From: Arthrobacter caoxuetaonis
Lineage (GTDB): Bacteria; Actinomycetota; Actinomycetes; Actinomycetales; Micrococcaceae
Assembly (NCBI RefSeq): GCF_023921125.1
Contig: NZ_CP099466.1
Coordinates: 124,001 to 188,000, forward strand
Direction: 5' to 3'
DNA: 64,000 bases
The translations under genes and the position numbers were made by a program. Positions 1 through 64,000 of the stretch are shown here, one piece after another (the stretch's first letter is position 1; every line of letters begins with the position of its first letter). Below the pieces are notes generated by a model, which ran no database searches, was not told where the DNA came from, and worked only from the letters and a program-made list of their open reading frames with translations.

Positions 1-201
1 CTGGTCAGCAAGCTCGACCAGGCGCCGTGTAACCTCCGGATCATCGCTCTGCCTGCCATGGTGGACCAGTGCCTGGGCGGCCAGATGGGCAGCTTCCGAG
101 ACGCGGGCCGGGTCTGCGCCGCCGGGGTGGTTGGCGAAGTCCATGGGCGCGTAGAGCTTTGGCTTGTGGTGACGGGGAACCGATGCATTCGACTCAGTCA
201 T
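1..201 (-). CDS. Hypothetical protein, N-terminal part (runs off left edge)
   Basis: An open frame reads leftward from ATG at 201 for 67 codons to the window edge without a stop. The protein begins MTESNASVPRHHKPKLYAP and continues with a His/Pro-rich start followed by an Ala-rich helical stretch (residues ~33-50). I do not recognise the family. Upstream in its own direction a GGGAG lies about 13 nt before the start, so the ribosome site is weak. The frame is open to the edge and codon bias suits high-GC coding DNA. The rest of the gene is outside the window, so no function can be offered. Confidence 0.55.
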   Translation of the reverse strand, partial: MTESNASVPRHHKPKLYAPMDFANHPGGADPARVSEAAHLAAQALVHHGRQSDDPEVTRRLVELADQ

Positions 202-374
202 ATTTTGAGAATACTCCCGCCGGAACCGGGAATCGAGGCGGCTTCCGGCAGGCGGAAACGCTGCCAGCCGCGCCTTGGCCCAGCACGGCCTGCGAGGGGT
301 TTCCACGATTCGTAAGCCGTGCGATAAAGTGGAAAAGTCGACACGCCCGGAGTATTCCGCGGCCAGTTGGCGGG

Positions 375-447
375 GGGCCTTTAGCTCAGTTGGTAGAGCA
401 TCGGACTTTTAATCCGTGGGTCGTGGGTTCGAGCCCCACAGGGCCCA
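375..447 (+). tRNA. tRNA-Lys (anticodon TTT)
   Basis: A full cloverleaf can be drawn. The acceptor GGGCCTT (375-381) pairs with AGGGCCC (440-446), the D-arm is GCTC...GAGC, the anticodon loop CTTTTAA (406-412) has anticodon TTT (408-410), and the T-arm is GTGGG-TTCGAGC-CCCAC. The discriminator base is A447 and CCA is not encoded. A possible promoter, TTCCAC (301-306) and TAAAGT (325-330) 18 bp apart, lies upstream. A strong terminator follows at 467-500. Confidence 0.97.
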
Positions 448-466
448 CCCTGCGCCGAACGGCGAA

Positions 467-508
467 GAAGCACCCCGGTTCATCTGAACCGGGGTGCTTC
501 TTGCTTTT
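467..508 (+). terminator. Rho-independent terminator after tRNA-Lys
   Basis: Perfect 15-bp stem GAAGCACCCCGGTTC (467-481) with loop ATCT and the matching arm 486-500, followed by a T-rich tail (TTGCTTTT). It ends the tRNA-Lys transcript. The convergent CDGSH gene ends 25 bases further on, so it may serve both strands. Confidence 0.85.
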
Positions 509-524
509 GTCCACCTGCGGGGCG

Positions 525-824
525 TTATTCCTCAGCCTCTGCCGCCGGGCGCTTGAGGAGCTTATGGGTGCCGTCGCACCACGGCTTGATCTTGGATCCG
601 GTGCAGCGGCACAAGGCCACGGTTTCCCGGTTCTTCGGAATTACCGTTCCGTCGTCGGCCTGCACCTCGAAGTCTCCACGGACCAGCAGCGGCCCTCCGG
701 GGCAGGATGTCAGGCTCACGGCGTCAGGGTCCGCGCTGTCCCCTGCTGCCACGACCCTGATTCCAGTGCTCTTGATGGTCGCAGCCGGGATGGTCGCAGC
801 CGGGCCGGACGGCGCGGCACTCAT
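525..824 (-). CDS. CDGSH-type iron-sulfur protein
   Basis: A 99-residue protein with the CDGSH signature CRCTGSKIKPWCDGTH at residues 72-87. The ligands C72, C74, C83 and H87 fit the 3-Cys/1-His [2Fe-2S] site of this family; the N-terminal 20 residues are Ala-rich and probably disordered. Family members are small redox or cluster-carrying proteins; the partner here is unknown. Its ATG overlaps the stop of the upstream haem-oxygenase-like gene (821-824), so the two are probably translated together. That pairing suggests a shared redox or iron role (inference). The family call is firm. Confidence 0.92.
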   Translation of the reverse strand: MSAAPSGPAATIPAATIKSTGIRVVAAGDSADPDAVSLTSCPGGPLLVRGDFEVQADDGTVIPKNRETVALCRCTGSKIKPWCDGTHKLLKRPAAEAEE

Positions 825-1909
825 GCCGGGACCCCGACGGCGGCGGCATCGGCCGCGAGGGCGGCCGCGGCACCGGAACCCTGCCCCGGGAGCTCGCGGA
901 GGGCCGAGCAGCCTTCCGTCCAGGCGGCAAGCTGCTCCTCGCCCTGGAGGGCGTCCAGCGTCAGCACGGTCGAGGCGCCAAACAGAATGTCCGCCAGGAG
1001 TTCCGGCTCCGCTTCGGCAAGCCCTCCGGCCAGGTCCCGGGCAGCAATCTGCTCATGGACCGCATCTGCCTCGACGTGCTCATCGAAGTAGAACGTGACG
1101 TCCTCCCCGTAGCCCGCGCGCTTGAATCCCCTGGCGTAGAACGAGTTGGGGATCGAGGAGGTCATCTCAAACGCAGCCAGGTGCCCGGCGATCGAACCGC
1201 GCAGGCGCCGGTTCAGGCCGAAGAGGGACATGGCGTTCGATGAGGCCAGGACCAGGGCGGAAACACGGTCCAGGTAGTAGCCGTAGCGCGTATCCAGTCC
1301 CAGCCCCTCCATGGTGCGGGCGAACAGCAGGGAATGCATCCGCTCCGGCCGCCCGCCCCCGTATTCATCGGCCTGGATTTCTACCAGCGCAGCCTTGGCC
1401 CGCCCAACCGCCAGGCGGGGAATCGCCCAGCTGTGGGGATCCGCTTCGCGCAGTTGATAGACAGAACGCAAAACCAGGAACTCCCGCAGCTGGTCCTCGG
1501 TCGCGTGCCGGGCGATGAACCGGGAAACGCTCGGTCCGTCGTCATCCGCGGCCATGGCGAACAGGGCCTGGGCCACCTGCTCTGCCTCGGGGGCGGGCAG
1601 GGCGGGTACGTGCACTTCCTCCCGCAGGGCCGCCTCGAAGGCCGCTTCGAGCAAGCGCCGGACCTTGATCAGCTCCGGCTGCCATTCCATGTCGGGATCC
1701 ACCCCGTCCAGGCCGCTGTAGTGGAGCTCAAACAAGCAGAACAGCGCCAGCTGCACATCATCGTGCCGAAGGATGTCCCCGGCCGCGTCGAGGACGTCAC
1801 GGGCGGTCGCCTCCAGCCTCCGGTACGCGTCCGGAGAAGCCTCCGGGCCAGACTGAAGGACATCCAAGAGTGCGGAGGTGAGCTCTCCCCGCGGAGCAGG
1901 TACCAACAT
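821..1909 (-). CDS. Iron-containing redox enzyme family (haem-oxygenase-like fold)
   Basis: The protein has 362 residues, largely helical, with His/Glu-rich segments such as FYFDEHVEADAVHEQIAA and LFCLFELHYSGLDG, as in the TenA/haem-oxygenase-like 'iron-containing redox enzyme' family. These proteins can bind a mononuclear or di-iron centre; the substrate of this one is unknown. I start it at ATG 1909 (MLVPAPRGELTSALL) rather than at an ATG 78 bases upstream, because AAGGA lies 6 bases before 1909 and the longer N-terminus is unlike the family. The stop overlaps the start of the CDGSH gene by 4 bases, indicating a two-gene operon. Family call is fair, chemistry unknown. Confidence 0.75.
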   Translation of the reverse strand: MLVPAPRGELTSALLDVLQSGPEASPDAYRRLEATARDVLDAAGDILRHDDVQLALFCLFELHYSGLDGVDPDMEWQPELIKVRRLLEAAFEAALREEVHVPALPAPEAEQVAQALFAMAADDDGPSVSRFIARHATEDQLREFLVLRSVYQLREADPHSWAIPRLAVGRAKAALVEIQADEYGGGRPERMHSLLFARTMEGLGLDTRYGYYLDRVSALVLASSNAMSLFGLNRRLRGSIAGHLAAFEMTSSIPNSFYARGFKRAGYGEDVTFYFDEHVEADAVHEQIAARDLAGGLAEAEPELLADILFGASTVLTLDALQGEEQLAAWTEGCSALRELPGQGSGAAAALAADAAAVGVPA

Positions 1910-2073
1910 GTAGTTCCTTAGGTGTGAGGCGTCATGCGATGCTTGATTTTTACGAAGAAGACTTCCGAAAACGTCGTCCATCAGCATACTTGGTATTTTG
2001 CGGCACTGTCCGCCGCACAGTTCGCAGCCCGCTCAGCCCGCTCAGTCAGCACCGTGAAGGGAGCACTCCGCCT

Positions 2074-2664
2074 ATGCCAGGCATGGATAACGGCTTCCTG
2101 GCCGCCTTCCCCGCCCTCCTGCTGGCTGCCGCGGCTGTCCTCCTTGGTGTTCCTGCGATGGATTCGGCACTTCGGAGGGGCGACGGCGAACGGCTCTTCT
2201 GGATTGGCCTCACGGGTGTGCTCACTGCCGTCGCCGCCGTGGCGTGGGCAGGGGTCTCAGGTCCGGGTGCTGCTGCCGTCACCGGGCTGGCCGTGATGGC
2301 GGGTTCAGCAGCCGGAGGATTATGGCTGCGGCGCAGGCACGTGCGAAGGCTGGCTGCCCGCCGCAGGAAACTGCGGAAAACCCGGATCCAAGCGCTGGCG
2401 CAGCGGCGCCAGGCTGTGCTGCTGGACTGGAGTTCCTACGAACTCGATCCCTGGAAGGGCAGTGAGTATCCGGGGATCTCGGATGTGCGGGAAGTTGAGA
2501 CCAGCAGGCTTGCCCGGGCAGCCGCCGCGGCAGAGGCTGCGCAGGCGGCGGCGGAGTCAGAGCCCGGGAGCGACGAAGCAGTGCAGCTCTGTGCCTCGGC
2601 CGTGGATCAGCTCGAGGAAGCCTGGGAAGAGGCACGAGCTGCCGCACGCCGGCGGGCCGGGTAG
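2074..2664 (+). CDS. Hypothetical membrane protein with basic helical tail
   Basis: The protein has 196 residues. Three hydrophobic helices fill residues ~5-85 (starting near LAAFPALLLAAAAVLLG), then a strongly basic patch (RRRHVRRLAARRRKLRKTR), then an Ala/Glu-rich helix that may be a coiled coil to the C-terminus. ATG 2074 is chosen because GAAGGGAG lies ~10 nt upstream; an in-frame ATG at 1924 would add 50 low-quality residues. It is divergent from the haem-oxygenase-like gene. The topology suggests a membrane anchor with a cytosolic helical domain. I do not recognise the family. Confidence 0.7.
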   Translation: MPGMDNGFLAAFPALLLAAAAVLLGVPAMDSALRRGDGERLFWIGLTGVLTAVAAVAWAGVSGPGAAAVTGLAVMAGSAAGGLWLRRRHVRRLAARRRKLRKTRIQALAQRRQAVLLDWSSYELDPWKGSEYPGISDVREVETSRLARAAAAAEAAQAAAESEPGSDEAVQLCASAVDQLEEAWEEARAAARRRAG

Positions 2665-2709
2665 CGTCGGGCCGGCTGTTCAACGCAGGAATTCGGATCG
2701 CAGCACCGG

Positions 2710-2739
2710 TTAACCGGAGTTAATTGGGGTTAATTGGAG
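2710..2739. repeat. Three tandem 10-bp repeats (candidate operator array)
   Basis: TTAACCGGAG (2710-2719), TTAATTGGGG (2720-2729) and TTAATTGGAG (2730-2739) follow each other without a gap. The 10-bp period is close to one helical turn, so a protein could bind all three on one face of the DNA. They lie 98 bases upstream of the HTH gene and directly before a long hairpin. Confidence 0.7.
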
Positions 2740-2786
2740 CTGGCTCCCGCCTCTGCATATGGGGGGAACGCAGAGAGGGGAGCCAG
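2740..2786. promoter_or_regulatory. Long imperfect palindrome before the HTH gene
   Basis: The left arm starts CTGGCTCCC (2740-2748) and the right arm ends GGGAGCCAG (2778-2786). A second stem CTCTGC/GCAGAG continues inside after a 2-nt internal loop, and the loop is about 13 nt. No T-run follows, so it does not look like a terminator for the upstream gene. Its right arm covers the expected -35 position of the TATACT promoter, which suits an operator. Confidence 0.6.
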
Positions 2787-2795
2787 TCATCACAG

Positions 2796-2801
2796 TATAC
2801 T
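2796..2801 (+). promoter_or_regulatory. Probable -10 box (TATACT) of the HTH/membrane operon
   Basis: TATACT is a near-consensus -10 in an otherwise GC-rich stretch. It predicts a start of transcription near 2808 and a ~30-nt leader containing the AGGGGGA ribosome site (2827-2833) before ATG 2837. There is no good -35; that position is the right arm of the palindrome, as expected for a promoter that depends on a bound regulator. Confidence 0.55.
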
Positions 2802-2836
2802 GATGCCTGTTCGAAGAATCCAATCAGGGGGAAGCA

Positions 2837-3565
2837 ATGGGGATTGCCGCCAAGGCATTCCAGACTTGGCGCACCTCTGTGGCGCCAGGGGAATCTACGA
2901 GCGACCTCTGCCGGAAGACCGGAATCAAGCGCTCGACCCTCGCACAGCAGCTGGTGCGCGGAACAGTGTCGGTAGACACCGTGGTGCGCGTGGCCCGCGC
3001 CTTCGACGAGGATCCGGTCATCGCCCTGTCTGCTTTTCCCGAATTCGAGGGACTGGCTGAGGGCCGCCGTGCGCCCACTGATGCAGAGCTCATCAGCCAG
3101 GTGTCCTATCCCTGCATTCTGCGCACCCTCCTGACAAGGGCCGCATCAGAGCCAGAATCCGGCCTCCAGCTGGAACAGTGCGTTTTTCCGTATGCCGGTT
3201 CAGTGCGTCTGTGGTTCGAAGCCATCGATGCAGGGGACCTGCGCCAGCGGCTCTCGGCCGCCACGGGGATCGCCCCGCAGAATATTTCTGCCCAGCTAAG
3301 CGCGGAACGGCTGGCGCCTGACGTCGCAGTCCAGGCGGCGCGCCTGTCAGGCGTTTCCCTTACCAGCGGACTGGTTGTCACCGGCGTGCTGCAGCCTGAA
3401 GAAGGCGGCTGGCCTCCGGGGGCCAGGGAACAAGCTGTCGCAGGTTTGTCCGACGTCGAACTGGTCACCCTTGCGCGGGACCGGCTGGATGCACTTGCCA
3501 AAGTTTTGCGGAAACGCGAACACGACGAAAAATATGACCACGCACTTTTGGAGAACTTGGGATGA
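2837..3565 (+). CDS. DNA-binding regulator with two helix-turn-helix repeats
   Basis: The protein has 242 residues. A XRE-like HTH sits at residues ~20-68 (SDLCRKTGIKRSTLAQQL then VDTVVRVARAFDEDP). A second segment at ~132-185 has the same layout (GDLRQRLSAATGIAPQNISA then DVAVQAARLSGVSL), so it looks like a tandem duplication of the DNA-binding domain. A charged C-terminal helix (ARDRLDALAKVLRKREHDEK) may be for dimerisation. The start has an AGGGGGA site 4 nt upstream. The stop overlaps the ATG of the membrane gene (ATGA, 3562-3565). Autoregulation through the upstream repeats is likely but inferred. The target is unknown. Confidence 0.75.
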   Translation: MGIAAKAFQTWRTSVAPGESTSDLCRKTGIKRSTLAQQLVRGTVSVDTVVRVARAFDEDPVIALSAFPEFEGLAEGRRAPTDAELISQVSYPCILRTLLTRAASEPESGLQLEQCVFPYAGSVRLWFEAIDAGDLRQRLSAATGIAPQNISAQLSAERLAPDVAVQAARLSGVSLTSGLVVTGVLQPEEGGWPPGAREQAVAGLSDVELVTLARDRLDALAKVLRKREHDEKYDHALLENLG

Positions 3566-4302
3566 CCGCAGGAGTTGCCGTCCAGATGACGGCTTTTGGG
3601 ATCAGTTCCCTCTTCGCACTTTTCCGCCTGCCGGACGCAATCCGGGGGCGCAACCGCATGATGTTCGCGTGCATGGTGCTGATATCCGTGTCCGTGGGTT
3701 TGAGTCTGCCCGCAATCTATACCGCTGTTGACCCGCTGGTGGGAGGCGTGAACATTGCCAACCTTTTCCTAAGGATGGCGCTGTACGGTGTCTTCGTCAT
3801 CCTCGGCGTGCGCGGCGCAGCGGCTTTTGGTGCCGACTGGGCGAAGAAGCTGATCATTGGGCCGGTCGGGCTGGTGGTCCTGGGCATCATCGTTGCGCTG
3901 ACCGTCGGATTCTTCGTCGCCAGTGACCTGCCTGCCACGTCTACCAGCCTGTACGCCTATGACGACCAGGTTTCCGTCCAGGTCTACGCCATGCTGGGGC
4001 GGCTCTACCCTGCCTATGTCGCGGCTTGTGTGTGCGCTCCGGCGCTCGCCGCATCCCGCAATACCTGCTACCGCCTGCCGCACCGAATCGGGGCCGGACT
4101 CATGGGTATCGGACTCGCCATCGTCGTGGTCTTCACGGCGCTCGCCCTCGTCGCCGATCTCGGGGCCTTCATGCTGCTCCTGCCATTTTCTGCGGTCATC
4201 CTCGTCACGGTGGGTCTTGCCATCATGTGGGCGTCACACCGCCGGCAAATGATCCGGCCCCGGCCGAGTCCGCTAGCCGAAAGTTACAGAAACGTGAGTT
4301 GA
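3562..4302 (+). CDS. Seven-helix integral membrane protein, unknown function
   Basis: The protein has 246 residues and about seven hydrophobic segments: residues ~5-20, 32-54, 65-88, 97-118, 145-165, 175-197 and 202-225, with basic residues in several loops (RLPDAIRGRNR, SHRRQMIRPRP). The size and layout recall the actinobacterial MAB_1171c/DUF6545-like membrane proteins, which are often paired with XRE regulators; that assignment is tentative. It is translationally coupled to the HTH gene by the ATGA overlap, so the regulator and membrane protein probably work together, perhaps with the membrane protein as sensor. No catalytic motif is visible. Confidence 0.65.
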   Translation: MTAGVAVQMTAFGISSLFALFRLPDAIRGRNRMMFACMVLISVSVGLSLPAIYTAVDPLVGGVNIANLFLRMALYGVFVILGVRGAAAFGADWAKKLIIGPVGLVVLGIIVALTVGFFVASDLPATSTSLYAYDDQVSVQVYAMLGRLYPAYVAACVCAPALAASRNTCYRLPHRIGAGLMGIGLAIVVVFTALALVADLGAFMLLLPFSAVILVTVGLAIMWASHRRQMIRPRPSPLAESYRNVS

Positions 4303-4320
4303 ATTTCACAGATTTTGTTC

Positions 4321-4357
4321 ACATATTCATGCTGGTGTGCCAGACTAATGAATATGT
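4321..4357. other. Nested stem-loop between the 7TM gene and ptsH
   Basis: Perfect 10-bp arms ACATATTCAT (4321-4330) and ATGAATATGT (4348-4357) enclose a smaller stem CTGG-TGTG-CCAG. The base composition is AT-rich against its surroundings. It could be the 3' end of the membrane-protein mRNA or part of a small RNA ended by the next hairpin. Confidence 0.5.
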
Positions 4358-4397
4358 AACGTCCGCTGCCTGTGGGGGGTCAGCGTGAAGTTGCTAA

Positions 4398-4437
4398 TGA
4401 AGCCAGCGGCCCAACAGGCCGCTGGCTTCACCTTTTT
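4398..4437 (+). terminator. Terminator for the HTH/membrane-protein operon
   Basis: Stem TGAAGCCAGCGGCC (4398-4411) and its complement (4417-4430) with loop CAACA, followed by TTTTT (4433-4437) on the plus strand. The minus-strand side has no T-run, so it terminates rightward transcription rather than ptsH. Confidence 0.85.
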
Positions 4438-4459
4438 CCATCCTGTTGGAACGCGCAGG

Positions 4460-4738
4460 CTATTGGGCGTCCAGGTCCGTTTCCAGGATCTTGACCAGCT
4501 CGTCCAGCGCAGCGTCTGCGCCATCGCCTTCCGCCCGCAGGACAACCACGTCTCCGTGTGACGCGCCCAGGCTCATCAGGGAAAGCATGGACGAGGCATC
4601 CATTGCCTCTTCCGCAGAATCGCCTTCCATGGCGATCGTTACCTCCACCGGCTGGGCCGCGGCTGCTTCCGCAAAAAGTGAGGCGGGGCGGGCATGCAGT
4701 CCCACCCTGCTGGCGATGGTTGCTTGGCGTTCAGCCAT
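4460..4738 (-). CDS. ptsH: HPr, phosphocarrier protein of the PTS
   Basis: A 92-residue HPr. The active-site motif GLHARPAS places the phosphorylated histidine at H15. S50 in DASSMLSLMSLG aligns with the regulatory serine (Ser46) of Firmicute HPr; actinobacteria generally lack HPr kinase, so its modification is doubtful. It receives phosphate from enzyme I and passes it to sugar-specific EIIA domains such as the one in FruA. It is the last gene of the fruK-fruA-ptsI-ptsH run, 34 bases after ptsI. Confidence 0.96.
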   Translation of the reverse strand: MAERQATIASRVGLHARPASLFAEAAAAQPVEVTIAMEGDSAEEAMDASSMLSLMSLGASHGDVVVLRAEGDGADAALDELVKILETDLDAQ

Positions 4739-4772
4739 TGGTATGTCCTTCCATTAGGTCATCAGGAATGCT

Positions 4773-6467
4773 TTACAGGCCGAGCTGCTCCAGGATGGGT
4801 AGCTTGCGCCTCACCTGGGTACGCCCCTCGGCTGCGGTTTCGGCGGCCAGGGCGAGTGCCGCCAGCTCCTGGGCCTGGGGGAGGGTCACGGAGGCCAGGA
4901 CCGCACCCACGGTAGAAAGAGCCCGGGGAGTCATGGACAACGTGTTCACGCCCAGCCCGGTCAGCACGACGGCGAGGGCCGGGTCTGCCGCTGCTTCCCC
5001 GCAGACACCCACACTGCGCACAGTTCCGTCCACGTCCCCCGCTGCGGCACCGCCGGCCACGGTTGCGGCAATGAGCTGCAGGACAGCCGGCTGCCAGGGG
5101 TCGTTAAGGGACGCCAGTGTTCCGAGCTGCCGGTCGGCCGCCATGGTGTACTGCGTCAGGTCATTGGTGCCCAGGGACGCAAACTTAACCCGCGACAAGA
5201 CTGCCCTGGACATGATCGCAGCGGCAGGCACTTCGATCATGACGCCCGGCGTTGCCAGCCCTGCGGCGCCGCACATCACCGCGAAGTCGGCCGCTTCATC
5301 GGCGGTGGAAATCATCGGTGCCATCACCCATACATCCGATTCATGGGAACCGGCCGCCGCGGCAATCGCCTCCAGCTGCCTTGTGAGGACTCCGGGGGAG
5401 GACCGGTCCGTACGGAACCCGCGGACCCCAAGTGCCGGATTGGGTTCGGTGGCGTCCGTCAGGAACGGCAGCGGCTTGTCCGCCCCGGCGTCCAGTGTCC
5501 GGATCACCACCTTGCGGCCCGGAAAGGCCTCAAACACTGCGCCGTAGGCGGCGACCTGCTCCTCAATGCTTGGTTCGGTGTCGCGGCCAAGGAAACAGAA
5601 CTCCGTCCGCAGCAGTCCCACGCCTTCCGCCCCGGCCGCGGCTGCCGCTACGGCATCCTTGCCCGAACCCACGTTGGCGAGCAGGGGGACGCGGTGGCCG
5701 TCCGACGTCGTACCCACTCCGTTGAAGGCTGGAAGGGAGCCCCGTGAGGCGTACTTCTGTGCTGCCTCGCGTTCGGCAACTCCGGGGTTCACGACGACTG
5801 TCCCCGTGGCGCCGTCCAGGTAGATTTCTGCACCGTCAACGATCGAATCAGCGCTCGCTGCTCCCACGACGGCGGGCAGGCCGAGGGACCGGGCCAGGAT
5901 GGCGGTATGCGACTGCGGGCCGCCGCCGCTGGTGACGAGTCCGATCACCAGTGCCGGGTCGAGTGTCGCAGTGTCCGCCGGTGCCAGTTCCTCTGCGGTC
6001 AGGATGAAGGGAACGTCCGACGCCGGTATGCCGGGCGCCGGCAGGCCGTCCAGCTCGGCGACGATGCGGGCACGCACGTCCAGCACGTCCTGGGTCCGCT
6101 CTGCCATGTACCCGCCCAGGCTCTGAAGCATGGAAGCGACCTCCAGGCCTGCTTCCCAGATGGCCCGGTCGGCTGCCATCCCGTTGTTGATGTGCTTCCC
6201 GGCTGCCTTGAGGAGCATGGGGTCCGTTGCCATCATCGCGGTCGCATCAAGGACGGCCTTGGCATCGCCTGAAGCCGCTGCGGACCGGCGCTTGAGGTCT
6301 TCGCGCACGTTTTCCGCGGCGTCCTTCAGGCGTGCCTTTTCCCCGTCCACGGAACTGCGGGGCCCGAACTTGAGGCCGGCATCCGGTTCCGGAACGGGCG
6401 GCGGCATCCGCAGAGACGGGCCCAGCACCCGGCCCGGGCTGACTCCGATTCCCTTGATGGTGCGCAT
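4773..6467 (-). CDS. ptsI: PTS enzyme I (phosphoenolpyruvate-protein phosphotransferase)
   Basis: The protein has 564 residues, normal for enzyme I. The phosphorylated histidine is H187 in GGGPQSHTAILARS. The C-terminal PEP-binding barrel shows GAEGVGLLRTEFCFLGR, the VIRTLDAGADKPLPF and ALGVRGFR motifs, and the active-site region FASLGTNDLTQYTMAADR near residue 425. It takes phosphate from PEP and gives it to HPr in the cytosol, the entry point for all PTS sugars. It lies 33 bases downstream of fruA and 34 upstream of ptsH, so general and fructose-specific components are probably co-transcribed. Confidence 0.96.
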   Translation of the reverse strand: MRTIKGIGVSPGRVLGPSLRMPPPVPEPDAGLKFGPRSSVDGEKARLKDAAENVREDLKRRSAAASGDAKAVLDATAMMATDPMLLKAAGKHINNGMAADRAIWEAGLEVASMLQSLGGYMAERTQDVLDVRARIVAELDGLPAPGIPASDVPFILTAEELAPADTATLDPALVIGLVTSGGGPQSHTAILARSLGLPAVVGAASADSIVDGAEIYLDGATGTVVVNPGVAEREAAQKYASRGSLPAFNGVGTTSDGHRVPLLANVGSGKDAVAAAAAGAEGVGLLRTEFCFLGRDTEPSIEEQVAAYGAVFEAFPGRKVVIRTLDAGADKPLPFLTDATEPNPALGVRGFRTDRSSPGVLTRQLEAIAAAAGSHESDVWVMAPMISTADEAADFAVMCGAAGLATPGVMIEVPAAAIMSRAVLSRVKFASLGTNDLTQYTMAADRQLGTLASLNDPWQPAVLQLIAATVAGGAAAGDVDGTVRSVGVCGEAAADPALAVVLTGLGVNTLSMTPRALSTVGAVLASVTLPQAQELAALALAAETAAEGRTQVRRKLPILEQLGL

Positions 6468-6500
6468 TAAAGTACCTCTCTGTGGGTCCCGCGGCGGTTC

Positions 6501-8681
6501 CTAGGCAACAATGGGTTCCGTCGTGTTCTTTGGCGATGTTGCCCGTTTCAGGCCGACCAGGACAAGCGCGCTGACGACCATGCCGGCGAGGATTGCGACG
6601 ATGAACATCAGGATGTTCCCGATTGCAAAGAAGACGAAGATCCCGCCGTGGGGTGCCTGCGACGTTACTCCCGCGGCCATGCAGATTGCACCGGCAGTAG
6701 CTCCGCCCAGCATGGTGGAGGGGATAACCCGCAGCGGATCGGAGGCTGCGAAGGGAATCGCGCCTTCCGAAATGAATGCCGCGCCCAGCAGCCAGGCGGC
6801 CTTGCCGTTCTCCCGGAGGGCCATGCTGAACTGGCTCTTGTCCAGCACGGTCGCCAGCGCCATGCCCAGCGGCGGAACCATGCCTGCGGCCATGACCGCG
6901 GCCATGATCTGCCAGGGTGCCTGGTTGTCGAAGGCGCCCTCGCTCAGCCCGGCTACGGCAAAGGCGTAGGCCACCTTGTTGATCGGTCCGCCGAGGTCGG
7001 CGCCCATCATCAGGCCCAGGATCACGCCCAGCCCCACAGCGGCGACGCCGGTCAGGCCGGACAGCCAGTCGTTCAGGGCAAGTGTCAGCGCGGCGATGGG
7101 TCCGCCAAGGACCAGTAGCAGCAAACCGGACGCTATGAGGGAGGCGAGGAGCGGAATGATAACCACGGGCATGAGTCCGCGAAGCCAGCTTGGGACCTTC
7201 CAATGCCCCACCCACATGGCTACGTAACCGGCCAACAAGCCGCCGGCGATGCCGCCGAGGAAGCCTGCATCCATGTACACGGCCACGGCGCCTGCCGTGA
7301 ACCCGGGTGCGATGCCCGGGCGGTCCGCCAGGGCGTAGGCGATGTAGCCGGCCAGGGCCGGGACCAGGAAAGCCAGGGAGATGTTGCCGATCTTCCAGAA
7401 AACCGCTCCCAGATAGGCCACCAGCCCCTCGGGCGGAAGGTTGAAGAGCCCAGTTCCGTCAAGCATGTTATCGCCGTTGGCAACCCCGGCGTCGTCGGAG
7501 AGTGAGAGCTCATAGCCGCCGAGCAGGAAGCCGAGGGCGATCAGCAGGCCGCCGCCGGCGACGAAGGGGATCATGTAGCTGACGCCGGTGAGCAGGGCCC
7601 GTTTGAGCTGCCCGCCGAAGTTCTCTCCGCCCGAAGATGCCCGCTCCTCGCCGCCGCCTCCGCCTCCGGAAACCTTCCGGGAATTGGGGTCCTTGGCGGC
7701 TGCCAGGGCTTCGTCGATCATCACGCCGGGCTCGTCGATGCCTCGCTTGACGGGGCCGCTGACCACAGGCTTTCCGCCGAAGCGGCCCTTGTCCCGGACA
7801 TCCACGTCAACGGCGAAAATCACCGCCGAGGCGTTCTTGATCACCTCGGGGTCCAGCGGGGTGGAACCGGCCGATCCCTGGGTCTCGACCTGCAGGTCTA
7901 TGCCGCGTTCAGCTGCGGCCGCAGCGAGGGAATCCGCAGCCATGTAGGTATGGGCAATTCCTGTGGGACAGGCTGTGACTGCCACGAGGCTCTCCGGCCT
8001 GGGACCGGATGCCGACGCCGGTTCGTCTCCTGCTGTTGCGGTTCCGCCGCCGCCGCTCACGGTCCCCGCGGGGTTTTCCGAACCTGCTCCGGCGCCTGCG
8101 GGGGTGGCGCCTGCTGCGGCACCTCCGGCAGCCGCTGCAGATGCTCCGCCTGGATGGTCTGCGGCGGATGCACCGGATCCGGCGTCCGTGGAGCCGGTGG
8201 CGGGAGCCGGGGTTGTCCGGGGTGCCGGTCCCAGCCCCAGTGCACCGTCCACGAGTTCCACGACCGCCTGAGGCGTTGCTGCGTTGCGAAGGGCTGATGT
8301 GAAGTCCTTCTTGATCAGTGACCGCGCAAGTTTTGCCAGCAGCTGCAGGTGTTCCTGGTCGGCGCCTTCAGGAGCGGCGATGAAGAACACGATGTCCGCC
8401 GGGCCGTCCTTGGCGCCCCAGTCCACCGGAGGTTTCAGCCGTGCCATGGCCAGGCTCGCCTGGGTGACGGCGGCGGATCGACAGTGTGGAATGGCTATCC
8501 CGCCCGGTACGCCCGTGGCGGTTTTCTGCTCACGGGCCATCGCATCTCCGAAGAGCTCGTCAAAACTGGTGGCCCGGCCGGTGGCCACGACCTTTTCGGC
8601 AAGGTGGCGGATGACCTGCTCACGCGTTGTGCCCAGGTCCTGGTCGAGGGTTACCAGGTCTGGAATGATCAAATCTGACAT
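6501..8681 (-). CDS. fruA: Fructose-type PTS transporter, fused EIIA-EIIB-EIIC
   Basis: The protein has 726 residues. EIIA spans ~1-150, with phospho-His H66 in GGIAIPHCRS. An Ala/Gly/Pro linker (~150-225) follows. EIIB carries the phospho-Cys motif VAVTACPTGIAHTYMAA near residue 235. EIIC (~355-715) has about ten membrane helices and the motifs GGLLIALGFLLGGYE and DLGGPINKVAYAFA. It imports fructose as fructose-1-phosphate, the substrate of FruK next door. ATG 8681 overlaps the fruK stop by one base (TGATG), showing coupling. Substrate specificity is inferred from the fruK linkage and family. Confidence 0.95.
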   Translation of the reverse strand: MSDLIIPDLVTLDQDLGTTREQVIRHLAEKVVATGRATSFDELFGDAMAREQKTATGVPGGIAIPHCRSAAVTQASLAMARLKPPVDWGAKDGPADIVFFIAAPEGADQEHLQLLAKLARSLIKKDFTSALRNAATPQAVVELVDGALGLGPAPRTTPAPATGSTDAGSGASAADHPGGASAAAAGGAAAGATPAGAGAGSENPAGTVSGGGGTATAGDEPASASGPRPESLVAVTACPTGIAHTYMAADSLAAAAAERGIDLQVETQGSAGSTPLDPEVIKNASAVIFAVDVDVRDKGRFGGKPVVSGPVKRGIDEPGVMIDEALAAAKDPNSRKVSGGGGGGEERASSGGENFGGQLKRALLTGVSYMIPFVAGGGLLIALGFLLGGYELSLSDDAGVANGDNMLDGTGLFNLPPEGLVAYLGAVFWKIGNISLAFLVPALAGYIAYALADRPGIAPGFTAGAVAVYMDAGFLGGIAGGLLAGYVAMWVGHWKVPSWLRGLMPVVIIPLLASLIASGLLLLVLGGPIAALTLALNDWLSGLTGVAAVGLGVILGLMMGADLGGPINKVAYAFAVAGLSEGAFDNQAPWQIMAAVMAAGMVPPLGMALATVLDKSQFSMALRENGKAAWLLGAAFISEGAIPFAASDPLRVIPSTMLGGATAGAICMAAGVTSQAPHGGIFVFFAIGNILMFIVAILAGMVVSALVLVGLKRATSPKNTTEPIVA

Positions 8682-9742
8682 CAGTCTTGCTCCTTAGGCA
8701 TGGTTGATGCAGGACCGCCCCGGGGAATTACGGGCGGAACCGGATGCAGTTCGAGTGGACTGACCGTCACCGCCCCCGGTTCGGTTTGCTCCATCGAAGG
8801 CACGGTGGAGCCAGGAAGGGACGCAGCTGCCGCGCCGTGGGCGACAGCTTGGCGCAGGCAGTCAGGAGGAGCCTGTCCCGCCGTCGCCGCCAGGAGGTAC
8901 CCGGCCAGCGAAGAGTCACCCGCACCGACCGTGGACCGCGCAGCCACGGGCGGACGGGTAGCCAGCCAGGCGCCGTCGCGAGTTACCAGCAGGGCGCCCT
9001 TTGCACCCAGCGTGGCCAGGACAGCGCCGACTCCGCGCTCGATCAGTGTCATGGCGGCGCTCGCCGCCAAGGGAGGGTTCGCTTCGAGTTCCTCGCCGGA
9101 GGCGATGCCTGTGACCTCGGAAAGTTCCTCGCCGTTGGGTTTGAGCAGGTCCGGGGCGGCATCATGGAGCAGTGCTCCCAGCAGGGGAACGCCGGATGAA
9201 TCGAGGGCAAGCAGTGGTGCCGCTGCACCGAACCGTTCGCGGACGGCGCGGGCGGCGACCGCGTAGAAGTCCGCCGGAAGACCCGGTGGCAGCGAGCCGG
9301 CCAGCACCAGCCAGCTTGCCGGCATGGAATCCCCGGGGCCGGCGCAGGCATCCACTGTGAGGGCCACAAGGCTCTCCAGCAGGGACGTGTCCAGCTCCGG
9401 TCCGGGAAGGTTGACCTTCGTGGTGGTGCCGTCCGGCTCGGTCAGCGTCAGGTTCGCCCGGAGAGCAGTACCGATGGGGAGGTTGCGGTAATCAATGTCC
9501 GCCGCACGGAGCCCGGCCATGACGGGATCCGAGTCGTCACCGGGCAGGACTGCAATGCAGTCAGTGCCGGAGGCTTTCAGCGCCCGGCAGACGTTTACGC
9601 CCTTGCCGCCGGATTCCTCGTAGCTGCCAGCGGCCCGTTGGACAGCCCCGCGCATCAGGGTGCCGGCGAGTTCAATCGTCCTGTCGAGGCTCGGGTTGGC
9701 GGTGAGCGTCACTATGGCGCCCCGGTTCATTGCTGCGTACAT
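8681..9742 (-). CDS. fruK: 1-phosphofructokinase
   Basis: The protein has 353 residues of the PfkB/LacC sugar-kinase family. N-terminal ANPSLDRTIEL and GGKGVNVCRALKASG are the substrate-binding motif of fructose-1-phosphate kinases. STVGAGDSSLAGYLLA holds the catalytic Asp and anion hole. It phosphorylates fructose-1-phosphate to fructose-1,6-bisphosphate. It is first in fruK-fruA-ptsI-ptsH. ATG 9742 follows a GGGGG-containing site; ATG 9730 is the alternative. Many actinobacterial fru operons start with a DeoR-type repressor; here the next gene upstream is a divergent esterase, so a regulator would have to lie elsewhere. The C-terminus is Pro-rich. Confidence 0.94.
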   Translation of the reverse strand: MYAAMNRGAIVTLTANPSLDRTIELAGTLMRGAVQRAAGSYEESGGKGVNVCRALKASGTDCIAVLPGDDSDPVMAGLRAADIDYRNLPIGTALRANLTLTEPDGTTTKVNLPGPELDTSLLESLVALTVDACAGPGDSMPASWLVLAGSLPPGLPADFYAVAARAVRERFGAAAPLLALDSSGVPLLGALLHDAAPDLLKPNGEELSEVTGIASGEELEANPPLAASAAMTLIERGVGAVLATLGAKGALLVTRDGAWLATRPPVAARSTVGAGDSSLAGYLLAATAGQAPPDCLRQAVAHGAAAASLPGSTVPSMEQTEPGAVTVSPLELHPVPPVIPRGGPASTMPKEQD

Positions 9743-9894
9743 GTGCCCCCGTAATCAGTGGCCGCGGCGCACGGGTATGCGCTGTCCTGCAACGGTAGAT
9801 TCCTGTCCAACCCATTTGCAATGGCTTCCCGGAAGGCCGGTCCGCTGCGTCCCCAAACGCCGCGGCGAGCACTGGCGGCCCCTAGTGTGGAGTC
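9743..9894. promoter_or_regulatory. Divergent promoter region fruK / esterase
   Basis: The 152-bp gap separates two divergent genes. On the plus strand TAGTGT (9883-9888) stands 6 bases before ATG 9895, so the esterase mRNA should be leaderless. On the minus strand I see no convincing -10/-35 pair for the fru-pts operon and no clear inverted repeat for a FruR-type repressor. Confidence 0.45.
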
Positions 9895-10542
9895 ATGCAC
9901 CACGTTCTCTGGTCCGCTCCCGAAAACGAGCGCACCGGCACCCACCTGCTGGTCATGCTGCACGGGTACGGCTCTGACGAGGCTGCCATGGCCGGGCTCT
10001 TTGGCCGGCTGCCCGCCGGAATTACCTGTGCTGCGCTCCGCGGGCCGTTCGACGTCGGCGGGCGCTTCGGCTGGTTCCTGCTGGATCCGCTGCTGGCATC
10101 GGATCCGGCTGAGGTGCTGGCGGCCGGATCCGCACTGCTGGCGACCATCACGGAGCTGCAGCAGCAGGGAACGTTCACCGGCGTCTCGCTGCTGGGCTTC
10201 TCACAGGGGATGGCCATGGCCGTGACAGCCTTGCGGTTGAGGCCTGCGGCGTTTACCTGCGTTGTCGGCCTGTCCGGGTTTGTGGTTCCCAGTGAACTGC
10301 TCGCCATGGCGGAACCCCTGGCGGACCCCGTGCCCTTCTTCTGGGGAAGGGACCGCGAGGACTGGGTCATCCATCCCGACGCCGTGCTTGCGGCCGAATC
10401 CTGGCTGGCTGCCAACACCTTCCTGACTGCGCGCACCTACCCCGGCATGGGGCACCGGATAGGTGCGGACGAAGTGCGCGACATAGGTGTTTTCCTGAAC
10501 AGATTCGTGCGGAACACAAAAAAATATAAGCTCCCTGATTAA
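9895..10542 (+). CDS. Alpha/beta hydrolase, carboxylesterase/phospholipase type
   Basis: The protein has 215 residues, the usual size of the carboxylesterase 2 / YpfH-like family. LVMLHGYGSDEAAM gives the oxyanion-hole HG; the nucleophile is Ser in LLGFSQGMAMA (~residue 103). An Asp follows in the GRDREDWVIHPD stretch and the final His lies in YPGMGHRIGADEV. It should hydrolyse short acyl esters or lysophospholipids in the cytosol, since no signal peptide is present. The predicted mRNA starts at or next to the ATG (TAGTGT box 6 bases upstream). Substrate unknown. Confidence 0.85.
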   Translation: MHHVLWSAPENERTGTHLLVMLHGYGSDEAAMAGLFGRLPAGITCAALRGPFDVGGRFGWFLLDPLLASDPAEVLAAGSALLATITELQQQGTFTGVSLLGFSQGMAMAVTALRLRPAAFTCVVGLSGFVVPSELLAMAEPLADPVPFFWGRDREDWVIHPDAVLAAESWLAANTFLTARTYPGMGHRIGADEVRDIGVFLNRFVRNTKKYKLPD

Positions 10543-10691
10543 GCCTCTGACTAGGCACGATGTTCCTAGCGGTGGTTATTTTGGGGCGATTCGAGTTCGC
10601 GTAAGGTTACTTATGAAGTAGGCTTAGGGAAAGCGTTGCCCACAGGCAGCGCGGACTTTCACTAGTCACTCACACAGCAAGGAGTATTCAC

Positions 10692-10958
10692 ATGGGTATC
10701 ATTGCTTTCCTTATTCTGGGACTCATTGCAGGCGCCATTGCGAAGGCTCTGCTTCCGGGACGCCAGGGCGGCGGATGGATCATCACCTTGGTCCTCGGTG
10801 TCGTTGGCGCCCTGCTGGGCGGTTTCATCGGTAACGCGATCTTCGGCATTGGTCTTGAGGAATTCTTCTCGATCCAGACGTGGATCGTAGCCATCCTCGG
10901 CTCCGTGATCGTCCTGCTGGTTTACGGCATGATCACCAAGCGCGGTGCTCGGGCCTAG
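10692..10958 (+). CDS. GlsB/YeaQ/YmgE-family stress membrane protein
   Basis: An 88-residue protein with three hydrophobic helices separated by short Gly-rich turns. The start MGIIAFLILGLIAGAIAKAL and the PGRQGGGWIITLVLGVVGALLGG block are typical of the transglycosylase-associated GlsB/YeaQ/YmgE family, small membrane proteins of general stress regulons; the molecular role is not established. AAGGAG stands 7 bases before the ATG. A TAGGCT -10 box (10619-10624) would give a leader of ~60 nt. A strong terminator follows, so it is probably transcribed alone. Confidence 0.9.
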   Translation: MGIIAFLILGLIAGAIAKALLPGRQGGGWIITLVLGVVGALLGGFIGNAIFGIGLEEFFSIQTWIVAILGSVIVLLVYGMITKRGARA

Positions 10959-10993
10959 TAAGGCACGGCTGCGGGTTCTGCCCGCAGCCAGAA

Positions 10994-11034
10994 AACGGGC
11001 CCACGGATTTGCTTCCGTGGGCCCGTTCTCTTTT
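10994..11034 (+). terminator. Terminator after the GlsB-like gene
   Basis: Perfect 14-bp stem AACGGGCCCACGGA (10994-11007) with its complement (11014-11027), 6-nt loop, and tail CTCTTTT. It separates the stress gene from the EcsC-like gene. Confidence 0.9.
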
Positions 11035-11087
11035 AAGTCCGCTCGCGTAGGCTGATGGGCGGACATCGGCGATTGTAAGGAGCGTTC

Positions 11088-11834
11088 ATGGGCTTCAAGA
11101 CCAACAGTGCACTGCGGCTTGCAGGCGGTGCCGTCTTCGACCGTGACGGCAGACCCAAATCACACATTGCCCGGGGCATCGAACGGGCCGTGGAAGTCCA
11201 GCGGCCACTGGTCCTTGCCAACATCCGCAGGCTGCAGCGCAGGCACCCCGACGCGTCCGCCGCGGAACTCGTGAAAATCCTGGAACACCACTACCTCGCA
11301 GCCGTCGCCGGAGGCGGAGCGGCAGTGGGTGCGACGGCTGTAATCCCGGCGGTTGGTACTGCTGCCGCGCTGGGCCTCTCCGCAGCCGCGACCGTTGGCT
11401 TCCTCGAAGCCACGGCCCTGTACGCCCAGTCTGTCGCTGAGATCCACGGCGTTAGGCTCCAGGACCCCGAGCGCTCGCGGACCGTGGTCATGGCCATCAT
11501 GCTCGGTGAAGAGGGCACTGCCATGATGCAGCAGCTCGGCAAGGGCCAGCCGTGGGGCAACGCCCTCGGCGGCGCCTCCTCCGGGATGCTGGGCAGCCTC
11601 GGTGCGACCATCCGGCGCCAGTTCATGAAGAAGATGCTTGCCCGCCAGGGATCCGTCATCATTGGGCGGGCGCTGCCACTGGGGGTTGGCGCCGTTATTG
11701 GCGGGGCCGGCAACTACACGATGGGCCGGTCCGTCATCAAGGCAGCCCACCGCGCGTTCGGTGAGGCACCCGAGTCCATTCCGGGAGAGCTTGCCGAGGA
11801 AATCCAGGCGCTCCCTGACAAGCGGCCGGCCTAG
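11088..11834 (+). CDS. EcsC-like membrane-associated protein
   Basis: The protein has 248 residues. A basic helical N-terminus (~1-70, with RPLVLANIRRLQRRHPDAS) precedes a Gly/Ala-rich hydrophobic segment (~72-110) and a second one (~195-215, PLGVGAVIGGAGNYTMGRSV) followed by AAHRAFG. The 'GAVIGG..N...' pattern followed by an amphipathic helix resembles the C-terminal part of EcsC-family proteins; the match is only by eye. AAGGAG lies 5 bases before ATG. TAGGCT (11048-11053) is a probable -10. It converges with, and overlaps by 4 bases, the DUF445 gene. Function unknown. Confidence 0.7.
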   Translation: MGFKTNSALRLAGGAVFDRDGRPKSHIARGIERAVEVQRPLVLANIRRLQRRHPDASAAELVKILEHHYLAAVAGGGAAVGATAVIPAVGTAAALGLSAAATVGFLEATALYAQSVAEIHGVRLQDPERSRTVVMAIMLGEEGTAMMQQLGKGQPWGNALGGASSGMLGSLGATIRRQFMKKMLARQGSVIIGRALPLGVGAVIGGAGNYTMGRSVIKAAHRAFGEAPESIPGELAEEIQALPDKRPA

Positions 11835-13090
11835 CCGAAAACCGCGTGCGCGACGGTAAAGATGGCCAGGCCGGCGAGTGAGCCGACCACTGTGCCGTTG
11901 ATGCGGATGAACTGCAGGTCCTTGCCGACCTGCAGTTCAATCTTTTCCGAGGTCTCCTCGGCATCCCAGCGTTCCACCGTTTCCGTGATGACGCCGGCAA
12001 TGTCCTTGCGGTAGGTCCGGACCAGGTAACCCGCGGCATCAGCCACCCAGGCGTTGACCTTGGCGGCCAGCTCCGGATCGCTGACCAGCCGCGTGCCAAA
12101 GTCCTGCACGGCTGACTTGAAGTTGGTGGTCAGTTCGCTGGCCGGATCGTCAACGGCCTCGGCCAGGGCGTTCTTGATGGTGCTCCATGTCTGGGTGACC
12201 AGTTCCTTTACCCGCGGATCATCCAGCACCTGTTCCTTGATGCGCTCGGCCTTGGCCATGGCTTCCGGATCATGCTGCAGGTCGTTGGCCAAGCCGCGCA
12301 GGTAGTCATCGAGCGCCCGCCGTACCTGGTGGTTCGGATCGTCCTGCACAGCTTCGAGGAAGCGGGTGAGCTCTACCTGGACACGTTCACCGACCAGGTC
12401 GTCCAGGAAGCCGGGAACCCATGAGGGCGAGCGTTCCGATACCAGCCGCGAAACTACGTGGGGATTCTGTTCAACCCATTCGGTGAGGCTGTCCACGAGC
12501 AGGTCGACCAGTTTGTGGTGGTGCCCTTCGTCGAATACCTTTTCAGCCATCCGTCCCACCGGAGGCCCCCACGGGACGTCAACCACGTGCCTGCGGAAGA
12601 TGGACTCAAGGACTTCCCGGACTGCCTCGTCGTCGAGCACCCGCAGGAGCCCGCGGATCGCCGCCGCGCCTTCAGCGGCCACCCGCGCGGCGCTCTCGGG
12701 CCGGGACAGCCAGGCTCCGGCCCGTTCGGCAACTCCGATCGAGGCCAGTTTCGCTTCGACGACCTCGTCCGAGAGGAAGTTGTCCTCCACGAAGTCGCCC
12801 AGCGTGGCACCGATCTGGTCCTTGTTGCGGGGAATGATGGCCGTGTGCGGGATTTTCAGGCCCAGGGGATGCTTGAACAGTGCAGTGACGGCGAACCAGT
12901 CCGCCAGGGCACCCACCATGCCGCCCTCGGCGGCGGCACGCACGTACTGCAGCCAGGGGTACTGGTCCTGGAGGGCGAATGCGAAAACGAAAATGATGCC
13001 CAGGATCACCAGCAGGCCGGTGGCCACCAGCTTCATCCGCCGCAGGGCAGCGGCTTTGACGGCGTCCTTTTCCAGCAGCGGCGTGCTCAT
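11831..13090 (-). CDS. DUF445 family membrane protein
   Basis: The protein has 419 residues. Helices at ~20-40 (LVATGLLVILGIIFVFAFAL) and ~52-75 precede the family's motifs GGMVGALADWFAVTALFKHPLGLKIPHTAIIPRNKDQIG and FVEDNFLS. A long helical domain follows and a last hydrophobic helix is at the C-terminus (LAGLAIFTVAHAVFG), as in DUF445 proteins. ATG 13090 is preferred over the far-upstream ATG 13264 because GGAGGT sits 6 bases before it. The family has no settled function; an envelope scaffold role is only a guess. Confidence 0.88.
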   Translation of the reverse strand: MSTPLLEKDAVKAAALRRMKLVATGLLVILGIIFVFAFALQDQYPWLQYVRAAAEGGMVGALADWFAVTALFKHPLGLKIPHTAIIPRNKDQIGATLGDFVEDNFLSDEVVEAKLASIGVAERAGAWLSRPESAARVAAEGAAAIRGLLRVLDDEAVREVLESIFRRHVVDVPWGPPVGRMAEKVFDEGHHHKLVDLLVDSLTEWVEQNPHVVSRLVSERSPSWVPGFLDDLVGERVQVELTRFLEAVQDDPNHQVRRALDDYLRGLANDLQHDPEAMAKAERIKEQVLDDPRVKELVTQTWSTIKNALAEAVDDPASELTTNFKSAVQDFGTRLVSDPELAAKVNAWVADAAGYLVRTYRKDIAGVITETVERWDAEETSEKIELQVGKDLQFIRINGTVVGSLAGLAIFTVAHAVFG

Positions 13091-13383
13091 GGGCGCACCT
13101 CCGGAACAAACCGGCACCGCAGGGGCGGGAGAACACGCCGGGCAGTAGGGTTCAAGGACGTCAGGCAAGCGGACATTCAGGCAACTCCCAAAACTTAGGT
13201 GCGGTCCTGCGAAGTCCAGGCACCGGGGTTTTCCCGCAGTGCCTGTGTGGACCGGCACTGCCATCTAACCAGCCCCGGGTCCCTGCGCGCCACGCATCGC
13301 GCCGGGTGCGGACCGCCCGGGGACTGTCGGTGATCTCGCGTAGGCTGGATCCAGTTCCCGAACAGCGCACCGGAAGGTCCTGC
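13091..13383. other. Divergent intergenic region DUF445 / glycerophosphodiesterase
   Basis: The 293-bp gap has no credible gene. On the plus strand TAGGCT (13341-13346) is a good -10 for the phosphodiesterase gene, giving a ~30-nt leader with GGAAGG before ATG 13384. Short GC-rich palindromic bits (GGCACTGC, CCCCGGG) occur but I see no clear operator. The minus-strand promoter for DUF445 is not obvious. Confidence 0.5.
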
Positions 13384-14262
13384 ATGCGATCCCTCATCTA
13401 TGCCCACCGGGGTTCCAGCGGCGAGTACGCCGAGCACACCCGCGCCGCGTACCTGCAGGCCCTGGCCGACGGCGCTGACGGGCTGGAGTGCGACGTCCAC
13501 CTCAGCAGTGACCGGCAGGCCGTGCTCATCCATGACTCCACAGTGGACCGGACCTCGTCCGGCTCCGGCGCCGTCGCGGGTATCTCCCTTGACCAGCTGC
13601 GGCTGCTGGATTTCAGCGCCTGGAAGGGCGTTGTCCTGCCGGAAGGGTTCGGAACGGCAGCAGAGCAGCTGCTGTCCCTGTCCGATCTGCTGGACCTGCT
13701 CTCCGGCGTCGAGCGGGAAATCGGGCTGGCCATCGAGTTCAAACAGCCGGGTCCGTTTGGCCTGGAACTGGAGGACACCGTCCTGGCGTTGCTCCGCTCA
13801 CGCGGCTGGGACCCTGAAACCTCGCGGCTGGGATCGGTCACTGTGAGTTTCATGAGCTTCAGTCCCGAATCCGTCCAGTATCTGCTGGGAAATGTTCCCG
13901 CAGGGTTCGTATGCCAGCTGCTGTCCGACGTCGACGACGCCGCTGTTGCCGAGGCCGCGGCGCTGCTTCCCGCAGGATCGGATGCTGCCGGCGTGCTGCA
14001 CGGCGCGCTGGCCGCCGGCGAGCAGCTGCTCACGGACGGCAGTGCCGGCATCGCCGGGCCGGGCGTGGAGTACCTGCGGGCCCACCCCGAGCGGGTAGCG
14101 GCCTGGGCGGACGCCGGCCGGACCGTACGGGCCTGGACCGTGGACACCGAAGCCGATGCCACCGCCGCCTTCGCGCTGGGAGTCCGCGAGTTCACGACGA
14201 ACTATCCGGCACGCCTGCGGGAGGTTCTTTCCAGGCTCGACGCCGCCGTGCAGGCACACTAA
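13384..14262 (+). CDS. Glycerophosphodiester phosphodiesterase
   Basis: The protein has 292 residues. YAHRGSSGEYAEHTRAAY (residues ~6-23) holds the catalytic HRG and the Glu of the metal site. LECDVHLSSDRQAVLIHDST has the E-x-D metal ligands and the second catalytic His. AIEFKQPG and the C-terminal VRAWTVDTEADATAAFALGV (usually W-T-V-N) complete the GDPD pattern. It splits deacylated phospholipids into glycerol-3-phosphate and an alcohol. There is no signal peptide, so it acts in the cytosol. ATG 13384 was chosen because the HRG motif must lie near the N-terminus and GGAAGG precedes it. Confidence 0.92.
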   Translation: MRSLIYAHRGSSGEYAEHTRAAYLQALADGADGLECDVHLSSDRQAVLIHDSTVDRTSSGSGAVAGISLDQLRLLDFSAWKGVVLPEGFGTAAEQLLSLSDLLDLLSGVEREIGLAIEFKQPGPFGLELEDTVLALLRSRGWDPETSRLGSVTVSFMSFSPESVQYLLGNVPAGFVCQLLSDVDDAAVAEAAALLPAGSDAAGVLHGALAAGEQLLTDGSAGIAGPGVEYLRAHPERVAAWADAGRTVRAWTVDTEADATAAFALGVREFTTNYPARLREVLSRLDAAVQAH

Positions 14263-14316
14263 GGCTGCGCACCGGACCCATAGGCGGCTGCCGGGAGCGT
14301 GTGGTTGAGTGGTGCA

Positions 14317-16152
14317 ATGGCCACTCCAATCGAGGACTACGCCCTGCTTTCGGACCTCCACACCGGCGCCCTGGTGTCGCGGAACGGAAGCATTGACTGG
14401 CTCTGCCTTCCGCGGTTCGATTCGCCCTCCGTCTTCGGTGCCCTGCTCGGCAGCAAGGACCACGGCCGGTGGCTGGTGGCACCCTCCGCTCCGGGCGCAC
14501 GGGTGCTGCACCGGGCCTACCTGGATTCCACCTTCATCCTGCAGACCCACTGGCGGACTGACTCCGGGGAAGTCCTCGTCACGGACTTCATGCCGGTCAA
14601 GGACCGCAGGGCCTCCGTGGTGCGGCGGATCGAGGGCCTGAGCGGCCGCGTAGAGATGCGCCAGGAGCTCGAGGTCCGCTTCAATTACGGCACCACCGTC
14701 CCGTGGATGCGCCGCGACAGGCAGGGCGGTGCCGAGCGGCTGCTGGCCATTGCCGGGCCCGGTGCCATGGTGCTCCACGGAGGCAACATTCCGCACGGCA
14801 GCGACCATCACCACACAGGAAGCTTCATCGTCGGAGAAAAGGAGCAGGTGGACCTGGAGCTGGTGTGGTATCCCTCCCACCGGCCCGCCCCCAAGCGCAA
14901 CGACATTGACGCCTGCCTGGCCTCCACCACTGCCTACTGGCGGAACTGGTCGGGGCTCTGCGTTGACAGCGCCCGCTACCAGGAACCGGTGCTGCGCTCA
15001 CTGCTGGTGCTCCGGGCGCTGACCCATGAGGACACCGGCGGCATAGTCGCTGCTCCCACCACGTCACTGCCGGAGGAGTTTGGCGGTACGCGGAACTGGG
15101 ACTACCGCTACTGCTGGCTGCGGGATGCGGCCCTCACCCTCGAAGCAATGATGACCCACGGGTACTCGGAGGAAGCCCTGCACTGGCGCAACTGGCTGCT
15201 GCGGGCGGTGGCGGGGGATCCGGATGACCTGCAGATCATGTACGCGGTGGACGGCGGCCGGGACCTCCCCGAGCGCATCCTGACGCAGTTCACGGGCCAT
15301 GCCGGTGCCGTCCCCGTGCGGATCGGAAACGGAGCAGTTGACCAGTACCAGGCCGACGTCGTCGGCACCGTCATGGTGGCCCTCGCCCGCCTGCGGGACC
15401 GCGGGATCCAGGAAGACGGTTTCTCCTGGCCGCTGCAGCGGGCCCTGCTCGGGTTCCTGGAACGCCATTTGGAGGACCCGGACCACGGGATCTGGGAGGT
15501 TAGGGGGGAGCCGCGCTTCTTCACCCATTCGCGGGTGATGATGTGGGCTGCCTTCGACCGGGCTGCACGCGCTGCCAGCCAGGACGGGCTGTCCGGGCCG
15601 GTGGAAATCTGGGAAGCCCTGCGGGACGGACTGCGGGCGGAGATCATAGACAAGGGCTACGACGCCGGCCGCAATACCTTCGTGCAGTCTTACGGGAGCT
15701 CGCTGCCGGACGCCGCCCTGCTCCAGCTGCCGCAGGTGGGGTTCCTGGACTATGACGATCCACGGATGCTCGGGACCGTGGAATTCCTGGAACAGGAACT
15801 TCTCAATCCTGCCGGGCTGCTGCTTCGCTACCGCAGCGAGTCCGGCGTCGACGGTCTGGAGCCGGGCGAAAACCCCTTCCTGGCCTGCAGTTTCTGGCTG
15901 GTGGAGCAGTATGCCCGGACTGGCCGGAGCGCCGATGCCGGGGCCCTGATGGACCAGCTTGTAGGGTATGCGAACGAGGTAGGGCTGCTCAGCGAGGAAT
16001 ATGACACCAGCGGTGACCGCATGGCGGGGAACTTTCCTCAGGCGTTTTCCCATCTGGCCCTGGTGCGCGCTGCCGACGCGATCCAGTCGGCGCCGGCCGC
16101 CGCTCAGCAGCCGAGCCACCAGCCGGTTCCACCGATGGAAAGAAGCTTATGA
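14317..16152 (+). CDS. Glycoside hydrolase family 15 (glucoamylase/trehalase-like)
   Basis: The protein has 611 residues. The N-terminal domain (PIEDYALLSDLHTGALVSRNGSIDWLCLPRFDSPSVFGALL) is the standard start of bacterial GH15 proteins. The (alpha/alpha)6 domain has NWDYRYCWLRDAALTLEAM, GIWEVRGEPRFFTHSRVMMWAAFDRA (general-acid Glu) and ENPFLACSFWLVEQYARTG (second Glu region). In actinobacteria such enzymes hydrolyse trehalose or alpha-glucans; which one here cannot be told. ATG 14317 gives the conserved N-terminus. Its stop overlaps the next ATG by 4 bases (16149-16152). Confidence 0.92.
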   Translation: MATPIEDYALLSDLHTGALVSRNGSIDWLCLPRFDSPSVFGALLGSKDHGRWLVAPSAPGARVLHRAYLDSTFILQTHWRTDSGEVLVTDFMPVKDRRASVVRRIEGLSGRVEMRQELEVRFNYGTTVPWMRRDRQGGAERLLAIAGPGAMVLHGGNIPHGSDHHHTGSFIVGEKEQVDLELVWYPSHRPAPKRNDIDACLASTTAYWRNWSGLCVDSARYQEPVLRSLLVLRALTHEDTGGIVAAPTTSLPEEFGGTRNWDYRYCWLRDAALTLEAMMTHGYSEEALHWRNWLLRAVAGDPDDLQIMYAVDGGRDLPERILTQFTGHAGAVPVRIGNGAVDQYQADVVGTVMVALARLRDRGIQEDGFSWPLQRALLGFLERHLEDPDHGIWEVRGEPRFFTHSRVMMWAAFDRAARAASQDGLSGPVEIWEALRDGLRAEIIDKGYDAGRNTFVQSYGSSLPDAALLQLPQVGFLDYDDPRMLGTVEFLEQELLNPAGLLLRYRSESGVDGLEPGENPFLACSFWLVEQYARTGRSADAGALMDQLVGYANEVGLLSEEYDTSGDRMAGNFPQAFSHLALVRAADAIQSAPAAAQQPSHQPVPPMERSL

Positions 16153-16547
16153 ACAAGCAGTCCGCCTCAGCCGCTGCCCTGGCCGCGCTGCTCAGCGTCA
16201 GCGCCGTCAACCACTTCCGCAGCCCGGGGTTCTACGCGCAGGTGGTGCCGCGGAGCCTCTGCCGGGACAAGCAGGGCCGGTTTGGTGTCCTGACGCGGAG
16301 CCAGTGGATCAGCACCAGCGGTGCGGCAGAGATTGCCGCCGCAGCGGGTTTGCTGGTTCCGGCCACCCGCCGGGCCGCGGCCACAGGCACGGCACTGATG
16401 TTCGCCGCGTTTATTGCCGGCCACGTCAGTGCGCTTGAGCGTGCCTTTGGGGAGCGGGGCTCGGACCGAGAGCGGGTCATCCACAGCCTGCGGTTGCCCC
16501 TCCAGCTTCCGCTTATCCGCTGGGCCTGGAGCCTCAGGAAGGCTTAA
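16149..16547 (+). CDS. DoxX-like small membrane protein
   Basis: The protein has 132 residues with about four hydrophobic helices (~7-22, 55-71, 75-95, 110-125). HFRSPGFYAQVVPR followed by SGAAEIAAAAGLLVPATRR fits the DoxX/DUF417-like membrane family (a pattern of H-F..P..Y....P and SG..E...G.gLl.P.tR). The ATG overlaps the GH15 stop (ATGA), so it is probably co-translated. The function of such proteins is not settled; redox-linked roles are proposed for some. Confidence 0.8.
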   Translation: MNKQSASAAALAALLSVSAVNHFRSPGFYAQVVPRSLCRDKQGRFGVLTRSQWISTSGAAEIAAAAGLLVPATRRAAATGTALMFAAFIAGHVSALERAFGERGSDRERVIHSLRLPLQLPLIRWAWSLRKA

Positions 16548-16596
16548 ATGCTCCCGCCCGCCCCTGGAAGGGACGGACGGGAAACGCGGTGGGGAG

Positions 16597-17781
16597 CTAG
16601 TTCAGCCCCGGCTGGAAGACCACCTTGATGCAGCCGTCTTCCTTCTTCTGGAACTTCTCATACAGCTCAGGGGCTGCCTCCAGCCCTGCCCGGTGGGTCA
16701 CCAGGTCCAGTACCCCCAGCGGATCGGCGGGGTCCTCGACCAGCGGCAGCAGGTCATCCACCCAGCGCTTCACATTGGCCTGGCCCATGCGGAAGTTGAG
16801 CTGCTTGTCGAACATGGTCATCAGCGGCATGGGGCTTGCCGTGCCGCCGTAGACGCCGCTTAGCGAGATCGTGCCGCCGCGGCGCACGGCGTCGATGGCG
16901 CTGTGCACAACGGAGAGGCGGTCCATTCCCGCAGTCTCCATGGCTTTCTGGGCCAGCGCATCAGGGAGCAGGCCCACGGCTGCCTGGGCGAAAGCGCCCA
17001 CGTGGGAGCCGTGTGCTTCCATGCCCACGGCGTCCACCACGGAATCCGGGCCGCGGCCCTGCGTCATCTCCCTCAGCTCATCGCCAAGGTCCTTGGAGAA
17101 GTCCAGCACTTCAACGCCGTGGCGTGCTGCCAGTTCCCGCCGCTCCGCCTCGGGTTCGATGCCGATGACCCGGTAGCCCAGATGCGTGCCGATCCGCGCC
17201 GCGAACTGGCCCACCGGGCCCAGCCCGTAAACGGCAAGGGTGCCGCCGTCGGGCACGTTGGCGTACTGCACGCCCTGCCAGGCGGTGGGAAGAATGTCCG
17301 AAAGGAAAAGGTACTTGTCGTCCGGGCCTTCGGAGCTGACCTTGATGGGGCCGTAGTCGGCGTGCGGGACGCGCAGGTACTCGGCCTGCCCGCCCGGAAC
17401 GGAACCGTAGAGTTCGGAGTAGCCGAACAGCGCTGCGCCGGAACCCTTTTCGCGGACCTGGGTGACCTCGCACTGGGTCTGGAGGCCCTGGCGGCACATA
17501 AAGCACTGGCCGCAGGCGATCTGGAAGGGGATGACCACGCGGTCGCCGGGCTTGAGGTTGGTGACGGCGCTGCCGACCTCTTCGACAATGCCCATGGGCT
17601 CGTGGCCCACGATGTCCCCGGCGTTCATGTACGGGCCCAGGACTTCATACAGGTGAAGGTCCGAACCGCAGAGTGCGGTAGAGGTGATGCGGATGATGGC
17701 GTCCGTTGGCTGTTCGATCACCGGATCCGGTACTTCTTCGACGCTGACCTTGCGCTTGCCCTGCCATGTGACTGCCTTCAT
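16597..17781 (-). CDS. Zinc-dependent alcohol dehydrogenase (FDH-like MDR)
   Basis: The protein has 394 residues. The GROES-like domain has CGSDLH (catalytic-Zn Cys), GHEPMGIVEEVG and CGQCFMCRQGLQTQCE (structural-Zn Cys set). The Rossmann domain has VYGLGPVGQFAARIG. Length and motifs fit the glutathione-independent formaldehyde-dehydrogenase-like branch, often annotated in GC-rich soil bacteria. It should oxidise an alcohol or aldehyde with NAD(P). ATG 17781 has AGGAGG 4 bases upstream; the earlier in-frame start at 17829 is rejected. Real substrate unknown. Confidence 0.88.
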   Translation of the reverse strand: MKAVTWQGKRKVSVEEVPDPVIEQPTDAIIRITSTALCGSDLHLYEVLGPYMNAGDIVGHEPMGIVEEVGSAVTNLKPGDRVVIPFQIACGQCFMCRQGLQTQCEVTQVREKGSGAALFGYSELYGSVPGGQAEYLRVPHADYGPIKVSSEGPDDKYLFLSDILPTAWQGVQYANVPDGGTLAVYGLGPVGQFAARIGTHLGYRVIGIEPEAERRELAARHGVEVLDFSKDLGDELREMTQGRGPDSVVDAVGMEAHGSHVGAFAQAAVGLLPDALAQKAMETAGMDRLSVVHSAIDAVRRGGTISLSGVYGGTASPMPLMTMFDKQLNFRMGQANVKRWVDDLLPLVEDPADPLGVLDLVTHRAGLEAAPELYEKFQKKEDGCIKVVFQPGLN

Positions 17782-17904
17782 GCTGCCTCCTGCTCGTTTG
17801 CTGCGGGATACGTTGCCCCATCCTGCCAAATTTATAAGGCTGCTGACAATTAGGCGGCGTGGCGTGCGGAAACCCGGGGGGACTGCAGAAGGCAGGCTGC
17901 GCCC

Positions 17905-18297
17905 TTAGCTCAGCCGGCGGAACGCTTTCGGATCGCGCTGCAGGAAGGCCATGTCGAAGGCCTGGTCGTTGGTGAGCGGCGGGCCCTGCTCGGGGGAGGC
18001 GGCATGCCCGCAGGCGGGCAGGCGGGCAGGCAATTGGATCGAGACGGTGGTGTGTCCGGTGCCCAGGGGTACTGAGGGGATTTTATCCGCGAGGACAAGC
18101 AGTTCATCCAGTGCGGACGCGTCCAAATGGTGCGCCTTGGACAGGTTGACGGTCACATGGGCACCCAGCGAGGCGGTGTTCCGGAGGATGTCGAACAGGT
18201 CCAGGCACGTCTCCGCGGCCAGGCAACCGCGCACTTCGACGCACGCTGTTGAGCTCTTAGTGTCGATTCTTACCAGTACCCGCAGGCTGTGCTCCAT
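17905..18297 (-). CDS. STAS-domain protein (anti-anti-sigma-like)
   Basis: The protein has 130 residues. Residues ~3-90 fit a STAS fold: a beta strand (ACVEVRGCLAAETCLDLFDIL), then VTVNLSKAHHLDASALDELLVLADKI, where the DASAL segment lines up with the D-S-(S/T)-G loop of SpoIIAA-type proteins. There is an Ala where the following Gly is expected, so phospho-regulation is uncertain. A 40-residue tail follows. GGAG stands 7 bases before ATG 18297. No kinase or sigma factor gene is adjacent. Confidence 0.7.
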   Translation of the reverse strand: MEHSLRVLVRIDTKSSTACVEVRGCLAAETCLDLFDILRNTASLGAHVTVNLSKAHHLDASALDELLVLADKIPSVPLGTGHTTVSIQLPARLPACGHAASPEQGPPLTNDQAFDMAFLQRDPKAFRRLS

Positions 18298-18451
18298 GCC
18301 AACTCCACGCACGAGGGATTCCGCGGCTTCTGCTTAACCTGTCCTGAAATATAGCAATGCTTATGGTCACCTGTCGCCCCCCGGGAGGCCTTCGGGAGTC
18401 TTTGCCTAAGTACCCGCCGGTAGGTTTGATCCGCTGGTCAAAGCGTGGTTC

Positions 18452-19588
18452 TTATTCCCGGCCCGCTGCGAGGACTGTCTCCGCTGTTGCCTCGGCAATG
18501 GCTTCCTCCTCATCGGTGGGGACCACCAGTACCTCAATGGCCGAGTCCGCTGTGCTGATGCGCCGGGTGTCCTTGGAGGGCGAGGCGTTCGCCTCTTCAT
18601 CCAGCCGCACGCCGAGCGCACCAAGATGCTTTAGGACCCTGGCCCGGTAGGGGTCGTCGTTCTCGCCGATTCCGGCGGTGAAGACGATCGCCTTGGCGCC
18701 GTCCACGGCCACGTGGTAGGCGCCGATGTACTTGGCCAGCCGGTACGCAGAGATTTCCAGCGCCAGCTCAGCCTGCCCGTTTCCTCCGTCAGCCTCAGCC
18801 GTAAGTTCCCGCATATCCGCCGCCCCGCCCAGGGCCAGGAGCCCCGACTCGCGGTTGAGCAGGTCATCCAGCTCTTCGGCCGTGTACCCCTCTCGTTCCA
18901 GGAACACCAGGACCGAGGGGTCGATGTCCCCACTGCGGGTTCCCATCACAAGTCCGGCCAGCGGGGTGAAGCCCATGGAGGTGTCGATGCTGCGCCCCTC
19001 CTTCAAGGCGGTAACGGACGCGCCGTTGCCCAGGTGCGCCACGATGCCGTCGAACCGGTCTACCGGTATGCCGAGGAATCCCGCCGCGATTTCACTGACG
19101 TACGCGCAGCTGGTGCCGTGGAAGCCGTAGCGCCGGATGCCGTACCGGCGGTAGAGGGTCTGCGGAATGGCGTAACGCCACGCGCGCTCCGGAAGTGTCC
19201 GGTGGAACGCCGTATCAAAGACGGCGACCTGGGGGACACCCGGGTACTGTTCGGCGACTGCACGGATTCCCATGGCGCTCGCCGGGTTGTGCAGCGGCGC
19301 CAGGGGGCTGAGGCGCTCGATTGCGCGGGTGATTTCGTTGTCTACCAGTACCGGCTGGCTGAAGCGCTCGCCGCCGTGCACCACGCGGTGCCCTACCGCA
19401 TCGATCCGTTTGTCACCCATGGCATCGCGCACCTGCTCGCTCAGCAGCAGCATTGCCGTGTGGTGGTCCGGAACGTCCCCTTCGCCGATCCGGGCAATGA
19501 GGCCCTTGGCCAGGACTTCACGGGTGTCCGTGTCGCGGACCTGGTACTTGAGTGAAGATGAACCTGAATTGACCACCAGAATCAGCAT
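18452..19588 (-). CDS. ackA: Acetate kinase
   Basis: The protein has 378 residues, close to the family norm. ILVVNSGSSSLKYQV at the N-terminus and GFHGTSCAYVSE, HLGNGASVTAL and MGFTPLAGLVMGTRSGDIDP are the acetate/butyrate-kinase signatures; VFTAGIGENDDPYR is the C-terminal phosphate motif. It interconverts acetyl phosphate plus ADP with acetate plus ATP. Its ATG begins at the base next to the pta stop with no gap, so both are read from one mRNA as the Pta-AckA overflow/acetate-uptake pathway. Confidence 0.97.
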   Translation of the reverse strand: MLILVVNSGSSSLKYQVRDTDTREVLAKGLIARIGEGDVPDHHTAMLLLSEQVRDAMGDKRIDAVGHRVVHGGERFSQPVLVDNEITRAIERLSPLAPLHNPASAMGIRAVAEQYPGVPQVAVFDTAFHRTLPERAWRYAIPQTLYRRYGIRRYGFHGTSCAYVSEIAAGFLGIPVDRFDGIVAHLGNGASVTALKEGRSIDTSMGFTPLAGLVMGTRSGDIDPSVLVFLEREGYTAEELDDLLNRESGLLALGGAADMRELTAEADGGNGQAELALEISAYRLAKYIGAYHVAVDGAKAIVFTAGIGENDDPYRARVLKHLGALGVRLDEEANASPSKDTRRISTADSAIEVLVVPTDEEEAIAEATAETVLAAGRE

Positions 19589-21661
19589 TTAGTCCTCCTG
19601 TGCCTGTACGGCTGTAATAGCCACGGTGTTCACGATGTCTTCAACCGTGCAGCCGCGGGAGAGATCATTGACCGGTTTGCGCAGGCCCTGCAGGATCGGT
19701 CCGACGGCGACTGCGCCGGCCGACTGCTGCACCGCCTTGTACGTGTTGTTGCCGGTATTCAGGTCCGGGAAGATAAACACCGTCGCCTGGCCCGCGACGG
19801 TCGATCCCGGTGCTTTCGACGCCGCCACGGACGCGTCCACAGCGGCGTCGTACTGGATTGGTCCCTCCACCGGCAGGTCCGGGCGCTGCGTGCGGACAAT
19901 TTCGGTTGCCTGCCGGACCTTTTCCACAGCGCCGCCCTTGCCCGAGGACCCGGTGGAGTAGGAGAGCATGGCTACCCGCGGGGTAATGCCGAACTGTGCC
20001 GCGGTCGCAGCGGAAGCCAGGGCGATGTCAGCAAGCTGTTCGGCATCAGGCTCCGGATTCACTGCGCAGTCGCCGTAGACCAGGACCCGGTCCTGCAGCA
20101 GCATCAGGAAGACCGAGGAAACGATCTTCACTCCGTCCTTGGTGCGGATGAACTCCAGCGCCGGGCGGATGGTGTTGGCCGTTGTGTGCGCCGCACCGGA
20201 CACCATTCCGTCGACGCGGCCCAGCTTCACCATCATGGTTCCGAAGTATGCCCCCTGGAGCATACGTTCGTGGGCGTCCTCCAGCGTGACGCCCTTATTG
20301 GCGCGCAGCTGCTGGTACTCCCGGGCGAAGTCGTCCCGCAGTCCGCTGGTTGCCGGATTGATGAAGGTTATTCCGCTCAGGTCGATGCCTTCGCTGGCAG
20401 CCAATTCCCGGACCTGCATCTCCGGGCCAAGGATGGTCAGCGCGCAGACATCGCGCCGGCGCAGGATCTCCGCGGCGCGGAGGATCCTCAGGTCCAGGCC
20501 CTCTGGCAGGACTATATGCTGCCGGTTTGTCCGGGCGCGGACAATGAGCTCGTTCAGGAAACGCAGAGGAGTGGTCTTCTCCGGGCGGGGAAGCTCCAGC
20601 CGCTCCAGGAGTTCCTTCTCATCCACGTAGCGCGACCAGACGCCGAGTGCGGCAGCAACCTTCCGCCGCTGCCCGGTGGCGATCTCCCCGCGTACCTGGC
20701 TCACGTCGCGGGCCGCCGCGTAGGTGTCGCTGTCCACAGCGAACACCGGGAAGGGTGCCTGCGCCAGCAGGGCCAGGATGCCGGGATCCACGGGAAGCCC
20801 GCCGGTGAGGATCATGCCGCTGGGAACAGGGAACTCGGAGGAGAAGGAGGACGCGAGGGCGGCCACCATGACGTCCGCACGGTCGCCCGGGGCGATCACG
20901 AGCGAACCGTCCGCTAGCTGGGTGATGAAATTCCCCACGGTCATGGCTGCGACTTTGACGCCGGTCACGTCCCGCTCCAGCGACGTGCTGCCGGCAACCT
21001 GCCGGGCATTCAATGCCTTGGAGACCTCAGAGACGGATGGCTGCGAGATCTCGTTCAGCTCGGGCAGCACGTAGACCGGGCGGTGTGACGCCCCGGGCCG
21101 GACATGTGCCCGGATTTCATCGACGGCGGACTCCGCGGCCCGGTTGACCATCATCGCCAGGATGTCGCATTTCGCGGCAGTCAGCTCGCGCCGTGCCACG
21201 TCCACCGCGTCCGCTACTTCTTCGATGCCTACGTCCAGGCCGTTGACGACGGCGATGACCACTGCCCCCAGGTTATTGGCGAGACGGGCATTGAGGTCAA
21301 ACTCCAGGGCGACGTCGTGCCCCGAGAGGTCCGTCCCTTCGACGATGACGACGTCGCAATTCGCTGCGATTTCGCTGTAAATTGCCATGCACCGCGCGTC
21401 CACTTCGCCGCGTTCACCGGCTACCAGGAGGGCGCGGAGTTCCGGGCGGGTCAGCCCGCCGCGGCAGTTGGAAGTGCTGAGGTTGAAGCGGCGCTGCATC
21501 AGGCGGACCACCGGATCGTCGTCGCGGTCCGTTCCCTCCACGATCGGGCGGAAGAATCCCACCCGGTCTGCGTGCCGGTGCAGCATGTCGGCCAGGCCCA
21601 GGCTGATCAAAGACTTGCCGGATCCGGGAGTCATGGCGCTTACATAGATACCTCGGGCCAT
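19589..21661 (-). CDS. pta: Phosphate acetyltransferase, long form
   Basis: The protein has 690 residues. The N-terminal ~220 residues form a P-loop domain (SAMTPGSGKSLISLGLADML) followed by a DRTGG-type region. The C-terminal ~330 residues are the PTA_PTB catalytic domain, including VSGAAHTTANTIRPAL, MLSYSTGSSGKGG and VFIFPDLNTGNNTYKAVQQ. It converts acetyl-CoA and phosphate to acetyl phosphate. The long form is typical of actinobacteria and enterobacteria. It is first in the pta-ackA operon. Confidence 0.97.
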   Translation of the reverse strand: MARGIYVSAMTPGSGKSLISLGLADMLHRHADRVGFFRPIVEGTDRDDDPVVRLMQRRFNLSTSNCRGGLTRPELRALLVAGERGEVDARCMAIYSEIAANCDVVIVEGTDLSGHDVALEFDLNARLANNLGAVVIAVVNGLDVGIEEVADAVDVARRELTAAKCDILAMMVNRAAESAVDEIRAHVRPGASHRPVYVLPELNEISQPSVSEVSKALNARQVAGSTSLERDVTGVKVAAMTVGNFITQLADGSLVIAPGDRADVMVAALASSFSSEFPVPSGMILTGGLPVDPGILALLAQAPFPVFAVDSDTYAAARDVSQVRGEIATGQRRKVAAALGVWSRYVDEKELLERLELPRPEKTTPLRFLNELIVRARTNRQHIVLPEGLDLRILRAAEILRRRDVCALTILGPEMQVRELAASEGIDLSGITFINPATSGLRDDFAREYQQLRANKGVTLEDAHERMLQGAYFGTMMVKLGRVDGMVSGAAHTTANTIRPALEFIRTKDGVKIVSSVFLMLLQDRVLVYGDCAVNPEPDAEQLADIALASAATAAQFGITPRVAMLSYSTGSSGKGGAVEKVRQATEIVRTQRPDLPVEGPIQYDAAVDASVAASKAPGSTVAGQATVFIFPDLNTGNNTYKAVQQSAGAVAVGPILQGLRKPVNDLSRGCTVEDIVNTVAITAVQAQED

Positions 21662-21730
21662 GGAACTGTCCGATCTCTAGGACGGCACCCGCACCGGGGA
21701 CTTCTGCACGGGCTGTCCCCATCCTCCCAA

Positions 21731-21748
21731 AGCGAAGTGCACTTCGCT
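21731..21748. promoter_or_regulatory. Perfect 18-bp palindrome between pta and the permease
   Basis: AGCGAAGTGCACTTCGCT is fully self-complementary. It lies in the divergent gap between pta and the amino-acid permease, just upstream of a possible -10 (TACACT, 21773-21778) for the permease. With no T-run nearby it is better read as a binding site for a dimeric regulator. The regulator is unknown. Confidence 0.65.
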
Positions 21749-21844
21749 ACCGGCCTTCCGCCTACACTTGTATCGTCCGCACTTCTTGCGGCCCGCGAGC
21801 CGCTCCCAAGCAACCGCTAAGCAACACAGCAAGGACGAAACGCA

Positions 21845-23368
21845 GTGAGTCTGTTCCGCACCAAACCCATTGAGCAATCGCTTGCCGACGCCGATGAGGA
21901 AGGCCGCCGGCTCAAACGGTCCCTGACCACCTGGGACCTGATGATCATGGGCGTAGCCGTCGCGGTGGGCGCAGGCATCTTTTCGGTCGGCGCCAAGGCA
22001 GCCGCACAGTTCTCCGGACCGGCAGTAACGCTGTCCTTCATCCTGGCCGCGATCACCTGCGCGCTGGCCATCATGTGCTACGCCGAGTTCGCCACGGCCA
22101 TCCCCGTGGCCGGTTCTGCTTACGTGTTCACCTACGCCACGATGGGTGAGCTGATCGCCTGGATCATCGGCTGGAACCTGATCCTGGAACTGTTCACGGC
22201 CGGGGCAGTCATCGCCAAGTACTGGGGCATCTACCTCAGTGAAGTCTTTGCGCTGATCGGCTGGAACATCCCGGCCACGATTTCCCTTGGCCCGGTAGAC
22301 ATGACGTGGGGCCCGTTCCTGATCGTGGCGCTGTTCACCGTCCTGCTGGTCATGGGAACCAAGCTTTCCGCCCGGGTCGGCAACGTCTTCACCCTGATCA
22401 AGATCGGCGTCGTGCTCTTCGTGATCGTCGCCGGTTTCTTCTACATCGACTTTGCGAACTACACCCCGTTCATCCCGGACTCCGTTTCCACTGAGGCCGC
22501 CGGTTCCGAAGGCGTGATGGCGCAGTCGCTGTTCTCCTTCTTCACCGGGGCCGCACCAGCGCAGTACGGCATGCTCGGTGTCTTCGCCGGAGCCGCAGTC
22601 GTCTTTTTCGCGTTCATCGGGTTCGACGTCGTTGCTACGTCCGCCGAAGAGGTCAAGGATCCGGGACGCACGCTTCCGCGCGGCATCTTCGCCGGCCTTG
22701 CCGTCGTGACCCTGCTGTACATCGGCGTCTCGCTGGCGCTGACCGGCATGGTGTCCTACAAGGAACTCGCGTCCGTGGAGGCCCCGAACCTGGCCACGGC
22801 ATTCGCTCTGGTCGGCAATACCGGCGCCGCCCAGGTCATTGCGATCGGCTCGCTGATCGGCCTCACCACCGTCATCATGGTGCTGCTCATGGGCCTGGCC
22901 CGGGTGGTCCTGGCCATGTCGCGCGACGGCCTGCTGCCGCGCGCGCTGTCCAAGACCAGTTCCAAGCACGCCACCCCGGCCCGGCTGCAGATCCTCTGCG
23001 GCGTCCTGGTGGCCCTTGTAGCCGGATTCACCCAGGTGGACCTGCTCGAGGAAATGATCAACATCGGCACCTTGTCCGCGTTCGTTGTGGTCAGCGCCGG
23101 TGTCCTGGTGCTGCGCCGCAAGCGTCCGGACCTGAAGCCCGCCTTCCGGGTACCTTTCGGGCCCGTGCTTCCCGTCCTGTCGACGCTGCTGTGCCTGTAC
23201 CTGATGACGAACCTGTCCGTGGAAACCTGGATCTACTTCATGTTCTGGCTGGCGGCCGGCTTTGCCCTCTACTTTGTCTACGGCCGCCGCCGTTCACGCC
23301 TGAACCCGAAGAACCAGGTCCCCGCAGCGGCTGCCGATGGAAAGCCCGGGGAGCAGATCACGGACTAG
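21845..23368 (+). CDS. APC-family amino acid permease (cationic amino acid transporter type)
   Basis: The protein has 507 residues and about 12-14 membrane helices. RSLTTWDLMIMGVAVAVGAGIFSVGAKAA is the conserved first helix with the unwound GAGIF substrate motif. FFAFIGFDVVATSAEEVKDPGRTLPRGI is the CAT/YfnA-type loop. It should import amino acids by proton symport or exchange; which ones is unknown. GTG 21845 is used, with AAGGA upstream. A perfect palindrome upstream suggests regulated transcription. Confidence 0.92.
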   Translation: MSLFRTKPIEQSLADADEEGRRLKRSLTTWDLMIMGVAVAVGAGIFSVGAKAAAQFSGPAVTLSFILAAITCALAIMCYAEFATAIPVAGSAYVFTYATMGELIAWIIGWNLILELFTAGAVIAKYWGIYLSEVFALIGWNIPATISLGPVDMTWGPFLIVALFTVLLVMGTKLSARVGNVFTLIKIGVVLFVIVAGFFYIDFANYTPFIPDSVSTEAAGSEGVMAQSLFSFFTGAAPAQYGMLGVFAGAAVVFFAFIGFDVVATSAEEVKDPGRTLPRGIFAGLAVVTLLYIGVSLALTGMVSYKELASVEAPNLATAFALVGNTGAAQVIAIGSLIGLTTVIMVLLMGLARVVLAMSRDGLLPRALSKTSSKHATPARLQILCGVLVALVAGFTQVDLLEEMINIGTLSAFVVVSAGVLVLRRKRPDLKPAFRVPFGPVLPVLSTLLCLYLMTNLSVETWIYFMFWLAAGFALYFVYGRRRSRLNPKNQVPAAAADGKPGEQITD

Positions 23369-23431
23369 GGGAGGTCTGCGCCCGGAGCCTGCGATGTTCT
23401 GGTTTTCCGCCGTCAGTGGCAGACTGGGCGC

Positions 23432-23782
23432 ATGCTTGTAGCCTTCTCAGTTGCTCCCTCCGGCACCGGCCCGGAAACCGGCCCGGGCGGTCCTTCGGCC
23501 GATGCTTCGGTCCACGACGCCGTTGCCGCGGCCGTGAAAATCGTCCGCCAGTCCGGCCTGCCGAACCGCACGGACGCCATGTTCACCACCATCGAAGGTG
23601 AGTGGGACGAGGTCATGGATGTGATCCGCCGCGCCACGGAAGCGGTCGGCCGGTACGGCAGCCGCGTTTCCCTGGTCCTGAAGGCGGACATCCGGCCGGG
23701 GCACACCGGGGAACTGACCGGCAAGGTCGAGCGGCTGGAACAGGTCCTCGCCGAGGAGGACGAATACCGGGGGCACTCCTAG
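23432..23782 (+). CDS. MTH1187-family thiamine-binding protein
   Basis: The protein has 116 residues. LVAFSVAPSGTG, VHDAVAAAVKIVRQSGLPNRTDAMFTTIEGEWDEVMDVIRRA and SLVLKADIRPG match the thiamine-binding (YkoF-like/DUF77) family of small ferredoxin-fold proteins. They bind thiamine or related molecules in the cytosol; the physiological role is unsure. A box CAGACT (23420-23425), 17 bp after TTCTGG, ends 6 bases before the ATG, so the transcript is probably leaderless. Confidence 0.88.
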   Translation: MLVAFSVAPSGTGPETGPGGPSADASVHDAVAAAVKIVRQSGLPNRTDAMFTTIEGEWDEVMDVIRRATEAVGRYGSRVSLVLKADIRPGHTGELTGKVERLEQVLAEEDEYRGHS

Positions 23783-23818
23783 CCCGCCGGACCGGAAACA
23801 ACGGGCTCTCCCGAAGCC

Positions 23819-23824
23819 TAAGCT
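23819..23824 (+). promoter_or_regulatory. -10 box (TAAGCT) placed for a leaderless leader ORF
   Basis: TAAGCT ends 6 bases before ATG 23831. By the usual 6-8 base distance transcription would start at that ATG, making it the first codon of the mRNA. No clear -35 is visible. Confidence 0.5.
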
Positions 23825-23830
23825 GGATAC

Positions 23831-23866
23831 ATGAGCTTTATGCGCGTCCGGCCGGCGGAGAACTGA
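23831..23866 (+). CDS. Predicted 11-residue leader peptide MSFMRVRPAEN
   Basis: A mini-ORF of 11 codons plus TGA. Its ATG is where transcription is predicted to start, and its stop codon (23864-23866) touches the ATG of the next gene at 23867 with no gap. The GGCGGAG just before the end can serve as the ribosome site of the downstream gene. Short leaderless ORFs that couple to a following gene are known in actinobacteria. Expression of this one is inferred from layout only. Confidence 0.45.
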   Translation: MSFMRVRPAEN

Positions 23867-24745
23867 ATGGGCAGGAAACGTCCCGGCAAGGCGGCACCGA
23901 ATGAGGTGCCGGATGCCGGCACCGGGCCGGTGCCCGGCCGCCACGAAATCGATACCGGGACCTGCGAGCTGCTGCCTGACCAGTATTCCTCCACAGGCTG
24001 GCTGCTGAAGATCAACGGCGTGCATTCCTCGCACATCGACCTGGCGAACCCGCGCGAACTGGACTTTGAGTACATGCGCTGGATTGCGGCGGTGGTGGAG
24101 TCCCGCTTCCCCGAAGAGACCCGGCTGCGGGCCCTGCACCTGGGCGGCGGAGCCTGTTCCTTGGCGCGCTACTTCGCCGCCGTCTATCCGGAAGCCCGGC
24201 AGGTCGTCGTCGAACTGGACGGCAAGCTGGCTGAACTGGTGCGCGGGTGGTTCGACCTGCCCAGGGCTCCGCTGATGCGGCTGCGCGTGGGAGAGGCCCG
24301 CGAAGTCACTGAATCACTCAGCGAAGACAGCCGGGATGTGCTGATCCGGGACGTCTTCGCAGGGGACAAGACCCCGCTGCCGCTGACCTCAGCCGAATTT
24401 CTGGTCCATGCCAAAAAGGTGCTGGCAGCGGACGGCCTGTACGTGGTCAACTGCGGTGACTCCCCGGACCTGCGGATGGCCCGCCGCGAAGCCGCGACCA
24501 TTGCCGCCGCCTTCAGCCACACGGCTATCGTCGCTGATCCGGCGATGCTGAAGGGCCGCCGCTACGGAAACATCATCATCGCCGGCTCGGATGTCCCCTT
24601 CGCCCAGGACGCGTCACTGCCGCGGCGCCTGCTGGGCGGCGCCCTGCCTGCGCAGCTCTGGGACGACAAGCTGGTCCGGTCCTTCGCCGGCAGCTCCAAG
24701 GTGATCCACGACGCCGAGGCCCCGCGCACGGTGCGGCCGGCGTAG
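23867..24745 (+). CDS. Spermidine-synthase-like (SAM-fold) protein
   Basis: The protein has 292 residues. RALHLGGGACSLARYFAAVYP is the nucleotide-binding glycine loop; VVVELDGKLAELVRGWF gives the acidic residue after strand 2; IRDVFAGDKTPLPLTSAEF corresponds to the D-x-(F/Y) active-site strand. Many actinobacteria have such 'fused MFS/spermidine synthase' relatives without the transporter part, and whether they make polyamines is open. The first 35 residues look disordered. It is coupled to the leader ORF and followed by a strong terminator. Confidence 0.85.
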   Translation: MGRKRPGKAAPNEVPDAGTGPVPGRHEIDTGTCELLPDQYSSTGWLLKINGVHSSHIDLANPRELDFEYMRWIAAVVESRFPEETRLRALHLGGGACSLARYFAAVYPEARQVVVELDGKLAELVRGWFDLPRAPLMRLRVGEAREVTESLSEDSRDVLIRDVFAGDKTPLPLTSAEFLVHAKKVLAADGLYVVNCGDSPDLRMARREAATIAAAFSHTAIVADPAMLKGRRYGNIIIAGSDVPFAQDASLPRRLLGGALPAQLWDDKLVRSFAGSSKVIHDAEAPRTVRPA

Positions 24746-24757
24746 CTCCCTGCCTGC

Positions 24758-24801
24758 AAAAACGGGTGCCCCGGCCGCATTGGCCGGGGCACCCGTTTTT
24801 T
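24758..24801. terminator. Bidirectional terminator
   Basis: A perfect 19-bp stem beginning AAAAACGGGTGCCCCGG (24758-24776) with its complement (24782-24800), 5-nt loop, and A-run/T-run on the two sides. It lies between two convergent genes and should stop both. Confidence 0.93.
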
Positions 24802-24835
24802 GTGCGCTTTGTCTGCGCTTTGTGTCCGGCAGGGA

Positions 24836-26269
24836 CTAGATGATGCCGAGTGCGGCTTCGATCGGTCCGACGCAGAAGAACAGCACGAAGGCGGCGGAGA
24901 CAACCCACATCACCGGGTGGATCTCCTTGGCGCGGCCCTGGAAGATGCGGATCAGCACGTAGGAGACGAATCCGGCGCCCAGCCCGTTGGCGATCGAGTA
25001 GGTGAACGGCATGAGCACGATCGTCAGGAAGGACGGCAGCGCCAGGCCAATGTCGGTCCAGTCAATCTTGGCCACCTGGGAGACCATGAGGTAACCGACG
25101 ACTACGAGCGCCGGTGCCACGGCTTCGAACGGCACCAGGTAGATCAGCGGCGTCAGGAACATTGCTGCGAGGAACAGCAGGCCCGTGACGATCGAGGCCA
25201 GCCCGGTTCGTGCACCTTCACCGATGCCGGCGCCTGACTCCACGAACAACTGGTTGGAGGACACGCTGGCACCGCCGCCGACGATGGCGCCGGCTGCGTC
25301 CACGAGCAGCACCCGCTCGGTATTCGGGATGTTGCCGTCCTTGTCGATGCTGCCGGCCTCGGTGGAGAGTCCGACCATGGTGCCCATGGCATCGAAGAAG
25401 ATGCTGAGCAGGATGACGAAGGCCAGCAGGGAGGCGCCGATGACGCCAAGCGTCTCGAACGATCCGAACAGGTTGAAGTTGCCGATCAGGGACAGGTCCG
25501 GAGCAGCCCATTCGGGCATGCTGGGGGTGACCAGGGACCAGCCGGTGGCAACGCCTGCGCCCTGGTTTCCGGGAGGCGCGACGGCTTCGATGATGACGGC
25601 CAGGACCGTGGAGGCCAGGATGCCGATGAGAATGGCGCCGCGTGTCCTGCGGGCCATCAGCACGATGGTCAGGACCAGTCCGAAGACGAAGACGAACGTG
25701 GGCCAGCCAAGCAGCACTCCGCCTGCACCAAGTTCGACCGGAACGGTGGTCCCGGCGACGTCGGGGATGCGGCGGACGAAGCCGGCGTTCACGAACCCGA
25801 GCAGGGCGATGAACAGGCCGATGCCCGCCACGATGGCAGTCTTGAGGCTCGCGGGGACTGCCTTGAACACCGCCGTCCGGAACCCTGTCAGCACCAGGAT
25901 GAACATGGTGATGCCGGCGAGGACCACCAGGCCCATCACATCCGGCCAGGTGAGGTTCTCGTTGGTGGCAACGGTAGCGGCTACGAAGGCGTTGACGCCG
26001 AGGCCTGTGGCCATGGCAAAGGGGTGCTTGGCCCAGGCGCCCATGACGATGGTCAGGACACCTGCCACGAGTGCGGTGGCCGCGGCAATCGCCGGCCCGC
26101 CAAGGGCACGGCCGGAACCGTCCTCGCCGCCGAGGATAAGCGGGTTCAGCACCACGATGTAGCTCATCGCGAAGAACGTGGCCAGACCGCCGCGGACCTC
26201 GGTAGCTACCGTGGAACCCCGCTTGGAGATCTCGAAATACCGGTCCAGCCTGGAACCTTGTTTGAGCAT
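24836..26269 (-). CDS. Purine permease, AzgA-type (NCS2/xanthine-uracil superfamily)
   Basis: The protein has 477 residues with ~12-14 helices. RYFEISKRGSTVATEVRGGLATFFAMSYIVVLNPLIL at the N-terminus is diagnostic for the AzgA/PbuG hypoxanthine-guanine-adenine branch, as are GLGVNAFVA and FFDAMGTMVGLSTEAGSIDKDGNIPN. It should import purine bases by proton symport. ATG 26269 has GAGGG upstream and fits the family start; the longer frame to 26416 is rejected. I looked for a purine riboswitch in its leader and saw none. Confidence 0.93.
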   Translation of the reverse strand: MLKQGSRLDRYFEISKRGSTVATEVRGGLATFFAMSYIVVLNPLILGGEDGSGRALGGPAIAAATALVAGVLTIVMGAWAKHPFAMATGLGVNAFVAATVATNENLTWPDVMGLVVLAGITMFILVLTGFRTAVFKAVPASLKTAIVAGIGLFIALLGFVNAGFVRRIPDVAGTTVPVELGAGGVLLGWPTFVFVFGLVLTIVLMARRTRGAILIGILASTVLAVIIEAVAPPGNQGAGVATGWSLVTPSMPEWAAPDLSLIGNFNLFGSFETLGVIGASLLAFVILLSIFFDAMGTMVGLSTEAGSIDKDGNIPNTERVLLVDAAGAIVGGGASVSSNQLFVESGAGIGEGARTGLASIVTGLLFLAAMFLTPLIYLVPFEAVAPALVVVGYLMVSQVAKIDWTDIGLALPSFLTIVLMPFTYSIANGLGAGFVSYVLIRIFQGRAKEIHPVMWVVSAAFVLFFCVGPIEAALGII

Positions 26270-26466
26270 GACGGCTTTCCCTCTGAATATGTTCTGGTTG
26301 GGACGGGAGAATCCTGCATTTTCGATAGTAGTCCTGCTGGGGGCTTGGGCTTTAACCGGCTGGGCGCGTGAAAGAAATCTGCAGCAACCGAGCGCGTCGG
26401 ACGAGTAGTCTGGCACTAGGAGCGCAGCCGACGGAGGCTGGGCACGTGCATCCGAAGGGAGCCGGT

Positions 26467-27462
26467 ATGTCCGATTCTGAATGGGAAGCGGCCTCGGCCC
26501 GGGCTGGGATCGTCGTGGGAGTTGACGGGTCGGACCAAAGCATCTGCGCGTTGACCTGGGCAGCGCGCGAAGCCCGTCGCCGCAGCGTTCCCCTGCACGT
26601 TGTCACCGCGTACACAGTTCCCATTTTTGCCGCCTCCTCGATGGACGCCGGCTACACCGCCGTGGACGACGCCGTGATCCGTGACGGTGCACGCTCGGTC
26701 CAGGAGAAGGCGCTGGCCCGCATTTCACGGGACGGCCTGGAAATCGTGCCGCGGGTTGAAAGCGGTGATGCCTCGGCCGTGCTGCTGGAACTCTCGGAGG
26801 ACGCGGACCTGATGGTGGTCGGTTCCCGCGGCCGCGGCGGTTTTGTGGGCCGCCTGCTGGGCTCCGTCTCGAGTGCCCTGCCCGCACACGCCAAGTGCCC
26901 CACCGTCGTCGTCCCGCTCCGCACTGCCGGAAGGCTGCCCGAATCCGGTGTCCAGGCCCCCGCAGGCAGTCCGGTGGCCGATGATGTCCACCAGGCGGTC
27001 GTGGTGGGCGTCGACGGATCGGAGCAGGGCCGCGCCGCCTCACTGGTTGCGGCGGAACAGGCCAGGAGCACCGGGTTGCCGCTGCGGATCGTGTGCGCCC
27101 TCCCGCCGTTCAGCGGCTCGCTGGCTTGGGTTCCCGCCCCACTGGATCTTGACGCACTTCACGCGGAAGTGATGGAACAGCTCTCCGCGGGCCGGAACTG
27201 GCTGCAGAGCCATTTCCCGGACGTGGAAATGAGCGTGGAACTGGTCGACGGACCCCCGGCCGAGGTGATGGTGGCCCGGACGGCCAACGTCGAACTGGTG
27301 GTGCTGGGTACCCGGGGCCGCGGCGGGTTCACGGGCATGCTGCTCGGCTCGACCAGCCAAAGCGTGCTGCACCACGCCAAGGGGCCGGTCATGGTGGTTC
27401 CGGACCGGGATGATTCCCGCCTGGCGGACCGGGAGACGTTCGGCCCGATGGCCGAGGAGTAG
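26467..27462 (+). CDS. Universal stress protein with two USP domains
   Basis: The protein has 331 residues. Domain 1 (~12-155) starts GIVVGVDGSDQSICAL and ends with the ATP-binding loop VVGSRGRGGFVGRLLGSVSSALPAHAKCPTVVV. Domain 2 (~178-320) starts VVVGVDGSEQGRAAS and ends GTRGRGGFTGMLLGSTSQSVLHHAKGPVMVV. Both keep the G-x2-G-x9-G-(S/T) pattern, so both may bind ATP. Such tandem USPs support survival in stress or hypoxia in actinobacteria. ATG 26467 follows a GGAGCCGGT stretch; the divergent partner is the purine permease. Confidence 0.93.
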   Translation: MSDSEWEAASARAGIVVGVDGSDQSICALTWAAREARRRSVPLHVVTAYTVPIFAASSMDAGYTAVDDAVIRDGARSVQEKALARISRDGLEIVPRVESGDASAVLLELSEDADLMVVGSRGRGGFVGRLLGSVSSALPAHAKCPTVVVPLRTAGRLPESGVQAPAGSPVADDVHQAVVVGVDGSEQGRAASLVAAEQARSTGLPLRIVCALPPFSGSLAWVPAPLDLDALHAEVMEQLSAGRNWLQSHFPDVEMSVELVDGPPAEVMVARTANVELVVLGTRGRGGFTGMLLGSTSQSVLHHAKGPVMVVPDRDDSRLADRETFGPMAEE

Positions 27463-27471
27463 CCGAAGTCC

Positions 27472-28401
27472 TCAGGCGTGCCGTTCACCTTCGTGGACGG
27501 CATGCCGCTCCGGCTCCAGCTGGAAGGTGCAGTGCTCGGTATCGAAATGGCTGGCCAGGCAACTGCCCAGCCGGTCCAGGATCGTATCCATCCCGCCGGG
27601 GGTCAGGTACGCCTCGTCCACCACCACGTGCGCGGAGAACACCGGGACGCCGGAGGTGATGGTCCAGATATGGATGTCGTGGGCATCGCTCACGCCGTCA
27701 ACCCGGACAATGTGCTCCCGGATCATCGCGACATCCACCCCCTGCGGTGTCGCCTCCAGCAGGACGTCGATAACCTCCCGCAGCAGCGACCAGGCGCGCG
27801 GCAGGATCATCAGCGCGATGAGGAACGAAGCCCAGACATCTGCCTGCTGATAACCGGTGAGCATAATCACGACGGCGGAGACCACCACAGCGGCCGAGCC
27901 CAGCAGGTCGCCCAGGACCTCCAGATAGGCGCCGCGTACGTTGAGGCTCTCCTTCCGCCCGCCCTGGAGGATGAACAGCGAAACCAGGTTGGCCAGCCCG
28001 CCGACGATCGCCGCAAAGAGCATGATCCCGGTCTGGACCTCGGGTGCGTCCCCGATCCGGCGGACCGCCTCGGTGAAGATCACGACGGCAATGACAATCA
28101 GCAGCACTGCATTGGCCAGGGCGGCCAGCACTTCGGCACGCTGATAACCGTAGGTCCGCCTGTCAGTTGCTGGCCGGCCCGCGATCCAGGCAGCCAGCAG
28201 CGCAATGGAGACGCCGGCGGCGTCGGAAAGCATGTGCCCAGCATCCGCCAGCAGGGCCAGGGAGCCGGAGGCAAGGGCTCCGGCGGTCTGGATCAGCACC
28301 ACCGACATCGTGATCAGGAAGACGGCAAGGAGCCGGCGGCGGTGCCTGCCGGTTGCCGTGCCGGAAGGCAGGCCGTGGCTGTGGCCGGAATGATCGCCCA
28401 T
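27472..28401 (-). CDS. Cation diffusion facilitator (Zn/Co/Cd exporter)
   Basis: The protein has 309 residues. A His-rich N-terminus (GDHSGHSHG) is followed by six helices. LLADAGHMLSDAAGVSIALLAAW has the HxxxD metal site of helix 2, and helix 5 carries its counterpart in the LGDLLGSAAVVVSAVVI region. The C-terminal cytosolic domain has VSDAHDIHIWTITSG. It exports divalent cations, most likely zinc, by proton exchange. It converges with the universal stress gene 9 bases away. Confidence 0.93.
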   Translation of the reverse strand: MGDHSGHSHGLPSGTATGRHRRRLLAVFLITMSVVLIQTAGALASGSLALLADAGHMLSDAAGVSIALLAAWIAGRPATDRRTYGYQRAEVLAALANAVLLIVIAVVIFTEAVRRIGDAPEVQTGIMLFAAIVGGLANLVSLFILQGGRKESLNVRGAYLEVLGDLLGSAAVVVSAVVIMLTGYQQADVWASFLIALMILPRAWSLLREVIDVLLEATPQGVDVAMIREHIVRVDGVSDAHDIHIWTITSGVPVFSAHVVVDEAYLTPGGMDTILDRLGSCLASHFDTEHCTFQLEPERHAVHEGERHA

Positions 28402-28410
28402 ACTTACAGG

Positions 28411-28770
28411 CTAGCCCCAGCCGAGTTCGTGCAGCCGTGCGTCGTCGATCCCGAAGTGGTGGGCTACCTCGTGAATGACGGTGATACGGATTTCATCCAC
28501 AAGCTCATCCCGCGTTTCACACATGCGGGTCAGCGGGCCGCTGAAGATGACGATCCGGTCCGGAAGGGAACCCGCACCCCACCAGGAATCCCGTTCGGTC
28601 AGGGGCGTGCCGTCATAGAGCCCCAGCAGTTCCGTACCCGGGTCTTCGTGCGGGCCAGGAACGTACTCGTCCTCAATGAAGACCGCGACGTTGTTCATCG
28701 CCTTGGCGAGGTCCTCAGGAATGGAATCCAAGGCGTCGTCGACCGCGGCTTCGAAGTCATCAAGGCTCAT
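28411..28770 (-). CDS. Small zinc metallopeptidase-like protein (HExxH)
   Basis: The protein has 119 residues. SLDDFEAAVDDALDSIPEDLAKAMNNVAVFIED at the start and ITVIHEVAHHFGIDDARLHELGWG at the end match the 'metallopeptidase family protein' (minimal gluzincin-like) group; HEVAHH is the zinc motif. Its peptidase activity has not been firmly shown for the family. ATG 28770 is used; a GTG 12 bases upstream (28782) is possible. Next to the CDF exporter, 9 bases apart, so the two may share a transcript. Confidence 0.83.
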   Translation of the reverse strand: MSLDDFEAAVDDALDSIPEDLAKAMNNVAVFIEDEYVPGPHEDPGTELLGLYDGTPLTERDSWWGAGSLPDRIVIFSGPLTRMCETRDELVDEIRITVIHEVAHHFGIDDARLHELGWG

Positions 28771-28852
28771 CTCAATCGGCACTTTTCCACTGTAGTCTGC
28801 GCTGGGCGGCCCGGGTCTGTGCACCGTCATTCGGCGCTGCCGGAACACGATT

Positions 28853-28889
28853 TTGGAAATCGCCGAAGTAGGCCCTATAGTTTTATAGG
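28853..28889 (+). promoter_or_regulatory. Promoter of the tRNA-Glu/Asp/Phe cluster
   Basis: TTGGAA (28853-28858) and TATAGT (28876-28881) are 17 bp apart, a strong sigma-70-type promoter, with start near 28888. The -10 lies within a short palindrome CCTATA-GTTT-TATAGG (28874-28889). Confidence 0.75.
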
Positions 28890-28960
28890 TCCGCAGCCGG
28901 GAAATGCGACTGGAACCGAGAAGCCTCGGAGCCAGCCAAGTTGAACGCTGCGTGTTCTGA

Positions 28961-29033
28961 GCCCCCATCGTCTAGCGGCCTAGGACACCGCCCTTTCACG
29001 GCGGCGGCACGGGTTCGAATCCCGTTGGGGGTA
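28961..29033 (+). tRNA. tRNA-Glu (anticodon TTC)
   Basis: Acceptor GCCCCCA (28961-28967) pairs with TGGGGGT (29026-29032), with a G1-T72 wobble. Anticodon arm CCGCC-CTTTCAC-GGCGG has anticodon TTC at 28995-28997. T-arm ACGGG-TTCGAAT-CCCGT. Discriminator A29033, no encoded CCA. First of three tRNAs. Confidence 0.97.
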
Positions 29034-29094
29034 CTCACGGAAGTGGTAAATCACCGGCCGAAAAGCTGGTAGAGTTGACACTCGTGAAATGCAA

Positions 29095-29168
29095 GGCCCT
29101 GTAGCGCAGTTGGTTAGCGCGCCGCCCTGTCACGGCGGAGGTCGCGGGTTCAAGTCCCGTCAGGGTCG
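29095..29168 (+). tRNA. tRNA-Asp (anticodon GTC)
   Basis: Acceptor GGCCCTG (29095-29101) pairs with CAGGGTC (29161-29167). Anticodon arm CCGCC-CTGTCAC-GGCGG has GTC at 29129-29131. Discriminator G29168, as required for Asp. No encoded CCA. Confidence 0.97.
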
Positions 29169-29225
29169 CTCAGATTTTCTGAAGCGATTTGGAAGATCTC
29201 GGTGATCATCTTTTCGATGATGCCC

Positions 29226-29301
29226 GGCTCTGTAGCTCAGTTGGTAGAGCGTTCGACTGAAAATCGAAAGGTCACCGGATCGACGCCGGTCGGAGCCACC
29301 A
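29226..29301 (+). tRNA. tRNA-Phe (anticodon GAA)
   Basis: Acceptor GGCTCTG (29226-29232) pairs with CGGAGCC (29291-29297). Anticodon arm TTCGA-CTGAAAA-TCGAA has GAA at 29259-29261. Discriminator A and encoded CCA (29299-29301). The T-loop reads ATCGACG instead of the usual TTCGA start. Last of the cluster. Confidence 0.96.
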
Positions 29302-29304
29302 GCT

Positions 29305-29338
29305 AAAAACCCCGTACTCAGTGAGTGCGGGGTTTTTC
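29305..29338 (+). terminator. Terminator of the tRNA cluster
   Basis: AAAAACCCCG (29305-29314) pairs with the segment ending CGGGGTTTTT (to 29337); the stem continues through ACTCA/TGAGT with little loop left. The T-run of five closes the tRNA-Glu/Asp/Phe unit. Confidence 0.88.
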
Positions 29339-29450
29339 TTTGCCCGGGACGAGTCCTGGATTCTTCTTCCTTCGCGTTGGCGGCTGTGGTTTTATGCGAA
29401 GGGGGAATCAAACCGCCGGCGGGCCTGACAGGGCCGCCAGAGGAGGCGAA

Positions 29451-29507
29451 ATGCCCGGTTTGCAGGCGGCCCCCGGCACACCGGGCCCGGAAAAGTCCCA
29501 GCCATGA
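29451..29507 (+). CDS. Predicted 18-residue leader peptide before the MFS exporter
   Basis: ATG 29451 has a strong ribosome site AGGAGG (29440-29446) 4-5 bases upstream and opens an 18-codon ORF, MPGLQAAPGTPGPEKSQP. Its TGA stop overlaps the ATG of the exporter gene (ATGA, 29504-29507). The exporter itself has only a weak site. The peptide is rich in Pro and Gly (GTPGPEKSQP). This layout suggests translational coupling, perhaps drug-sensing attenuation as known for some resistance genes; expression is not proven. Confidence 0.5.
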   Translation: MPGLQAAPGTPGPEKSQP

Positions 29508-31093
29508 AACCGGCGCACGGCGACGGCGCCCAGGAGGCACCGTTCAACGGGCGGCTTGCACTGCTGCTGGCCATGGCAATGTTCGTGCTCGTGGTCGACA
29601 CCTCAATCATGAACGTCTCCATCTCGGCGGTGGTGCACGACGTCGGCGCCACGGTCAGCGGGCTGCAGTCGACCATCGCCCTTGAAGCGCTGGTGTCTGC
29701 TGCCTTCATCCTGATCGGCGGCAAGATCGGCGACCTGTTCGGGCGCAAGCGGGCCTACCTCATTGGACTGGTCTGCTACGCGGTCGGAGCCGTGGCGATG
29801 ACCCTGGCCCAGAGCCTGCTGCCGATCATTATCTTCTGGGCCGTGATCGGCGGACTGGGGGCGTCGCTGCTGCTGCCCTCCATTCAGTCCCTCATCCACG
29901 GCAACTTCGAGGGAGCCGCGCAGCAGCGGGTCTACGCCCTGGTTGGCGCCTCGGCGGCGATCGCCGCAGCGGTCGGGCCGCTGCTGGGCGGCTTCATCAC
30001 CACGTTCCTGTCCTGGCGTGTGGCCTTCCTGCTCGAAGCCCTCGTCATCGCCGTCGTGCTGGCCGGCATCAAGCTCGTTCACGATGTTCCCTATGAGGGG
30101 CCGCGGACCCTGGATGCCGTTGGATCGCTGCTGTCCATCCTGGGGATGGGCGGTATCGTGCTGGGCATCCTCGTCTGGCAGGAGGGCGGTGAAGCGGTAG
30201 GGGCGCTGCTGGCCGCCGGCGTCGTCGGGCTGGGCTCGCTCGTCTACTGGCTGGTCCGGCGCAAGCGGCGGGGCAGGCCCACCCTGCTGGACCCCGGCCT
30301 TTTCCGGTCGAAAGGCTTCCGGTTTGGCGCCACCGGGCAAATGCAGCAGCAGATTGCCCTGGGCGGCACCATGATTGTGCTGCCCATCTATCTGCAGATG
30401 GTGCTCGGCTACAACGCCATGGAATCGGGGCTGTCCATTGCCCCGCTCTCACTGACCATGTTCGCCGTCGCACTGCTTGCTGGAAAACGGGCGGCGAAGC
30501 GGCGCCCTGCCAGCCTGATCAGATGGGGTTTCCTCCTCCTGGTTGCCGGACTCGTGCTGCTCCTTCCGGTGATACCGCGTGCGGACTCCGGGTGGTGGCT
30601 CCTTCTCCCGCTGCTCATCGCCGGAGCCGGGCTGGGGCTGCTGGTCTCCCAGCTGAACAACTACACCCTGTCTCCGATCTCCGACGAACGGGTCAGCGAG
30701 GCGGCCAGCGTGAACTCCGCCGCCGGTTCCTTTGGCCTGTCCTTCGGGCTCGCGTTTGCCGGCGGCATCATGCTGGCGGCTCTGTCCATCATCTTCACCG
30801 GCCTGGCGGAGTCCAGCACGGTACTCCCGGCCGCTGAACAGCAGCAGGTGGCCCGGGTGCTCGAAGACGACGCGCAGCTCCTCAATGACACCCAGCTCCA
30901 GGAGCTCCTCACCGGCCAGCCGGAGCAGATCCGGGAGGAAATCCTCCGTATCAACACGGAGGCCAGGCCCCTTGCCCTGCAGATCGCGCTGTCCATCCCG
31001 ATACTCGCCGGCACCCTGGGTCTGCTTACGTCTTTCCGGATGCAGCGGCTCCGGGACCCCGGGCCCAAAGGCGGCGGAACCGTCCAGGACTGA
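29504..31093 (+). CDS. MFS drug exporter, DHA2 (14-helix) family
   Basis: The protein has 529 residues. It starts in the first helix region after ~18 residues (LALLLAMAMFVLVVDTSIMNVSI, with the DHA2 motif D1). Motif A is GGKIGDLFGRKRAYLIGL, and motif C-like GASAAIAAAVGPLLGGFI follows; about 14 helices are visible. A longer extracellular or cytosolic segment at ~435-490 is acidic and Gln-rich (AAEQQQVARVLEDDAQLLN). It should export toxic compounds by proton antiport. Its start overlaps an 18-codon leader ORF with the good ribosome site, so translation is probably coupled. Drug specificity unknown. Confidence 0.92.
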   Translation: MKPAHGDGAQEAPFNGRLALLLAMAMFVLVVDTSIMNVSISAVVHDVGATVSGLQSTIALEALVSAAFILIGGKIGDLFGRKRAYLIGLVCYAVGAVAMTLAQSLLPIIIFWAVIGGLGASLLLPSIQSLIHGNFEGAAQQRVYALVGASAAIAAAVGPLLGGFITTFLSWRVAFLLEALVIAVVLAGIKLVHDVPYEGPRTLDAVGSLLSILGMGGIVLGILVWQEGGEAVGALLAAGVVGLGSLVYWLVRRKRRGRPTLLDPGLFRSKGFRFGATGQMQQQIALGGTMIVLPIYLQMVLGYNAMESGLSIAPLSLTMFAVALLAGKRAAKRRPASLIRWGFLLLVAGLVLLLPVIPRADSGWWLLLPLLIAGAGLGLLVSQLNNYTLSPISDERVSEAASVNSAAGSFGLSFGLAFAGGIMLAALSIIFTGLAESSTVLPAAEQQQVARVLEDDAQLLNDTQLQELLTGQPEQIREEILRINTEARPLALQIALSIPILAGTLGLLTSFRMQRLRDPGPKGGGTVQD

Positions 31094-31189
31094 GGAAAGC
31101 GGTCCGCTGCGGGGGAGTATCCGGCGGAGCCCTTTCCTTCGCGTGCCGTCCCCGGTTCACTGGTAGGTCCGATCAATTGGAGGACAAAG

Positions 31190-31633
31190 ATGTTTCCAAG
31201 CACCGAAAGATACGAATGGGATTCCGTGGGCCCGCCCGAAAACCTGGAACTCAGCGAAGCCGAGTGCTGGTCACTGCTCGCGGGAGCGGACACCGGACGT
31301 GTGGCGTTCCTGCAGGACGGCCGGCTGATGGTTTTCCCGGTGAGCTACCTTGTGCATGACCAGTGCGTGTATTTCCGCACCAGTGCCGACAGCGGACTGG
31401 CTCTGCTTCCGGGGGACCTGAACACATCTTTCCAAACCGATTCGCACGACGTCGGCCGTATGGAGGGCTGGTCGGTGCTGGTGAGCGGGCCGGCCAACCG
31501 CGTGCAGGACGAAACGCTGCTCACGACTTTGTGGGGGCTCCGTGCGCAGGCACCCTACGGCGGAGGCGCGCGCAACATGTTCGTTGGCATTGAGCCGTCC
31601 GTGCTGACCGGCCGCCGGGTGCGGATGGGCTGA
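31190..31633 (+). CDS. Pyridoxamine-5'-phosphate-oxidase-fold protein
   Basis: The protein has 147 residues. LELSEAECWSLLAGADTGRVAFLQDGRLMVFPVSYLVHDQCVYFRTS is the classical start of the PNPOx-like split-barrel flavin/F420-binding family; GWSVLVSGPANRV and the C-terminal V.gieP..ltGRRV pattern (VGIEPSVLTGRRVRMG) complete it. Members bind FMN, F420 or haem and reduce or degrade small molecules; the substrate is unknown. TTGGAGGACAAAG upstream supplies the ribosome site. Confidence 0.9.
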   Translation: MFPSTERYEWDSVGPPENLELSEAECWSLLAGADTGRVAFLQDGRLMVFPVSYLVHDQCVYFRTSADSGLALLPGDLNTSFQTDSHDVGRMEGWSVLVSGPANRVQDETLLTTLWGLRAQAPYGGGARNMFVGIEPSVLTGRRVRMG

Positions 31634-31665
31634 CCCCTCCCTGCCCAACGAAGCAGGTGAGGGGC

Positions 31666-31671
31666 TAGGCT
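31666..31671 (+). promoter_or_regulatory. -10 box (TAGGCT) for the leaderless Asp23-family gene
   Basis: TAGGCT ends 8 bases before ATG 31680. Transcription should start at or within a base or two of the ATG. There is no ribosome site at a workable distance, which agrees with a leaderless mRNA. Confidence 0.55.
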
Positions 31672-31679
31672 TGGCTCTT

Positions 31680-32288
31680 ATGGATGATGCCCAGAAGAAT
31701 CCCGGGTCCGGTCCCGCCGATCCGGCAGGAATCCCCGCTGTGCCGATGCCGCCCGCGCCGTCGGGTGCGCACCCAGGGTCCGGCGTATCCGCTCCGCCGC
31801 CTGGCCCCGGGCCCAAGCGGCAGGAACCCGCCTCCGCGGTCCCTGCCGCCCAGGGCACGGGAACGGGTGCCACGGAGGTGGCCTCCCCAGGCGGCGGCAG
31901 AACGGCCATCGCCGAGCAGGCCGTGGCTAAGGTCGCCGCCATAGCCGCGCGCTCCGTGCCGGGCGTTCACGCCCTTGGCACAGGCGGTGCGCGGACCCTC
32001 GGTGCCGTGCGTGACGCCGTCGCCGGTTCTGACAGCAGCGCTACCGCCGGCGTGCACGTTGAGGTTGGGGAGACGGAAGCCGCCGTCGACGTGACCCTCG
32101 TTGCGGATTACGGCCAGCCGCTGACCGGGATCGCCGACGCGGTGCGGACCGCGGTGTACGCAGCGGTAGAGGACCTCGTGGGGCTGAACGTGGTGGAGGT
32201 TAACGTCTCCATTGCCGACGTGCACCTGCCCGAATCCCTGGAAAACCGCGGAACCAAGCGTCCCGCCGGTTCCCCCAGTGCTGAATAA
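31680..32288 (+). CDS. Asp23/Gls24 family envelope stress protein
   Basis: The protein has 202 residues. Residues 1-75 are Pro/Gly-rich and probably disordered. The Asp23 domain (~78-190) has GRTAIAEQAVAKVAAIAARSVPGVHAL, VHVEVGETEAAVDVTLVADYGQPLTGIADAVRTAVYAAVEDLVGLNVVEVNVSIADVHLP. Asp23 proteins form a layer at the membrane, bound by AmaP, and are induced by envelope or alkaline stress in Firmicutes; the role in actinobacteria is less known. First gene of a five-gene operon ending with an AmaP-like anchor. TTG 31671 is an alternative start. Confidence 0.9.
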   Translation: MDDAQKNPGSGPADPAGIPAVPMPPAPSGAHPGSGVSAPPPGPGPKRQEPASAVPAAQGTGTGATEVASPGGGRTAIAEQAVAKVAAIAARSVPGVHALGTGGARTLGAVRDAVAGSDSSATAGVHVEVGETEAAVDVTLVADYGQPLTGIADAVRTAVYAAVEDLVGLNVVEVNVSIADVHLPESLENRGTKRPAGSPSAE

Positions 32289-32313
32289 CGACGAACGAAG
32301 TAAGGCAGGAACA

Positions 32314-32505
32314 ATGAAACCGACTGTGGTGGGCATGGCCGTAGGCGCCGTGCTGGCCTTCACTGCCCTGTTGTTCGACTTCTGGGGCTTCCTGCTCATG
32401 GCCCTGTTCATCGCTGTGGGGGCCTTTTTCGGGCGCGCCGCCGAAGGCAAGGTTGACTTCCGCAGCGTACGGGACGCCCTGACCGGACGCCGTTCCTCCT
32501 CGTGA
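32314..32505 (+). CDS. Small DUF2273-like membrane protein
   Basis: The protein has 63 residues. Two hydrophobic helices (~6-22 and 24-40) with FDFWGFLLMALFIAVGAFFGRAAEGKVD between and after match the small DUF2273-like proteins regularly found beside Asp23 genes. The start ATG 32314 has GGCAGGAA upstream. Its TGA (32503-32505) overlaps the GTG start of the next gene (32502), so the two are translationally coupled. Molecular role unknown. Confidence 0.82.
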   Translation: MKPTVVGMAVGAVLAFTALLFDFWGFLLMALFIAVGAFFGRAAEGKVDFRSVRDALTGRRSSS

Positions 32506-32897
32506 GCGCTTCCGTCATGACGCCGCGGGCAGCACAGCGCACGGCGCGGGGGCTGGCCGGGCACAACCGGATCAGCACCCAGGCCCTCACCAGCACGGCC
32601 CAGGCAGTTGCTGCAGAGCACTTCGGCGTCCCGGCGTCCCTGGTGCGCGTCACATGGAGTGACGACGAGGGCCTGCTTGCCCTGTCCCTGAGCCTGCCCG
32701 TCACCATGCCGCCGCTCGAAGCAGTGGTTAAGGATCCATCCCTCGTGGCACGCACCGGCGGGTCCGTCTGGGATCGCGTGCACGGCGCCAAACCGGTCCT
32801 GCTGCAGCGGATTACCTACCTCACCGGTTCGATTCTTTCCCTGGTCGATATCCGGGTCACGGGTGTCCGCGTTCAGGAAGGGAGCCGGGTTCGATGA
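32502..32897 (+). CDS. Hypothetical Asp23-cluster protein
   Basis: The protein has 131 residues with no membrane segment. It starts at GTG 32502 (4-base overlap) and ends at 32897, overlapping the next ATG by 4 bases. ISTQALTSTAQAVAAEHFGVPASLVRVTWSDDEGLLALSLSLPV and IRVTGVRVQ suggest a small alpha/beta domain similar in layout to Asp23 (helix, then strand pairs), possibly a divergent relative. I do not recognise a named family. Position inside the operon argues for a role in the same envelope complex. Confidence 0.7.
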   Translation: MSASVMTPRAAQRTARGLAGHNRISTQALTSTAQAVAAEHFGVPASLVRVTWSDDEGLLALSLSLPVTMPPLEAVVKDPSLVARTGGSVWDRVHGAKPVLLQRITYLTGSILSLVDIRVTGVRVQEGSRVR

Positions 32898-33517
32898 GCC
32901 ACTTGGCGGACGCCGGTCCCAACACTCTCTCCAGCGCTCCCTCCGATGCCGCTGCCAAGCGGATCGTTCGCCGCGAAACCCATGCCGCCCGCACCGTGCC
33001 TGCAGTCATTGCAGCCGTCCTCGGCATCCTGTTATGCCTGTACGTGCTCCTGGAATCGGTGCTCCAGTCCCTCGGCCAGGAAGAATGGCTGATCGATCCG
33101 CCCACGTTCGCCCATTGGCTGGCGGGCCTGCCGCGGGACTCCGATCCGCTCATCCTCGGCCTGGCTGGCGCCCTGATCTTCCTCTGCGGACTCTGGTTCT
33201 TCCTGATGGCAGTGATGCCCGGACGCCGTGCCCGGTACTCCATTCCCAATCCCCGTGCCGCCGTCGTGGTGGATGCCGAGGTGCTCGCGGCCTCGCTGGC
33301 ACGCCGCAGCCGTCTGGCTGCGGGCGTCGCCGCCGGCCAGGTGCTGGTGACGGTGGGCCGCACCCGGGTCGAAGTGCGCATCCGGCCGACCTCCGGTATT
33401 CCGGTTGATGCTGACACCGTGCGCTCCGCTGTAGAGGACGAACTCGCGCTGACAGGTTTGGACCCGCAGCCCAGCGTCCAGGTCCAGGTCTCGACTATGG
33501 GGGCGATCGGGCAGTGA
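32894..33517 (+). CDS. DUF6286-type membrane protein of the Asp23 cluster
   Basis: The protein has 207 residues. Two membrane helices (~33-55, VPAVIAAVLGILLCLYVLLE; ~95-118, LILGLAGALIFLCGLWFFLMAV) precede a cytosolic domain (~125-205) of alternating strands and helices. This two-helix plus C-terminal-domain layout beside an Asp23 gene fits actinobacterial DUF6286 proteins, a tentative name. The WLIDPPTFAHWLAGLPRD loop lies between the helices. Overlaps both neighbours by 4 bases. Confidence 0.72.
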   Translation: MSHLADAGPNTLSSAPSDAAAKRIVRRETHAARTVPAVIAAVLGILLCLYVLLESVLQSLGQEEWLIDPPTFAHWLAGLPRDSDPLILGLAGALIFLCGLWFFLMAVMPGRRARYSIPNPRAAVVVDAEVLAASLARRSRLAAGVAAGQVLVTVGRTRVEVRIRPTSGIPVDADTVRSAVEDELALTGLDPQPSVQVQVSTMGAIGQ

Positions 33518-34128
33518 ACCGCACACCCCGCACCCTGAACCGTGCCCTGCTGGGCCTCGCCGGGCTGGTCCTGCTTGCGCTCGGCACCGGCCTGATTCTC
33601 CTGAGCACCGATCCGGCAGCGGCCCGCTGGTGGTGGAACACCGGTCCTGCCCTGATGGCCGACGGCGGCCGGGTCCTTGCAGACACGGCCATGCCCGGTC
33701 AGTCCCAGAGCTGGCTTTGGCCGCTCCTGGCGCTGGCCATGGCTGTATCCGTGGTCCTGCTGGTGCTGTGGATCTCCGCCCAGGGCAGGGGACGGGTGGA
33801 CACGCTGGTGGAAGAGTACGACGACGACGGCGCCCCGGGCCGGATCGCCATCAGCGGTGCGGTCCCGGAGCAGGCGCTGAGGGCTGCCCTGCTGCAGGAT
33901 CCGGACGTCACCTCGGTGGCCGTCAGTACCTGGTCCCTGGGCCGCGGCGGCAACGGGCTTCGCGTACGGATCACTCCGCGGCAGGGGGCCGCGCCGCACC
34001 TGATTGCCGCCGACGCAACCAACCTCGTCGACGCACTGGACAGCGCCCTCGGCCGAAGTTCCACCGTACTGATCAGCCTGGATGCAGGACGGCGCTACCG
34101 CCTCGGCCGCGAGGAGCGGGTCCGCTAG
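33514..34128 (+). CDS. AmaP-like membrane anchor of the Asp23 layer
   Basis: The protein has 204 residues. Helices at ~10-31 (LLGLAGLVLLALGTGLILLS) and ~68-88 (LWPLLALAMAVSVVLLVLWIS) are followed by a cytosolic domain with VSVAVSTWSLGRGGNGLRVRITPRQG. The two-helix anchor plus soluble domain is the AmaP layout, and AmaP genes end Asp23 operons elsewhere. GTG 33514 overlaps the preceding TGA by 4 bases. It probably tethers Asp23 to the membrane (inference by family). Confidence 0.75.
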   Translation: MNRTPRTLNRALLGLAGLVLLALGTGLILLSTDPAAARWWWNTGPALMADGGRVLADTAMPGQSQSWLWPLLALAMAVSVVLLVLWISAQGRGRVDTLVEEYDDDGAPGRIAISGAVPEQALRAALLQDPDVTSVAVSTWSLGRGGNGLRVRITPRQGAAPHLIAADATNLVDALDSALGRSSTVLISLDAGRRYRLGREERVR

Positions 34129-34167
34129 GGGCTGGTCCGCGGGGCCCGCTTCGGGCTGTGCGGTTGT

Positions 34168-34197
34168 GGAGGCTAGGAGGCTAGGAGGCTAGGAGGC
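34168..34197. repeat. 8-bp tandem repeat GGAGGCTA across a stop codon
   Basis: Three full copies (34168-34175, 34176-34183, 34184-34191) and GGAGGC (34192-34197). The third copy contains the TAG stop of the minus-strand gene 34189-35043. Unit loss or gain would alter the end of that gene only slightly. Confidence 0.85.
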
Positions 34198-35043
34198 GCG
34201 GGCGAGCTGGCGGATGGGAATCCAGCGGCCGGCCAGCCGGCGGTAGGCTGCAGCGGCACCTGTCATGTCGCCGTCGGCCAGTGATTCGATGCCCAGCCGC
34301 ACATCGGACGGTGAATCGTCCGGATAGACCAGCTCGGCAACGGGCCCGTAATCCAGCTCCAGAACGGCATCCGGCGAAAAGACTTCCAGCCAGGTGACCA
34401 GGTCCGTCAGCTCATCCAGCAGGTCCAGTTCGGGTGCTGCCAGCGCCAGGGCGGCCGCAGCGTGCCGTGCCCGGTCAATGCACTGCGGGATCGGCGCGGA
34501 CATCCGCACCGTGAGCACCCTGCCGTCGTCCTCCACGACATCGGTTGCGTCGTCCTCGTGGATCAAAATGAACCAGCCGAACGGCACTCCCCAGGTCGCT
34601 GAGCGGGTGTGCAGCTTGGCCAGCGAATCAGCGAACGAGTCGGGGTCGATACGCGCGGCGTGGGCTTCCCGGGCCACTTCGGGCAGCAGGACATCCACCA
34701 GGGGACCGTTGACCGTCTCGCCCAGGGACTCCGCAGCCAGCGAGGTCCGCACGGCCAGCTGGTTGGGGCAGTACAGGCGCGTGGTGCTGCCGTCCGGCCG
34801 CGGATGGTGCAGCACCCGCACCAGGTCACCGGAGGTGTGGGGAAAAGGATCCGACACCGGGCGGACGAGCCGGCGTACGGCGTCGCTGCGCTCCAGGACT
34901 TCGGTCTCATGCCTGGCGCGGGAACGCTGGTCAAGGATGCGCAGCTGCTGGGCGTCGTCGAACGCATCCAACGGTTCGTAGACGCGCAGATAGGACACGT
35001 ACGGGAAGGTACGCCACACGGTAGCCTCCGGCGCCCCTGCCAT
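34189..35043 (-). CDS. Conserved-looking hypothetical protein
   Basis: The protein has 284 residues, soluble, acidic and Leu/Ala-rich. The N-terminus (TVWRTFPYVSYLRVYEPLDAFDDAQQLRIL) looks well folded, and DDGRVLTVRMSAPIPQCIDRARHAAAALALAAPELDLLDEL is a striking central block. Its ATG lies 2 bases after the xthA stop, so the two are co-transcribed. I do not recognise the family or see catalytic motifs. The link with xthA hints at a DNA-repair or housekeeping context but nothing more. Confidence 0.7.
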   Translation of the reverse strand: MAGAPEATVWRTFPYVSYLRVYEPLDAFDDAQQLRILDQRSRARHETEVLERSDAVRRLVRPVSDPFPHTSGDLVRVLHHPRPDGSTTRLYCPNQLAVRTSLAAESLGETVNGPLVDVLLPEVAREAHAARIDPDSFADSLAKLHTRSATWGVPFGWFILIHEDDATDVVEDDGRVLTVRMSAPIPQCIDRARHAAAALALAAPELDLLDELTDLVTWLEVFSPDAVLELDYGPVAELVYPDDSPSDVRLGIESLADGDMTGAAAAYRRLAGRWIPIRQLARAS

Positions 35044-35045
35044 CG

Positions 35046-35849
35046 CTAGTCCAGTTCCACGATCACGGGTGCATGGTCGGAAGCGCCTTTGCCCTTGCGT
35101 TCCTCGCGGTCGATGCTGGCGCCCGTGACCCGGGCCGCCAGCGCGGGGGAGCCCAGCACGAAGTCGATGCGCATGCCTTCCTTCTTCGGGAAGCGCAGCT
35201 GGGTGTAATCCCAGTAGGTGTAGACGCCGGGACCCTCGGTGTACGGGCGGGCCAGGTCGTGGAAGCCGGCATCCAGGAACGACTGGAAGGCAGCACGTTC
35301 CGGTTCGGTCACGTGCGTGGCGTTCTGGGCGCGGAACCAGTCAATGTCCCAGACGTCCTCATCCCGCGGAGCGATGTTCCAATCGCCCATCAGCGCCAGG
35401 TTCAGCTCCGGATCGTCCTTGATCCATGAGGCAGCCTGGTCCTTGAGGATCTTCAGCCATTCCAGCTTGTAGGGCATGTGCGGATCGCCGACAGCGCGGC
35501 CGTTGGGAACATACAGGCTCCAGACCCGCACTCCGCCGCACGTGGCGCCAATGGCCCGGGCTTCGGCCACAGTGGTTTCTTCGGTCTTGCCGAAGTGCGG
35601 CTGGCCCGGGAAGGTCCGCTCGACGTCCTCGAGTCCCACCCGGGAAGCGATGGCGACGCCGTTCCACTGGTTCAGGCCGAAATGGGCCACTTCGTAGCCG
35701 TTGAACTCGAAGACCTCCCACGGGAAGTTCTCATCCTTCGCCTTCGTCTCCTGGATGGCCAGGACATCGACGTCGGAGCGCTGCAGCCAGGCTTCAACGC
35801 GGTCGGCACGGGCGCGGATGGAGTTCACGTTCCAGGTAGCAATCTTCAC
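35046..35849 (-). CDS. xthA: Exodeoxyribonuclease III
   Basis: The protein has 267 residues. IATWNVNSIRARADRV, AIQETKAKDENFP (metal Glu), NGVAIASRVG, LALMGDWNIAP, GMRIDFVLGSPALA and GASDHAPVIVELD are the ExoIII/AP endonuclease motifs in order. It cuts at abasic sites and degrades 3' ends during base-excision repair. I use GTG 35849, the family-like start; a TTG at 35867 would add six residues. No good ribosome site is visible for either, so the start is uncertain. Confidence 0.93.
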   Translation of the reverse strand: MKIATWNVNSIRARADRVEAWLQRSDVDVLAIQETKAKDENFPWEVFEFNGYEVAHFGLNQWNGVAIASRVGLEDVERTFPGQPHFGKTEETTVAEARAIGATCGGVRVWSLYVPNGRAVGDPHMPYKLEWLKILKDQAASWIKDDPELNLALMGDWNIAPRDEDVWDIDWFRAQNATHVTEPERAAFQSFLDAGFHDLARPYTEGPGVYTYWDYTQLRFPKKEGMRIDFVLGSPALAARVTGASIDREERKGKGASDHAPVIVELD

Positions 35850-35980
35850 CCTTGCTACGTTACCCAATCAGGGCAAGGGGGTCCTACGGGAGTGCATGTG
35901 TCGTTTACCCCTTGTGGGTGGTGCTGGTAGGTGCTTCGTGCGGCACCCGGGTGCCGCCCGGGCGCCGCCCGGCGGGCGGA

Positions 35981-36056
35981 CCGGAACGGCGGCAACGAAA
36001 TTCCTGTGCTCGCAGGGCTCTCAAGGAATATTAAAGCCGCCTAACCCGGCCCGTCC
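35981..36056 (+). repeat. Structured inverted repeat, left copy
   Basis: About 76 bp that match, reverse-complemented, 38791-38865 with a few changes. The outer stem is GGCGGC (35988-35993) with GCCGCC (36036-36041), the inner stem ATTCCT (36000-36005) with AGGAAT (36024-36029). It lies upstream of xthA; the other copy lies beyond scoB, so the pair brackets the IclR/CoA-transferase segment. Confidence 0.85.
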
Positions 36057-36193
36057 GCCGGACTGCTTGGGTGCGTGACGGGCCAAGTGGGTGCCCACTT
36101 GTGGAAACCCGAACGGTCCGCCGGAGGGGTCGGTCGGCGATTGGTCCGCTAGCTGTAGGTTGCATGCCGGGTGGCAGTCATCCTCTGGTTGCG

Positions 36194-36338
36194 CATCCTT
36201 TGGGGAGATAACGCTGGATGGGGAGGGGTCCGCAAAACCATTGGGGAGATAACGTCCCTTAGGGGGCCGAATAAGAGCGTTATCTCCCCAAAGGATGACG
36301 GAGGACCCCTCTAAAGAGCGTTATCTCCCCAATGGATG
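36194..36338. repeat. Symmetrical four-copy array with core GGGGAGATAACG
   Basis: Core copies on the plus strand are at 36202-36213 and 36243-36254, and inverted copies at 36278-36289 and 36319-36330. Each pair is exactly 41 bp apart and the whole array is symmetric about 36266. Copy 1 with flanks (36194-36215) is a perfect 22-bp inverted match to copy 3 (36276-36297); 36238-36254 is a perfect 17-bp inverted match to 36319-36335. GAGGGGTCC (36223-36231) also has its inverse at 36303-36311. Confidence 0.92.
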
Positions 36339-36360
36339 ACCGGCTTGCGCCAAGGCATCG

Positions 36361-36400
36361 CCCGGGTGGCCCGACCCCCCCCCGGGTGGCCCGACCCCCC
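36361..36400. repeat. 20-bp tandem duplication
   Basis: CCCGGGTGGCCCGACCCCCC occurs twice without a gap (36361-36380, 36381-36400), making a C9 run at the junction (36375-36383). Lies just after the stop of the IclR gene. Confidence 0.95.
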
Positions 36401-36416
36401 CGGTTGTCTCGGCATC

Positions 36417-37202
36417 TCAGGGAGCGCCGTGGGAACGGAGCTGCGTGGTGAGAGCGTGGGCGTGCTTCAGGAGGAGGCGGCCGAGTTCGGGGCGGCGCTG
36501 CTCGGTGAAGCGTGAGCCGATCCCGGTGAGGCTCAGGGCCCAGGCTGGCTGGCCTGCACGATCGAAAACCGCGGCACCCATGCCCCAGCTTCCTGTGACG
36601 ATGAGTTCCGGGTTCACTGCGTAGCCGGCGGCACGGGTTTCGGCGATCCTGTCCCTCAGTGCTTCACTGTCGTGGGCCGGGCCGAACTCCCGGGAGAGAT
36701 CGGCAGTGGACAGGTAGCGTTCCACGGCGTCTTCCCGTAGGAACGCCAGGATCGCAAGCCCGGCCGACGCAACACCGAGGGGAAAGCGCTTGCCCTCGAA
36801 CAGCACGAACGAGCGGATTGGAAACGCGCCGTCCTCGCGCAGCAGGCAAACAGTCTCGTCACCGCGGCGCACCGAGAAAAAGGCGCTCTCCCCGGTCGCT
36901 TCAGCCAGTGCCTTCACATGTTCACGGGCGACGCCGGTGACGTCGTAGCGCTCGGCTGCCACAGACCCCATCAGGTACAGTTCCGGACCCAGAAGCCAGC
37001 GGCCGGCTGAATGGTCGTGATCCAGGAAGCCCTCCTCGGCGAGGGACGCCAGGAGCCGGTGGACGGTCGGCCGCGGCAGGGAGGTGGAGCGGGCGACGTC
37101 GCTGGTACTGATCCCGTGCGGCATGGCCGCACTCACCGTGCGCAGCACCTCGGAAAGGCGCCGGACGACCTGTGCGCCCTGGATGCCGTTTGTCTTGTCC
37201 AT
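36417..37202 (-). CDS. IclR-family transcriptional regulator
   Basis: The protein has 261 residues. The N-terminal winged helix (~10-75) has RRLSEVLRTVSAAMPHGISTSDVARSTSLPRPTVHRLLASLAEEGFL. The C-terminal effector domain has FSVRRGDETVCLLREDG, RSFVLFEGKRFPLGVASAGLAILAFL and AVFDRAGQPAWALSLTGIGSRF. It should repress or activate the divergent CoA-transferase genes in response to an acid or its CoA ester (inference from position and family). ATG 37202 is chosen for the GGAAGGTG upstream; ATG 37235 is less likely. Both genes share the 143-bp control region. Confidence 0.93.
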   Translation of the reverse strand: MDKTNGIQGAQVVRRLSEVLRTVSAAMPHGISTSDVARSTSLPRPTVHRLLASLAEEGFLDHDHSAGRWLLGPELYLMGSVAAERYDVTGVAREHVKALAEATGESAFFSVRRGDETVCLLREDGAFPIRSFVLFEGKRFPLGVASAGLAILAFLREDAVERYLSTADLSREFGPAHDSEALRDRIAETRAAGYAVNPELIVTGSWGMGAAVFDRAGQPAWALSLTGIGSRFTEQRRPELGRLLLKHAHALTTQLRSHGAP

Positions 37203-37267
37203 ATTATGAACACCTTCCCCGGTGGTGGTCACCATCTGAGCACTTTCGCTCCCCAGACACTAATCCA

Positions 37268-37321
37268 TTGACCTTGATTTCCACGTCAGGCTAGCGTCCA
37301 AGGATCCACGGTCAGTGGTCC
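37268..37321 (+). promoter_or_regulatory. Promoter and candidate IclR operator of the CoA-transferase operon
   Basis: TTGACC (37268-37273) and TAGCGT (37292-37297) are 18 bp apart. An imperfect inverted repeat GGATCCAC/GTGGTCC (37302-37309, 37315-37321) covers the predicted start of transcription, a position typical for a repressor site. Confidence 0.55.
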
Positions 37322-37345
37322 ACATTATGGTCGAAAGGATGTCCT

Positions 37346-38053
37346 ATGGGGTCGAAAGTGTATGAGAGCACGGCGGAGGCCCTGGGCGGCACCGTCCGTG
37401 ACGGTATGACGATCGCCGTCGGCGGGTTCGGTTTGAGCGGCATCCCCGGCAACCTCATCGCGGCGCTGCGGGACAGCGGGGCTACCGGGTTGACCATCGT
37501 TTCCAACAACATGGGTGTGGACGGCAAGGGGCTCGGCCTGCTCCTGGAAAACCGGCAGGTCCGAAAGGTCCTGGGGTCCTACGTGGGGGAGAACAAGCTC
37601 TTCGCGGAGCAGTACCTTTCCGGCGATCTGGAGGTGGAGTTTGTTCCGCAGGGCACCCTTGCGGAGCGGCTGCGTGCCGGTGGGGCCGGCATTCCGGCGT
37701 TTTACACTCCTACCGGAGTCGGCACGCCGGTGGCTGAGGGCAAGCCCGAAATGGAGTTCGACGGCAGACGGGCAATTCTGGAGCGCGGGATCGTGGCGGA
37801 CTTGGCCTTGGTCCGTGCGCACCGGGCGGATCCAGAGGGGAATCTCCGGTACCGGATGACGGCGCAGAACTTTAATCCGCTGGTGGCTGCTGCCGGACGC
37901 GTCACCATAGCCGAGGCGGAAGAAATCAGCCGGGACTATCTTGAGCCCGACCGGATCCACACACCTGGCATCTACGTGCAGCGTGTAGTGGCCGTGGAGG
38001 ATACCCATAAGCACATCGAGCAGCGGACCGTCCGGGTCCGGGTGGAGGCCTAG
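37346..38053 (+). CDS. scoA: 3-oxoacid CoA-transferase, subunit A
   Basis: The protein has 235 residues, the usual size of the A subunit. MTIAVGGFGLSGIPGNLIAALRDSG is the family-I CoA-transferase signature; YVGENKLFAEQYLSGDLEVEFVPQGTLAERLRAGGAGIPAFYTPTGVGT follows. With subunit B it moves CoA from succinyl-CoA to an acid such as acetoacetate or 3-oxoadipate; which acid is not decidable here. AAAGGATG precedes the ATG. Seven-base gap to subunit B. Regulated most likely by the divergent IclR gene. Confidence 0.92.
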   Translation: MGSKVYESTAEALGGTVRDGMTIAVGGFGLSGIPGNLIAALRDSGATGLTIVSNNMGVDGKGLGLLLENRQVRKVLGSYVGENKLFAEQYLSGDLEVEFVPQGTLAERLRAGGAGIPAFYTPTGVGTPVAEGKPEMEFDGRRAILERGIVADLALVRAHRADPEGNLRYRMTAQNFNPLVAAAGRVTIAEAEEISRDYLEPDRIHTPGIYVQRVVAVEDTHKHIEQRTVRVRVEA

Positions 38054-38059
38054 AACATC

Positions 38060-38710
38060 ATGTGGACACGGGACGAAATGGCGGCCATCGCCGCAGCAGA
38101 ACTGCAGGACGGGCAGTACGTCAATCTCGGCATCGGCATTCCCACCCTCGTGGCGAACCACTTGCCGTCCGGCGTCAGCGTTTTCCTGCAAAGCGAGAAC
38201 GGGCTGCTCGGCATGGGCCCCTTCCCCTATGAGGGTGAGGAGGACGCCGACCTGATCAACGCAGGAAAGCAGACCGTCACGGTGCTCCCTGGCGGCAGCT
38301 TCTTCGACTCGGCGACGTCTTTCGGAATGATCCGCGGCGGGCATGTGCAAACGGCTATCCTCGGAGCGCTGCAGGTTTCCGCCGCCGGAGACCTGGCGAA
38401 CTGGACCATTCCCGGCAAGCTCGTCAAGGGAATGGGCGGCGCCATGGACCTGGTCGCCGGCACCCCTCGGGTCATCGTCATCACTGACCATCTGGCCAAG
38501 GACGGGTCCTCCAAGATCGTCCCGGAGTGCGACCTCCCGCTGACCGGCGTCGGCGTCGTGGACCGCATCATCACCGACCGCGCCGTCTTCGACGTCGAGG
38601 ACGGCACCCTGATCCTCCGCCGCCTCGCGCCCGGCCTGGAAGTGTCCGACGTCGAAGCCATCACTGCGGCCACTTTCACCACCCAGTTGGACTCCCTCAG
38701 CCCGGCCTAG
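38060..38710 (+). CDS. scoB: 3-oxoacid CoA-transferase, subunit B
   Basis: The protein has 216 residues. [19 protein letters not shown] and [41 protein letters not shown] are the subunit-B motifs; the Glu in SENG is the residue that forms the CoA thioester. [24 protein letters not shown] follows. Forms the active A2B2 enzyme with the upstream product. Downstream comes a repeat copy (38791-38865), and the convergent nadE. Confidence 0.93.
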
Positions 38711-38726
38711 GCGCTCAAGCGACACC

Positions 38727-38811
38727 GGGTCCGGACGGGCCGGGTTAGGCGGCGCTCTACCTACTCAACGGACGGGGAGGCAACGGGTCCGGACGGGCCG
38801 GGTTAGGCGGC
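38727..38811. repeat. 27-bp direct repeat pair
   Basis: The same 27-bp sequence, beginning GGGTCCGGACGGGCC, is found at 38727-38753 and 38785-38811, 58 bp apart. The second copy runs into the right inverted-repeat copy (38791-38865); the first is a truncated copy of its outer end. Confidence 0.9.
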
Positions 38812-38865
38812 TTTAATACTCCAAGCGAGCTCTGCGAGCGAGGAGTTTCGTTGCCGCCGTTCCGG
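38791..38865 (-). repeat. Structured inverted repeat, right copy
   Basis: The reverse complement of this segment matches 35981-36056. Outer stem GGCGGC (38806-38811) with GCCGCC (38853-38858); inner stem ACTCC (38818-38822) with GGAGT (38842-38846). The second pair of the inner stem is C-G here and T-A in the left copy, a compensatory change that supports selection on the folded form. It lies between the convergent scoB and nadE and could work as terminator. Confidence 0.85.
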
Positions 38866-38901
38866 CCCGACCGGACCCACCCCAGCCCACCGCGAAGAAA
38901 C

Positions 38902-39723
38902 CTACTTCCACCAACCGTCAAGCAGCGAAACAGGCGTCGTCCGCTTGTGGCGGGTCGCCAGGTACCGCTTCTCGATCTTCTGCGCGGTTTCCTCGGCGAC
39001 TTCACGGCCTTCGAGGTAGTCGTCGATCTCTTCGTAGGTGATGCCGAGCTCGGTCTCATCGGTCTGGCCGGGAACGCCGTCGAGCAGGTCGGCCGTGGGC
39101 ACCTTGCCGACCAGCTTCTCCGGAGCACCCAGGGCCGCGAGCACTTCCCGCACCTGCCGCTTGTCCAGAGTGAACAGCGGCAGGACGTCCGCGCCGCCGT
39201 CGCCGTACTTCGTGAAGAAGCCGGTCACGGATTCGGCGCCGTGGTCGGTGCCGATCACCAGGAGGTTGTGTTCTCCGCCGAGCGCATACTGCGCCGTCAT
39301 GCGGACCCGGGCCTTGATGTTGCCCTTGTTGAAGTCGCTGATGCTCTCACCGCCCATGGCGGAATAGGCCTTCTCGAAGCCGTCCACGGCATCTCCAATG
39401 TTGAAGGTCCGCAGGGTCTTGGGCTGGATGAAGTCGAGTGCGGCCTGCGCGTCGTCCTCATCGTGCTGTACCCGGTAGGGCAGGCGCAGGGCGATGAAAT
39501 CGGCGTCGATGCCCTCAGCGTTGAGTTCCTCAACGGCGAGCTGCGCCAGGCGTCCGGCCAGGGTGGAATCCACCCCGCCGCTGATGCCCAGGACAAACCC
39601 TTCGGTGCGGGAGGCACGCATGTAGTCCTTGAGGAAGTCCACCCGGCGGCGGATCTCAGCCTGCGGATCGATGCTGGGACGCACGCCCATTTCGGCAATG
39701 ATCTGTGCTTGTAGTTCGCGCAT
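38902..39723 (-). CDS. nadE: NAD+ synthetase, ammonia-dependent
   Basis: The protein has 273 residues, typical of the short NH3-dependent form. [21 protein letters not shown] has the SGGxDS ATP-pyrophosphatase loop; [50 protein letters not shown] is the deamido-NAD site. [29 protein letters not shown] follows. It makes NAD+ from nicotinate adenine dinucleotide. ATG 39723 gives the family-normal start ([12 protein letters not shown]); the ribosome site is weak (AGGC). Confidence 0.96.
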
Positions 39724-39836
39724 GGCGTTCAGCCTATACAAGTCGGTCTTTTGCGGGGGAGGCCTTCTGCACTCTGTGACGTGCTGCGGGCTCCCGGACA
39801 AGGGCCGCCGCCGGGCGCTCCGATAGGATTACGGGC

Positions 39837-40406
39837 ATGACTTCGCCGCAGACTGCCGCCTCCCGTGCCCGCCTCCTGGAACTGATCAAGGAGCTTGCCG
39901 TGGTCCGGGGAAAGGTCATCCTTTCCAGCGGAAAGGAAGCCGACTACTACATTGACCTGCGCCGGGTGACCCTGCACCACGAAGCGTCCCAGCTGGTTGG
40001 CGAAGTCATGCTGGACATGATCAACACCGCCGGGATTTCCTTCCAGAGCGCCGGTGGACTCACCATGGGCGCCGATCCCGTGGGCACCGCCGTGATGAAC
40101 GCGTCCGTCCGTGCCGGCGGCACCGTCGACGCCTTTGTGGTCCGCAAGGCGCAGAAGTCCTACGGGATGGGCCGACAGGTGGAAGGTCCGGATGTTGCCG
40201 GCCGCGACGTCGTCGTGCTGGAGGACACCTCGACTACGGGTGGCTCCGCGCTGACCGCCGTGGAGGGTGTGCGCAACGCCGGAGGCAACGTGGTGGCGGT
40301 GGCCGTGATCGTGGACCGTGACACGGGCGCCAAGGAGCGTATCGAAGCCGAAGCCGGCATTCCGTACCTGTTCGCTTTCGGCAAGGACGAGCTCGGACTC
40401 GACTAA
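39837..40406 (+). CDS. pyrE: Orotate phosphoribosyltransferase
   Basis: The protein has 189 residues. LSSGKEADYYIDLRRVTLHH near the N-terminus and the PRPP loop VVVLEDTSTTGGSALTAVEGVRNAG are diagnostic; MGADPVGTAVM and VVRKAQKSYGMGRQVEGPDVAG lie between. It forms orotidine-5'-phosphate in pyrimidine synthesis. TAGGAT (39824-39829) ends 7 bases before the ATG, so the mRNA is probably leaderless. Followed 25 bases later by a Tat-exported hydrolase gene. Confidence 0.95.
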   Translation: MTSPQTAASRARLLELIKELAVVRGKVILSSGKEADYYIDLRRVTLHHEASQLVGEVMLDMINTAGISFQSAGGLTMGADPVGTAVMNASVRAGGTVDAFVVRKAQKSYGMGRQVEGPDVAGRDVVVLEDTSTTGGSALTAVEGVRNAGGNVVAVAVIVDRDTGAKERIEAEAGIPYLFAFGKDELGLD

Positions 40407-40431
40407 TTCCTAGACGCGGTAACGGGAGCCT

Positions 40432-41439
40432 ATGACCGACGATCCAGCTAAGCTCCTCCGCACTGCGGAGAGCCTGGGACGCTTCTCCCGGCGGCGGTTC
40501 CTTGTCGGGGCCGGTGCAGGCCTTGCACTGGCGGCCGACCTTTTTGTCACCCGGCTGATCCAGGAGCAGCGTGAGCGGCTGGAGATCATTCCAGTGCGCG
40601 ACGACGCGGCGGCCTCGCGCTTTCCGCGGGCCATGTGGTTCCTCTTTCCGGGCTACAAAACGAGCTGGGAAGAGGCAGTCTGGGTCCTGAATTCGCTGCG
40701 CCCCGCGCTGGCCACCCGCGGCCAGATGGCGGCAGTCGGTTATTCGAACAACGGCCTGGACGTGGATGTCATGGAAGCGGAAGTGTTCCGTTACATCCGC
40801 ACCCGGCGGATCAACCGGGTGTACTTCTACGGCCACAGCTTCGGCGGCATGCTGGCGGTGGAGATGGCCGCGCGGCTGCTGGCCCGCGGAGTGCAGGTGG
40901 AACTCATCATCCTGGACTCCAGCCCCTCCGGGCGTTTCGACGTCCTGGATGCCCGGATGATCGAAGGCGTCGTCCTGCTGTACGAGGCCGGCTACCGCAT
41001 CCCCAGCGCCTTGCGCGGCGGCTATGAGCTGGGCGAGCGGATCCTGCACAAGGACGAACGCAGCTGGAACACCGTGGTGGACCAGACGCTGGAGCAGCTC
41101 TCCCCGCTCGCGCCGTCGAGCACCCTGATCCAGTCGGAATCGTCCTATATCTACCATTACGACGCCGCGGCCTACGCGGGTGCCATCGGGAACGCCGACC
41201 TCGCGTACATAGGCAACCCGGACGACGCGACAGTGAACTACTACACCGCGCGGGCCCGCTGGACGGAGCTGTTCGGGCCGAACATGGTGGAGAACTCGCT
41301 GATCACCCGGGGAGCCCTTCCGGCACATGCCAGTCCGCAGTGGAATCCGCTGGTCTACCAGGAGGTGGTGGATCAGGTGCTCACTGCCTACGCCCCGCTC
41401 CCGGCGGTCGGCGGCGACGGGCAGAAGAAGCCCTTCTAG
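40432..41439 (+). CDS. Exported alpha/beta hydrolase (Tat signal)
   Basis: The protein has 335 residues. SRRRFLVGAGAGLALAADLF (~residues 19-38) is a twin-arginine signal with a short hydrophobic core; without a clear cleavage site it may remain a membrane anchor. YFYGHSFGGMLAVEMA holds the nucleophile Ser (~142). The final His may lie in the C-terminal third (ALPAHASPQWNP), and the acid is not obvious. Substrate unknown. It lies behind pyrE on the same strand but has no functional link. Confidence 0.8.
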   Translation: MTDDPAKLLRTAESLGRFSRRRFLVGAGAGLALAADLFVTRLIQEQRERLEIIPVRDDAAASRFPRAMWFLFPGYKTSWEEAVWVLNSLRPALATRGQMAAVGYSNNGLDVDVMEAEVFRYIRTRRINRVYFYGHSFGGMLAVEMAARLLARGVQVELIILDSSPSGRFDVLDARMIEGVVLLYEAGYRIPSALRGGYELGERILHKDERSWNTVVDQTLEQLSPLAPSSTLIQSESSYIYHYDAAAYAGAIGNADLAYIGNPDDATVNYYTARARWTELFGPNMVENSLITRGALPAHASPQWNPLVYQEVVDQVLTAYAPLPAVGGDGQKKPF

Positions 41440-41448
41440 CGCACGGGC

Positions 41449-42240
41449 TCAGATGGTCCCGATCAAGTCTGCGACTGAGTCGAGGACCTGGGTGGGGCGG
41501 AAGGAATAGCGGGCAATGTCCTCGCGCTGGGTGATCCCGGTCAGCACCAGCACGGTGGTCAGCCCCGCCTCGATCCCGGCGATGATGTCGGTGTCCATCC
41601 GGTCCCCGATCATCCCGGTGGTTTCTGAGTGGGCATCGATCTTGTTCATGGCTGACCGGAACATCATGGGGTTGGGCTTTCCCACGATGTACGGTTCGCG
41701 GTTGGTCGCCGCGGTGATCAGTGCCGCGATGGCTCCGGTAGCCGGGATCGGCCCTTCCGGGGAGGGGCCGGTGACATCCGGGTTGGTGGCGATGAAGCGT
41801 GCGCCGTCCAGGATGAGCCGGATGGCCTTGGTGATGGTGCCGAAGGAGTAGGTCCGCGTTTCGCCCAGGACAACGTAGTCCGGTTTTGTGTCGGTGAGGA
41901 TGAGGCCGGCCTCATGCAGCGCCGTCGTCAGTCCCGCCTCTCCGATGACGAAGGCGCGGCCGGGGGAGGGAGCATTCTTGAGCTGGTCCTTCAGGAACTC
42001 GGCGGTGGCCAGGGCCGAGGTCCACAGGTTTTCCTCCGGCACATCAAGGCCCGAGGCGTGCAGCCGGGCCGCGAGGTCGCGCGGTGTGTAGATCGAGTTG
42101 TTGGTCAGGACCAGGAACCGTTTTGAGGTGTCCACCCAGCGGTTGATCAGGTCCGACGCTCCCGGGATCGCCTGGTTCTCGTGGACCAGCACCCCGTCCA
42201 TGTCCGTCAGCCAGCACTCGATGTCTTCGTTTTCGCCCAC
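41449..42240 (-). CDS. HAD-IIA family sugar phosphatase (NagD-like)
   Basis: The protein has 263 residues. WLTDMDGVLVHENQAIPGA holds the HAD nucleophile and acid (DxD). RFLVLTNNSIYTPRDLAARL is motif II, YIVGKPNPMMFRSA motif III, and MIGDRMDTDIIAGIEAGLTTVLVLTGI motif IV. NagD-like enzymes dephosphorylate sugar phosphates or nucleotides in the cytosol. Starts at GTG 42240, with GAGG 6 bases upstream. Diverges from the SpoU methyltransferase. Confidence 0.93.
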   Translation of the reverse strand: MGENEDIECWLTDMDGVLVHENQAIPGASDLINRWVDTSKRFLVLTNNSIYTPRDLAARLHASGLDVPEENLWTSALATAEFLKDQLKNAPSPGRAFVIGEAGLTTALHEAGLILTDTKPDYVVLGETRTYSFGTITKAIRLILDGARFIATNPDVTGPSPEGPIPATGAIAALITAATNREPYIVGKPNPMMFRSAMNKIDAHSETTGMIGDRMDTDIIAGIEAGLTTVLVLTGITQREDIARYSFRPTQVLDSVADLIGTI

Positions 42241-42358
42241 GGTGTCCTCTTCCAGGTCTGGTTCGGCACGGCAGCCCGCTGCAGCAGTCCGGGGCGGCGG
42301 CAGTCTCCTCCCGGGCCCGGATGCGGGCGGGCCCAGTCTTTCACCTTAGGCTGGAAGG

Positions 42359-43027
42359 GTGATAGAGAGCCCTGAAACATTGCCCGCAGCGGAGCCCGGT
42401 CCGGAGCTCTCGGCACACGAGGTCGGCGTCGGACCGTGGGAGGGGCCGTGGCCCGAGGGCGATCACTGGGACCCCGAGCTGCTCGCCGCCGGAGACCGGC
42501 GCAACGTCGTGGACGAGTACCGCTACTGGAAACACGATGCGATCGTCGCGGACCTCGACACGAAGCGCCACGAGTTCCACGTCGCCATCGAGAACTGGCA
42601 GCACGACCTCAACATCGGTTCCGTGGTCCGGACCGCCAACGCGTTCATGGCCAAGGAAGTGCACATCATCGGACGACGCCGGTGGAACCGGCGCGGTGCC
42701 ATGGTCACCGACCGCTACCAGCATGTCCGCCACCATCCCACCGTCGAAGACTTCACCGAATGGGCCCGGTCCGAGGGGCTGGCCATCATCGGGATCGACA
42801 ACTTCCCGGATTCCGTTCCGCTGGAAACCTACGACCTGCCGCGCAACTGTGTGCTGGTTTTCGGGCAGGAAGGGCCGGGACTCACGCCCGAGGTGCACGA
42901 AGCCGCCGAGGCAACGCTGTCCATCGCCCAGTTCGGCTCCACGCGGTCCATGAACGCCTCCGCGGCGGCAGCCATCGCCATGCACGGCTGGGTCCGCCGG
43001 CACGTGTTCGGCCAGAAGGTGTCCTGA
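42359..43027 (+). CDS. RNA methyltransferase, TrmH/SpoU family
   Basis: The protein has 222 residues. NIGSVVRTANAFMAKEVHIIGRRRWNRRGAM is motif 1, NCVLVFGQEGPGLTPEVHEAAE motif 2 and GSTRSMNASAAAAIAMHGWVRR motif 3 of the SpoU fold with its SAM-binding knot. It should 2'-O-methylate a tRNA or rRNA ribose; the site is unknown. GTG 42359 is preceded by TAGGCT (42347-42352), 6 bases before it, so the transcript is probably leaderless although GGAAGG is also present. Confidence 0.93.
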   Translation: MIESPETLPAAEPGPELSAHEVGVGPWEGPWPEGDHWDPELLAAGDRRNVVDEYRYWKHDAIVADLDTKRHEFHVAIENWQHDLNIGSVVRTANAFMAKEVHIIGRRRWNRRGAMVTDRYQHVRHHPTVEDFTEWARSEGLAIIGIDNFPDSVPLETYDLPRNCVLVFGQEGPGLTPEVHEAAEATLSIAQFGSTRSMNASAAAAIAMHGWVRRHVFGQKVS

Positions 43028-43131
43028 CCCTTTTCGCAGCCGGTGTCCGCTCCGGCGGCCGGGACCGCCGGTGAACGCTTCCGGAGACGTCAAGAACCGG
43101 CACACCCTGCTCTACGCCGGTGACTTGTGGC

Positions 43132-43137
43132 TAGGAT
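43132..43137 (+). promoter_or_regulatory. -10 box (TAGGAT) of fba
   Basis: TAGGAT in a gap otherwise free of such motifs, predicting a start near 43144 and a ~50-nt leader with AAGGAG (43184-43189) before ATG 43196. No clear -35. Confidence 0.45.
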
Positions 43138-43195
43138 GGGGGAAGCCACAGAGGGCCCGGCCCTGCCGCATTTTTATCTTCGCTAAGGAGTCAGC

Positions 43196-44215
43196 ATGCC
43201 TATTGCAACCCCCGAGATCTATGCAGAGATGATCGACCGGGCCAAGGCGGGGGGATTCGCATACCCGGCTGTCAACGTCACGTCTTCACAGACCCTCAAC
43301 GCTGCGCTCGCAGGTTTCGCTGAGGCCGGCTCGGACGGCATTGTCCAGGTCTCCACGGGCGGTGCCGCGTACTGGTCCGGCGCATCGGTGAAGAACATGG
43401 TTACCGGTTCGGTGGCTTTCGCCGCGTACGCCCGCGAGGTAGCCAAGAGCTACGACGTGAACATCGCCCTGCACACCGACCACTGCCCCAAGGACAAGCT
43501 GGACGACTTCGTCCTTCCGCTGCTGGCCATCTCCGAGGAGCGGGTCAAGCGCGGCGAAGACCCGCTGTTCAACTCCCACATGTGGGACGGCTCCGCGGAG
43601 ACGCTGGAAGAGAACCTGCGGATCGCCCAGGAACTCCTGGCCCGCACGGCAGCTTCCAAGATGATCCTCGAAGTCGAAATCGGCACTGTCGGCGGCGAGG
43701 AAGACGGCGTCGAGAACGAAATCAACGAAAAGCTGTACACCACCGTTGAAGACGGCATGGCCACCATCGAAGCTCTCGGTGACGGCAGCAAGGGCCGCTA
43801 CATCACTGCCCTGACCTTCGGTAACGTGCACGGCGTCTACAAGCCCGGCGGCGTGAAGCTGCGCCCCGAGATCCTCGAGGAAATCCAGCGCGCCGTCGGC
43901 GGCTCGATCGGCAAGGAACGCCCGTTCGACCTGGTGTTCCACGGCGGCTCCGGCTCCTCCGCCCAGGAAATTGCAGACGCCGTGTCCTACGGCGTGGTGA
44001 AGATGAACATCGACACAGACACCCAGTACGCCTACACCCGCCCGGTCGCGGACCACATGTTCCGCAACTACGACGGCGTGCTCAAGGTGGACGGCGAAGT
44101 GGGAAACAAGAAGCAGTACGACCCGCGCGTCTGGGGTGCCTCTGCCGAAAAGGGCATGGCCGCCCGCGTGGTCGAAGCTGCGCAGTCCCTCGGATCAGCA
44201 GGAAAGCACCTCTAA
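43196..44215 (+). CDS. fba: Fructose-bisphosphate aldolase, class II
   Basis: The protein has 339 residues. VNIALHTDHCPKDKLDDFVLPLL holds the zinc His and catalytic Asp; LEVEIGTVGGEEDGVENE, TALTFGNVHGVYKPGGVKLRPEIL and LVFHGGSGSSAQEIADAVSYGVVKMNIDTDTQYAYTRPVADHM are the class II motifs and remaining ligands. It reversibly splits fructose-1,6-bisphosphate in glycolysis and gluconeogenesis. The stop overlaps the DUF3151 start (TAATG). Confidence 0.97.
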   Translation: MPIATPEIYAEMIDRAKAGGFAYPAVNVTSSQTLNAALAGFAEAGSDGIVQVSTGGAAYWSGASVKNMVTGSVAFAAYAREVAKSYDVNIALHTDHCPKDKLDDFVLPLLAISEERVKRGEDPLFNSHMWDGSAETLEENLRIAQELLARTAASKMILEVEIGTVGGEEDGVENEINEKLYTTVEDGMATIEALGDGSKGRYITALTFGNVHGVYKPGGVKLRPEILEEIQRAVGGSIGKERPFDLVFHGGSGSSAQEIADAVSYGVVKMNIDTDTQYAYTRPVADHMFRNYDGVLKVDGEVGNKKQYDPRVWGASAEKGMAARVVEAAQSLGSAGKHL

Positions 44216-44637
44216 TGTCAGACGAATTCCGCAAGAACCTGCTCGGCCCCGAGCCCACGTACCTGCCCGAGGAGACCGACGTCGTCGCCCGCCTTGCCGC
44301 CGGTGACGAGGCAGTGGACCTGGCCGCCAAGTTCCCCACGTCCTCGCAGGTCTGGGCGGCACTGGCTGATGAGGCCTTTGCCGACGGGCGTCCGGTGGAG
44401 TCCTACGCCTACGCCCGGGTGGGTTACCACCGCGGCCTGGACGCGCTGCGCCGGGCCGGATGGCGCGGGACCGGACCCATCCCGTGGGAGCACGAACCGA
44501 ACCGCGGTTTCCTGCGTTCCCTCTACGCCCTGGGACGTGCGGCCGCAGCTATTGGCGAGGCCGATGAGGTCGACCGCATCGAGAAGTTCCTGGACGCTTC
44601 CGACCCGGCTGCCAAGGCTGCTATCGAAGCCGGCTAG
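44215..44637 (+). CDS. DUF3151 protein
   Basis: The protein has 140 residues. MSDEFRKNLLGPEPTYLPEE and AWRGTGPIPWEHEPNRGFLRSLYALGRAAAAIGE-like block (here WRGTGPIPWEHEPNRGFLRSLYALG) are the DUF3151 hallmarks. The helical repeats look like a short TPR-type fold. The gene follows fba directly (TAATG), an association common in actinobacteria, so a role beside aldolase is possible but not known. Confidence 0.93.
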   Translation: MSDEFRKNLLGPEPTYLPEETDVVARLAAGDEAVDLAAKFPTSSQVWAALADEAFADGRPVESYAYARVGYHRGLDALRRAGWRGTGPIPWEHEPNRGFLRSLYALGRAAAAIGEADEVDRIEKFLDASDPAAKAAIEAG

Positions 44638-44655
44638 GGCTCACACGGATTGATC

Positions 44656-44691
44656 CGAAAAGGCGTCTCCCGCTGGGGCGGCGCCTTTTCG
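44656..44691 (+). terminator. Terminator of fba-DUF3151
   Basis: CGAAAAGGCG (44656-44665) pairs with CGCCTTTTCG (44682-44691); the loop of 16 nt is long but GC-rich. The T-run lies at the foot of the stem. It ends 16 bases before the convergent DUF427 gene. Confidence 0.75.
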
Positions 44692-44706
44692 CTGTCCGGC
44701 GGCGGC

Positions 44707-45192
44707 CTACCAGCCCCAGGTGCCGGGTGCTCCCTTGAAGGGGCCGGTCACACGGCTGGTGATCCAGCCGCCGTAGAAGTCGCCCTCCTGGGGCTGGACT
44801 TCTTCGCCGTCCACCAGGACTGAGTCCATCAGCCCTGGATACAGTGCGGCGGTGGCTGCAAGGGCCTCGTACCCCGGCGCGGGGTGCGGGTAGGTCCACG
44901 CGCCGCGGGCGGCCCGCGATGATCCGGAGACGACGTCGTAATAGGAGGCAGTGCCTTTGTACTCGCAGTGGGTGACACCGGAGACCGGGTGCAGGGTATC
45001 CGGAGCGAACGCCTCCAACGGCAGGTAGTACACCGGCGGATGGCTGGTTTCCAGCACCCGCAGGGCCTGCCGGGTTTCGACTATCCGGGATCCGCCAAGC
45101 CAGACCTGGACGAGTTCGCTGCTTGGTTCGACGCGCGGCGGACGGGGGTAGGACCAGACGGACTCGGCATGCGGGTGATAGCGGTTTTCCAT
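44707..45192 (-). CDS. DUF427 domain protein
   Basis: The protein has 161 residues. VQVWLGGSRIVETRQALRVLETSHPPVYYLPLEAF, HCEYKGTASYYDVVSG and ARGAWTYPHPAPGYEAL are the DUF427 motifs. The N-terminus (ENRYHPHAESVWSYPRPPRVEPS) and C-terminal 55 residues extend the domain. Function unknown; structures of the family show a small beta barrel. Its start lies inside the end of the upstream gene. Confidence 0.9.
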   Translation of the reverse strand: MENRYHPHAESVWSYPRPPRVEPSSELVQVWLGGSRIVETRQALRVLETSHPPVYYLPLEAFAPDTLHPVSGVTHCEYKGTASYYDVVSGSSRAARGAWTYPHPAPGYEALAATAALYPGLMDSVLVDGEEVQPQEGDFYGGWITSRVTGPFKGAPGTWGW

Positions 45193-45809
45193 GCGGTTCC
45201 TCTTTCACCGGCGGCGGGCCTCGCCGCGATAGTAGTCGTGACGGCAAGAATTTGGGGGCGGGCCGGGACTGAGGAGAAACCGAACCTCACCGGCGGGCGG
45301 ACCGGTGCCAGCGGGCCGAGGTCCCGGCCGTTCCAGAAGCACGATGCCGCGGCGATCCGGCGGATGGAGCGGACCCCGTAGAACTCCAGCCGGTCCCCCG
45401 TAGTGCCCGCTGTCCGCACCCCGCGCACGATCAGCCGGGCCAGCGGATTGACGGCCTGCAGCCACAGCGGGTGCACCGCCAGCGGCGCCGGAACGGATCC
45501 CAGCATCCTGCCGAGCAGCGTCACACCGCCCAGTTCCGCACTCAGCCGCAGGGGGCCGCCGTCGACCGTCAGCCGTCCGTCAGCGAGGTACGCGCTCACC
45601 GGGACGACGTCGATTGCGTCGAAGGTGTAGGTGGAGGAGACGTACCGGGCTATGGCCTCGCTGGGGGCCAGGAGAAGCCGGGAACCGAAGCGGTTTTCGA
45701 CCATGACGTCGGTAAACGGACCAAAGGGGGAGTCCGGCCAGTGTCCAACAACCAGGCGGGTTCCCGAGGAAGTGCCCAGCCCGGCGATATAGCCGCGGAA
45801 GCGCTCCAT
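45081..45809 (-). CDS. Hypothetical protein, tail overlaps the DUF427 gene
   Basis: The protein has 242 residues. It starts MERFRGYIAGLGTSSGTRLV and has regular beta-rich sequence up to about residue 205 (RFGFSSVPARPQILAVTTTI). The last ~38 residues are low-complexity Ser/Pro/Arg and overlap the DUF427 gene by 112 bases in another frame, so the real end may be earlier, with a frame change near 45205 (a stop exists there in a shifted frame). I do not recognise the family. ATG 45809 is preferred to TTG 45842. Confidence 0.6.
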   Translation of the reverse strand: MERFRGYIAGLGTSSGTRLVVGHWPDSPFGPFTDVMVENRFGSRLLLAPSEAIARYVSSTYTFDAIDVVPVSAYLADGRLTVDGGPLRLSAELGGVTLLGRMLGSVPAPLAVHPLWLQAVNPLARLIVRGVRTAGTTGDRLEFYGVRSIRRIAAASCFWNGRDLGPLAPVRPPVRFGFSSVPARPQILAVTTTIAARPAAGERGTAWKTAITRMPSPSGPTPVRRASNQAANSSRSGLADPG

Positions 45810-46005
45810 CGTCCAACCGTACGCCTGGATCAGGCCTTCCAAACCGGGTTCGGCGCAGATCGGCTAAACTTGACAGGTAAGAGCCCCGCAGCTCTGCGCC
45901 GGTGCCTTTGTGGCCTACCTCGCATGAGTGCAGGGGCGTTCTCATGCACGGTAGCGGTTCAGCGCCTGGCGCGGCTCCCTAGCGTAACTAATGGGGGAGG
46001 ATCCC

Positions 46006-47295
46006 ATGCCAGCAATTGTCATCGTCGGCGCCCAGTGGGGCGACGAAGGTAAAGGTAAGGCCACCGACCTGCTCGGCGGCCGCGTCGACTACGTCGTCAA
46101 GCCCAACGGCGGAAACAATGCCGGCCACACCGTCGTCGTCGGCGGTGAAAAGTACGAGCTGAAGCTCCTGCCCGCCGGCATCCTGAGCCCCAACGCGATT
46201 CCCGTGATCGGCAACGGCTGCGTGGTGAACCTGGAAGCACTGTTCGCTGAAATCGACGGACTCGAAGCCCGCGGCGCGGACACCTCGAAACTGCGCATCT
46301 CGGCCAACGCCCACCTCGTGGCACCGTTCCACCAGGTGATGGACAAGGTTACCGAACGTTTCCTGGGCAAGCGTGCCATCGGCACCACCGGCCGCGGCAT
46401 CGGCCCGGCCTACATGGACAAGGTCGCCCGCCTGGGTATCCGCGTCCAGGACATCTTCGACGAATCGATCCTGCGCCAGAAGGTTGAAGGTTCGCTGCGG
46501 CAGAAGAACCAGCTGCTGCTGAAGGTTTACAACCGCCGCGACGTCGACATCGAAGAGATGGTCCAGTACTTCCTCTCCTACGCGGACCGGCTGCGGCCCA
46601 TGGTCATCGATTCGACCTATGAGCTGAACCGCGCCCTCGATGAGGACAAGGTGATCCTGATGGAGGGCGGCCAGGCCACGTTCCTGGACGTCGATCACGG
46701 CACCTACCCGTTCGTGACCTCCTCCAACCCCACAGCCGGCGGCGCCTCTGTGGGTTCGGGTATTGGCCCGACCCGCATCACCCGCTCGGTGGGCATCATC
46801 AAGGCCTACACCACTCGTGTTGGTGCCGGTCCGTTCCCCACCGAACTCTTCGATGACATGGGCCTGTACCTGCAGAAGACCGGCGGCGAGTTCGGTGTGA
46901 ACACCGGCCGCCCGCGCCGCTGCGGCTGGTACGACGCCGTCCTGGCGCGCCACGCTTCCCGCGTCAACGGCTTCACGGACTACTTCGTGACCAAGCTGGA
47001 CGTGCTCACCGGCATCGAGAAGATCCCGGTCTGCGTGGCCTACGACGTCGACGGCGTGCGTTTTGACGAGATGCCGATGACGCAGACCGACTTCCACCAC
47101 GCCAAGCCGATCTTCGAGTACTTCGACGGCTGGACCGAGGACATCACCGGGGCCAAGACCCTGGAGGACCTGCCGGAGAACGCCCGGAACTACGTGCTGG
47201 CCCTGGAAAAGATGTCCGGCACCCGGTTCTCCGCGATCGGCGTCGGTCCGGACCGCGACCAGACCATCGTGATCCGCGACCTGATCAACGAGTAG
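46006..47295 (+). CDS. purA: Adenylosuccinate synthetase
   Basis: The protein has 429 residues. [19 protein letters not shown] is the GTP loop with the catalytic Asp and Lys; [22 protein letters not shown] and [20 protein letters not shown] are the IMP and GTP motifs. It joins IMP and aspartate in AMP synthesis. The strong GGGGGAGG just upstream favours ATG 46006 over the in-frame ATG 45991. TTGACA (45870-45875) lies upstream but has no good -10 partner. Ends before a strong terminator. Confidence 0.97.
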
Positions 47296-47307
47296 TCCCG
47301 CTCTTCC

Positions 47308-47341
47308 GAAAGCCCCGCAGCCACCTGGCTGCGGGGCTTTC
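47308..47341 (+). terminator. Terminator after purA
   Basis: GAAAGCCCCGCAGCCA (47308-47323) with its perfect complement (47326-47341) gives a 16-bp stem whose effective loop is the central few bases. TTTC closes the right arm. Confidence 0.87.
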
Positions 47342-47522
47342 GTCTGCCCGGAAGGCACGGCCGTTCGGGGTGCCTGCAGCTGCCGCCCGGACACGTTCCG
47401 TACAACCCTTGCCCGGATCCGTGGTTGCGTTCACGATGTCTTGTAAGCGTCGCCGTGTCGAAACGGTTCTGTGCCCCGCAGCTTCGGACAGCGAAACAAC
47501 TCAAGCGTCTTGGAGGCCCGGC

Positions 47523-48362
47523 ATGAGTATGCAGCACTCAGCAGCTTCAGTGGTCGAGACAACCGTAGGGCCTTTGACTGTTCGGAGGATGGGGTCCGGC
47601 CCGCCGGCCATTTTGTGGCACAGCATGTTCGTCGATTCGGAGACGTTCAGCCCCCTGGTCGATGAGCTGGGCCGGCACCGTGACCTGTTCCTGGTGGACG
47701 GGCCGGGGCACGGCAGCAGTCCCGGGCCGCGAAGGATCTACAGTCTGCAGGATTGCGCTGTGGCAGCCATCCAGATTCTGGACGGGTTGCAGCTCGATTC
47801 CCCCGTGGACTGGGTCGGAAACGCCTGGGGAGGGCATGTGGGAATTCTCGTTGCCCAGGGATGGCCCGGCCGGTGCCGGACATTGACGATGATCGGGACG
47901 CCGGCTTACCCGCTGTCAACGGCTCAGCGCCGGAAGACAGCACTGCTGGTGGCTCTTTACCGGGTGCTGGGGCCCGACCGGTTGAGCCCGCTCGTGGTGA
48001 ATGCACTGGTGGGGTCGGAGAAGGCCACGGAGGAGGAAATCGCCGCGGCCGAATCCGTGGACCAGTCATTCCGCAGGGGGGACAGGCAAGGAAAGTACTG
48101 GGCCATGCGTTCGCTCATGCTGCGCCGTCCGGACCTGCGCGCCGTCCTGGAGAGTCAACAGGTGCCTACGCTCATGATGGCAGGACGAGATGACCCCATG
48201 AACGATGCACAGGAAGCGGCGCGGCTGGCCTCCCTCATGTCCCGTGGCGGATTCAAAGCCCTCCCCGGCGGTGGACATGTGGCACCGTTATTCGTAGCCG
48301 CAGACGAGCTGACCCAATCGGTCCTGGATTTCTGGGAGACCCTGCAGCCTCCCGGCCGGTAA
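47523..48362 (+). CDS. Alpha/beta-hydrolase-fold protein lacking the nucleophile Ser
   Basis: The protein has 279 residues and a full alpha/beta-hydrolase layout. LWHSMFVDSETF stands at the oxyanion region, LVDGPGHGSSPGP is the cap-strand motif, the acid may be Asp in MAGRDDPMN, and the final His is in LPGGGHVAPLF. The nucleophile elbow reads VGNAWGGH: Ala101 (codon GCC) replaces the usual Ser. Unless another residue acts, it cannot be a normal serine hydrolase. ATG 47523 has GGAGG 7 bases upstream. A fold-only role or non-hydrolytic chemistry is possible. Confidence 0.82.
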   Translation: MSMQHSAASVVETTVGPLTVRRMGSGPPAILWHSMFVDSETFSPLVDELGRHRDLFLVDGPGHGSSPGPRRIYSLQDCAVAAIQILDGLQLDSPVDWVGNAWGGHVGILVAQGWPGRCRTLTMIGTPAYPLSTAQRRKTALLVALYRVLGPDRLSPLVVNALVGSEKATEEEIAAAESVDQSFRRGDRQGKYWAMRSLMLRRPDLRAVLESQQVPTLMMAGRDDPMNDAQEAARLASLMSRGGFKALPGGGHVAPLFVAADELTQSVLDFWETLQPPGR

Positions 48363-48379
48363 TTTCCCCGCCGGTAGGT

Positions 48380-48925
48380 TCACGGACGGGAGTGAGGCCA
48401 GTCTGCAGGAAAGTCCCGGCTGTACCGGACTTCGAACACCGGAGGGGTGAACCGGGTGTCCTCGAGGACACCGCCGTCGTTCATCCAGCCGTGTCTATCA
48501 TAGAACTGCCGGGCCCTGCGGTTCTCCTTGGCCACCCAGAGGAAGGCACGCGAGCAGCCCAGTTCGGCCAGGCCGCGTTCCGCTTCCGTGAAGAGGGCAG
48601 AACCTGCTCCCCGGTTCCACCAGCCGGGGTGGACGTTGATGGCGCGGAGCTCTCCCGTGCCGGCGTCGTCCTCGGGCGCGGGATCGAAAGCGGCGAAACC
48701 GACCGGGCGGCCGGCAACAGCGGCGACCAGGTACGTGGTGCCCGAATCCGGTGTTCCGAGGTTGCGGCGCCATCCGTCAGCCACGCGTGCCACGTCCATT
48801 CCGTCGAGGTATTCATCGCTCATGATTCCCCGGTAGGCAGCACGCCATGCAGCAACGTGGAGCTCGGCGAGGAGCTCGGAATCCTGGTCGACCGCTTGGC
48901 GGATCGTGATGTCCGTCGTGTCCAT
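48380..48925 (-). CDS. GNAT-family N-acetyltransferase
   Basis: The protein has 181 residues. ITIRQAVDQDSELLAELHVAAWRAAYRGIMSDEYLDGM is the common GNAT start. ELRAINVHPGWWNRGAGSALFTEAERGLAELGCSRAFLWV holds the acetyl-CoA loop (R/Q-x-x-G-x-G/A form, NRGAGS). ARQFYDRHGW is the C-terminal strand. Target unknown. ATG 48925 is chosen by homology; the longer frame to 49054 runs into the VOC gene. Ribosome site weak. Confidence 0.88.
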   Translation of the reverse strand: MDTTDITIRQAVDQDSELLAELHVAAWRAAYRGIMSDEYLDGMDVARVADGWRRNLGTPDSGTTYLVAAVAGRPVGFAAFDPAPEDDAGTGELRAINVHPGWWNRGAGSALFTEAERGLAELGCSRAFLWVAKENRRARQFYDRHGWMNDGGVLEDTRFTPPVFEVRYSRDFPADWPHSRP

Positions 48926-48944
48926 ACCAGGGCTATCCACGCTC

Positions 48945-49307
48945 CTAGTCCCTGGCCGAGAGGATGCAGAACTCGTTGCCTTCGGGGTCTGCCAGGACAA
49001 CCCAGGGAACATCCGGGCCCTGCCCGACGTCGGCGCGGACAGCGCCGAGGGCAAGCATCCGGTCCACTTCCTCTTGCTGGGTGCAGCCTTCGGGAACCAG
49101 ATCGATGTGCAGGCGGAGCTTCGCGGTCTTCGCGTCCGGAACGGGAATGATGTCGATTGGCGGTCCCAGCACGCCGTCTTCGGGCATCAGGCCGAGCCCG
49201 CCGTCGAATTCTTCGGCAATCCGGTACCCGAGGGCCTGGGTCCAGAACTTGGCCTGGCTCTCCACGTCGACGGCATCAAGGGCAAGGGAGGAAAATCTGC
49301 TGCTCAC
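48945..49307 (-). CDS. VOC-family (glyoxalase-fold) protein
   Basis: The protein has 120 residues. SRFSSLALDAVDVESQAKFWTQALGYRIAEEFDGG, KLRLHIDLVP (metal-position His), and DVPWVVLADPEGNEFCIL are the paired beta-alpha-beta-beta-beta motifs of the VOC family. Such small single-domain proteins may bind drugs (bleomycin-type resistance) or act on small metabolites. 19 bases upstream of the GNAT gene on the same strand, so the two may be co-transcribed. Confidence 0.9.
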   Translation of the reverse strand: MSSRFSSLALDAVDVESQAKFWTQALGYRIAEEFDGGLGLMPEDGVLGPPIDIIPVPDAKTAKLRLHIDLVPEGCTQQEEVDRMLALGAVRADVGQGPDVPWVVLADPEGNEFCILSARD

Positions 49308-49410
49308 GGAAGACTCCTTCGGCTCGGGCGGGGTCGCTACGAACCTAGCAGCGGATTACGCAATGGAACACCCCTGGCCGCGGGGACTGATCGGGGCATC
49401 TGCCGGCAAC

Positions 49411-50406
49411 CTACCAGCGGTTCCGGGCCTCTTCGATCCAGCCCTGGAGGCCGTCGAGCCGGTGGCGCGTTCCGTCCGGGGCCACGGCCCAGCCTGACCA
49501 GGAGCCAAACGCCTGCCAGGTCTTCGCGGCCACGAGGACGGCGTTCGTTGCCGCCAGGCGCCGGTGGAACGGCGTCAGCGTGGCGTCGATCCAGTCCCCG
49601 CGCACCTGCCAGGGAGCCAGCGGATCCGCCAGGTCGTAGCTGAACTCCAGTTCGCCGTCGTAATGGTGGAGCACCCCGTCCACGATCAGCGCGTTTTCGG
49701 TAGCCGGAGTTCCGGCGGTCCACAGGCCGCCGACCTGCAGGCCCAGCCGCGTGCCGTCCACGGTCCCGAACCCGGCAGCCCAGTTCCAGCGTTTGGAATA
49801 CGGCCAGCGGCCGCGGCCGCGGTCCAGTACCGCAAAGGACTCCGGCCCGCCGACGGAATACTCCTGCCCGTCCACCGTCACGGTCCCGCTGACCGCCCGA
49901 GCCACGTCCTTCAGCGTGTACTGGTACCGCGTATCCGACCACGGCACCACCACGCCAAGCACGTCCCCGCCCAGCGGAGCATAGAGTTCGACGGCGACAC
50001 GCTCCGCTTCGGCGCGCAGGTGCGTGCCGCCGGCGTCGTCATGGAACCGCAGGTGCAGCCCGCCCATGGAGCCCACGGCTGTAAGGGGCGGCAGCGTGTC
50101 CGGCAGGAGGGCTGCCGAGCCGGCAGGCAGGGCCAGCGGGTCGCAGCGGATTTCCTTGCCGGTGGCGCGTTCCAGGACGTACAGCTGAAGCGTTGCGGCG
50201 TAGTCCAGGTGCGCGATCGTCATGCCGACGACCAGCTCCGGGGTCACGACGCCCCAGTACTCCCACCGCTTGCTCCGCCAGCCGTGCCGCAGGCCGGACG
50301 GCAGGTGCCCGAAGGCGTGCAGCGGACTGCGTGTGTAGCCTGTCGCCGCGGGGTTGAGCTTCCCGCTGGGCAGGGCAAGCTGCACGGGTTCCTTGATTTC
50401 GTCCAT
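49411..50406 (-). CDS. DUF2804 domain protein
   Basis: The protein has 331 residues. Regular alternation of strands (WEYWGVVTPELVVGMTIAHLDYAATLQLYVLERATG; RGRWPYSKRWNWAAGFG; GDWIDATLTPFHRR) matches the DUF2804 family, which is related to lipocalin-like/hydroxyneurosporene dehydrogenase folds. KRWNWAAGFG is highly conserved there. No function established. It is read with the upstream gene 50418-51080, 11 bases apart. Confidence 0.88.
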   Translation of the reverse strand: MDEIKEPVQLALPSGKLNPAATGYTRSPLHAFGHLPSGLRHGWRSKRWEYWGVVTPELVVGMTIAHLDYAATLQLYVLERATGKEIRCDPLALPAGSAALLPDTLPPLTAVGSMGGLHLRFHDDAGGTHLRAEAERVAVELYAPLGGDVLGVVVPWSDTRYQYTLKDVARAVSGTVTVDGQEYSVGGPESFAVLDRGRGRWPYSKRWNWAAGFGTVDGTRLGLQVGGLWTAGTPATENALIVDGVLHHYDGELEFSYDLADPLAPWQVRGDWIDATLTPFHRRLAATNAVLVAAKTWQAFGSWSGWAVAPDGTRHRLDGLQGWIEEARNRW

Positions 50407-50417
50407 GGCGCCACAGT

Positions 50418-51080
50418 CTAGGCCGCTTGGGCGAAGTCATCCTGTACCGCCGCGGTCTTCGCGGCGGTGTTCCTGACGGTGTTCCTGACGGAGTTCCCGG
50501 GGGTGGACTTACTGGGCGCAGACTTACGTCTGGCCTTTTTGCAGATCGGCGACTTGGTGGATGGCCGCGCGGCACTCCGGGGACCTGCCGGGGCCGGGGC
50601 CGGGGCTGTGGCCGAGCGGGCGGGCCTGCCGGTTGCCCCCTCGGGGAAGAGCGCCGCACGAATCTCGGCCCGGGCGAACTCCGCCGCGGCGAGGAAATCC
50701 CGGGCAGCTGCGGCGTCCCGCTTCTCTGCAGCCCGGCGGGCGGCCCGTAACCGCAGTGCTCTGAAGGCCAGCCAGCCCACGACAGCCAGGCAGGTCCCTG
50801 TGCCGTAAAGCAGCACCGCTGCCAGGACCAAAGACGTGGTTCCGCCGGAGAAGAAGCCGAGGCCCAGCAGGGCGGCAGCTACCCAGAGAACGCTCAACCA
50901 GCAGGTCGCGTCCAGGACAGGGGAGGGAGGGGAGCCGGCAACCCGGCTGGGGAGGGACAGGAGCCGGGCGGCGCCGGGATGGCGCCGCCGGAAGTCTGCG
51001 GGGAGGGACACGTTGACCTGCTTCCAGACAAGTTTCGAATGAAAGACGGCGGGACGGAGTGATCCGCCCGGGGAAATCAT
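50418..51080 (-). CDS. Hypothetical membrane protein with basic repeat tail
   Basis: The protein has 220 residues. Helices at ~58-78 and ~83-107 (LSVLWVAAALLGLGFFSGGTTSLVLAAVLLYGTG) follow a soluble 50-residue start, and the second half is charged and Ala-rich with a Lys/Arg/Ser/Thr tail. NSVRNTVRNTAAKTAA near the end comes from a 12-bp repeat in the DNA (CCTGACGGTGTT twice). No recognised family. Transcribed toward the DUF2804 gene, away from the divergent hsp20. Confidence 0.65.
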   Translation of the reverse strand: MISPGGSLRPAVFHSKLVWKQVNVSLPADFRRRHPGAARLLSLPSRVAGSPPSPVLDATCWLSVLWVAAALLGLGFFSGGTTSLVLAAVLLYGTGTCLAVVGWLAFRALRLRAARRAAEKRDAAAARDFLAAAEFARAEIRAALFPEGATGRPARSATAPAPAPAGPRSAARPSTKSPICKKARRKSAPSKSTPGNSVRNTVRNTAAKTAAVQDDFAQAA

Positions 51081-51098
51081 AAGGGGCCCGAACTAAGA

Positions 51099-51125
51099 CT
51101 GGCACTCTCATGCTTCGAGTGCTAA
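51099..51125. promoter_or_regulatory. CIRCE-like element (HrcA operator)
   Basis: CTGGCACTC (51099-51107), 9-bp spacer, GAGTGCTAA (51117-51125). The right half is the perfect CIRCE half-site and the left matches the TTAGCACTC consensus at 7 of 9 positions; spacer length is exactly that of CIRCE. It sits ~100 bp upstream of hsp20. Confidence 0.8.
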
Positions 51126-51135
51126 TCTACTGCCG

Positions 51136-51162
51136 AAAGTTGAGCGAATCCAACTCAACTTT
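51136..51162. promoter_or_regulatory. HAIR-like element (HspR operator)
   Basis: AAAGTTGAG (51136-51144) and CTCAACTTT (51154-51162) are perfect inverted arms 9 bp apart. The inner TTGAG-N9-CTCAA has the spacing and bases of the HAIR consensus CTTGAGT-N7-ACTCAAG. It lies just downstream of the CIRCE-like element. Confidence 0.8.
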
Positions 51163-51224
51163 CCTCAAACAGCAGATCAGCCCGCTGAATGGAGCAGCGG
51201 AGGCGTGAAGGAGTTGATTGTGTG

Positions 51225-51674
51225 ATGGCTACCCGATTTGACCCGTTCCGTGAACTGGACCGTTTCGCCCAGACCCTGCGCAGCGAAACCCTGCGCGGGA
51301 TGCCGATGGACCTCTACCGGCAGGACGACCGGTATGTCCTCAGCGTCGACCTTCCCGGCATCGATCCGGGCTCCGTGGACATCGACGTCGACGGCCAGCT
51401 CCTGACGATCCGTGCCGAGCGCACCCTGCGCGGCGCCGATGGCGTGCAGTGGCTGACCCGTGAGCGCGAGGGCGGCTCCTTCCTGCGCCAGCTCAGCCTT
51501 GGCCAGGGTCTCGACACCGAAGGCATCACCGCCCACTACGAAAACGGTGTGCTCACTGTCCTGATCCCGGTCAGTGAAAAGGCCAAGCCGCGCCGTATCG
51601 AGGTGCAGTCCGGCTCCTCGGCATCGCTGGGCACCAGCGGCGAGCACCGCGAAGCCGAGGCGGTCAGCGCCTAG
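51225..51674 (+). CDS. Hsp20/alpha-crystallin small heat-shock protein
   Basis: The protein has 149 residues. The alpha-crystallin domain (~30-125) has MDLYRQDDRYVLSVDLPGIDPGSVDIDVDGQLLTIRAER and SFLRQLSLGQGLDTEGITAHYENGVLTVLIPVSEKAKPRRIEV, ending with the I-x-V-type C-terminal anchor. The N-terminal arm is FDPFRELDRFAQTL. It is an ATP-independent holdase for unfolding proteins. AAGGAG stands 10 bases before ATG 51225. CIRCE-like and HAIR-like operators upstream predict control by both HrcA and HspR. Confidence 0.95.
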   Translation: MATRFDPFRELDRFAQTLRSETLRGMPMDLYRQDDRYVLSVDLPGIDPGSVDIDVDGQLLTIRAERTLRGADGVQWLTREREGGSFLRQLSLGQGLDTEGITAHYENGVLTVLIPVSEKAKPRRIEVQSGSSASLGTSGEHREAEAVSA

Positions 51675-51690
51675 AGGCACCATGTCCATT

Positions 51691-51725
51691 CGGGGCGGCA
51701 GGCGGAGTTCCCGTCTGCCGCCCCG
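51691..51725 (+). terminator. Hairpin after hsp20
   Basis: CGGGGCGGCAGGCGG (51691-51705), loop AGTTC, and a complement with one G-T pair (51711-51725). No T-run follows, so its termination strength is uncertain. Confidence 0.6.
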
Positions 51726-51764
51726 ATCCGTGTCCGGGCACTGACGCGCGGGCACCGGGCCGCG

Positions 51765-51770
51765 TAGCGT
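51765..51770 (+). promoter_or_regulatory. -10 box (TAGCGT) for a leaderless dehydrogenase gene
   Basis: CTGACG (51741-51746) and TAGCGT are 18 bp apart, and the -10 ends 6 bases before ATG 51777. No ribosome site precedes the ATG, as expected for a leaderless mRNA. Confidence 0.6.
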
Positions 51771-51776
51771 GGGCAC

Positions 51777-52895
51777 ATGACTACCCAGGCGCGTGCCGCG
51801 ATCCTGCGCGGCGTCCATGAACAGTTTGAAATCACCGACGTCGTTCTTGACGACCCCCGTCCTGACGAGGTGGTGGTCCGGATGGTCGCAGCAGGCGTCT
51901 GCGGAACCGACCTCGGTGTCCAGGCCGGCCACATTCCGTTCCCGCTGCCCGGCATCCTGGGCCATGAAGGAGCCGGCGTCGTCGAGGAGGTGGGCAGTGC
52001 CGTGACCTCCGTGGTTCCCGGCGACCACGTCCTGCTCAGCTTCACCAGCTGCGGCACCTGCCGGAACTGCCGCAGCGGCCATCCCGCCTACTGTGTGGAC
52101 TTCCTGGACCTCAACCTCCTGGGCGGCTCGCGCATGGACGGCAGTGCCACCATCACCAAGGAGGGTAAGGGAGTCCACGGACATTTCTTCGCCCAGTCCT
52201 CCTTCGCGAACCTGGTCCTCGCGGATGAGCGCGGCGTCACGAAGGTGGATCCTGACGCAGACCTGACCCTGCTCGCGCCGCTGGGCTGCGGAATCCAGAC
52301 CGGAGCCGGTGCGGTCCTGAACGTGCTGCGCCCCGAGCCGGGTTCCACCCTGGCGGTCTTCGGGGCCGGTCCCGTGGGTCTCTCCGCCGTGATGGCTGCG
52401 GCCCTCAGTGGCTCGACCCGGATCGTGGTCATGGACCTGGTGGACTCGCGGCTGGAGCTGGCCCGGCAACTCGGAGCGACCGACGTCGTCAATTCCGGCA
52501 GCACCGATGCGCTGCAGGCGCTTTTGGAACTCACGGACGGCGCGGGTGTCACGCACGCACTGGAGACAACGGGAAGCACCCACGTCGCGGCGGCTGCAGC
52601 GGACTCCCTGGCTCCGCTGGGCAAGCTCGGCCTGATTGGCGCACCCGCCTCCGGATCAACCGTGGAGCTGGACGTGAACTTCCTGCTCAACGGGCGCCAG
52701 GTGCTCGGCATTACGGAAGGGGACTCCACTCCGCAGCTGTTCCTGCCCGCGCTGGTGGACCTGGTGCAGCAGGGACGGTTCCCGCTGCAGAAGCTGGTGA
52801 CCCCCTACCGTTTCAATGAAATCAACGATGCCGCCGCCGCCGCGAAGGCCGGAGAGGTGCTGAAACCTGTGCTCCACTTCGAGGACCTGCACTAG
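51777..52895 (+). CDS. Zinc-dependent alcohol dehydrogenase (class III-like MDR)
   Basis: The protein has 372 residues. CGTDLGVQAGHIPFPLPGILGHEGAGVVEEVGSAV has the catalytic-zinc Cys and His-Glu; CGTCRNCRSGHPAYC the structural-zinc Cys residues; FGAGPVGLSAVMAAALSGSTRIVVMDLVDSRLELA the NAD-binding fold with Asp specific for NAD. Family members include aryl-alcohol and mycothiol/formaldehyde dehydrogenases; substrate here unknown. Its stop codon TAG forms part of the next gene's -10 box (TAGGCT, 52893-52898). Confidence 0.9.
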   Translation: MTTQARAAILRGVHEQFEITDVVLDDPRPDEVVVRMVAAGVCGTDLGVQAGHIPFPLPGILGHEGAGVVEEVGSAVTSVVPGDHVLLSFTSCGTCRNCRSGHPAYCVDFLDLNLLGGSRMDGSATITKEGKGVHGHFFAQSSFANLVLADERGVTKVDPDADLTLLAPLGCGIQTGAGAVLNVLRPEPGSTLAVFGAGPVGLSAVMAAALSGSTRIVVMDLVDSRLELARQLGATDVVNSGSTDALQALLELTDGAGVTHALETTGSTHVAAAAADSLAPLGKLGLIGAPASGSTVELDVNFLLNGRQVLGITEGDSTPQLFLPALVDLVQQGRFPLQKLVTPYRFNEINDAAAAAKAGEVLKPVLHFEDLH

Positions 52896-52934
52896 GCTGG
52901 AGAAAAATCCGGTCCCGAGCAAGGCGGTCATCCG

Positions 52935-53738
52935 ATGTTGGTCAGCGTAGGTCAGTTCAGCCCCGGCGGAGACGTCGAGGAAAACCTTGCGGCGATGCGC
53001 TCGCTGGCTGAGAAGGCAAAAGCCGAAGGGTCCGAGCTGATCGTCTTCCCCGAAGAGTCCATGTTCAGCATCGGCAAGGTCGAGGGGACCCTCGCATCAG
53101 CGGTCGACGCCGGCTGGACCAGGTTCGTCCAGCAGCTCTCGCTGATTGCCGCGGAACTGCGTATCGCCGTCGTCGCCGGCGGGTATGAATCCTCAGGGGA
53201 AGAACGGCCCTACAACACCCTGGTCGCCATCGATAACGACGGCAGGATTGCCGCGACGTACCGCAAGCTGCACCTGTACGACGCTTTCAGCTACCAGGAA
53301 TCAACCCGGATCAAGGCCGGGGACCGCGGCATCCAGGTGGTGGAGATCGGCGGCCTGCGGGTGGGGCTCATGACCTGTTACGACCTGCGGTTCCCCGAGC
53401 TGGCCCGCGCCCTGGCCGTCCAGGGAGCGGACCTCCTTGCCGTGCCTGCCGCCTGGTTCAAAGGTGAGCACAAAGTGGACCACTGGGAGACGCTGCTGAA
53501 GGCCCGGGCCATCGAGAACACCGTGTGGGTGGCAGCTGCCGGCACCTCGAGCTCCCACACGATTGGCCACTCCGTGGTGCTTGATCCCCTGGGCATCCCG
53601 CAGGTCTTCCTCGGTGAGGAGCCGTCCGGCGTTGTTACTGCCAACGTCGTGCGCAGCCGCATTGACGAGGTCCGGGAATTCCTTCCGGTGCTGCAAAACC
53701 GCCGGTTTGCCGCCAATGAGCAGATTCTGGAGGGCTAG
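52935..53738 (+). CDS. Nitrilase-family carbon-nitrogen hydrolase
   Basis: The protein has 267 residues. The catalytic triad is E in LIVFPEESMFSIG, K in TYRKLHLYDAFSYQES and C in GLMTCYDLRFPELARALAVQGADLLAVPAAW. This order and spacing match the deaminated-glutathione/omega-amidase branch (class 10 nitrilases). It hydrolyses a small amide in the cytosol. The TAGGCT box (52893-52898) overlaps the stop of the dehydrogenase gene, suggesting its own promoter. It converges with the permease, overlapping by 4 bases. Confidence 0.9.
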   Translation: MLVSVGQFSPGGDVEENLAAMRSLAEKAKAEGSELIVFPEESMFSIGKVEGTLASAVDAGWTRFVQQLSLIAAELRIAVVAGGYESSGEERPYNTLVAIDNDGRIAATYRKLHLYDAFSYQESTRIKAGDRGIQVVEIGGLRVGLMTCYDLRFPELARALAVQGADLLAVPAAWFKGEHKVDHWETLLKARAIENTVWVAAAGTSSSHTIGHSVVLDPLGIPQVFLGEEPSGVVTANVVRSRIDEVREFLPVLQNRRFAANEQILEG

Positions 53739-55150
53739 CGCGCGTTTGGTTCCGGCAGTTCGATCGGCTGCCGCCCCGGGCCCTTAACGAGGTACCGGTA
53801 AGCGGCGAGCATCAGCAGCAGCCACACCCCGCCGACGGCCAGGGCTGTCCGGCCGGGTCCGGTGAAGGCCAGAATGACGGTCACCACGCCCATGAAGGCC
53901 AGCGCGGCATAGTTCAGCACCGGCCATCCCGGGAACGCAAAGCCGGCCGATGGCGTCCCCTCCCGGCGCATTTCCAGTCTCATGCGGTGGTGGCTGAGCA
54001 GGATGGAAGACCAGGTGAAGAGCGTCGCAAACGTGGCAATCGAGGCCACCACCAGGAACAGCTGGTCCGGGATCCACAGATACAGCCCCAGCCCCGCGAC
54101 CAGGCTGGCCATGAGGATGCCTACCGGCCAGACGGGCACACCAAAGCGGGACACCCGGGTGAAGCTGTTCGGGGCGTGGCCCTGTTCGGCGAGCCCGTAC
54201 ATGGTGCGGGCGGCGGCGTAGAAGATCGAGTTCATCGCCGACAGTGCGGCCGTCAGGACCACGGCGTTGATGAGGTGTTCAGCGAACGGAATGCCCAGGC
54301 CCGCGAAAACCTGCACGAAGGGGCTGCCCTCGGAACCGATCCGGTCCCAGGGCAGGAGGCAGAGCATGACGCCCAGGGAGAGGATGTAGAAGAGCAGGAT
54401 CCTCACCGGTACGGTGTTGACCGCTTTGGGGATGGCCCGCTGCGGGTCCCCGGTTTCGCCGGCGGTCACCCCAAGTGTCTCGATACCGCCGAAGGAGAAC
54501 ACCACGATTCCCAGGCTCATGACGACTCCCCACACTCCAAAGGGTGCGAAACCTCCGTGGTCCACCAAATGGTGCACGCCCGGTTCGTAGCCGCCGGTGC
54601 TGATGCCGAAGACGATCAGGTACAGGCCGCCGGCCACCATCGCGATGATGGTGGAGACCTTGATCAGGGTGAACCAGAACTCCAGTTCCCCGAAGACACT
54701 CACGCGCATCAGGTTCAACCCGCCGATCACCAGCATCGCGGCGACCATCCACAGCCAGCCGGGGGTGTCCGGGAACCACAAACCCATGTACATGCTCACG
54801 GCGGTCATGTCGGCGATGGCAACAATGATCATCTCGAAGGCGAACGTCCAGCCCGTGAGGAAACCCATGCGGGGGCCAAGGTAGCGGCCGGCGTACTGCG
54901 AAAACGAGCCGGCGACGGGATGGCGTACGGCCATTTCTCCCAGTGCCCGCATGACCAGGAACACCGCGCAGCCGGCAATGAGATACGCGATCAGCACGGC
55001 TGGTCCCGCCGCTTGGATGGTTTGGGACGAGCCGTAGAACAGCCCGGTGCCAATGGCGGAACCAAGCGCAATGAAACGGATGTGCCTTACGGACAGGCTG
55101 CGTTGGAGCCCGGTGTCGCTGCGGCGGTCAAGGGGGGTGGTGAGGGGCAT
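53735..55150 (-). CDS. Amino acid permease, AAT type (GABA/Asn/Phe-like)
   Basis: The protein has 471 residues with 12 helices. LQRSLSVRHIRFIALGSAIGTGLFYGSSQTIQAAGPAVLIAYLIAG is the classical start of APC/AAT permeases, and GETGDPQRAIPKAVNTVPVRILLFYILSLGVML the middle loop. It imports an amino acid with protons; ligand unknown. ATG 55150 has GGAAG 4-5 bases upstream; the longer frame to 55246 is rejected. Ends overlapping the nitrilase gene. Confidence 0.92.
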   Translation of the reverse strand: MPLTTPLDRRSDTGLQRSLSVRHIRFIALGSAIGTGLFYGSSQTIQAAGPAVLIAYLIAGCAVFLVMRALGEMAVRHPVAGSFSQYAGRYLGPRMGFLTGWTFAFEMIIVAIADMTAVSMYMGLWFPDTPGWLWMVAAMLVIGGLNLMRVSVFGELEFWFTLIKVSTIIAMVAGGLYLIVFGISTGGYEPGVHHLVDHGGFAPFGVWGVVMSLGIVVFSFGGIETLGVTAGETGDPQRAIPKAVNTVPVRILLFYILSLGVMLCLLPWDRIGSEGSPFVQVFAGLGIPFAEHLINAVVLTAALSAMNSIFYAAARTMYGLAEQGHAPNSFTRVSRFGVPVWPVGILMASLVAGLGLYLWIPDQLFLVVASIATFATLFTWSSILLSHHRMRLEMRREGTPSAGFAFPGWPVLNYAALAFMGVVTVILAFTGPGRTALAVGGVWLLLMLAAYRYLVKGPGRQPIELPEPNAR

Positions 55151-55564
55151 GGTCTTCCTGTGCCGGGGCACTCGGCCGCCGGGGTTGCTGGTCCGGTGCG
55201 GGGCTTGGAGGCTTGTTGATCCCGCTTGCCGCGCGGCGCGCACCAACGGGGGCGGGCGCCGCTCAAGTCTCCCACATTCACCGGCGCCGCCGCCTCTCCG
55301 GAGACCTCTCCGGACCGTCCCGCAGGGGCCGAACGGCCGGCGGCGTGCAGGTCCGGACCGAAGTGAAAAGCGGCCCGGAACGGAAGGGAAATGTTTTTTC
55401 GCAACCGCGTAACTTTTCCCGGTCTACGGACGATTACCTCTGTGTAATGGCCGCGCCGGGGTTTATCCCCCCAAAAAGCTTCGGCGCGGCCATTTCCCTG
55501 CAGGATCAGCCTGGGCGGGGTACGATTTGGTTCGCCCCAACGTTCTGGATCGAAGGACCCCGCC
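55151..55564. other. Divergent region permease / ECF sigma factor
   Basis: 414 bases with no credible gene. The clear element is a hairpin at 55446-55494: perfect 13-bp arms AATGGCCGCGCCG and its complement, a 23-nt loop in which GGGG-TTTAT-CCCC can pair again. It stands 70 bases before the sigma-factor start. AAGGA precedes the TTG start. A GC-poor patch CGCGTAACTTTTCCC (near 55403-55420) may be part of a promoter, but no standard -10/-35 pair is evident on either strand. Confidence 0.6.
55446..55494. promoter_or_regulatory. Hairpin in the leader of the sigma-factor operon
   Basis: Perfect 13-bp inverted repeat, arms AATGGCCGCGCCG (55446-55458) and CGGCGCGGCCATT (55482-55494), with inner GGGG/CCCC pairing. 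No T-run. It may be an operator or a leader structure in the sigma mRNA. Confidence 0.6.
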
Positions 55565-56113
55565 TTGGCTGACCCGCTCACAGAGCAGATGGTCGCTGAG
55601 GCGCGTGCAAACAGCCCCGCGGCGCTCCGGGCCGTATACGAGTCCCTGGCGCCGGCCGTCCTTGGCTACCTGAAGTCCAAGGGCTGTGACGATCCTGAAG
55701 CCCTGGCACAAGAGGTCTTCCTGACGGTATTCGGCAAGCTATCGACAATCACCGGCGGAGCCGCAGGTCTGCGAACCTTCACCTTTTCCGTTGCCCACGC
55801 CCGGATGGTCGATGACCAGCGGCGGCGTGAGCGCCAGCCCGCCCCCGCCCCCTATGACCCGCTGGCGGATATCCGGTATTCGGAATCGGCTGAGGACACC
55901 GTGATGGGGAGTTCCCACATGGTTGCCCCCCTGCTGGAAGGGCTCACGGACCAGCAGCGCGAGGTGATTCTCCTGCGCGTCGTCGCGGATCTCTCCTTGG
56001 AGGAAGCAGCGCAAATCATGGGGAAGACGGAAAACTCCGTCAAACAACTTCAAAGAAGGGCACTGGCGGCCCTCAAGGAACGCTTCGCAGGAAAGGAGGC
56101 AGCGGAACTATGA
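55565..56113 (+). CDS. ECF-type RNA polymerase sigma factor
   Basis: The protein has 182 residues. Region 2 (~15-85) has SPAALRAVYESLAPAVLGYLKSKGCDDPEALAQEVFLTVFGKLSTI, then RTFTFSVAHARMVDDQRRRER; region 4 (~120-175) has LTDQQREVILLRVVADLSLEEAAQIMGKTENSVKQLQRRALAALKE. It would direct polymerase to a small regulon. TTG 55565 is the start, with AAGGA 8 bases upstream. The stop overlaps the ATG of a membrane protein (56110-56113) that is presumably its anti-sigma factor. Confidence 0.92.
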   Translation: MADPLTEQMVAEARANSPAALRAVYESLAPAVLGYLKSKGCDDPEALAQEVFLTVFGKLSTITGGAAGLRTFTFSVAHARMVDDQRRRERQPAPAPYDPLADIRYSESAEDTVMGSSHMVAPLLEGLTDQQREVILLRVVADLSLEEAAQIMGKTENSVKQLQRRALAALKERFAGKEAAEL

Positions 56114-56871
56114 ACGGGATGTCCAGCAACCCCGGCGACGAAGAAGCAATCCGGCGCCTCTTGGATGAATCAGGTGTCGAAGCAACACCGGAGCTCACAG
56201 ACGCGCTCCGGAAGCTGCGCACCGAGTCCCGCGGCGAGGCGCCGGCGCCGTGCGCCGAACTGGAGGCCCTCTTCACGGCAGGAGTCACCCCTCTTCGCAA
56301 GTCCCGGCGCCGTGGTTTCCTCCTGGGCGGAGCGGTCATTGCGGCCATGGCTGCCGGCACTACCGGCGTCGCTGCGAACGGCGACTTTTGGGTGACTGCC
56401 GAAAACTCGCACGAGTTGCCCGCGCCCGTGCACTACGAGCAGATCCCGGCCCCGGCGCCGGCTCCGGAGACCCCGGCGCCAACCGATCTTCCGGATTCCT
56501 CCGCCGATCCTGCACCTGCTGCCGAAACCATCCCGGACCCGGAGGCGGTTCCGTCCGCCGAAGCCGAAGCCGAAGCCGAAGCCGATCCGTCCGTGCCGTC
56601 CGCGCCGGCCGCGCCGGCCGCGCCTACGGATGGCGCTGCGGAAGGCCCTTCGGAAGATTCTCCGGAACGTGCTCCCGAACGTTCAGAGCAGCGGAGCGGC
56701 CGGGACTGGAACCAGGGGAACCGGGGCAACGGTTCAGAGAATGGCCAAAGGCAATCCGGCTGGGAGCATGAAAAGCGTTCCGGTACGTCGAAAGACGGGT
56801 ACGGCAAGGACCACGGTGAGCGCGGCAAGAGCCAGGAAAACCGGGCTAGGAGCGGCCGGGATGATGACTGA
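56110..56871 (+). CDS. Putative anti-sigma factor with one helix and low-complexity tail
   Basis: The protein has 253 residues. A helical cytosolic part (1-68), one membrane helix (~70-92, FLLGGAVIAAMAAGTTGVAA) and a long outer part follow. The outer part is Pro/Ala/Glu-rich (~100-190, with EAEAEAEAD), then Arg/Gly/Asn/Ser/Asp-rich to the C-terminus. No HxxxCxxC zinc motif is present, so it is not a ZAS-type anti-sigma. The assignment rests on topology and the 4-base overlap with the ECF gene. The tail might interact with envelope polymers (speculation). Confidence 0.65.
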   Translation: MNGMSSNPGDEEAIRRLLDESGVEATPELTDALRKLRTESRGEAPAPCAELEALFTAGVTPLRKSRRRGFLLGGAVIAAMAAGTTGVAANGDFWVTAENSHELPAPVHYEQIPAPAPAPETPAPTDLPDSSADPAPAAETIPDPEAVPSAEAEAEAEADPSVPSAPAAPAAPTDGAAEGPSEDSPERAPERSEQRSGRDWNQGNRGNGSENGQRQSGWEHEKRSGTSKDGYGKDHGERGKSQENRARSGRDDD

Positions 56872-56910
56872 CCGGGCCGCGGACTTCGGCTAACCCCGTC
56901 CTTTTTCACA

Positions 56911-56966
56911 CGAGAGGCCAGTTACGGCTCGTTTCAGACGTGAAACGAGCCGTAACTGGCCTCTCG
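56911..56966. terminator. Perfect 26-bp hairpin, likely bidirectional terminator or palindromic repeat
   Basis: Arms 56911-56936 and 56941-56966 are perfectly complementary over 26 bases, with loop GACG; the right arm starts TGAAACGAGCCGTAACTGG. TTTTT precedes it (56902-56906) and GGTTTT follows. It lies between convergent genes, so termination is a sensible role. Length and perfection exceed what a terminator needs, so a mobile palindromic element is also possible. Confidence 0.85.
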
Positions 56967-56988
56967 GTGGTTTTGGCGGCGGAGAGGG

Positions 56989-57489
56989 CTAGACCGTCAG
57001 CTGGCGCTTGGAGGAAATCACTCCGGTGTTGAAGCCGGCCAGGTTCAGGCCGCCGTGGAACCGGGCGTGCTCGATCTTCACGCAGCGGTCCATCACCACG
57101 TTCATTCCTGCCGCTTCGGCGCCGCGGGCCACGTCCTCATGCCAGGAACCCAGCTGCAGCCAGAGCGTCTTGGCCCCCACAGCCTTCGCTTCCTCGAGAA
57201 CCGTCGGCAGGTCCTCGTGCCGCCGGAAAACGTCCACGATGTCCGGGGTCTCCGGAAGGTCCGCCAGCGACGCGTACACAGGCTGGCCCAGGATTTCCTT
57301 GGCCACCGGGTTCACGAAGTACACCTTGTACGGCGAGGAGGAGAGCAGGTAGGTCGCCACGAAGTAGGACGCACGGGAGGGCTTGTCCGATGCTCCGACA
57401 ATCGCGATCGACTTCGCCGAACGCAGCAGGGCCAGGCGTTCCGGGGCGCTGGGGCTCTGCCAGGTGCGGGTATCGGGTGTTTCAGACAT
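56989..57489 (-). CDS. CoA-binding protein (YccU-like)
   Basis: The protein has 166 residues. SAKSIAIVGASDKPSRASYFVATYLLSSSPYKVYFVNPVAKEILGQPVYASLADLPETPDIVDVFRR is the CoA-binding Rossmann fold (GxSxxP form); AKTLWLQLGSWHEDVARGAEAAGMNVVMDRCVKIEHAR follows. The family is found beside methionine/sulfur genes in actinobacteria. ATG 57489 overlaps the metY stop by 8 bases, so they are translated together. Biochemical role unknown. Confidence 0.92.
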   Translation of the reverse strand: MSETPDTRTWQSPSAPERLALLRSAKSIAIVGASDKPSRASYFVATYLLSSSPYKVYFVNPVAKEILGQPVYASLADLPETPDIVDVFRRHEDLPTVLEEAKAVGAKTLWLQLGSWHEDVARGAEAAGMNVVMDRCVKIEHARFHGGLNLAGFNTGVISSKRQLTV

Positions 57490-58858
57490 TGGCGGACTCC
57501 TGGGTCTGGGCAGCGGTCGCGGCGGGCACGGAGCAGGACGCCGGTTCGACGGCGGCAGCCGGGGACGCTGCGGCGGCCGCAGCGGCGGTGAGGCCCTGGT
57601 CCAGGTCCCACAGGATATCGTCGAGGTCCTCCAGCCCCACGGAGATCCGGACCAGGTCCTCCGGCACACCGGCAGCAGCCAGCTGTTCGGGGGAGAGCTG
57701 CTGATGTGTCGTGGAACCCGGGTGGATCACCAGGGTCCGTGAGTCGCCGATGTTCGCCAGGTGCGAGGCGAGCTGCAGTGACTCGATGAAGGTCTGGCCT
57801 GCGGTCCGGCCGCCCTTCACGCCGAAGCTGAACACGGAACCGGGTCCCTTGGGCAGGTACTTCTTGGCCCGTTCATGGTGCGGATGGGACGGCAGCCCGG
57901 CATAGGACACCCAGGCCACGCGCTCGTCCGCTTCCAGCCATTCGGCCACGGCCTGTGCGTTGCGCAGGTGTTCATCCACCCGCTGGGCCAGGGTTTCCAC
58001 GCCCTGCAGCAGCTGGAACGCGGACTGCGCGCTCAGCGTGGGCCCGATGTCGCGCAGCTGCTCGGAGCGGAGCTTGGTCAGGAAGCCGTATTCACCGAAG
58101 TTCCCCCACCAGGAGATGTTGCCGTAGGAGGGCACCGGTTCGGTCATGGCCGGGAACTTGCCGTTGCCCCAGTTGAACGTGCCGGCCTCCACGACGACGC
58201 CGCCGAGGGTGGTGCCGTGACCGCCGATGAACTTGGTGGCGGAGTGGATGACGATGTCCGCGCCGTGCTTGAACGGCTGCACCAGGTAGGGAGTGCTCAG
58301 CGTGGCATCGAGAATCAGCGGCACACAGGCGTCGTGCGCCACCTTGGCCAGGCCCTCGATGTCGGTGACCTCGCCGCTGGGGTTCGCCACAACCTCGGCA
58401 TACACGGCTTTGGTGTTTTCCTGGATTGCAGCCGCGTAGTCCGCAGGATCCGTTCCGGGAACAAACGTGGTTTCGATCCCGAAGCGGCGCAGCGTGACGT
58501 CCAGCTGCGTGACCGTTCCGCCGTAGAGCTGGGAAGCGGCCACGATGTGGTCCCCGGCGGAGCAGATGGCCGCGAAGGTCACGAACTCCGCTGACATGCC
58601 CGATGCCGTCGCCACGGCTCCGATTCCTCCCTCGAGGGACGCGATGCGTTCCTCGAACGCGGCGACCGTGGGGTTGCCGATCCGGGAGTAGATGTTTCCG
58701 TACTTCTGCAGCGAAAACAGGTTCGCGGCGTCGGCGGTGTCCTTGAACACGAACGACGTCGACTGGTAGATGGGCACGGCACGGGCGCCGTGGATGGCGT
58801 CGGGGGTTCCGCCGGCGTGCAGGGCACGGGTGCGGAAGCCGAACTGGCGGTCACTCAT
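57482..58858 (-). CDS. metY: O-acetylhomoserine sulfhydrylase (aminocarboxypropyltransferase)
   Basis: The protein has 458 residues. FRTRALHAGGTPDAIHGARAVPIYQSTSFVF is the Cys/Met PLP-enzyme start; the PLP lysine lies in DIVIHSATKFIGGHGTTLGGVV, and AIFNWGNGKFP-like tail (here GTFNWGNGKFPAMTEP) is typical of MetY. It makes homocysteine from O-acetylhomoserine and sulfide. The C-terminal ~25 residues are an Ala/Pro-rich extension. AAGGAAGGAG lies ~11 bases before the ATG. A short hairpin (58881-58906) stands just upstream; I find no SAM riboswitch. Confidence 0.95.
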   Translation of the reverse strand: MSDRQFGFRTRALHAGGTPDAIHGARAVPIYQSTSFVFKDTADAANLFSLQKYGNIYSRIGNPTVAAFEERIASLEGGIGAVATASGMSAEFVTFAAICSAGDHIVAASQLYGGTVTQLDVTLRRFGIETTFVPGTDPADYAAAIQENTKAVYAEVVANPSGEVTDIEGLAKVAHDACVPLILDATLSTPYLVQPFKHGADIVIHSATKFIGGHGTTLGGVVVEAGTFNWGNGKFPAMTEPVPSYGNISWWGNFGEYGFLTKLRSEQLRDIGPTLSAQSAFQLLQGVETLAQRVDEHLRNAQAVAEWLEADERVAWVSYAGLPSHPHHERAKKYLPKGPGSVFSFGVKGGRTAGQTFIESLQLASHLANIGDSRTLVIHPGSTTHQQLSPEQLAAAGVPEDLVRISVGLEDLDDILWDLDQGLTAAAAAAASPAAAVEPASCSVPAATAAQTQESANV

Positions 58859-58880
58859 GGAACTGAGTGCTCCTTCCTTG

Positions 58881-58906
58881 GGGGAACCGCGGGTAAGCGG
58901 TTCTCC
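58881..58906 (-). promoter_or_regulatory. Hairpin in the metY leader
   Basis: GGGGAACCGC (58881-58890) pairs with GCGGTTCTCC (58897-58906), one mismatch, 6-nt loop. It lies just ahead of the metY ribosome site. Too small to be a known SAM riboswitch; a role in translation or as operator is possible. Confidence 0.45.
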
Positions 58907-58980
58907 GATGGTTGCTTTATTAGGTGCGGAAAACCAACAATGTGAAGAACAGATGCGACGAGGCGACCCGGGGAGCCGGC

Positions 58981-59241
58981 ATGGAACAGTACGTGATCGT
59001 GGTCGAAACGGGATACAAACTGGCCTCGGCGAACCACAAAATCACACCCACGGACCCGATGGACCGGGTCGAGGCGCAGAAGATGTTCACCGAAATGATG
59101 GACAGCCGGCATCCGGAACTGCTGCCGCCGAAGCACAACACCACCATCCTGGAAGTGTCTCCGGTGGAGTTCGTGCGCCTGCACCGTGCCATGGGCGGCG
59201 CGGTGGAGCTGGACCGGGTGACGCTGGCGCGCGTTCACTAG
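58981..59241 (+). CDS. Small hypothetical protein
   Basis: The protein has 86 residues. It begins MEQYVIVVETGYKLASANHK and includes a stretch VEAQKMFTEMMDSRHPELLPPKHNTTILEVSPVEFVRLHRAMGGAVELD that looks like folded alpha/beta sequence. GGGGAG 6 bases before the ATG is a good ribosome site. It lies between divergent metY and convergent acs, overlapping the acs end by 4 bases. No known family; I consider it a likely real small gene. Confidence 0.6.
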   Translation: MEQYVIVVETGYKLASANHKITPTDPMDRVEAQKMFTEMMDSRHPELLPPKHNTTILEVSPVEFVRLHRAMGGAVELDRVTLARVH

Positions 59242-61217
59242 GCAGCGCTCCCGGCACGCCGTTCCTCGCACACAGCGTGGATCGCGGGAATGCACGGCTC
59301 GTTCTGCAGGCTGGTGGTGTCTCCAAGCGTGCTGCCCTCGAACAGCTGCGTGAGCAGGCGGCGCATGATCTTCCCGGAACGGGTCTTCGGTACATCGGGA
59401 ACCACGACGACGGCGGCCGGCTTGGCGATCGGCCCGATCTCCTTGGCGACGTGGTCCCGCAGGGCCTTCGTGACGGCGTCCCCGTCCGTGGCCGCGGCAT
59501 CCGTCAGGACCACGAACGCGGCAATCGCGTGCCCGGTCTTCGGATCCGCGACGGGGCAGACCCCGGCCTCCACGACCCAGGGGTGGGAGACCAGTGCCGA
59601 TTCGATTTCGATGGTGGAGAGCCGGTGGCCGGAGACGTTGAGCACGTCGTCCACGCGGCCCAGGATCCAGGTGTCTCCGTCGTCGTCGTACCGTGCGCCG
59701 TCCCCGGCCAGGAACCAGCCCTTTTGCGCGTACTGCCGCCAGTAGGAGGAGAGGTAGCGCTGCGGGTCGCCCCAGCAGGTGCGGGCCATCGACGGGCCGA
59801 TCCGGTCCACCACGATGAAGCCCTGCACGTTCGGCGGAACGTCGTTGCCGTCCCCGTCGACGATCCTGGTGGAGACGCCGGGCAGGGCGCGGGAGGCGCA
59901 GCCGGGCTTGAACGCGGTGTCGGTCTGGCGCGGAGACAGGATCGTCGCGCCGGTTTCGGACTGCCACCAGGTATCGATCACGGGGACCTCACCGCGGCCG
60001 ATGTTCTCCCGCATCCAGCGCCACGCTTCCGGGTTCACCGCTTCGCCGACCGTGCCGAGCAAGCGGATGGAGGACAGGTCCCAGGTGTCCGGGACGCCGT
60101 CGGGGAACCAGCCCATCAGGGACCGGACCAGGGTGGGGGCGGTGTAGTAACTGGTGACCTTGTACCGTTCGATGATTTCGAAGTGCCGGCCCGGGTGGGG
60201 GGTGTTCGGGGTGCCTTCGAAGATGACCTGGGTGACGCCGTTGGAGAGCGGGCCGTAGATCTCGTAGGTGTGCGCGGTGACCCAGGCCAGGTCGGCAGTG
60301 CACCAGTGGACGTCCTGCCCGCGCGCGGATTCGTCCGGATTGGCGAAGAGGAACTCGTAGCTCCAGGACGCCTGCGTGAGGTAGCCGCCCATGGTGTGGA
60401 CCAGGCCCTTGGGCTTTCCCGTGGTGCCGGAGGTGTACATGATGAACAGCGGCGTTTCGGCGTCGAAGGATTCCGGCTCGTGCACGTCGGAGGCCGTGTC
60501 CACGGTGTCGTGCCACCAGACATCCCGCCCTTCGGTCCAGGCGATGTCGCAGCCGGTGCGCTTCACCACCAGGACATGTTCGATCGCGTTTTCACCGGAC
60601 ACTGCTTCATCCGCGTTGTCCTTGACCGGAACGGCAGTGCCGCGGCGGAACTGCCCGTCCGTGGTGACCAGCAGTTTGGCCCGGGTGTCTTCCACCCGGA
60701 ACTTCAGTGCCTCCGCGGAGAACCCGCCGAACACCAGCGAATGCACCGCGCCGATCCGGGCGCAGGCCAGCGTGATGATGATGGTCTCGGCGATGACGGG
60801 GAGGTAGATGACCACCCGATCGCCCTTTTCGATGCCCAGGGCCAGCAGCGCGTTGGCAGCCTTGGAGACTTCCTTCTGCAGCTGCGCGTAGGTGATGCTG
60901 CGCCGGTCCCCGGGCTCGCCCTCGCAGTGCAGGGCAACCTTGTTGCCGCGGCCCGCGGCAACGTGGCGGTCCACGCAGTTTACTGCGACGTTGAGCCGGC
61001 CCCCGGCGAACCATTCGATCTCCGGGACGGTGTACTCGGCGTCGGCTTCGGGAACGTCCGGGCCGCTGAGCCGCTGGGGCGGGGTAAAGCGGTGCGCGGT
61101 GTGCCACGGCGTCTCCCACTGCAGCCGCCGGGCAGCCTCCTCCCAGAACGCGATGCGCTCTGATTCAGTGGCGAACTCCGGTTCGGCTGCTGTCTGGGTT
61201 GCTGTGCCTACGCCCAT
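59238..61217 (-). CDS. acs: Acetyl-CoA synthetase
   Basis: The protein has 659 residues. FIMYTSGTTGKPKGLVHTMGGYL is the AMP-binding motif; PVIDTWWQSETGATILSP the acetate/acyl-adenylate motif; FLAGDGARYDDDGDTWILGRVDDVLNVSGHRLSTIEIESALVSH the hinge domain; PKTRSGKIMRRLL the C-terminal acetylatable lysine. It activates acetate to acetyl-CoA. ATG 61217 lies inside the last codons of the ABC permease gene (61208-61217), so acs seems to be translated with the transporter, an unusual partnership. GTG 61232 is an alternative start. Confidence 0.96.
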   Translation of the reverse strand: MGVGTATQTAAEPEFATESERIAFWEEAARRLQWETPWHTAHRFTPPQRLSGPDVPEADAEYTVPEIEWFAGGRLNVAVNCVDRHVAAGRGNKVALHCEGEPGDRRSITYAQLQKEVSKAANALLALGIEKGDRVVIYLPVIAETIIITLACARIGAVHSLVFGGFSAEALKFRVEDTRAKLLVTTDGQFRRGTAVPVKDNADEAVSGENAIEHVLVVKRTGCDIAWTEGRDVWWHDTVDTASDVHEPESFDAETPLFIMYTSGTTGKPKGLVHTMGGYLTQASWSYEFLFANPDESARGQDVHWCTADLAWVTAHTYEIYGPLSNGVTQVIFEGTPNTPHPGRHFEIIERYKVTSYYTAPTLVRSLMGWFPDGVPDTWDLSSIRLLGTVGEAVNPEAWRWMRENIGRGEVPVIDTWWQSETGATILSPRQTDTAFKPGCASRALPGVSTRIVDGDGNDVPPNVQGFIVVDRIGPSMARTCWGDPQRYLSSYWRQYAQKGWFLAGDGARYDDDGDTWILGRVDDVLNVSGHRLSTIEIESALVSHPWVVEAGVCPVADPKTGHAIAAFVVLTDAAATDGDAVTKALRDHVAKEIGPIAKPAAVVVVPDVPKTRSGKIMRRLLTQLFEGSTLGDTTSLQNEPCIPAIHAVCEERRAGSAA

Positions 61218-62065
61218 TTCTTCACTGCCCACTTCTCTGCGACGCCCAGCAGGGCATCCGTTGTTTTACCGATGACCGCCAGCAGCACGATTGCCAGGAA
61301 CATCCGGTCGGTGCGGCCGTTGTTCTGCGAGTCGGTGAGCAGGAAGCCCAGCCCCATGGAGGAGGCGATCAGTTCCGCGGCCACCAGGAACAGCCAGGAC
61401 TGGGCCAGCGCAAGGCGCAGGCCGGAGAAGACCGAGGGTACGACGGCGGGCAGCTGCACCGTGGTGAGCAGCTTCAGTCCGTTCAGGCCAAAGGCACGGG
61501 CTGCTTCCACGAGGTTCTTGTCCACGTGCCGCAGAGCCAGGGACACGGTGGTGAAGACCGGGAAGAACGCCCCGATAGTGATCAGCGTGACCTTGGAGTC
61601 CTCGCCGATGCCCATCCACAGGATAAGCAGCGGAACCAGGGCCAGGGACGGAACGGCCCGGACGGCGCCGAACAGCGGGCCCAGCAGCACATCTGCCAGT
61701 TTCGAGAGGCCCAGTACCGCGCCCAGGACCAGGCCCAGGGCGGCGCCGAGGGCGAAGCCGGTGAGGACCCGCTGGGTGGAGATAGCGATGTGCGTGCCCA
61801 GCTCGCCGCGTTCCATCAGGTCAGCGGCGGAGGTCAGGACCGCGCCGGGGGAGGGCAGCTGCACGGCACTGAAGAGGCCGAGCACGGACACCAGCTGCCA
61901 GAGGGCCAGCAGGAGTACCGGAACTACGAGGCCCAGGGACACGCGGACCCAGGTCCGGGAAAGGGCGCCGGCGGACGGACGCCCGGTGACGGGCGGGACA
62001 GCCGCGGACGGGCCCTGCGGACCCACGGCCACGGGAACGGAAGTTTGCTGGGAATTGCTGCTCAT
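61208..62065 (-). CDS. ABC transporter permease (sulfonate/taurine/nitrate type)
   Basis: The protein has 285 residues with six helices. GPLFGAVRAVPSLALVPLLILWMGIGEDSKVTLITIGAFFPVFTTVSLALRHVDKNLVEAARAFG is the EAA-type loop of SsuC/TauC permeases; LALAQSWLFLVAAELIASSMGLGFLLTDSQNN follows. The N-terminal 35 residues are disordered. It forms the channel for the ligand delivered by the upstream binding protein. Start overlaps the binding-protein stop by one base (TGATG). Confidence 0.94.
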   Translation of the reverse strand: MSSNSQQTSVPVAVGPQGPSAAVPPVTGRPSAGALSRTWVRVSLGLVVPVLLLALWQLVSVLGLFSAVQLPSPGAVLTSAADLMERGELGTHIAISTQRVLTGFALGAALGLVLGAVLGLSKLADVLLGPLFGAVRAVPSLALVPLLILWMGIGEDSKVTLITIGAFFPVFTTVSLALRHVDKNLVEAARAFGLNGLKLLTTVQLPAVVPSVFSGLRLALAQSWLFLVAAELIASSMGLGFLLTDSQNNGRTDRMFLAIVLLAVIGKTTDALLGVAEKWAVKKWA

Positions 62066-63153
62066 CAGGATTCCTTAACGGCCGCCGGATCGGCCTTCTG
62101 CACGAAGGAGTCATCCAGCAGGGAGGCAACGGCGTCGTCGATCGCCTTCTGACTGGCGACGTCGCCGGTCTCGACGAACACGGGTCCCACCTTTTCCAGG
62201 ACCTTGCGCTGGGCGTCGCCCGGGGCGGCGTCGACGTCGAGGTTGCTGCGTTCCAGAATGACGGTGCGGGCCACTTCGAGGTCCAGGCCGGCGACGTCGG
62301 CGAGGATCTGCGCGGTTTCTTCCGGGTTCTCGGCTGCCCAGGCACGCGCCCTTTCATAGACGTTGACCACGGTCTGGGCTACTTCCGGCTGCTCTTCCAG
62401 GAAGGACTCGGTGGCGTTCAGGAAGCCGTAGGTGTTGAAGTCCAGATTGCGGTAAAGGAACTCGGCACCAGCGTGCTCGGCGCCGGCCATGATCGGGTCC
62501 AGGCCGGACCAGGCGTCCACGGCGCCGTTTTCAAGGGCAGTGCGGCCGTCCGCGTGCTGCAGGTTCTCAACCGTCACGTCGGAGGTGCTCAGCCCGGCCT
62601 CTTCCAGCGCCTGGACCAGGAAGAAGTACGGGTCGGTGCCCTTGGTGGCGGCGACGGACTTGCCGGCCAGGTCAGCCACGGAAGTGATGTCCGAGTCGGA
62701 AGAGACGAGGAGTCCGGCCCATTCCGGCTGCGAGTAGATGCTGATGGTCTTGATCGGGGAGCCGTTGGACCGGGCCAGCAGGGCAGCCGAACCGGCGGTG
62801 GAGCCGACGTCGATCGCTCCGGCACGCAGTGCCTCATTGGCCTTGTTCGATCCGGCGGACTGCACCCAGTTCACGTCCACGCCCTGCTCTTCAAGGGTGG
62901 CTTCCAGCCAGCCCTGGTCCTTGATGACCAGGCTGAGCGGGTTGTAGGTGGCGAAGTCAATGTTCAGGGTGCCGCCGTCGGCTGCATCATTGGCGGCAGC
63001 GCCGGAGGAGTCTTCGCCGGCAACGCAGCCCGTGAGGGCCAGCGAGAACGCTGCGGCAGCGGCGGCCAGGACGGCGAGGGGACGGCGGGAGAAGCTGGGC
63101 GGGCGGCGGGAGAAGCTGGGCGGGCGGCGGGAGAAGCGGGAACGGCTGTTCAT
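62065..63153 (-). CDS. Lipoprotein substrate-binding protein (sulfonate/taurine type)
   Basis: The protein has 362 residues. The n-region is unusually long and basic because of a 7-residue repeat (FSRRPPS). The hydrophobic core LAVLAAAAAAFSLALTGC ends in a lipobox (LTGC), so it is a membrane-anchored lipoprotein. VNWVQSAGSNKANEALRAGAIDVGSTAGSAALLARSNGSPIKTI and DAWSGLDPIMAG fit the SsuA/TauA/NMT1-like family. The ligand is probably an organosulfonate but cannot be proved. ATG 63153 has AAGGA 7 bases upstream; the frame to 63399 is rejected. Confidence 0.92.
   Translation of the reverse strand: MNSRSRFSRRPPSFSRRPPSFSRRPLAVLAAAAAAFSLALTGCVAGEDSSGAAANDAADGGTLNIDFATYNPLSLVIKDQGWLEATLEEQGVDVNWVQSAGSNKANEALRAGAIDVGSTAGSAALLARSNGSPIKTISIYSQPEWAGLLVSSDSDITSVADLAGKSVAATKGTDPYFFLVQALEEAGLSTSDVTVENLQHADGRTALENGAVDAWSGLDPIMAGAEHAGAEFLYRNLDFNTYGFLNATESFLEEQPEVAQTVVNVYERARAWAAENPEETAQILADVAGLDLEVARTVILERSNLDVDAAPGDAQRKVLEKVGPVFVETGDVASQKAIDDAVASLLDDSFVQKADPAAVKES
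63083..63138. repeat. 21-bp tandem repeat in the signal-peptide codons
   Basis: The unit starts CGGCGGGAGAAGCTGGG and is present at 63083-63103, 63104-63124 and partly at 63125-63138. Read on the minus strand it encodes the repeated peptide FSRRPPS at the N-terminus of the substrate-binding lipoprotein. Confidence 0.92.
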
Positions 63154-63262
63154 GGGGAATTCCTTCAGGAAGTGGAGGGCAGGGAAGAAGGGCGGTGCGG
63201 GCACGGATCGCCCGCGGCATCCGCCGCGGGAATGCCCGCGGCGGTGGGGGAGGAGGGGTCGC

Positions 63263-64000
63263 CTAGTGGCGGTCGACGCCGAGGCTCGCCAAGAGCTCTC
63301 CGCGCATTCGTGCCAGTTCAGCCGAGGCACGGTCCCGCGGACGGGCGCCCGGGACGGTGATGGTCTGCGTGATGGTGGCACCGGGCTTGCCCGGTTCACG
63401 GCCGAGGATAATGATCCGGTCCGCGAGCTGCAGCGCCTCGTCGACGTCGTGCGTGACCAGCAGGACAGTGGCCGGAGCTGCGCGGTGCACGTCCAGCAGC
63501 AGGTCCTGCATCTTGAGGCGGGTCAGGGCGTCGAGGGCGCCGAACGGTTCGTCGAGCAGCAGCACGCCGGGCTTGCGGGCCAGCGCCCGGGCCAGCGACG
63601 CGCGCTGGGCCATGCCGCCGGACACGGCGCGGGGCTGGTGCTTCGCGAAGCTGTCCAGCTCAACCAGCTTGAGGAGCTCGGCGACCTTGGCCTTGCCCTC
63701 GGACGCACTGGTGCTCTTGGGCAGGCCGATGGCGACGTTGGCCTGCAGGGTCTGCCACGGAAGCAGCCGCGGTTCCTGGAAGGCAACGGCACACCGGTCA
63801 TCGATGCCGCGGACGGCAGTACCGTCGATCAGCACCTGCCCGGTGGAGGCGGCGTCGAGTCCGGCGGTCGCGCGCAGCAGCGTGGACTTGCCGCAGCCGC
63901 TGGAGCCGAGGATGGCCAGGACTTCGCCCGGACGGACCTCGAAATTGATGTCGCGCAGCACCACGTGGGCGTTTGCGCCCGAACCAAAGGCGCGGCCAAC
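63263..64000 (-). CDS. ABC transporter ATPase (sulfonate/taurine type), 5' end outside
   Basis: The visible part has 246 residues. Walker A GSSGCGKST, Q-loop FQEPRLLPWQ, signature AVSGGMAQRASLARALARKPGVLLLDEPFGALD and H-loop VLLVTHDVDEAL are complete. SGGMAQR is typical of SsuB/TauB. Although GTG 63964 could serve as a start, the frame stays open to 64000 with ...GRAFGSGANAHVVLRD, the normal region just before the beta strands, so the gene continues beyond the window. It drives transport with the next two genes. Confidence 0.94.
   Translation of the reverse strand, partial: VGRAFGSGANAHVVLRDINFEVRPGEVLAILGSSGCGKSTLLRATAGLDAASTGQVLIDGTAVRGIDDRCAVAFQEPRLLPWQTLQANVAIGLPKSTSASEGKAKVAELLKLVELDSFAKHQPRAVSGGMAQRASLARALARKPGVLLLDEPFGALDALTRLKMQDLLLDVHRAAPATVLLVTHDVDEALQLADRIIILGREPGKPGATITQTITVPGARPRDRASAELARMRGELLASLGVDRH

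Follow-up and report, generated by a model that had tools for sequence, protein, structure and literature searches.

Palindromic repeats in Arthrobacter and other Actinomycetales and their association with genes for AbiEi-like, nuclease-domain proteins

Dispersed extragenic palindromes in which two inverted, conserved half-sites form a hairpin are characteristic of the REPIN/RAYT system. The same repeat is found in the flanks of the partner gene, the repeats also form tandem clusters, and repeat and partner co-diverge. The repeats described here share all of these features. However, the REPIN partner, RAYT, is a Y1 HUH protein, while the candidate partner in the present case is AbiEi-like with a PD-(D/E)XK/Vsr-like domain. 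Unlike in REPIN/RAYT, no GTAG tag is seen, the spacing of the units is quantised in helical turns, and the order in which the repeats are found here is the Actinomycetales. With no such tag in evidence and a different kind of gene beside the repeat, membership in the REP/RAYT family is not established. CGTC-tagged REPs are palindromes as well, and they are described as lacking a known dedicated transposase (PMC3733652); here, the CGTC tag is not seen either, but a candidate partner gene is present. On the protein side, AbiEi of the type IV toxin-antitoxin system AbiE is described as a repressor of the wHTH type with inverted repeats as its binding sites (PMC3985639). The interpretation favored here, with a probability of roughly 0.6, is that the repeats constitute REPIN-like palindrome populations, each paired with a protein that combines an AbiEi-like region with a DUF559/MTES_1575 nuclease domain.

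The locus under study lies in Arthrobacter caoxuetaonis, in a stretch of 64,000 nucleotides, here called the window. Its features are as follows.

36194..36338, no strand: the whole four-unit array, intergenic between the 3' end of iclR and the 5' end of xthA
36195..36213, plus strand: unit L2 (ATCCTTTGGGGAGATAACG), the outer left site
36236..36254, plus strand: unit L1 (AACCATTGGGGAGATAACG), the left site of the inner pair, one 41-bp step from L2
36255..36277, no strand: the 23-bp centre that separates the head-to-head inner units
36278..36296, minus strand: unit R1, the inner right site
36319..36337, minus strand: unit R2, the right site of the outer pair, one 41-bp step from R1
35046..35867, minus strand: xthA, exodeoxyribonuclease III type (Exo_endo_phos, PF03372), a flanking gene outside the system
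36417..37235, minus strand: gene for an IclR-family regulator (PF01614, PF09339), a flanking gene outside the system

A first-pass annotation had described four exact copies of a 12-bp core (GGGGAGATAACG), two on the plus strand (36202-36213 and 36243-36254) and two on the minus strand (36278-36289 and 36319-36330), separated by 41-bp steps and symmetric about 36266, with conservation that extends into the flanks as a 22-bp perfect inverted match and a GAGGGGTCC/GGACCCCTC pair. All of these elements are present in the sequence. The unit is better defined, however, as a 19-bp segment, A[TA]CC[TA]TTGGGGAGATAACG in the window array, of which two copies are direct and two inverted. The centre is mostly 23 or 33 bp long in the family and variable in sequence. 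When two mismatches to the core are allowed, the window contains 9 matches vs. 4.6 expected, and 9 was reached by 7 of 100 shuffles. The signal of the array, therefore, resides in its four exact, evenly spaced copies. One symmetric pattern had 0 matches in viral contigs, which speaks against a viral origin to the extent that this pattern allows, and a search for plasmid relatives of the window copy of the array gave no match.

The location in front of xthA had raised the possibility of an operator for this gene. This candidate was rejected. The xthA locus was located in all 29 genomes of the genus, and about 4 kb around it was scanned with 14 unit matrices for two units within 130 bp; such a cluster was present in 0 of 28 relatives, whilst the window array yielded all four units at 30-32 bits. 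The xthA loci of eight relatives, when read by eye, did not contain an array, and six of the eight have a different repeat in common.

The suggestion that the array belongs to a repeat family proved correct. The exact core is present in 22 copies in its own genome (0 for the reversed control). These copies lie at nine loci, each of which also has other units, in part inexact. Within the genus, the exact core is found in 5 of the 29 genomes, the own genome included, and two slightly degenerate cores at a 41-bp step occur in Arthrobacter citreus, A. koreensis, A. gandavensis and Arthrobacter sp. Edens01. With a covariance model (R1) built from 15 elements, relatives, many of them with other cores, were detected in 24 of the 29 genus genomes (E ≤ 0.01), and matches were present in 18 of 149 genomes of the taxonomic family, from 10 of 32 genera. 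The same model, at E ≤ 0.05, indicates 16 places in the own genome, and 14 after removal of two (1383797 and 2657853) that are hairpins of the second family discussed below. Other cores in the family are TTCGTGCAGATAACG, TTGTACAGATAACG, TGAGCAGATAACG and TGTCGCAATAACG. Outside the genus, most of the members inspected consist of one hairpin of 60-80 bp, and the one at locus L111 has four units. The elements are mostly intergenic: in loci of 14 genomes, 128 of them were recovered, and 8 of 126 overlap an ORF as called, for the analyses of flanks and spacers, with a simple custom gene caller.

Different arrays may be found close together. At locus L033 (about 1278-1420), an array with a TGCTGCAATAACG-like core adjoins a GGGGAGATAACG pair, showing that two core types can neighbour each other, and a similar mix is seen at the maf gene in genome G000. 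On contig C8 of genome G023, arrays with the exact core are located at 31075-31244 and 38282-38369, i.e., 7 kb apart.

The spacing of the units was analysed in 14 genomes, in which the units were re-found with one weight matrix per genome and with, as the sole spacing rule, a neighbour 15-130 bp away. Of 297 direct spacings, 85 were 31 bp and 171 were 41 bp (256 exact), and 281 were within 1 bp of either value. Thus, the idea of helical phasing in the first-pass annotation, with 41 bp as about four turns, holds strongly. The head-to-head centre gaps (n = 158) were similarly restricted, with 80 at 23 bp and 52 at 33 bp (132 exact), and 15 gaps of 18 and 8 bp all came from G009, the unit of which is itself nearly palindromic. 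The model used to detect the loci derives from 41/23 elements, which may bias the result towards those two values, but not towards 31 and 33. The sequence of the spacer is poorly conserved: in 101 spacers from five genomes, the last 14 of the 22 columns show 26-43% identity between loci, and the first eight are partly conserved (34-78%). What is held is the length of a nearly random spacer, and the differences in length come in tens, one helical turn. Tandem duplication accounts for equal lengths within one array, but does not easily explain two values one turn apart at both kinds of junction. The seemingly close genomes G012 and G027 differ in how many 41- and 71-bp steps their maf arrays contain and in how these steps are ordered. 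The spacing pattern points to protein aligned along one face of double-stranded DNA.

The gene maf was found in all 29 genus genomes. In 27 of them, the gene that follows it, in convergent orientation, encodes a DUF559-like protein (phmmer). Arrays are located between these two genes in nearly all genus genomes, as determined mainly by reading the sequences; a permissive count of repeat pairs gave 28 of 29 at maf, with 16 of 56 control windows scoring as well. No DUF559-like gene was found at 28 xthA loci. Hence, the earlier statement that no protein-coding gene is associated is true of the window copy but not of the family, which has a DUF559/AbiEi-like gene at the 27 maf loci. The fetched array loci of 14 genomes contained at most one DUF559 match per genome, the other loci having none in the stretch read. 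The array at this home locus resembles the dispersed units of the same genome: in 9 of 14 genomes, the unit of the own genome was its best match (second in two, third in two and fifth in one), and the observed total (trace) was reached by 0 of 100,000 permutations. Shared ancestry could be part of this match. The home array of G004 has a clearly different core. Deviating maf loci are those of G002, which has a mismatched hairpin only, of G024, in which no DUF559 gene is found within 1.5 kb of maf, and of G013 (L244), in which the gene is represented by two short tblastn fragments in different frames and one hairpin is left. The genome of G013 has a single match to the R1 covariance model, which, together with the fragmented gene, may reflect a decaying system. 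Several genomes with an intact DUF559-like gene also show only 1-3 such matches.

The association of gene and repeat extends beyond the genus. Homologues of the DUF559-type gene (E ≤ 1e-10) were found in 101 of 149 genomes of the order, from 44 of 64 genera. A first set comprised 34 loci minus two that were too short (L284 and L290), i.e., 32 genes, and hairpins with a score ≥ 16 were present in 27 of the 64 gene flanks vs. 0 of 64 control windows. Loci L262-L266 had prompted the idea and are, therefore, not independent; without them, the number is 21 of 54 flanks. In a fresh set of 40 genes, flank hairpins were found in 31 of 80 flanks vs. 2 of 80 controls, and on both sides in 10 of the 40 genes. 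These genes were taken in listing order from the homologues to which no locus had been assigned, omitting three with an internal stop and three without (G062:C50, G217:C126 and G202:C29), and they include L297, a close relative of L262. Since the control windows of both tests are probably mostly coding, a control with intergenic regions from the same loci is relevant: although small (21 regions), it showed hairpins in 1 of 21 other regions vs. 37 of 110 adjacent ones (Fisher p 0.007). In intergenic regions of xthA loci, the frequency was 1 of 51. When all 72 genes from genus and order were considered, the upstream and downstream flanks of one gene had a repeat in common in 45 cases vs. 2 of 720 mismatched pairings, and 33 of the 72 lacked a flank hairpin at the threshold. 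The best match to the covariance model outside the genus, L111, also abuts a DUF559-type gene. In other families of the order, DUF559-type genes at L330, L335, L278 and L295 are bracketed by near-identical hairpins, with local match scores between the two sides of 51-85.

The candidate partner protein has 320 residues, and its structure model has a mean pLDDT of 94.3. Its N-terminal region is like AbiEi: PADLOC's AbiEi profile matches 25 of 33 members of the protein family. AbiEi binds a pair of inverted repeats with an overall size similar to that found here (PMC3985639). Unlike AbiEi, the protein carries a C-terminal nuclease-type domain, and its putative sites flank the gene on both sides and are dispersed over the genome. 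The C-terminal domain resembles the DUF559/Vsr and MTES_1575 REase families and contains the conserved D...ExDGxxH...R motif. Profiles of MTES_1575 REase and DUF559 match 20 and 17, respectively, of the 33 members; the query protein itself scores below the DUF559 cut-off and has no NCBIfam match. Residues S209, E212, R216, G259, H262 and R274 are invariant in all 33 members, whilst D245 is found in 32 and E256 in 29; D245, E256 and H262 are candidates for catalytic residues. One convincing relative is present in the PDB, i.e., 3hrl, an endonuclease-like protein (E 4.9e-5). Relatives are named in databases as DUF559 domain-containing, endonuclease domain-containing, very-short-patch-repair endonuclease or hypothetical proteins.

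Each of the five genomes searched contains two DUF559-type genes, the second one of G004 being a weak match (29%, E 3e-6). In G000, G007 and G023, the second gene, or paralogue 2, is flanked on both sides by hairpins with a sequence quite different from that of the main family. A single flank hairpin is present in G004, and none was found by score in G009, where direct repeats are visible. That the paralogue-2 hairpin of G000 would be dispersed had been set as a prediction, and this was borne out in its own genome. With ≤3 mismatches, its 19-bp half-site has 72 matches there (2 for the reversed control), 70 of which are arranged in 35 inverted pairs, i.e., hairpins. The hairpin measures 54 bp between the half-site ends, only slightly less than the inner pair of the array with its 61 bp. 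One of these hairpins is found in the window.

56910..56967, no strand: paralogue-2 hairpin with half-site GAGAGGCCAGTTACGGCTC, unrelated in sequence to the array, with a 26-bp stem

It occupies the gap between reading frames that end at 56871 (plus strand) and 56989 (minus strand). The paralogue-2 half-sites of other genomes were sought in the DNA that had been chosen for the main family. In this material, the half-site of G023 has five copies in G023, five in G005 and one in G025, a half-site common to G000 and G025 has six in G000, eight in G025, two in G017 and two in G023, and those of G007 and G009 have no copies.

Together, these observations suggest how such a system may work. The gene beside or between the home repeats encodes a protein in which an AbiEi-like region at the N-terminus is joined to a DUF559/MTES_1575 (Vsr-like, PD-(D/E)XK) domain, and this protein would bind each unit of ~19 bp in double-stranded DNA via the AbiEi-like region. 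Two head-to-head units would constitute the basic hairpin of about 54-71 bp, from which the element may grow outward as units are duplicated in tandem, 41 or 31 bp at a time. Cooperative contact between neighbouring proteins would occur only if their units face the same side of the helix. The nuclease domain may then make a nick or break, and copies would thereby spread to other intergenic sites and be homogenised within the genome. Against this reading stands that neither an empty site nor a target duplication was found. The reading of the unit by the AbiEi-like region and the line-up of proteins along one face are supported by the phasing and by precedent, while we infer that copying is started by the nuclease; the role of the partner is suggested by its association with the repeats. 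The first-pass annotation had proposed either a multi-protein binding array or a folded mobile element, which was in the right neighbourhood. A more far-reaching and tentative proposal is that a new class of repeat systems, either selfish or domesticated and widespread in the Actinomycetales, is at hand, in which a Vsr-like PD-(D/E)XK + AbiEi-type protein propagates its own palindromic sites; several lineages with private codes would coexist per genome, and their register would result from polymerisation of the protein.

Alternatively, the sites could be stationary, and the DUF559/AbiEi-like protein a regulator or an organiser of the chromosome that acts on phased operators or nucleoid sites. 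In that case, the positions should be inherited and the core should co-evolve with the protein. Many arrays indeed occupy the same intergenic place across species: the 253 flanking proteins include 47 clusters with members from more than one of the 14 genomes, and the maf cluster, with 10 genomes, is the most widely shared. Also the helical phasing and the repressor function of AbiEi referred to above would fit. However, among 118 elements that do not overlap an ORF and have a called gene on either side, 43 lie between convergent genes, 61 between genes with the same direction and 14 between divergent genes, which is unlike operators. Moreover, the window copy has no counterpart in 28 relatives, and the presence of 35 near-identical hairpins of the second family in one genome suggests copying or strong homogenisation. 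Stationary sites are, therefore, considered unlikely.

It is more doubtful still that these are ordinary REP/REPIN elements that are moved by an undetected RAYT (Y1 HUH) or another transposase, with the DUF559-type gene as a favoured neighbour only. Their inverted doublets, extragenic location and tandem clusters match the REPIN architecture as described (PMC3116915). Inspection by eye of the edges of arrays and of 32 paralogue-2 hairpins, though, revealed neither a GTAG or CGTC tag nor any other constant tag. Furthermore, the two flanks of the DUF559-type gene have a repeat in common in 45 of 72 cases, and such a hairpin, used as a query, revealed a dispersed family.

A function at the RNA level, as bidirectional terminators or hairpins at mRNA 3' ends, is very improbable. 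It would agree with the bias towards convergent genes and with the strong fold: the 145 bases, treated as single-stranded DNA, fold at -48 kcal/mol (z = -9.7), equalled by 0 of 200 shuffles. It would also agree with the compensatory changes in the paralogue-2 hairpins; in 32 aligned copies, 12 of 26 pairs have changed on both sides, in 41 cells vs. 17.3 in shuffles (0 of 500). In the four-unit arrays, 89.3% of the cells are paired between left and right arms vs. 87.0% in shuffles (0 of 500), 21 cells have changed on both sides vs. 11.5 (0 of 500), and the left arm has often diverged from the right one. As this pairing is barely above that in shuffles and the arms diverge, strand pairing carries no weight for these arrays. 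Rfam gave three sub-threshold matches on 35000-38000, none of them over the array. Spacing steps of 10 bp are a property of double-stranded DNA and not of terminators, and termination needs neither a conserved unit nor two-sided copies or multi-unit direct arrays.

Finally, several phased sites per end are found in Tn7- or Mu-like ends, and the elements resemble these, but that they are MITEs which belong to a DDE transposon with such ends is hardly credible. The exact-core places of the 29 genomes showed no recognisable autonomous element, with the two complete arrays 7 kb apart in G023 as possible ends. The units are inverted, and reading of the element edges by eye gave no consistent target-site duplication.

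To return to the palindrome populations paired with AbiEi-like nuclease-domain proteins, the literature searched (titles and abstract openings, with few subscription journals and no preprints) does not link DUF559, MTES_1575 or AbiEi-nuclease proteins to dispersed palindromes. If the pairing is correct, there would be a second kind of partner enzyme for REP-type dispersed palindromes, unrelated to the first, and the spread of bacterial palindromic repeats could be tested outside the RAYT system. Many unexplained actinobacterial proteins with DUF559 or endonuclease names would gain a concrete substrate. As the flanks of about half of the 72 genes contain a predicted binding site, specificity could be read over dozens of natural pairs. 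Among natural records of helical phasing, the quantisation of the spacing by 10 bp is unusually clean.

Two other repeats were noticed near the window array. Beside it, at 36361-36400, a GC-rich 20-bp unit (CCCGGGTGGCCCGACCCCCC) is exactly duplicated in tandem. Upstream of xthA, at 35968-36064, a separate palindromic repeat of ~90 bp folds into a long hairpin (z -4.4), for which Rfam gave only a sub-threshold match to RsmW (23.5 bits, cut-off 52). Among the matches listed, copies of the latter repeat with 79-94% identity are found on both strands in at least 28 of the 29 genus genomes.
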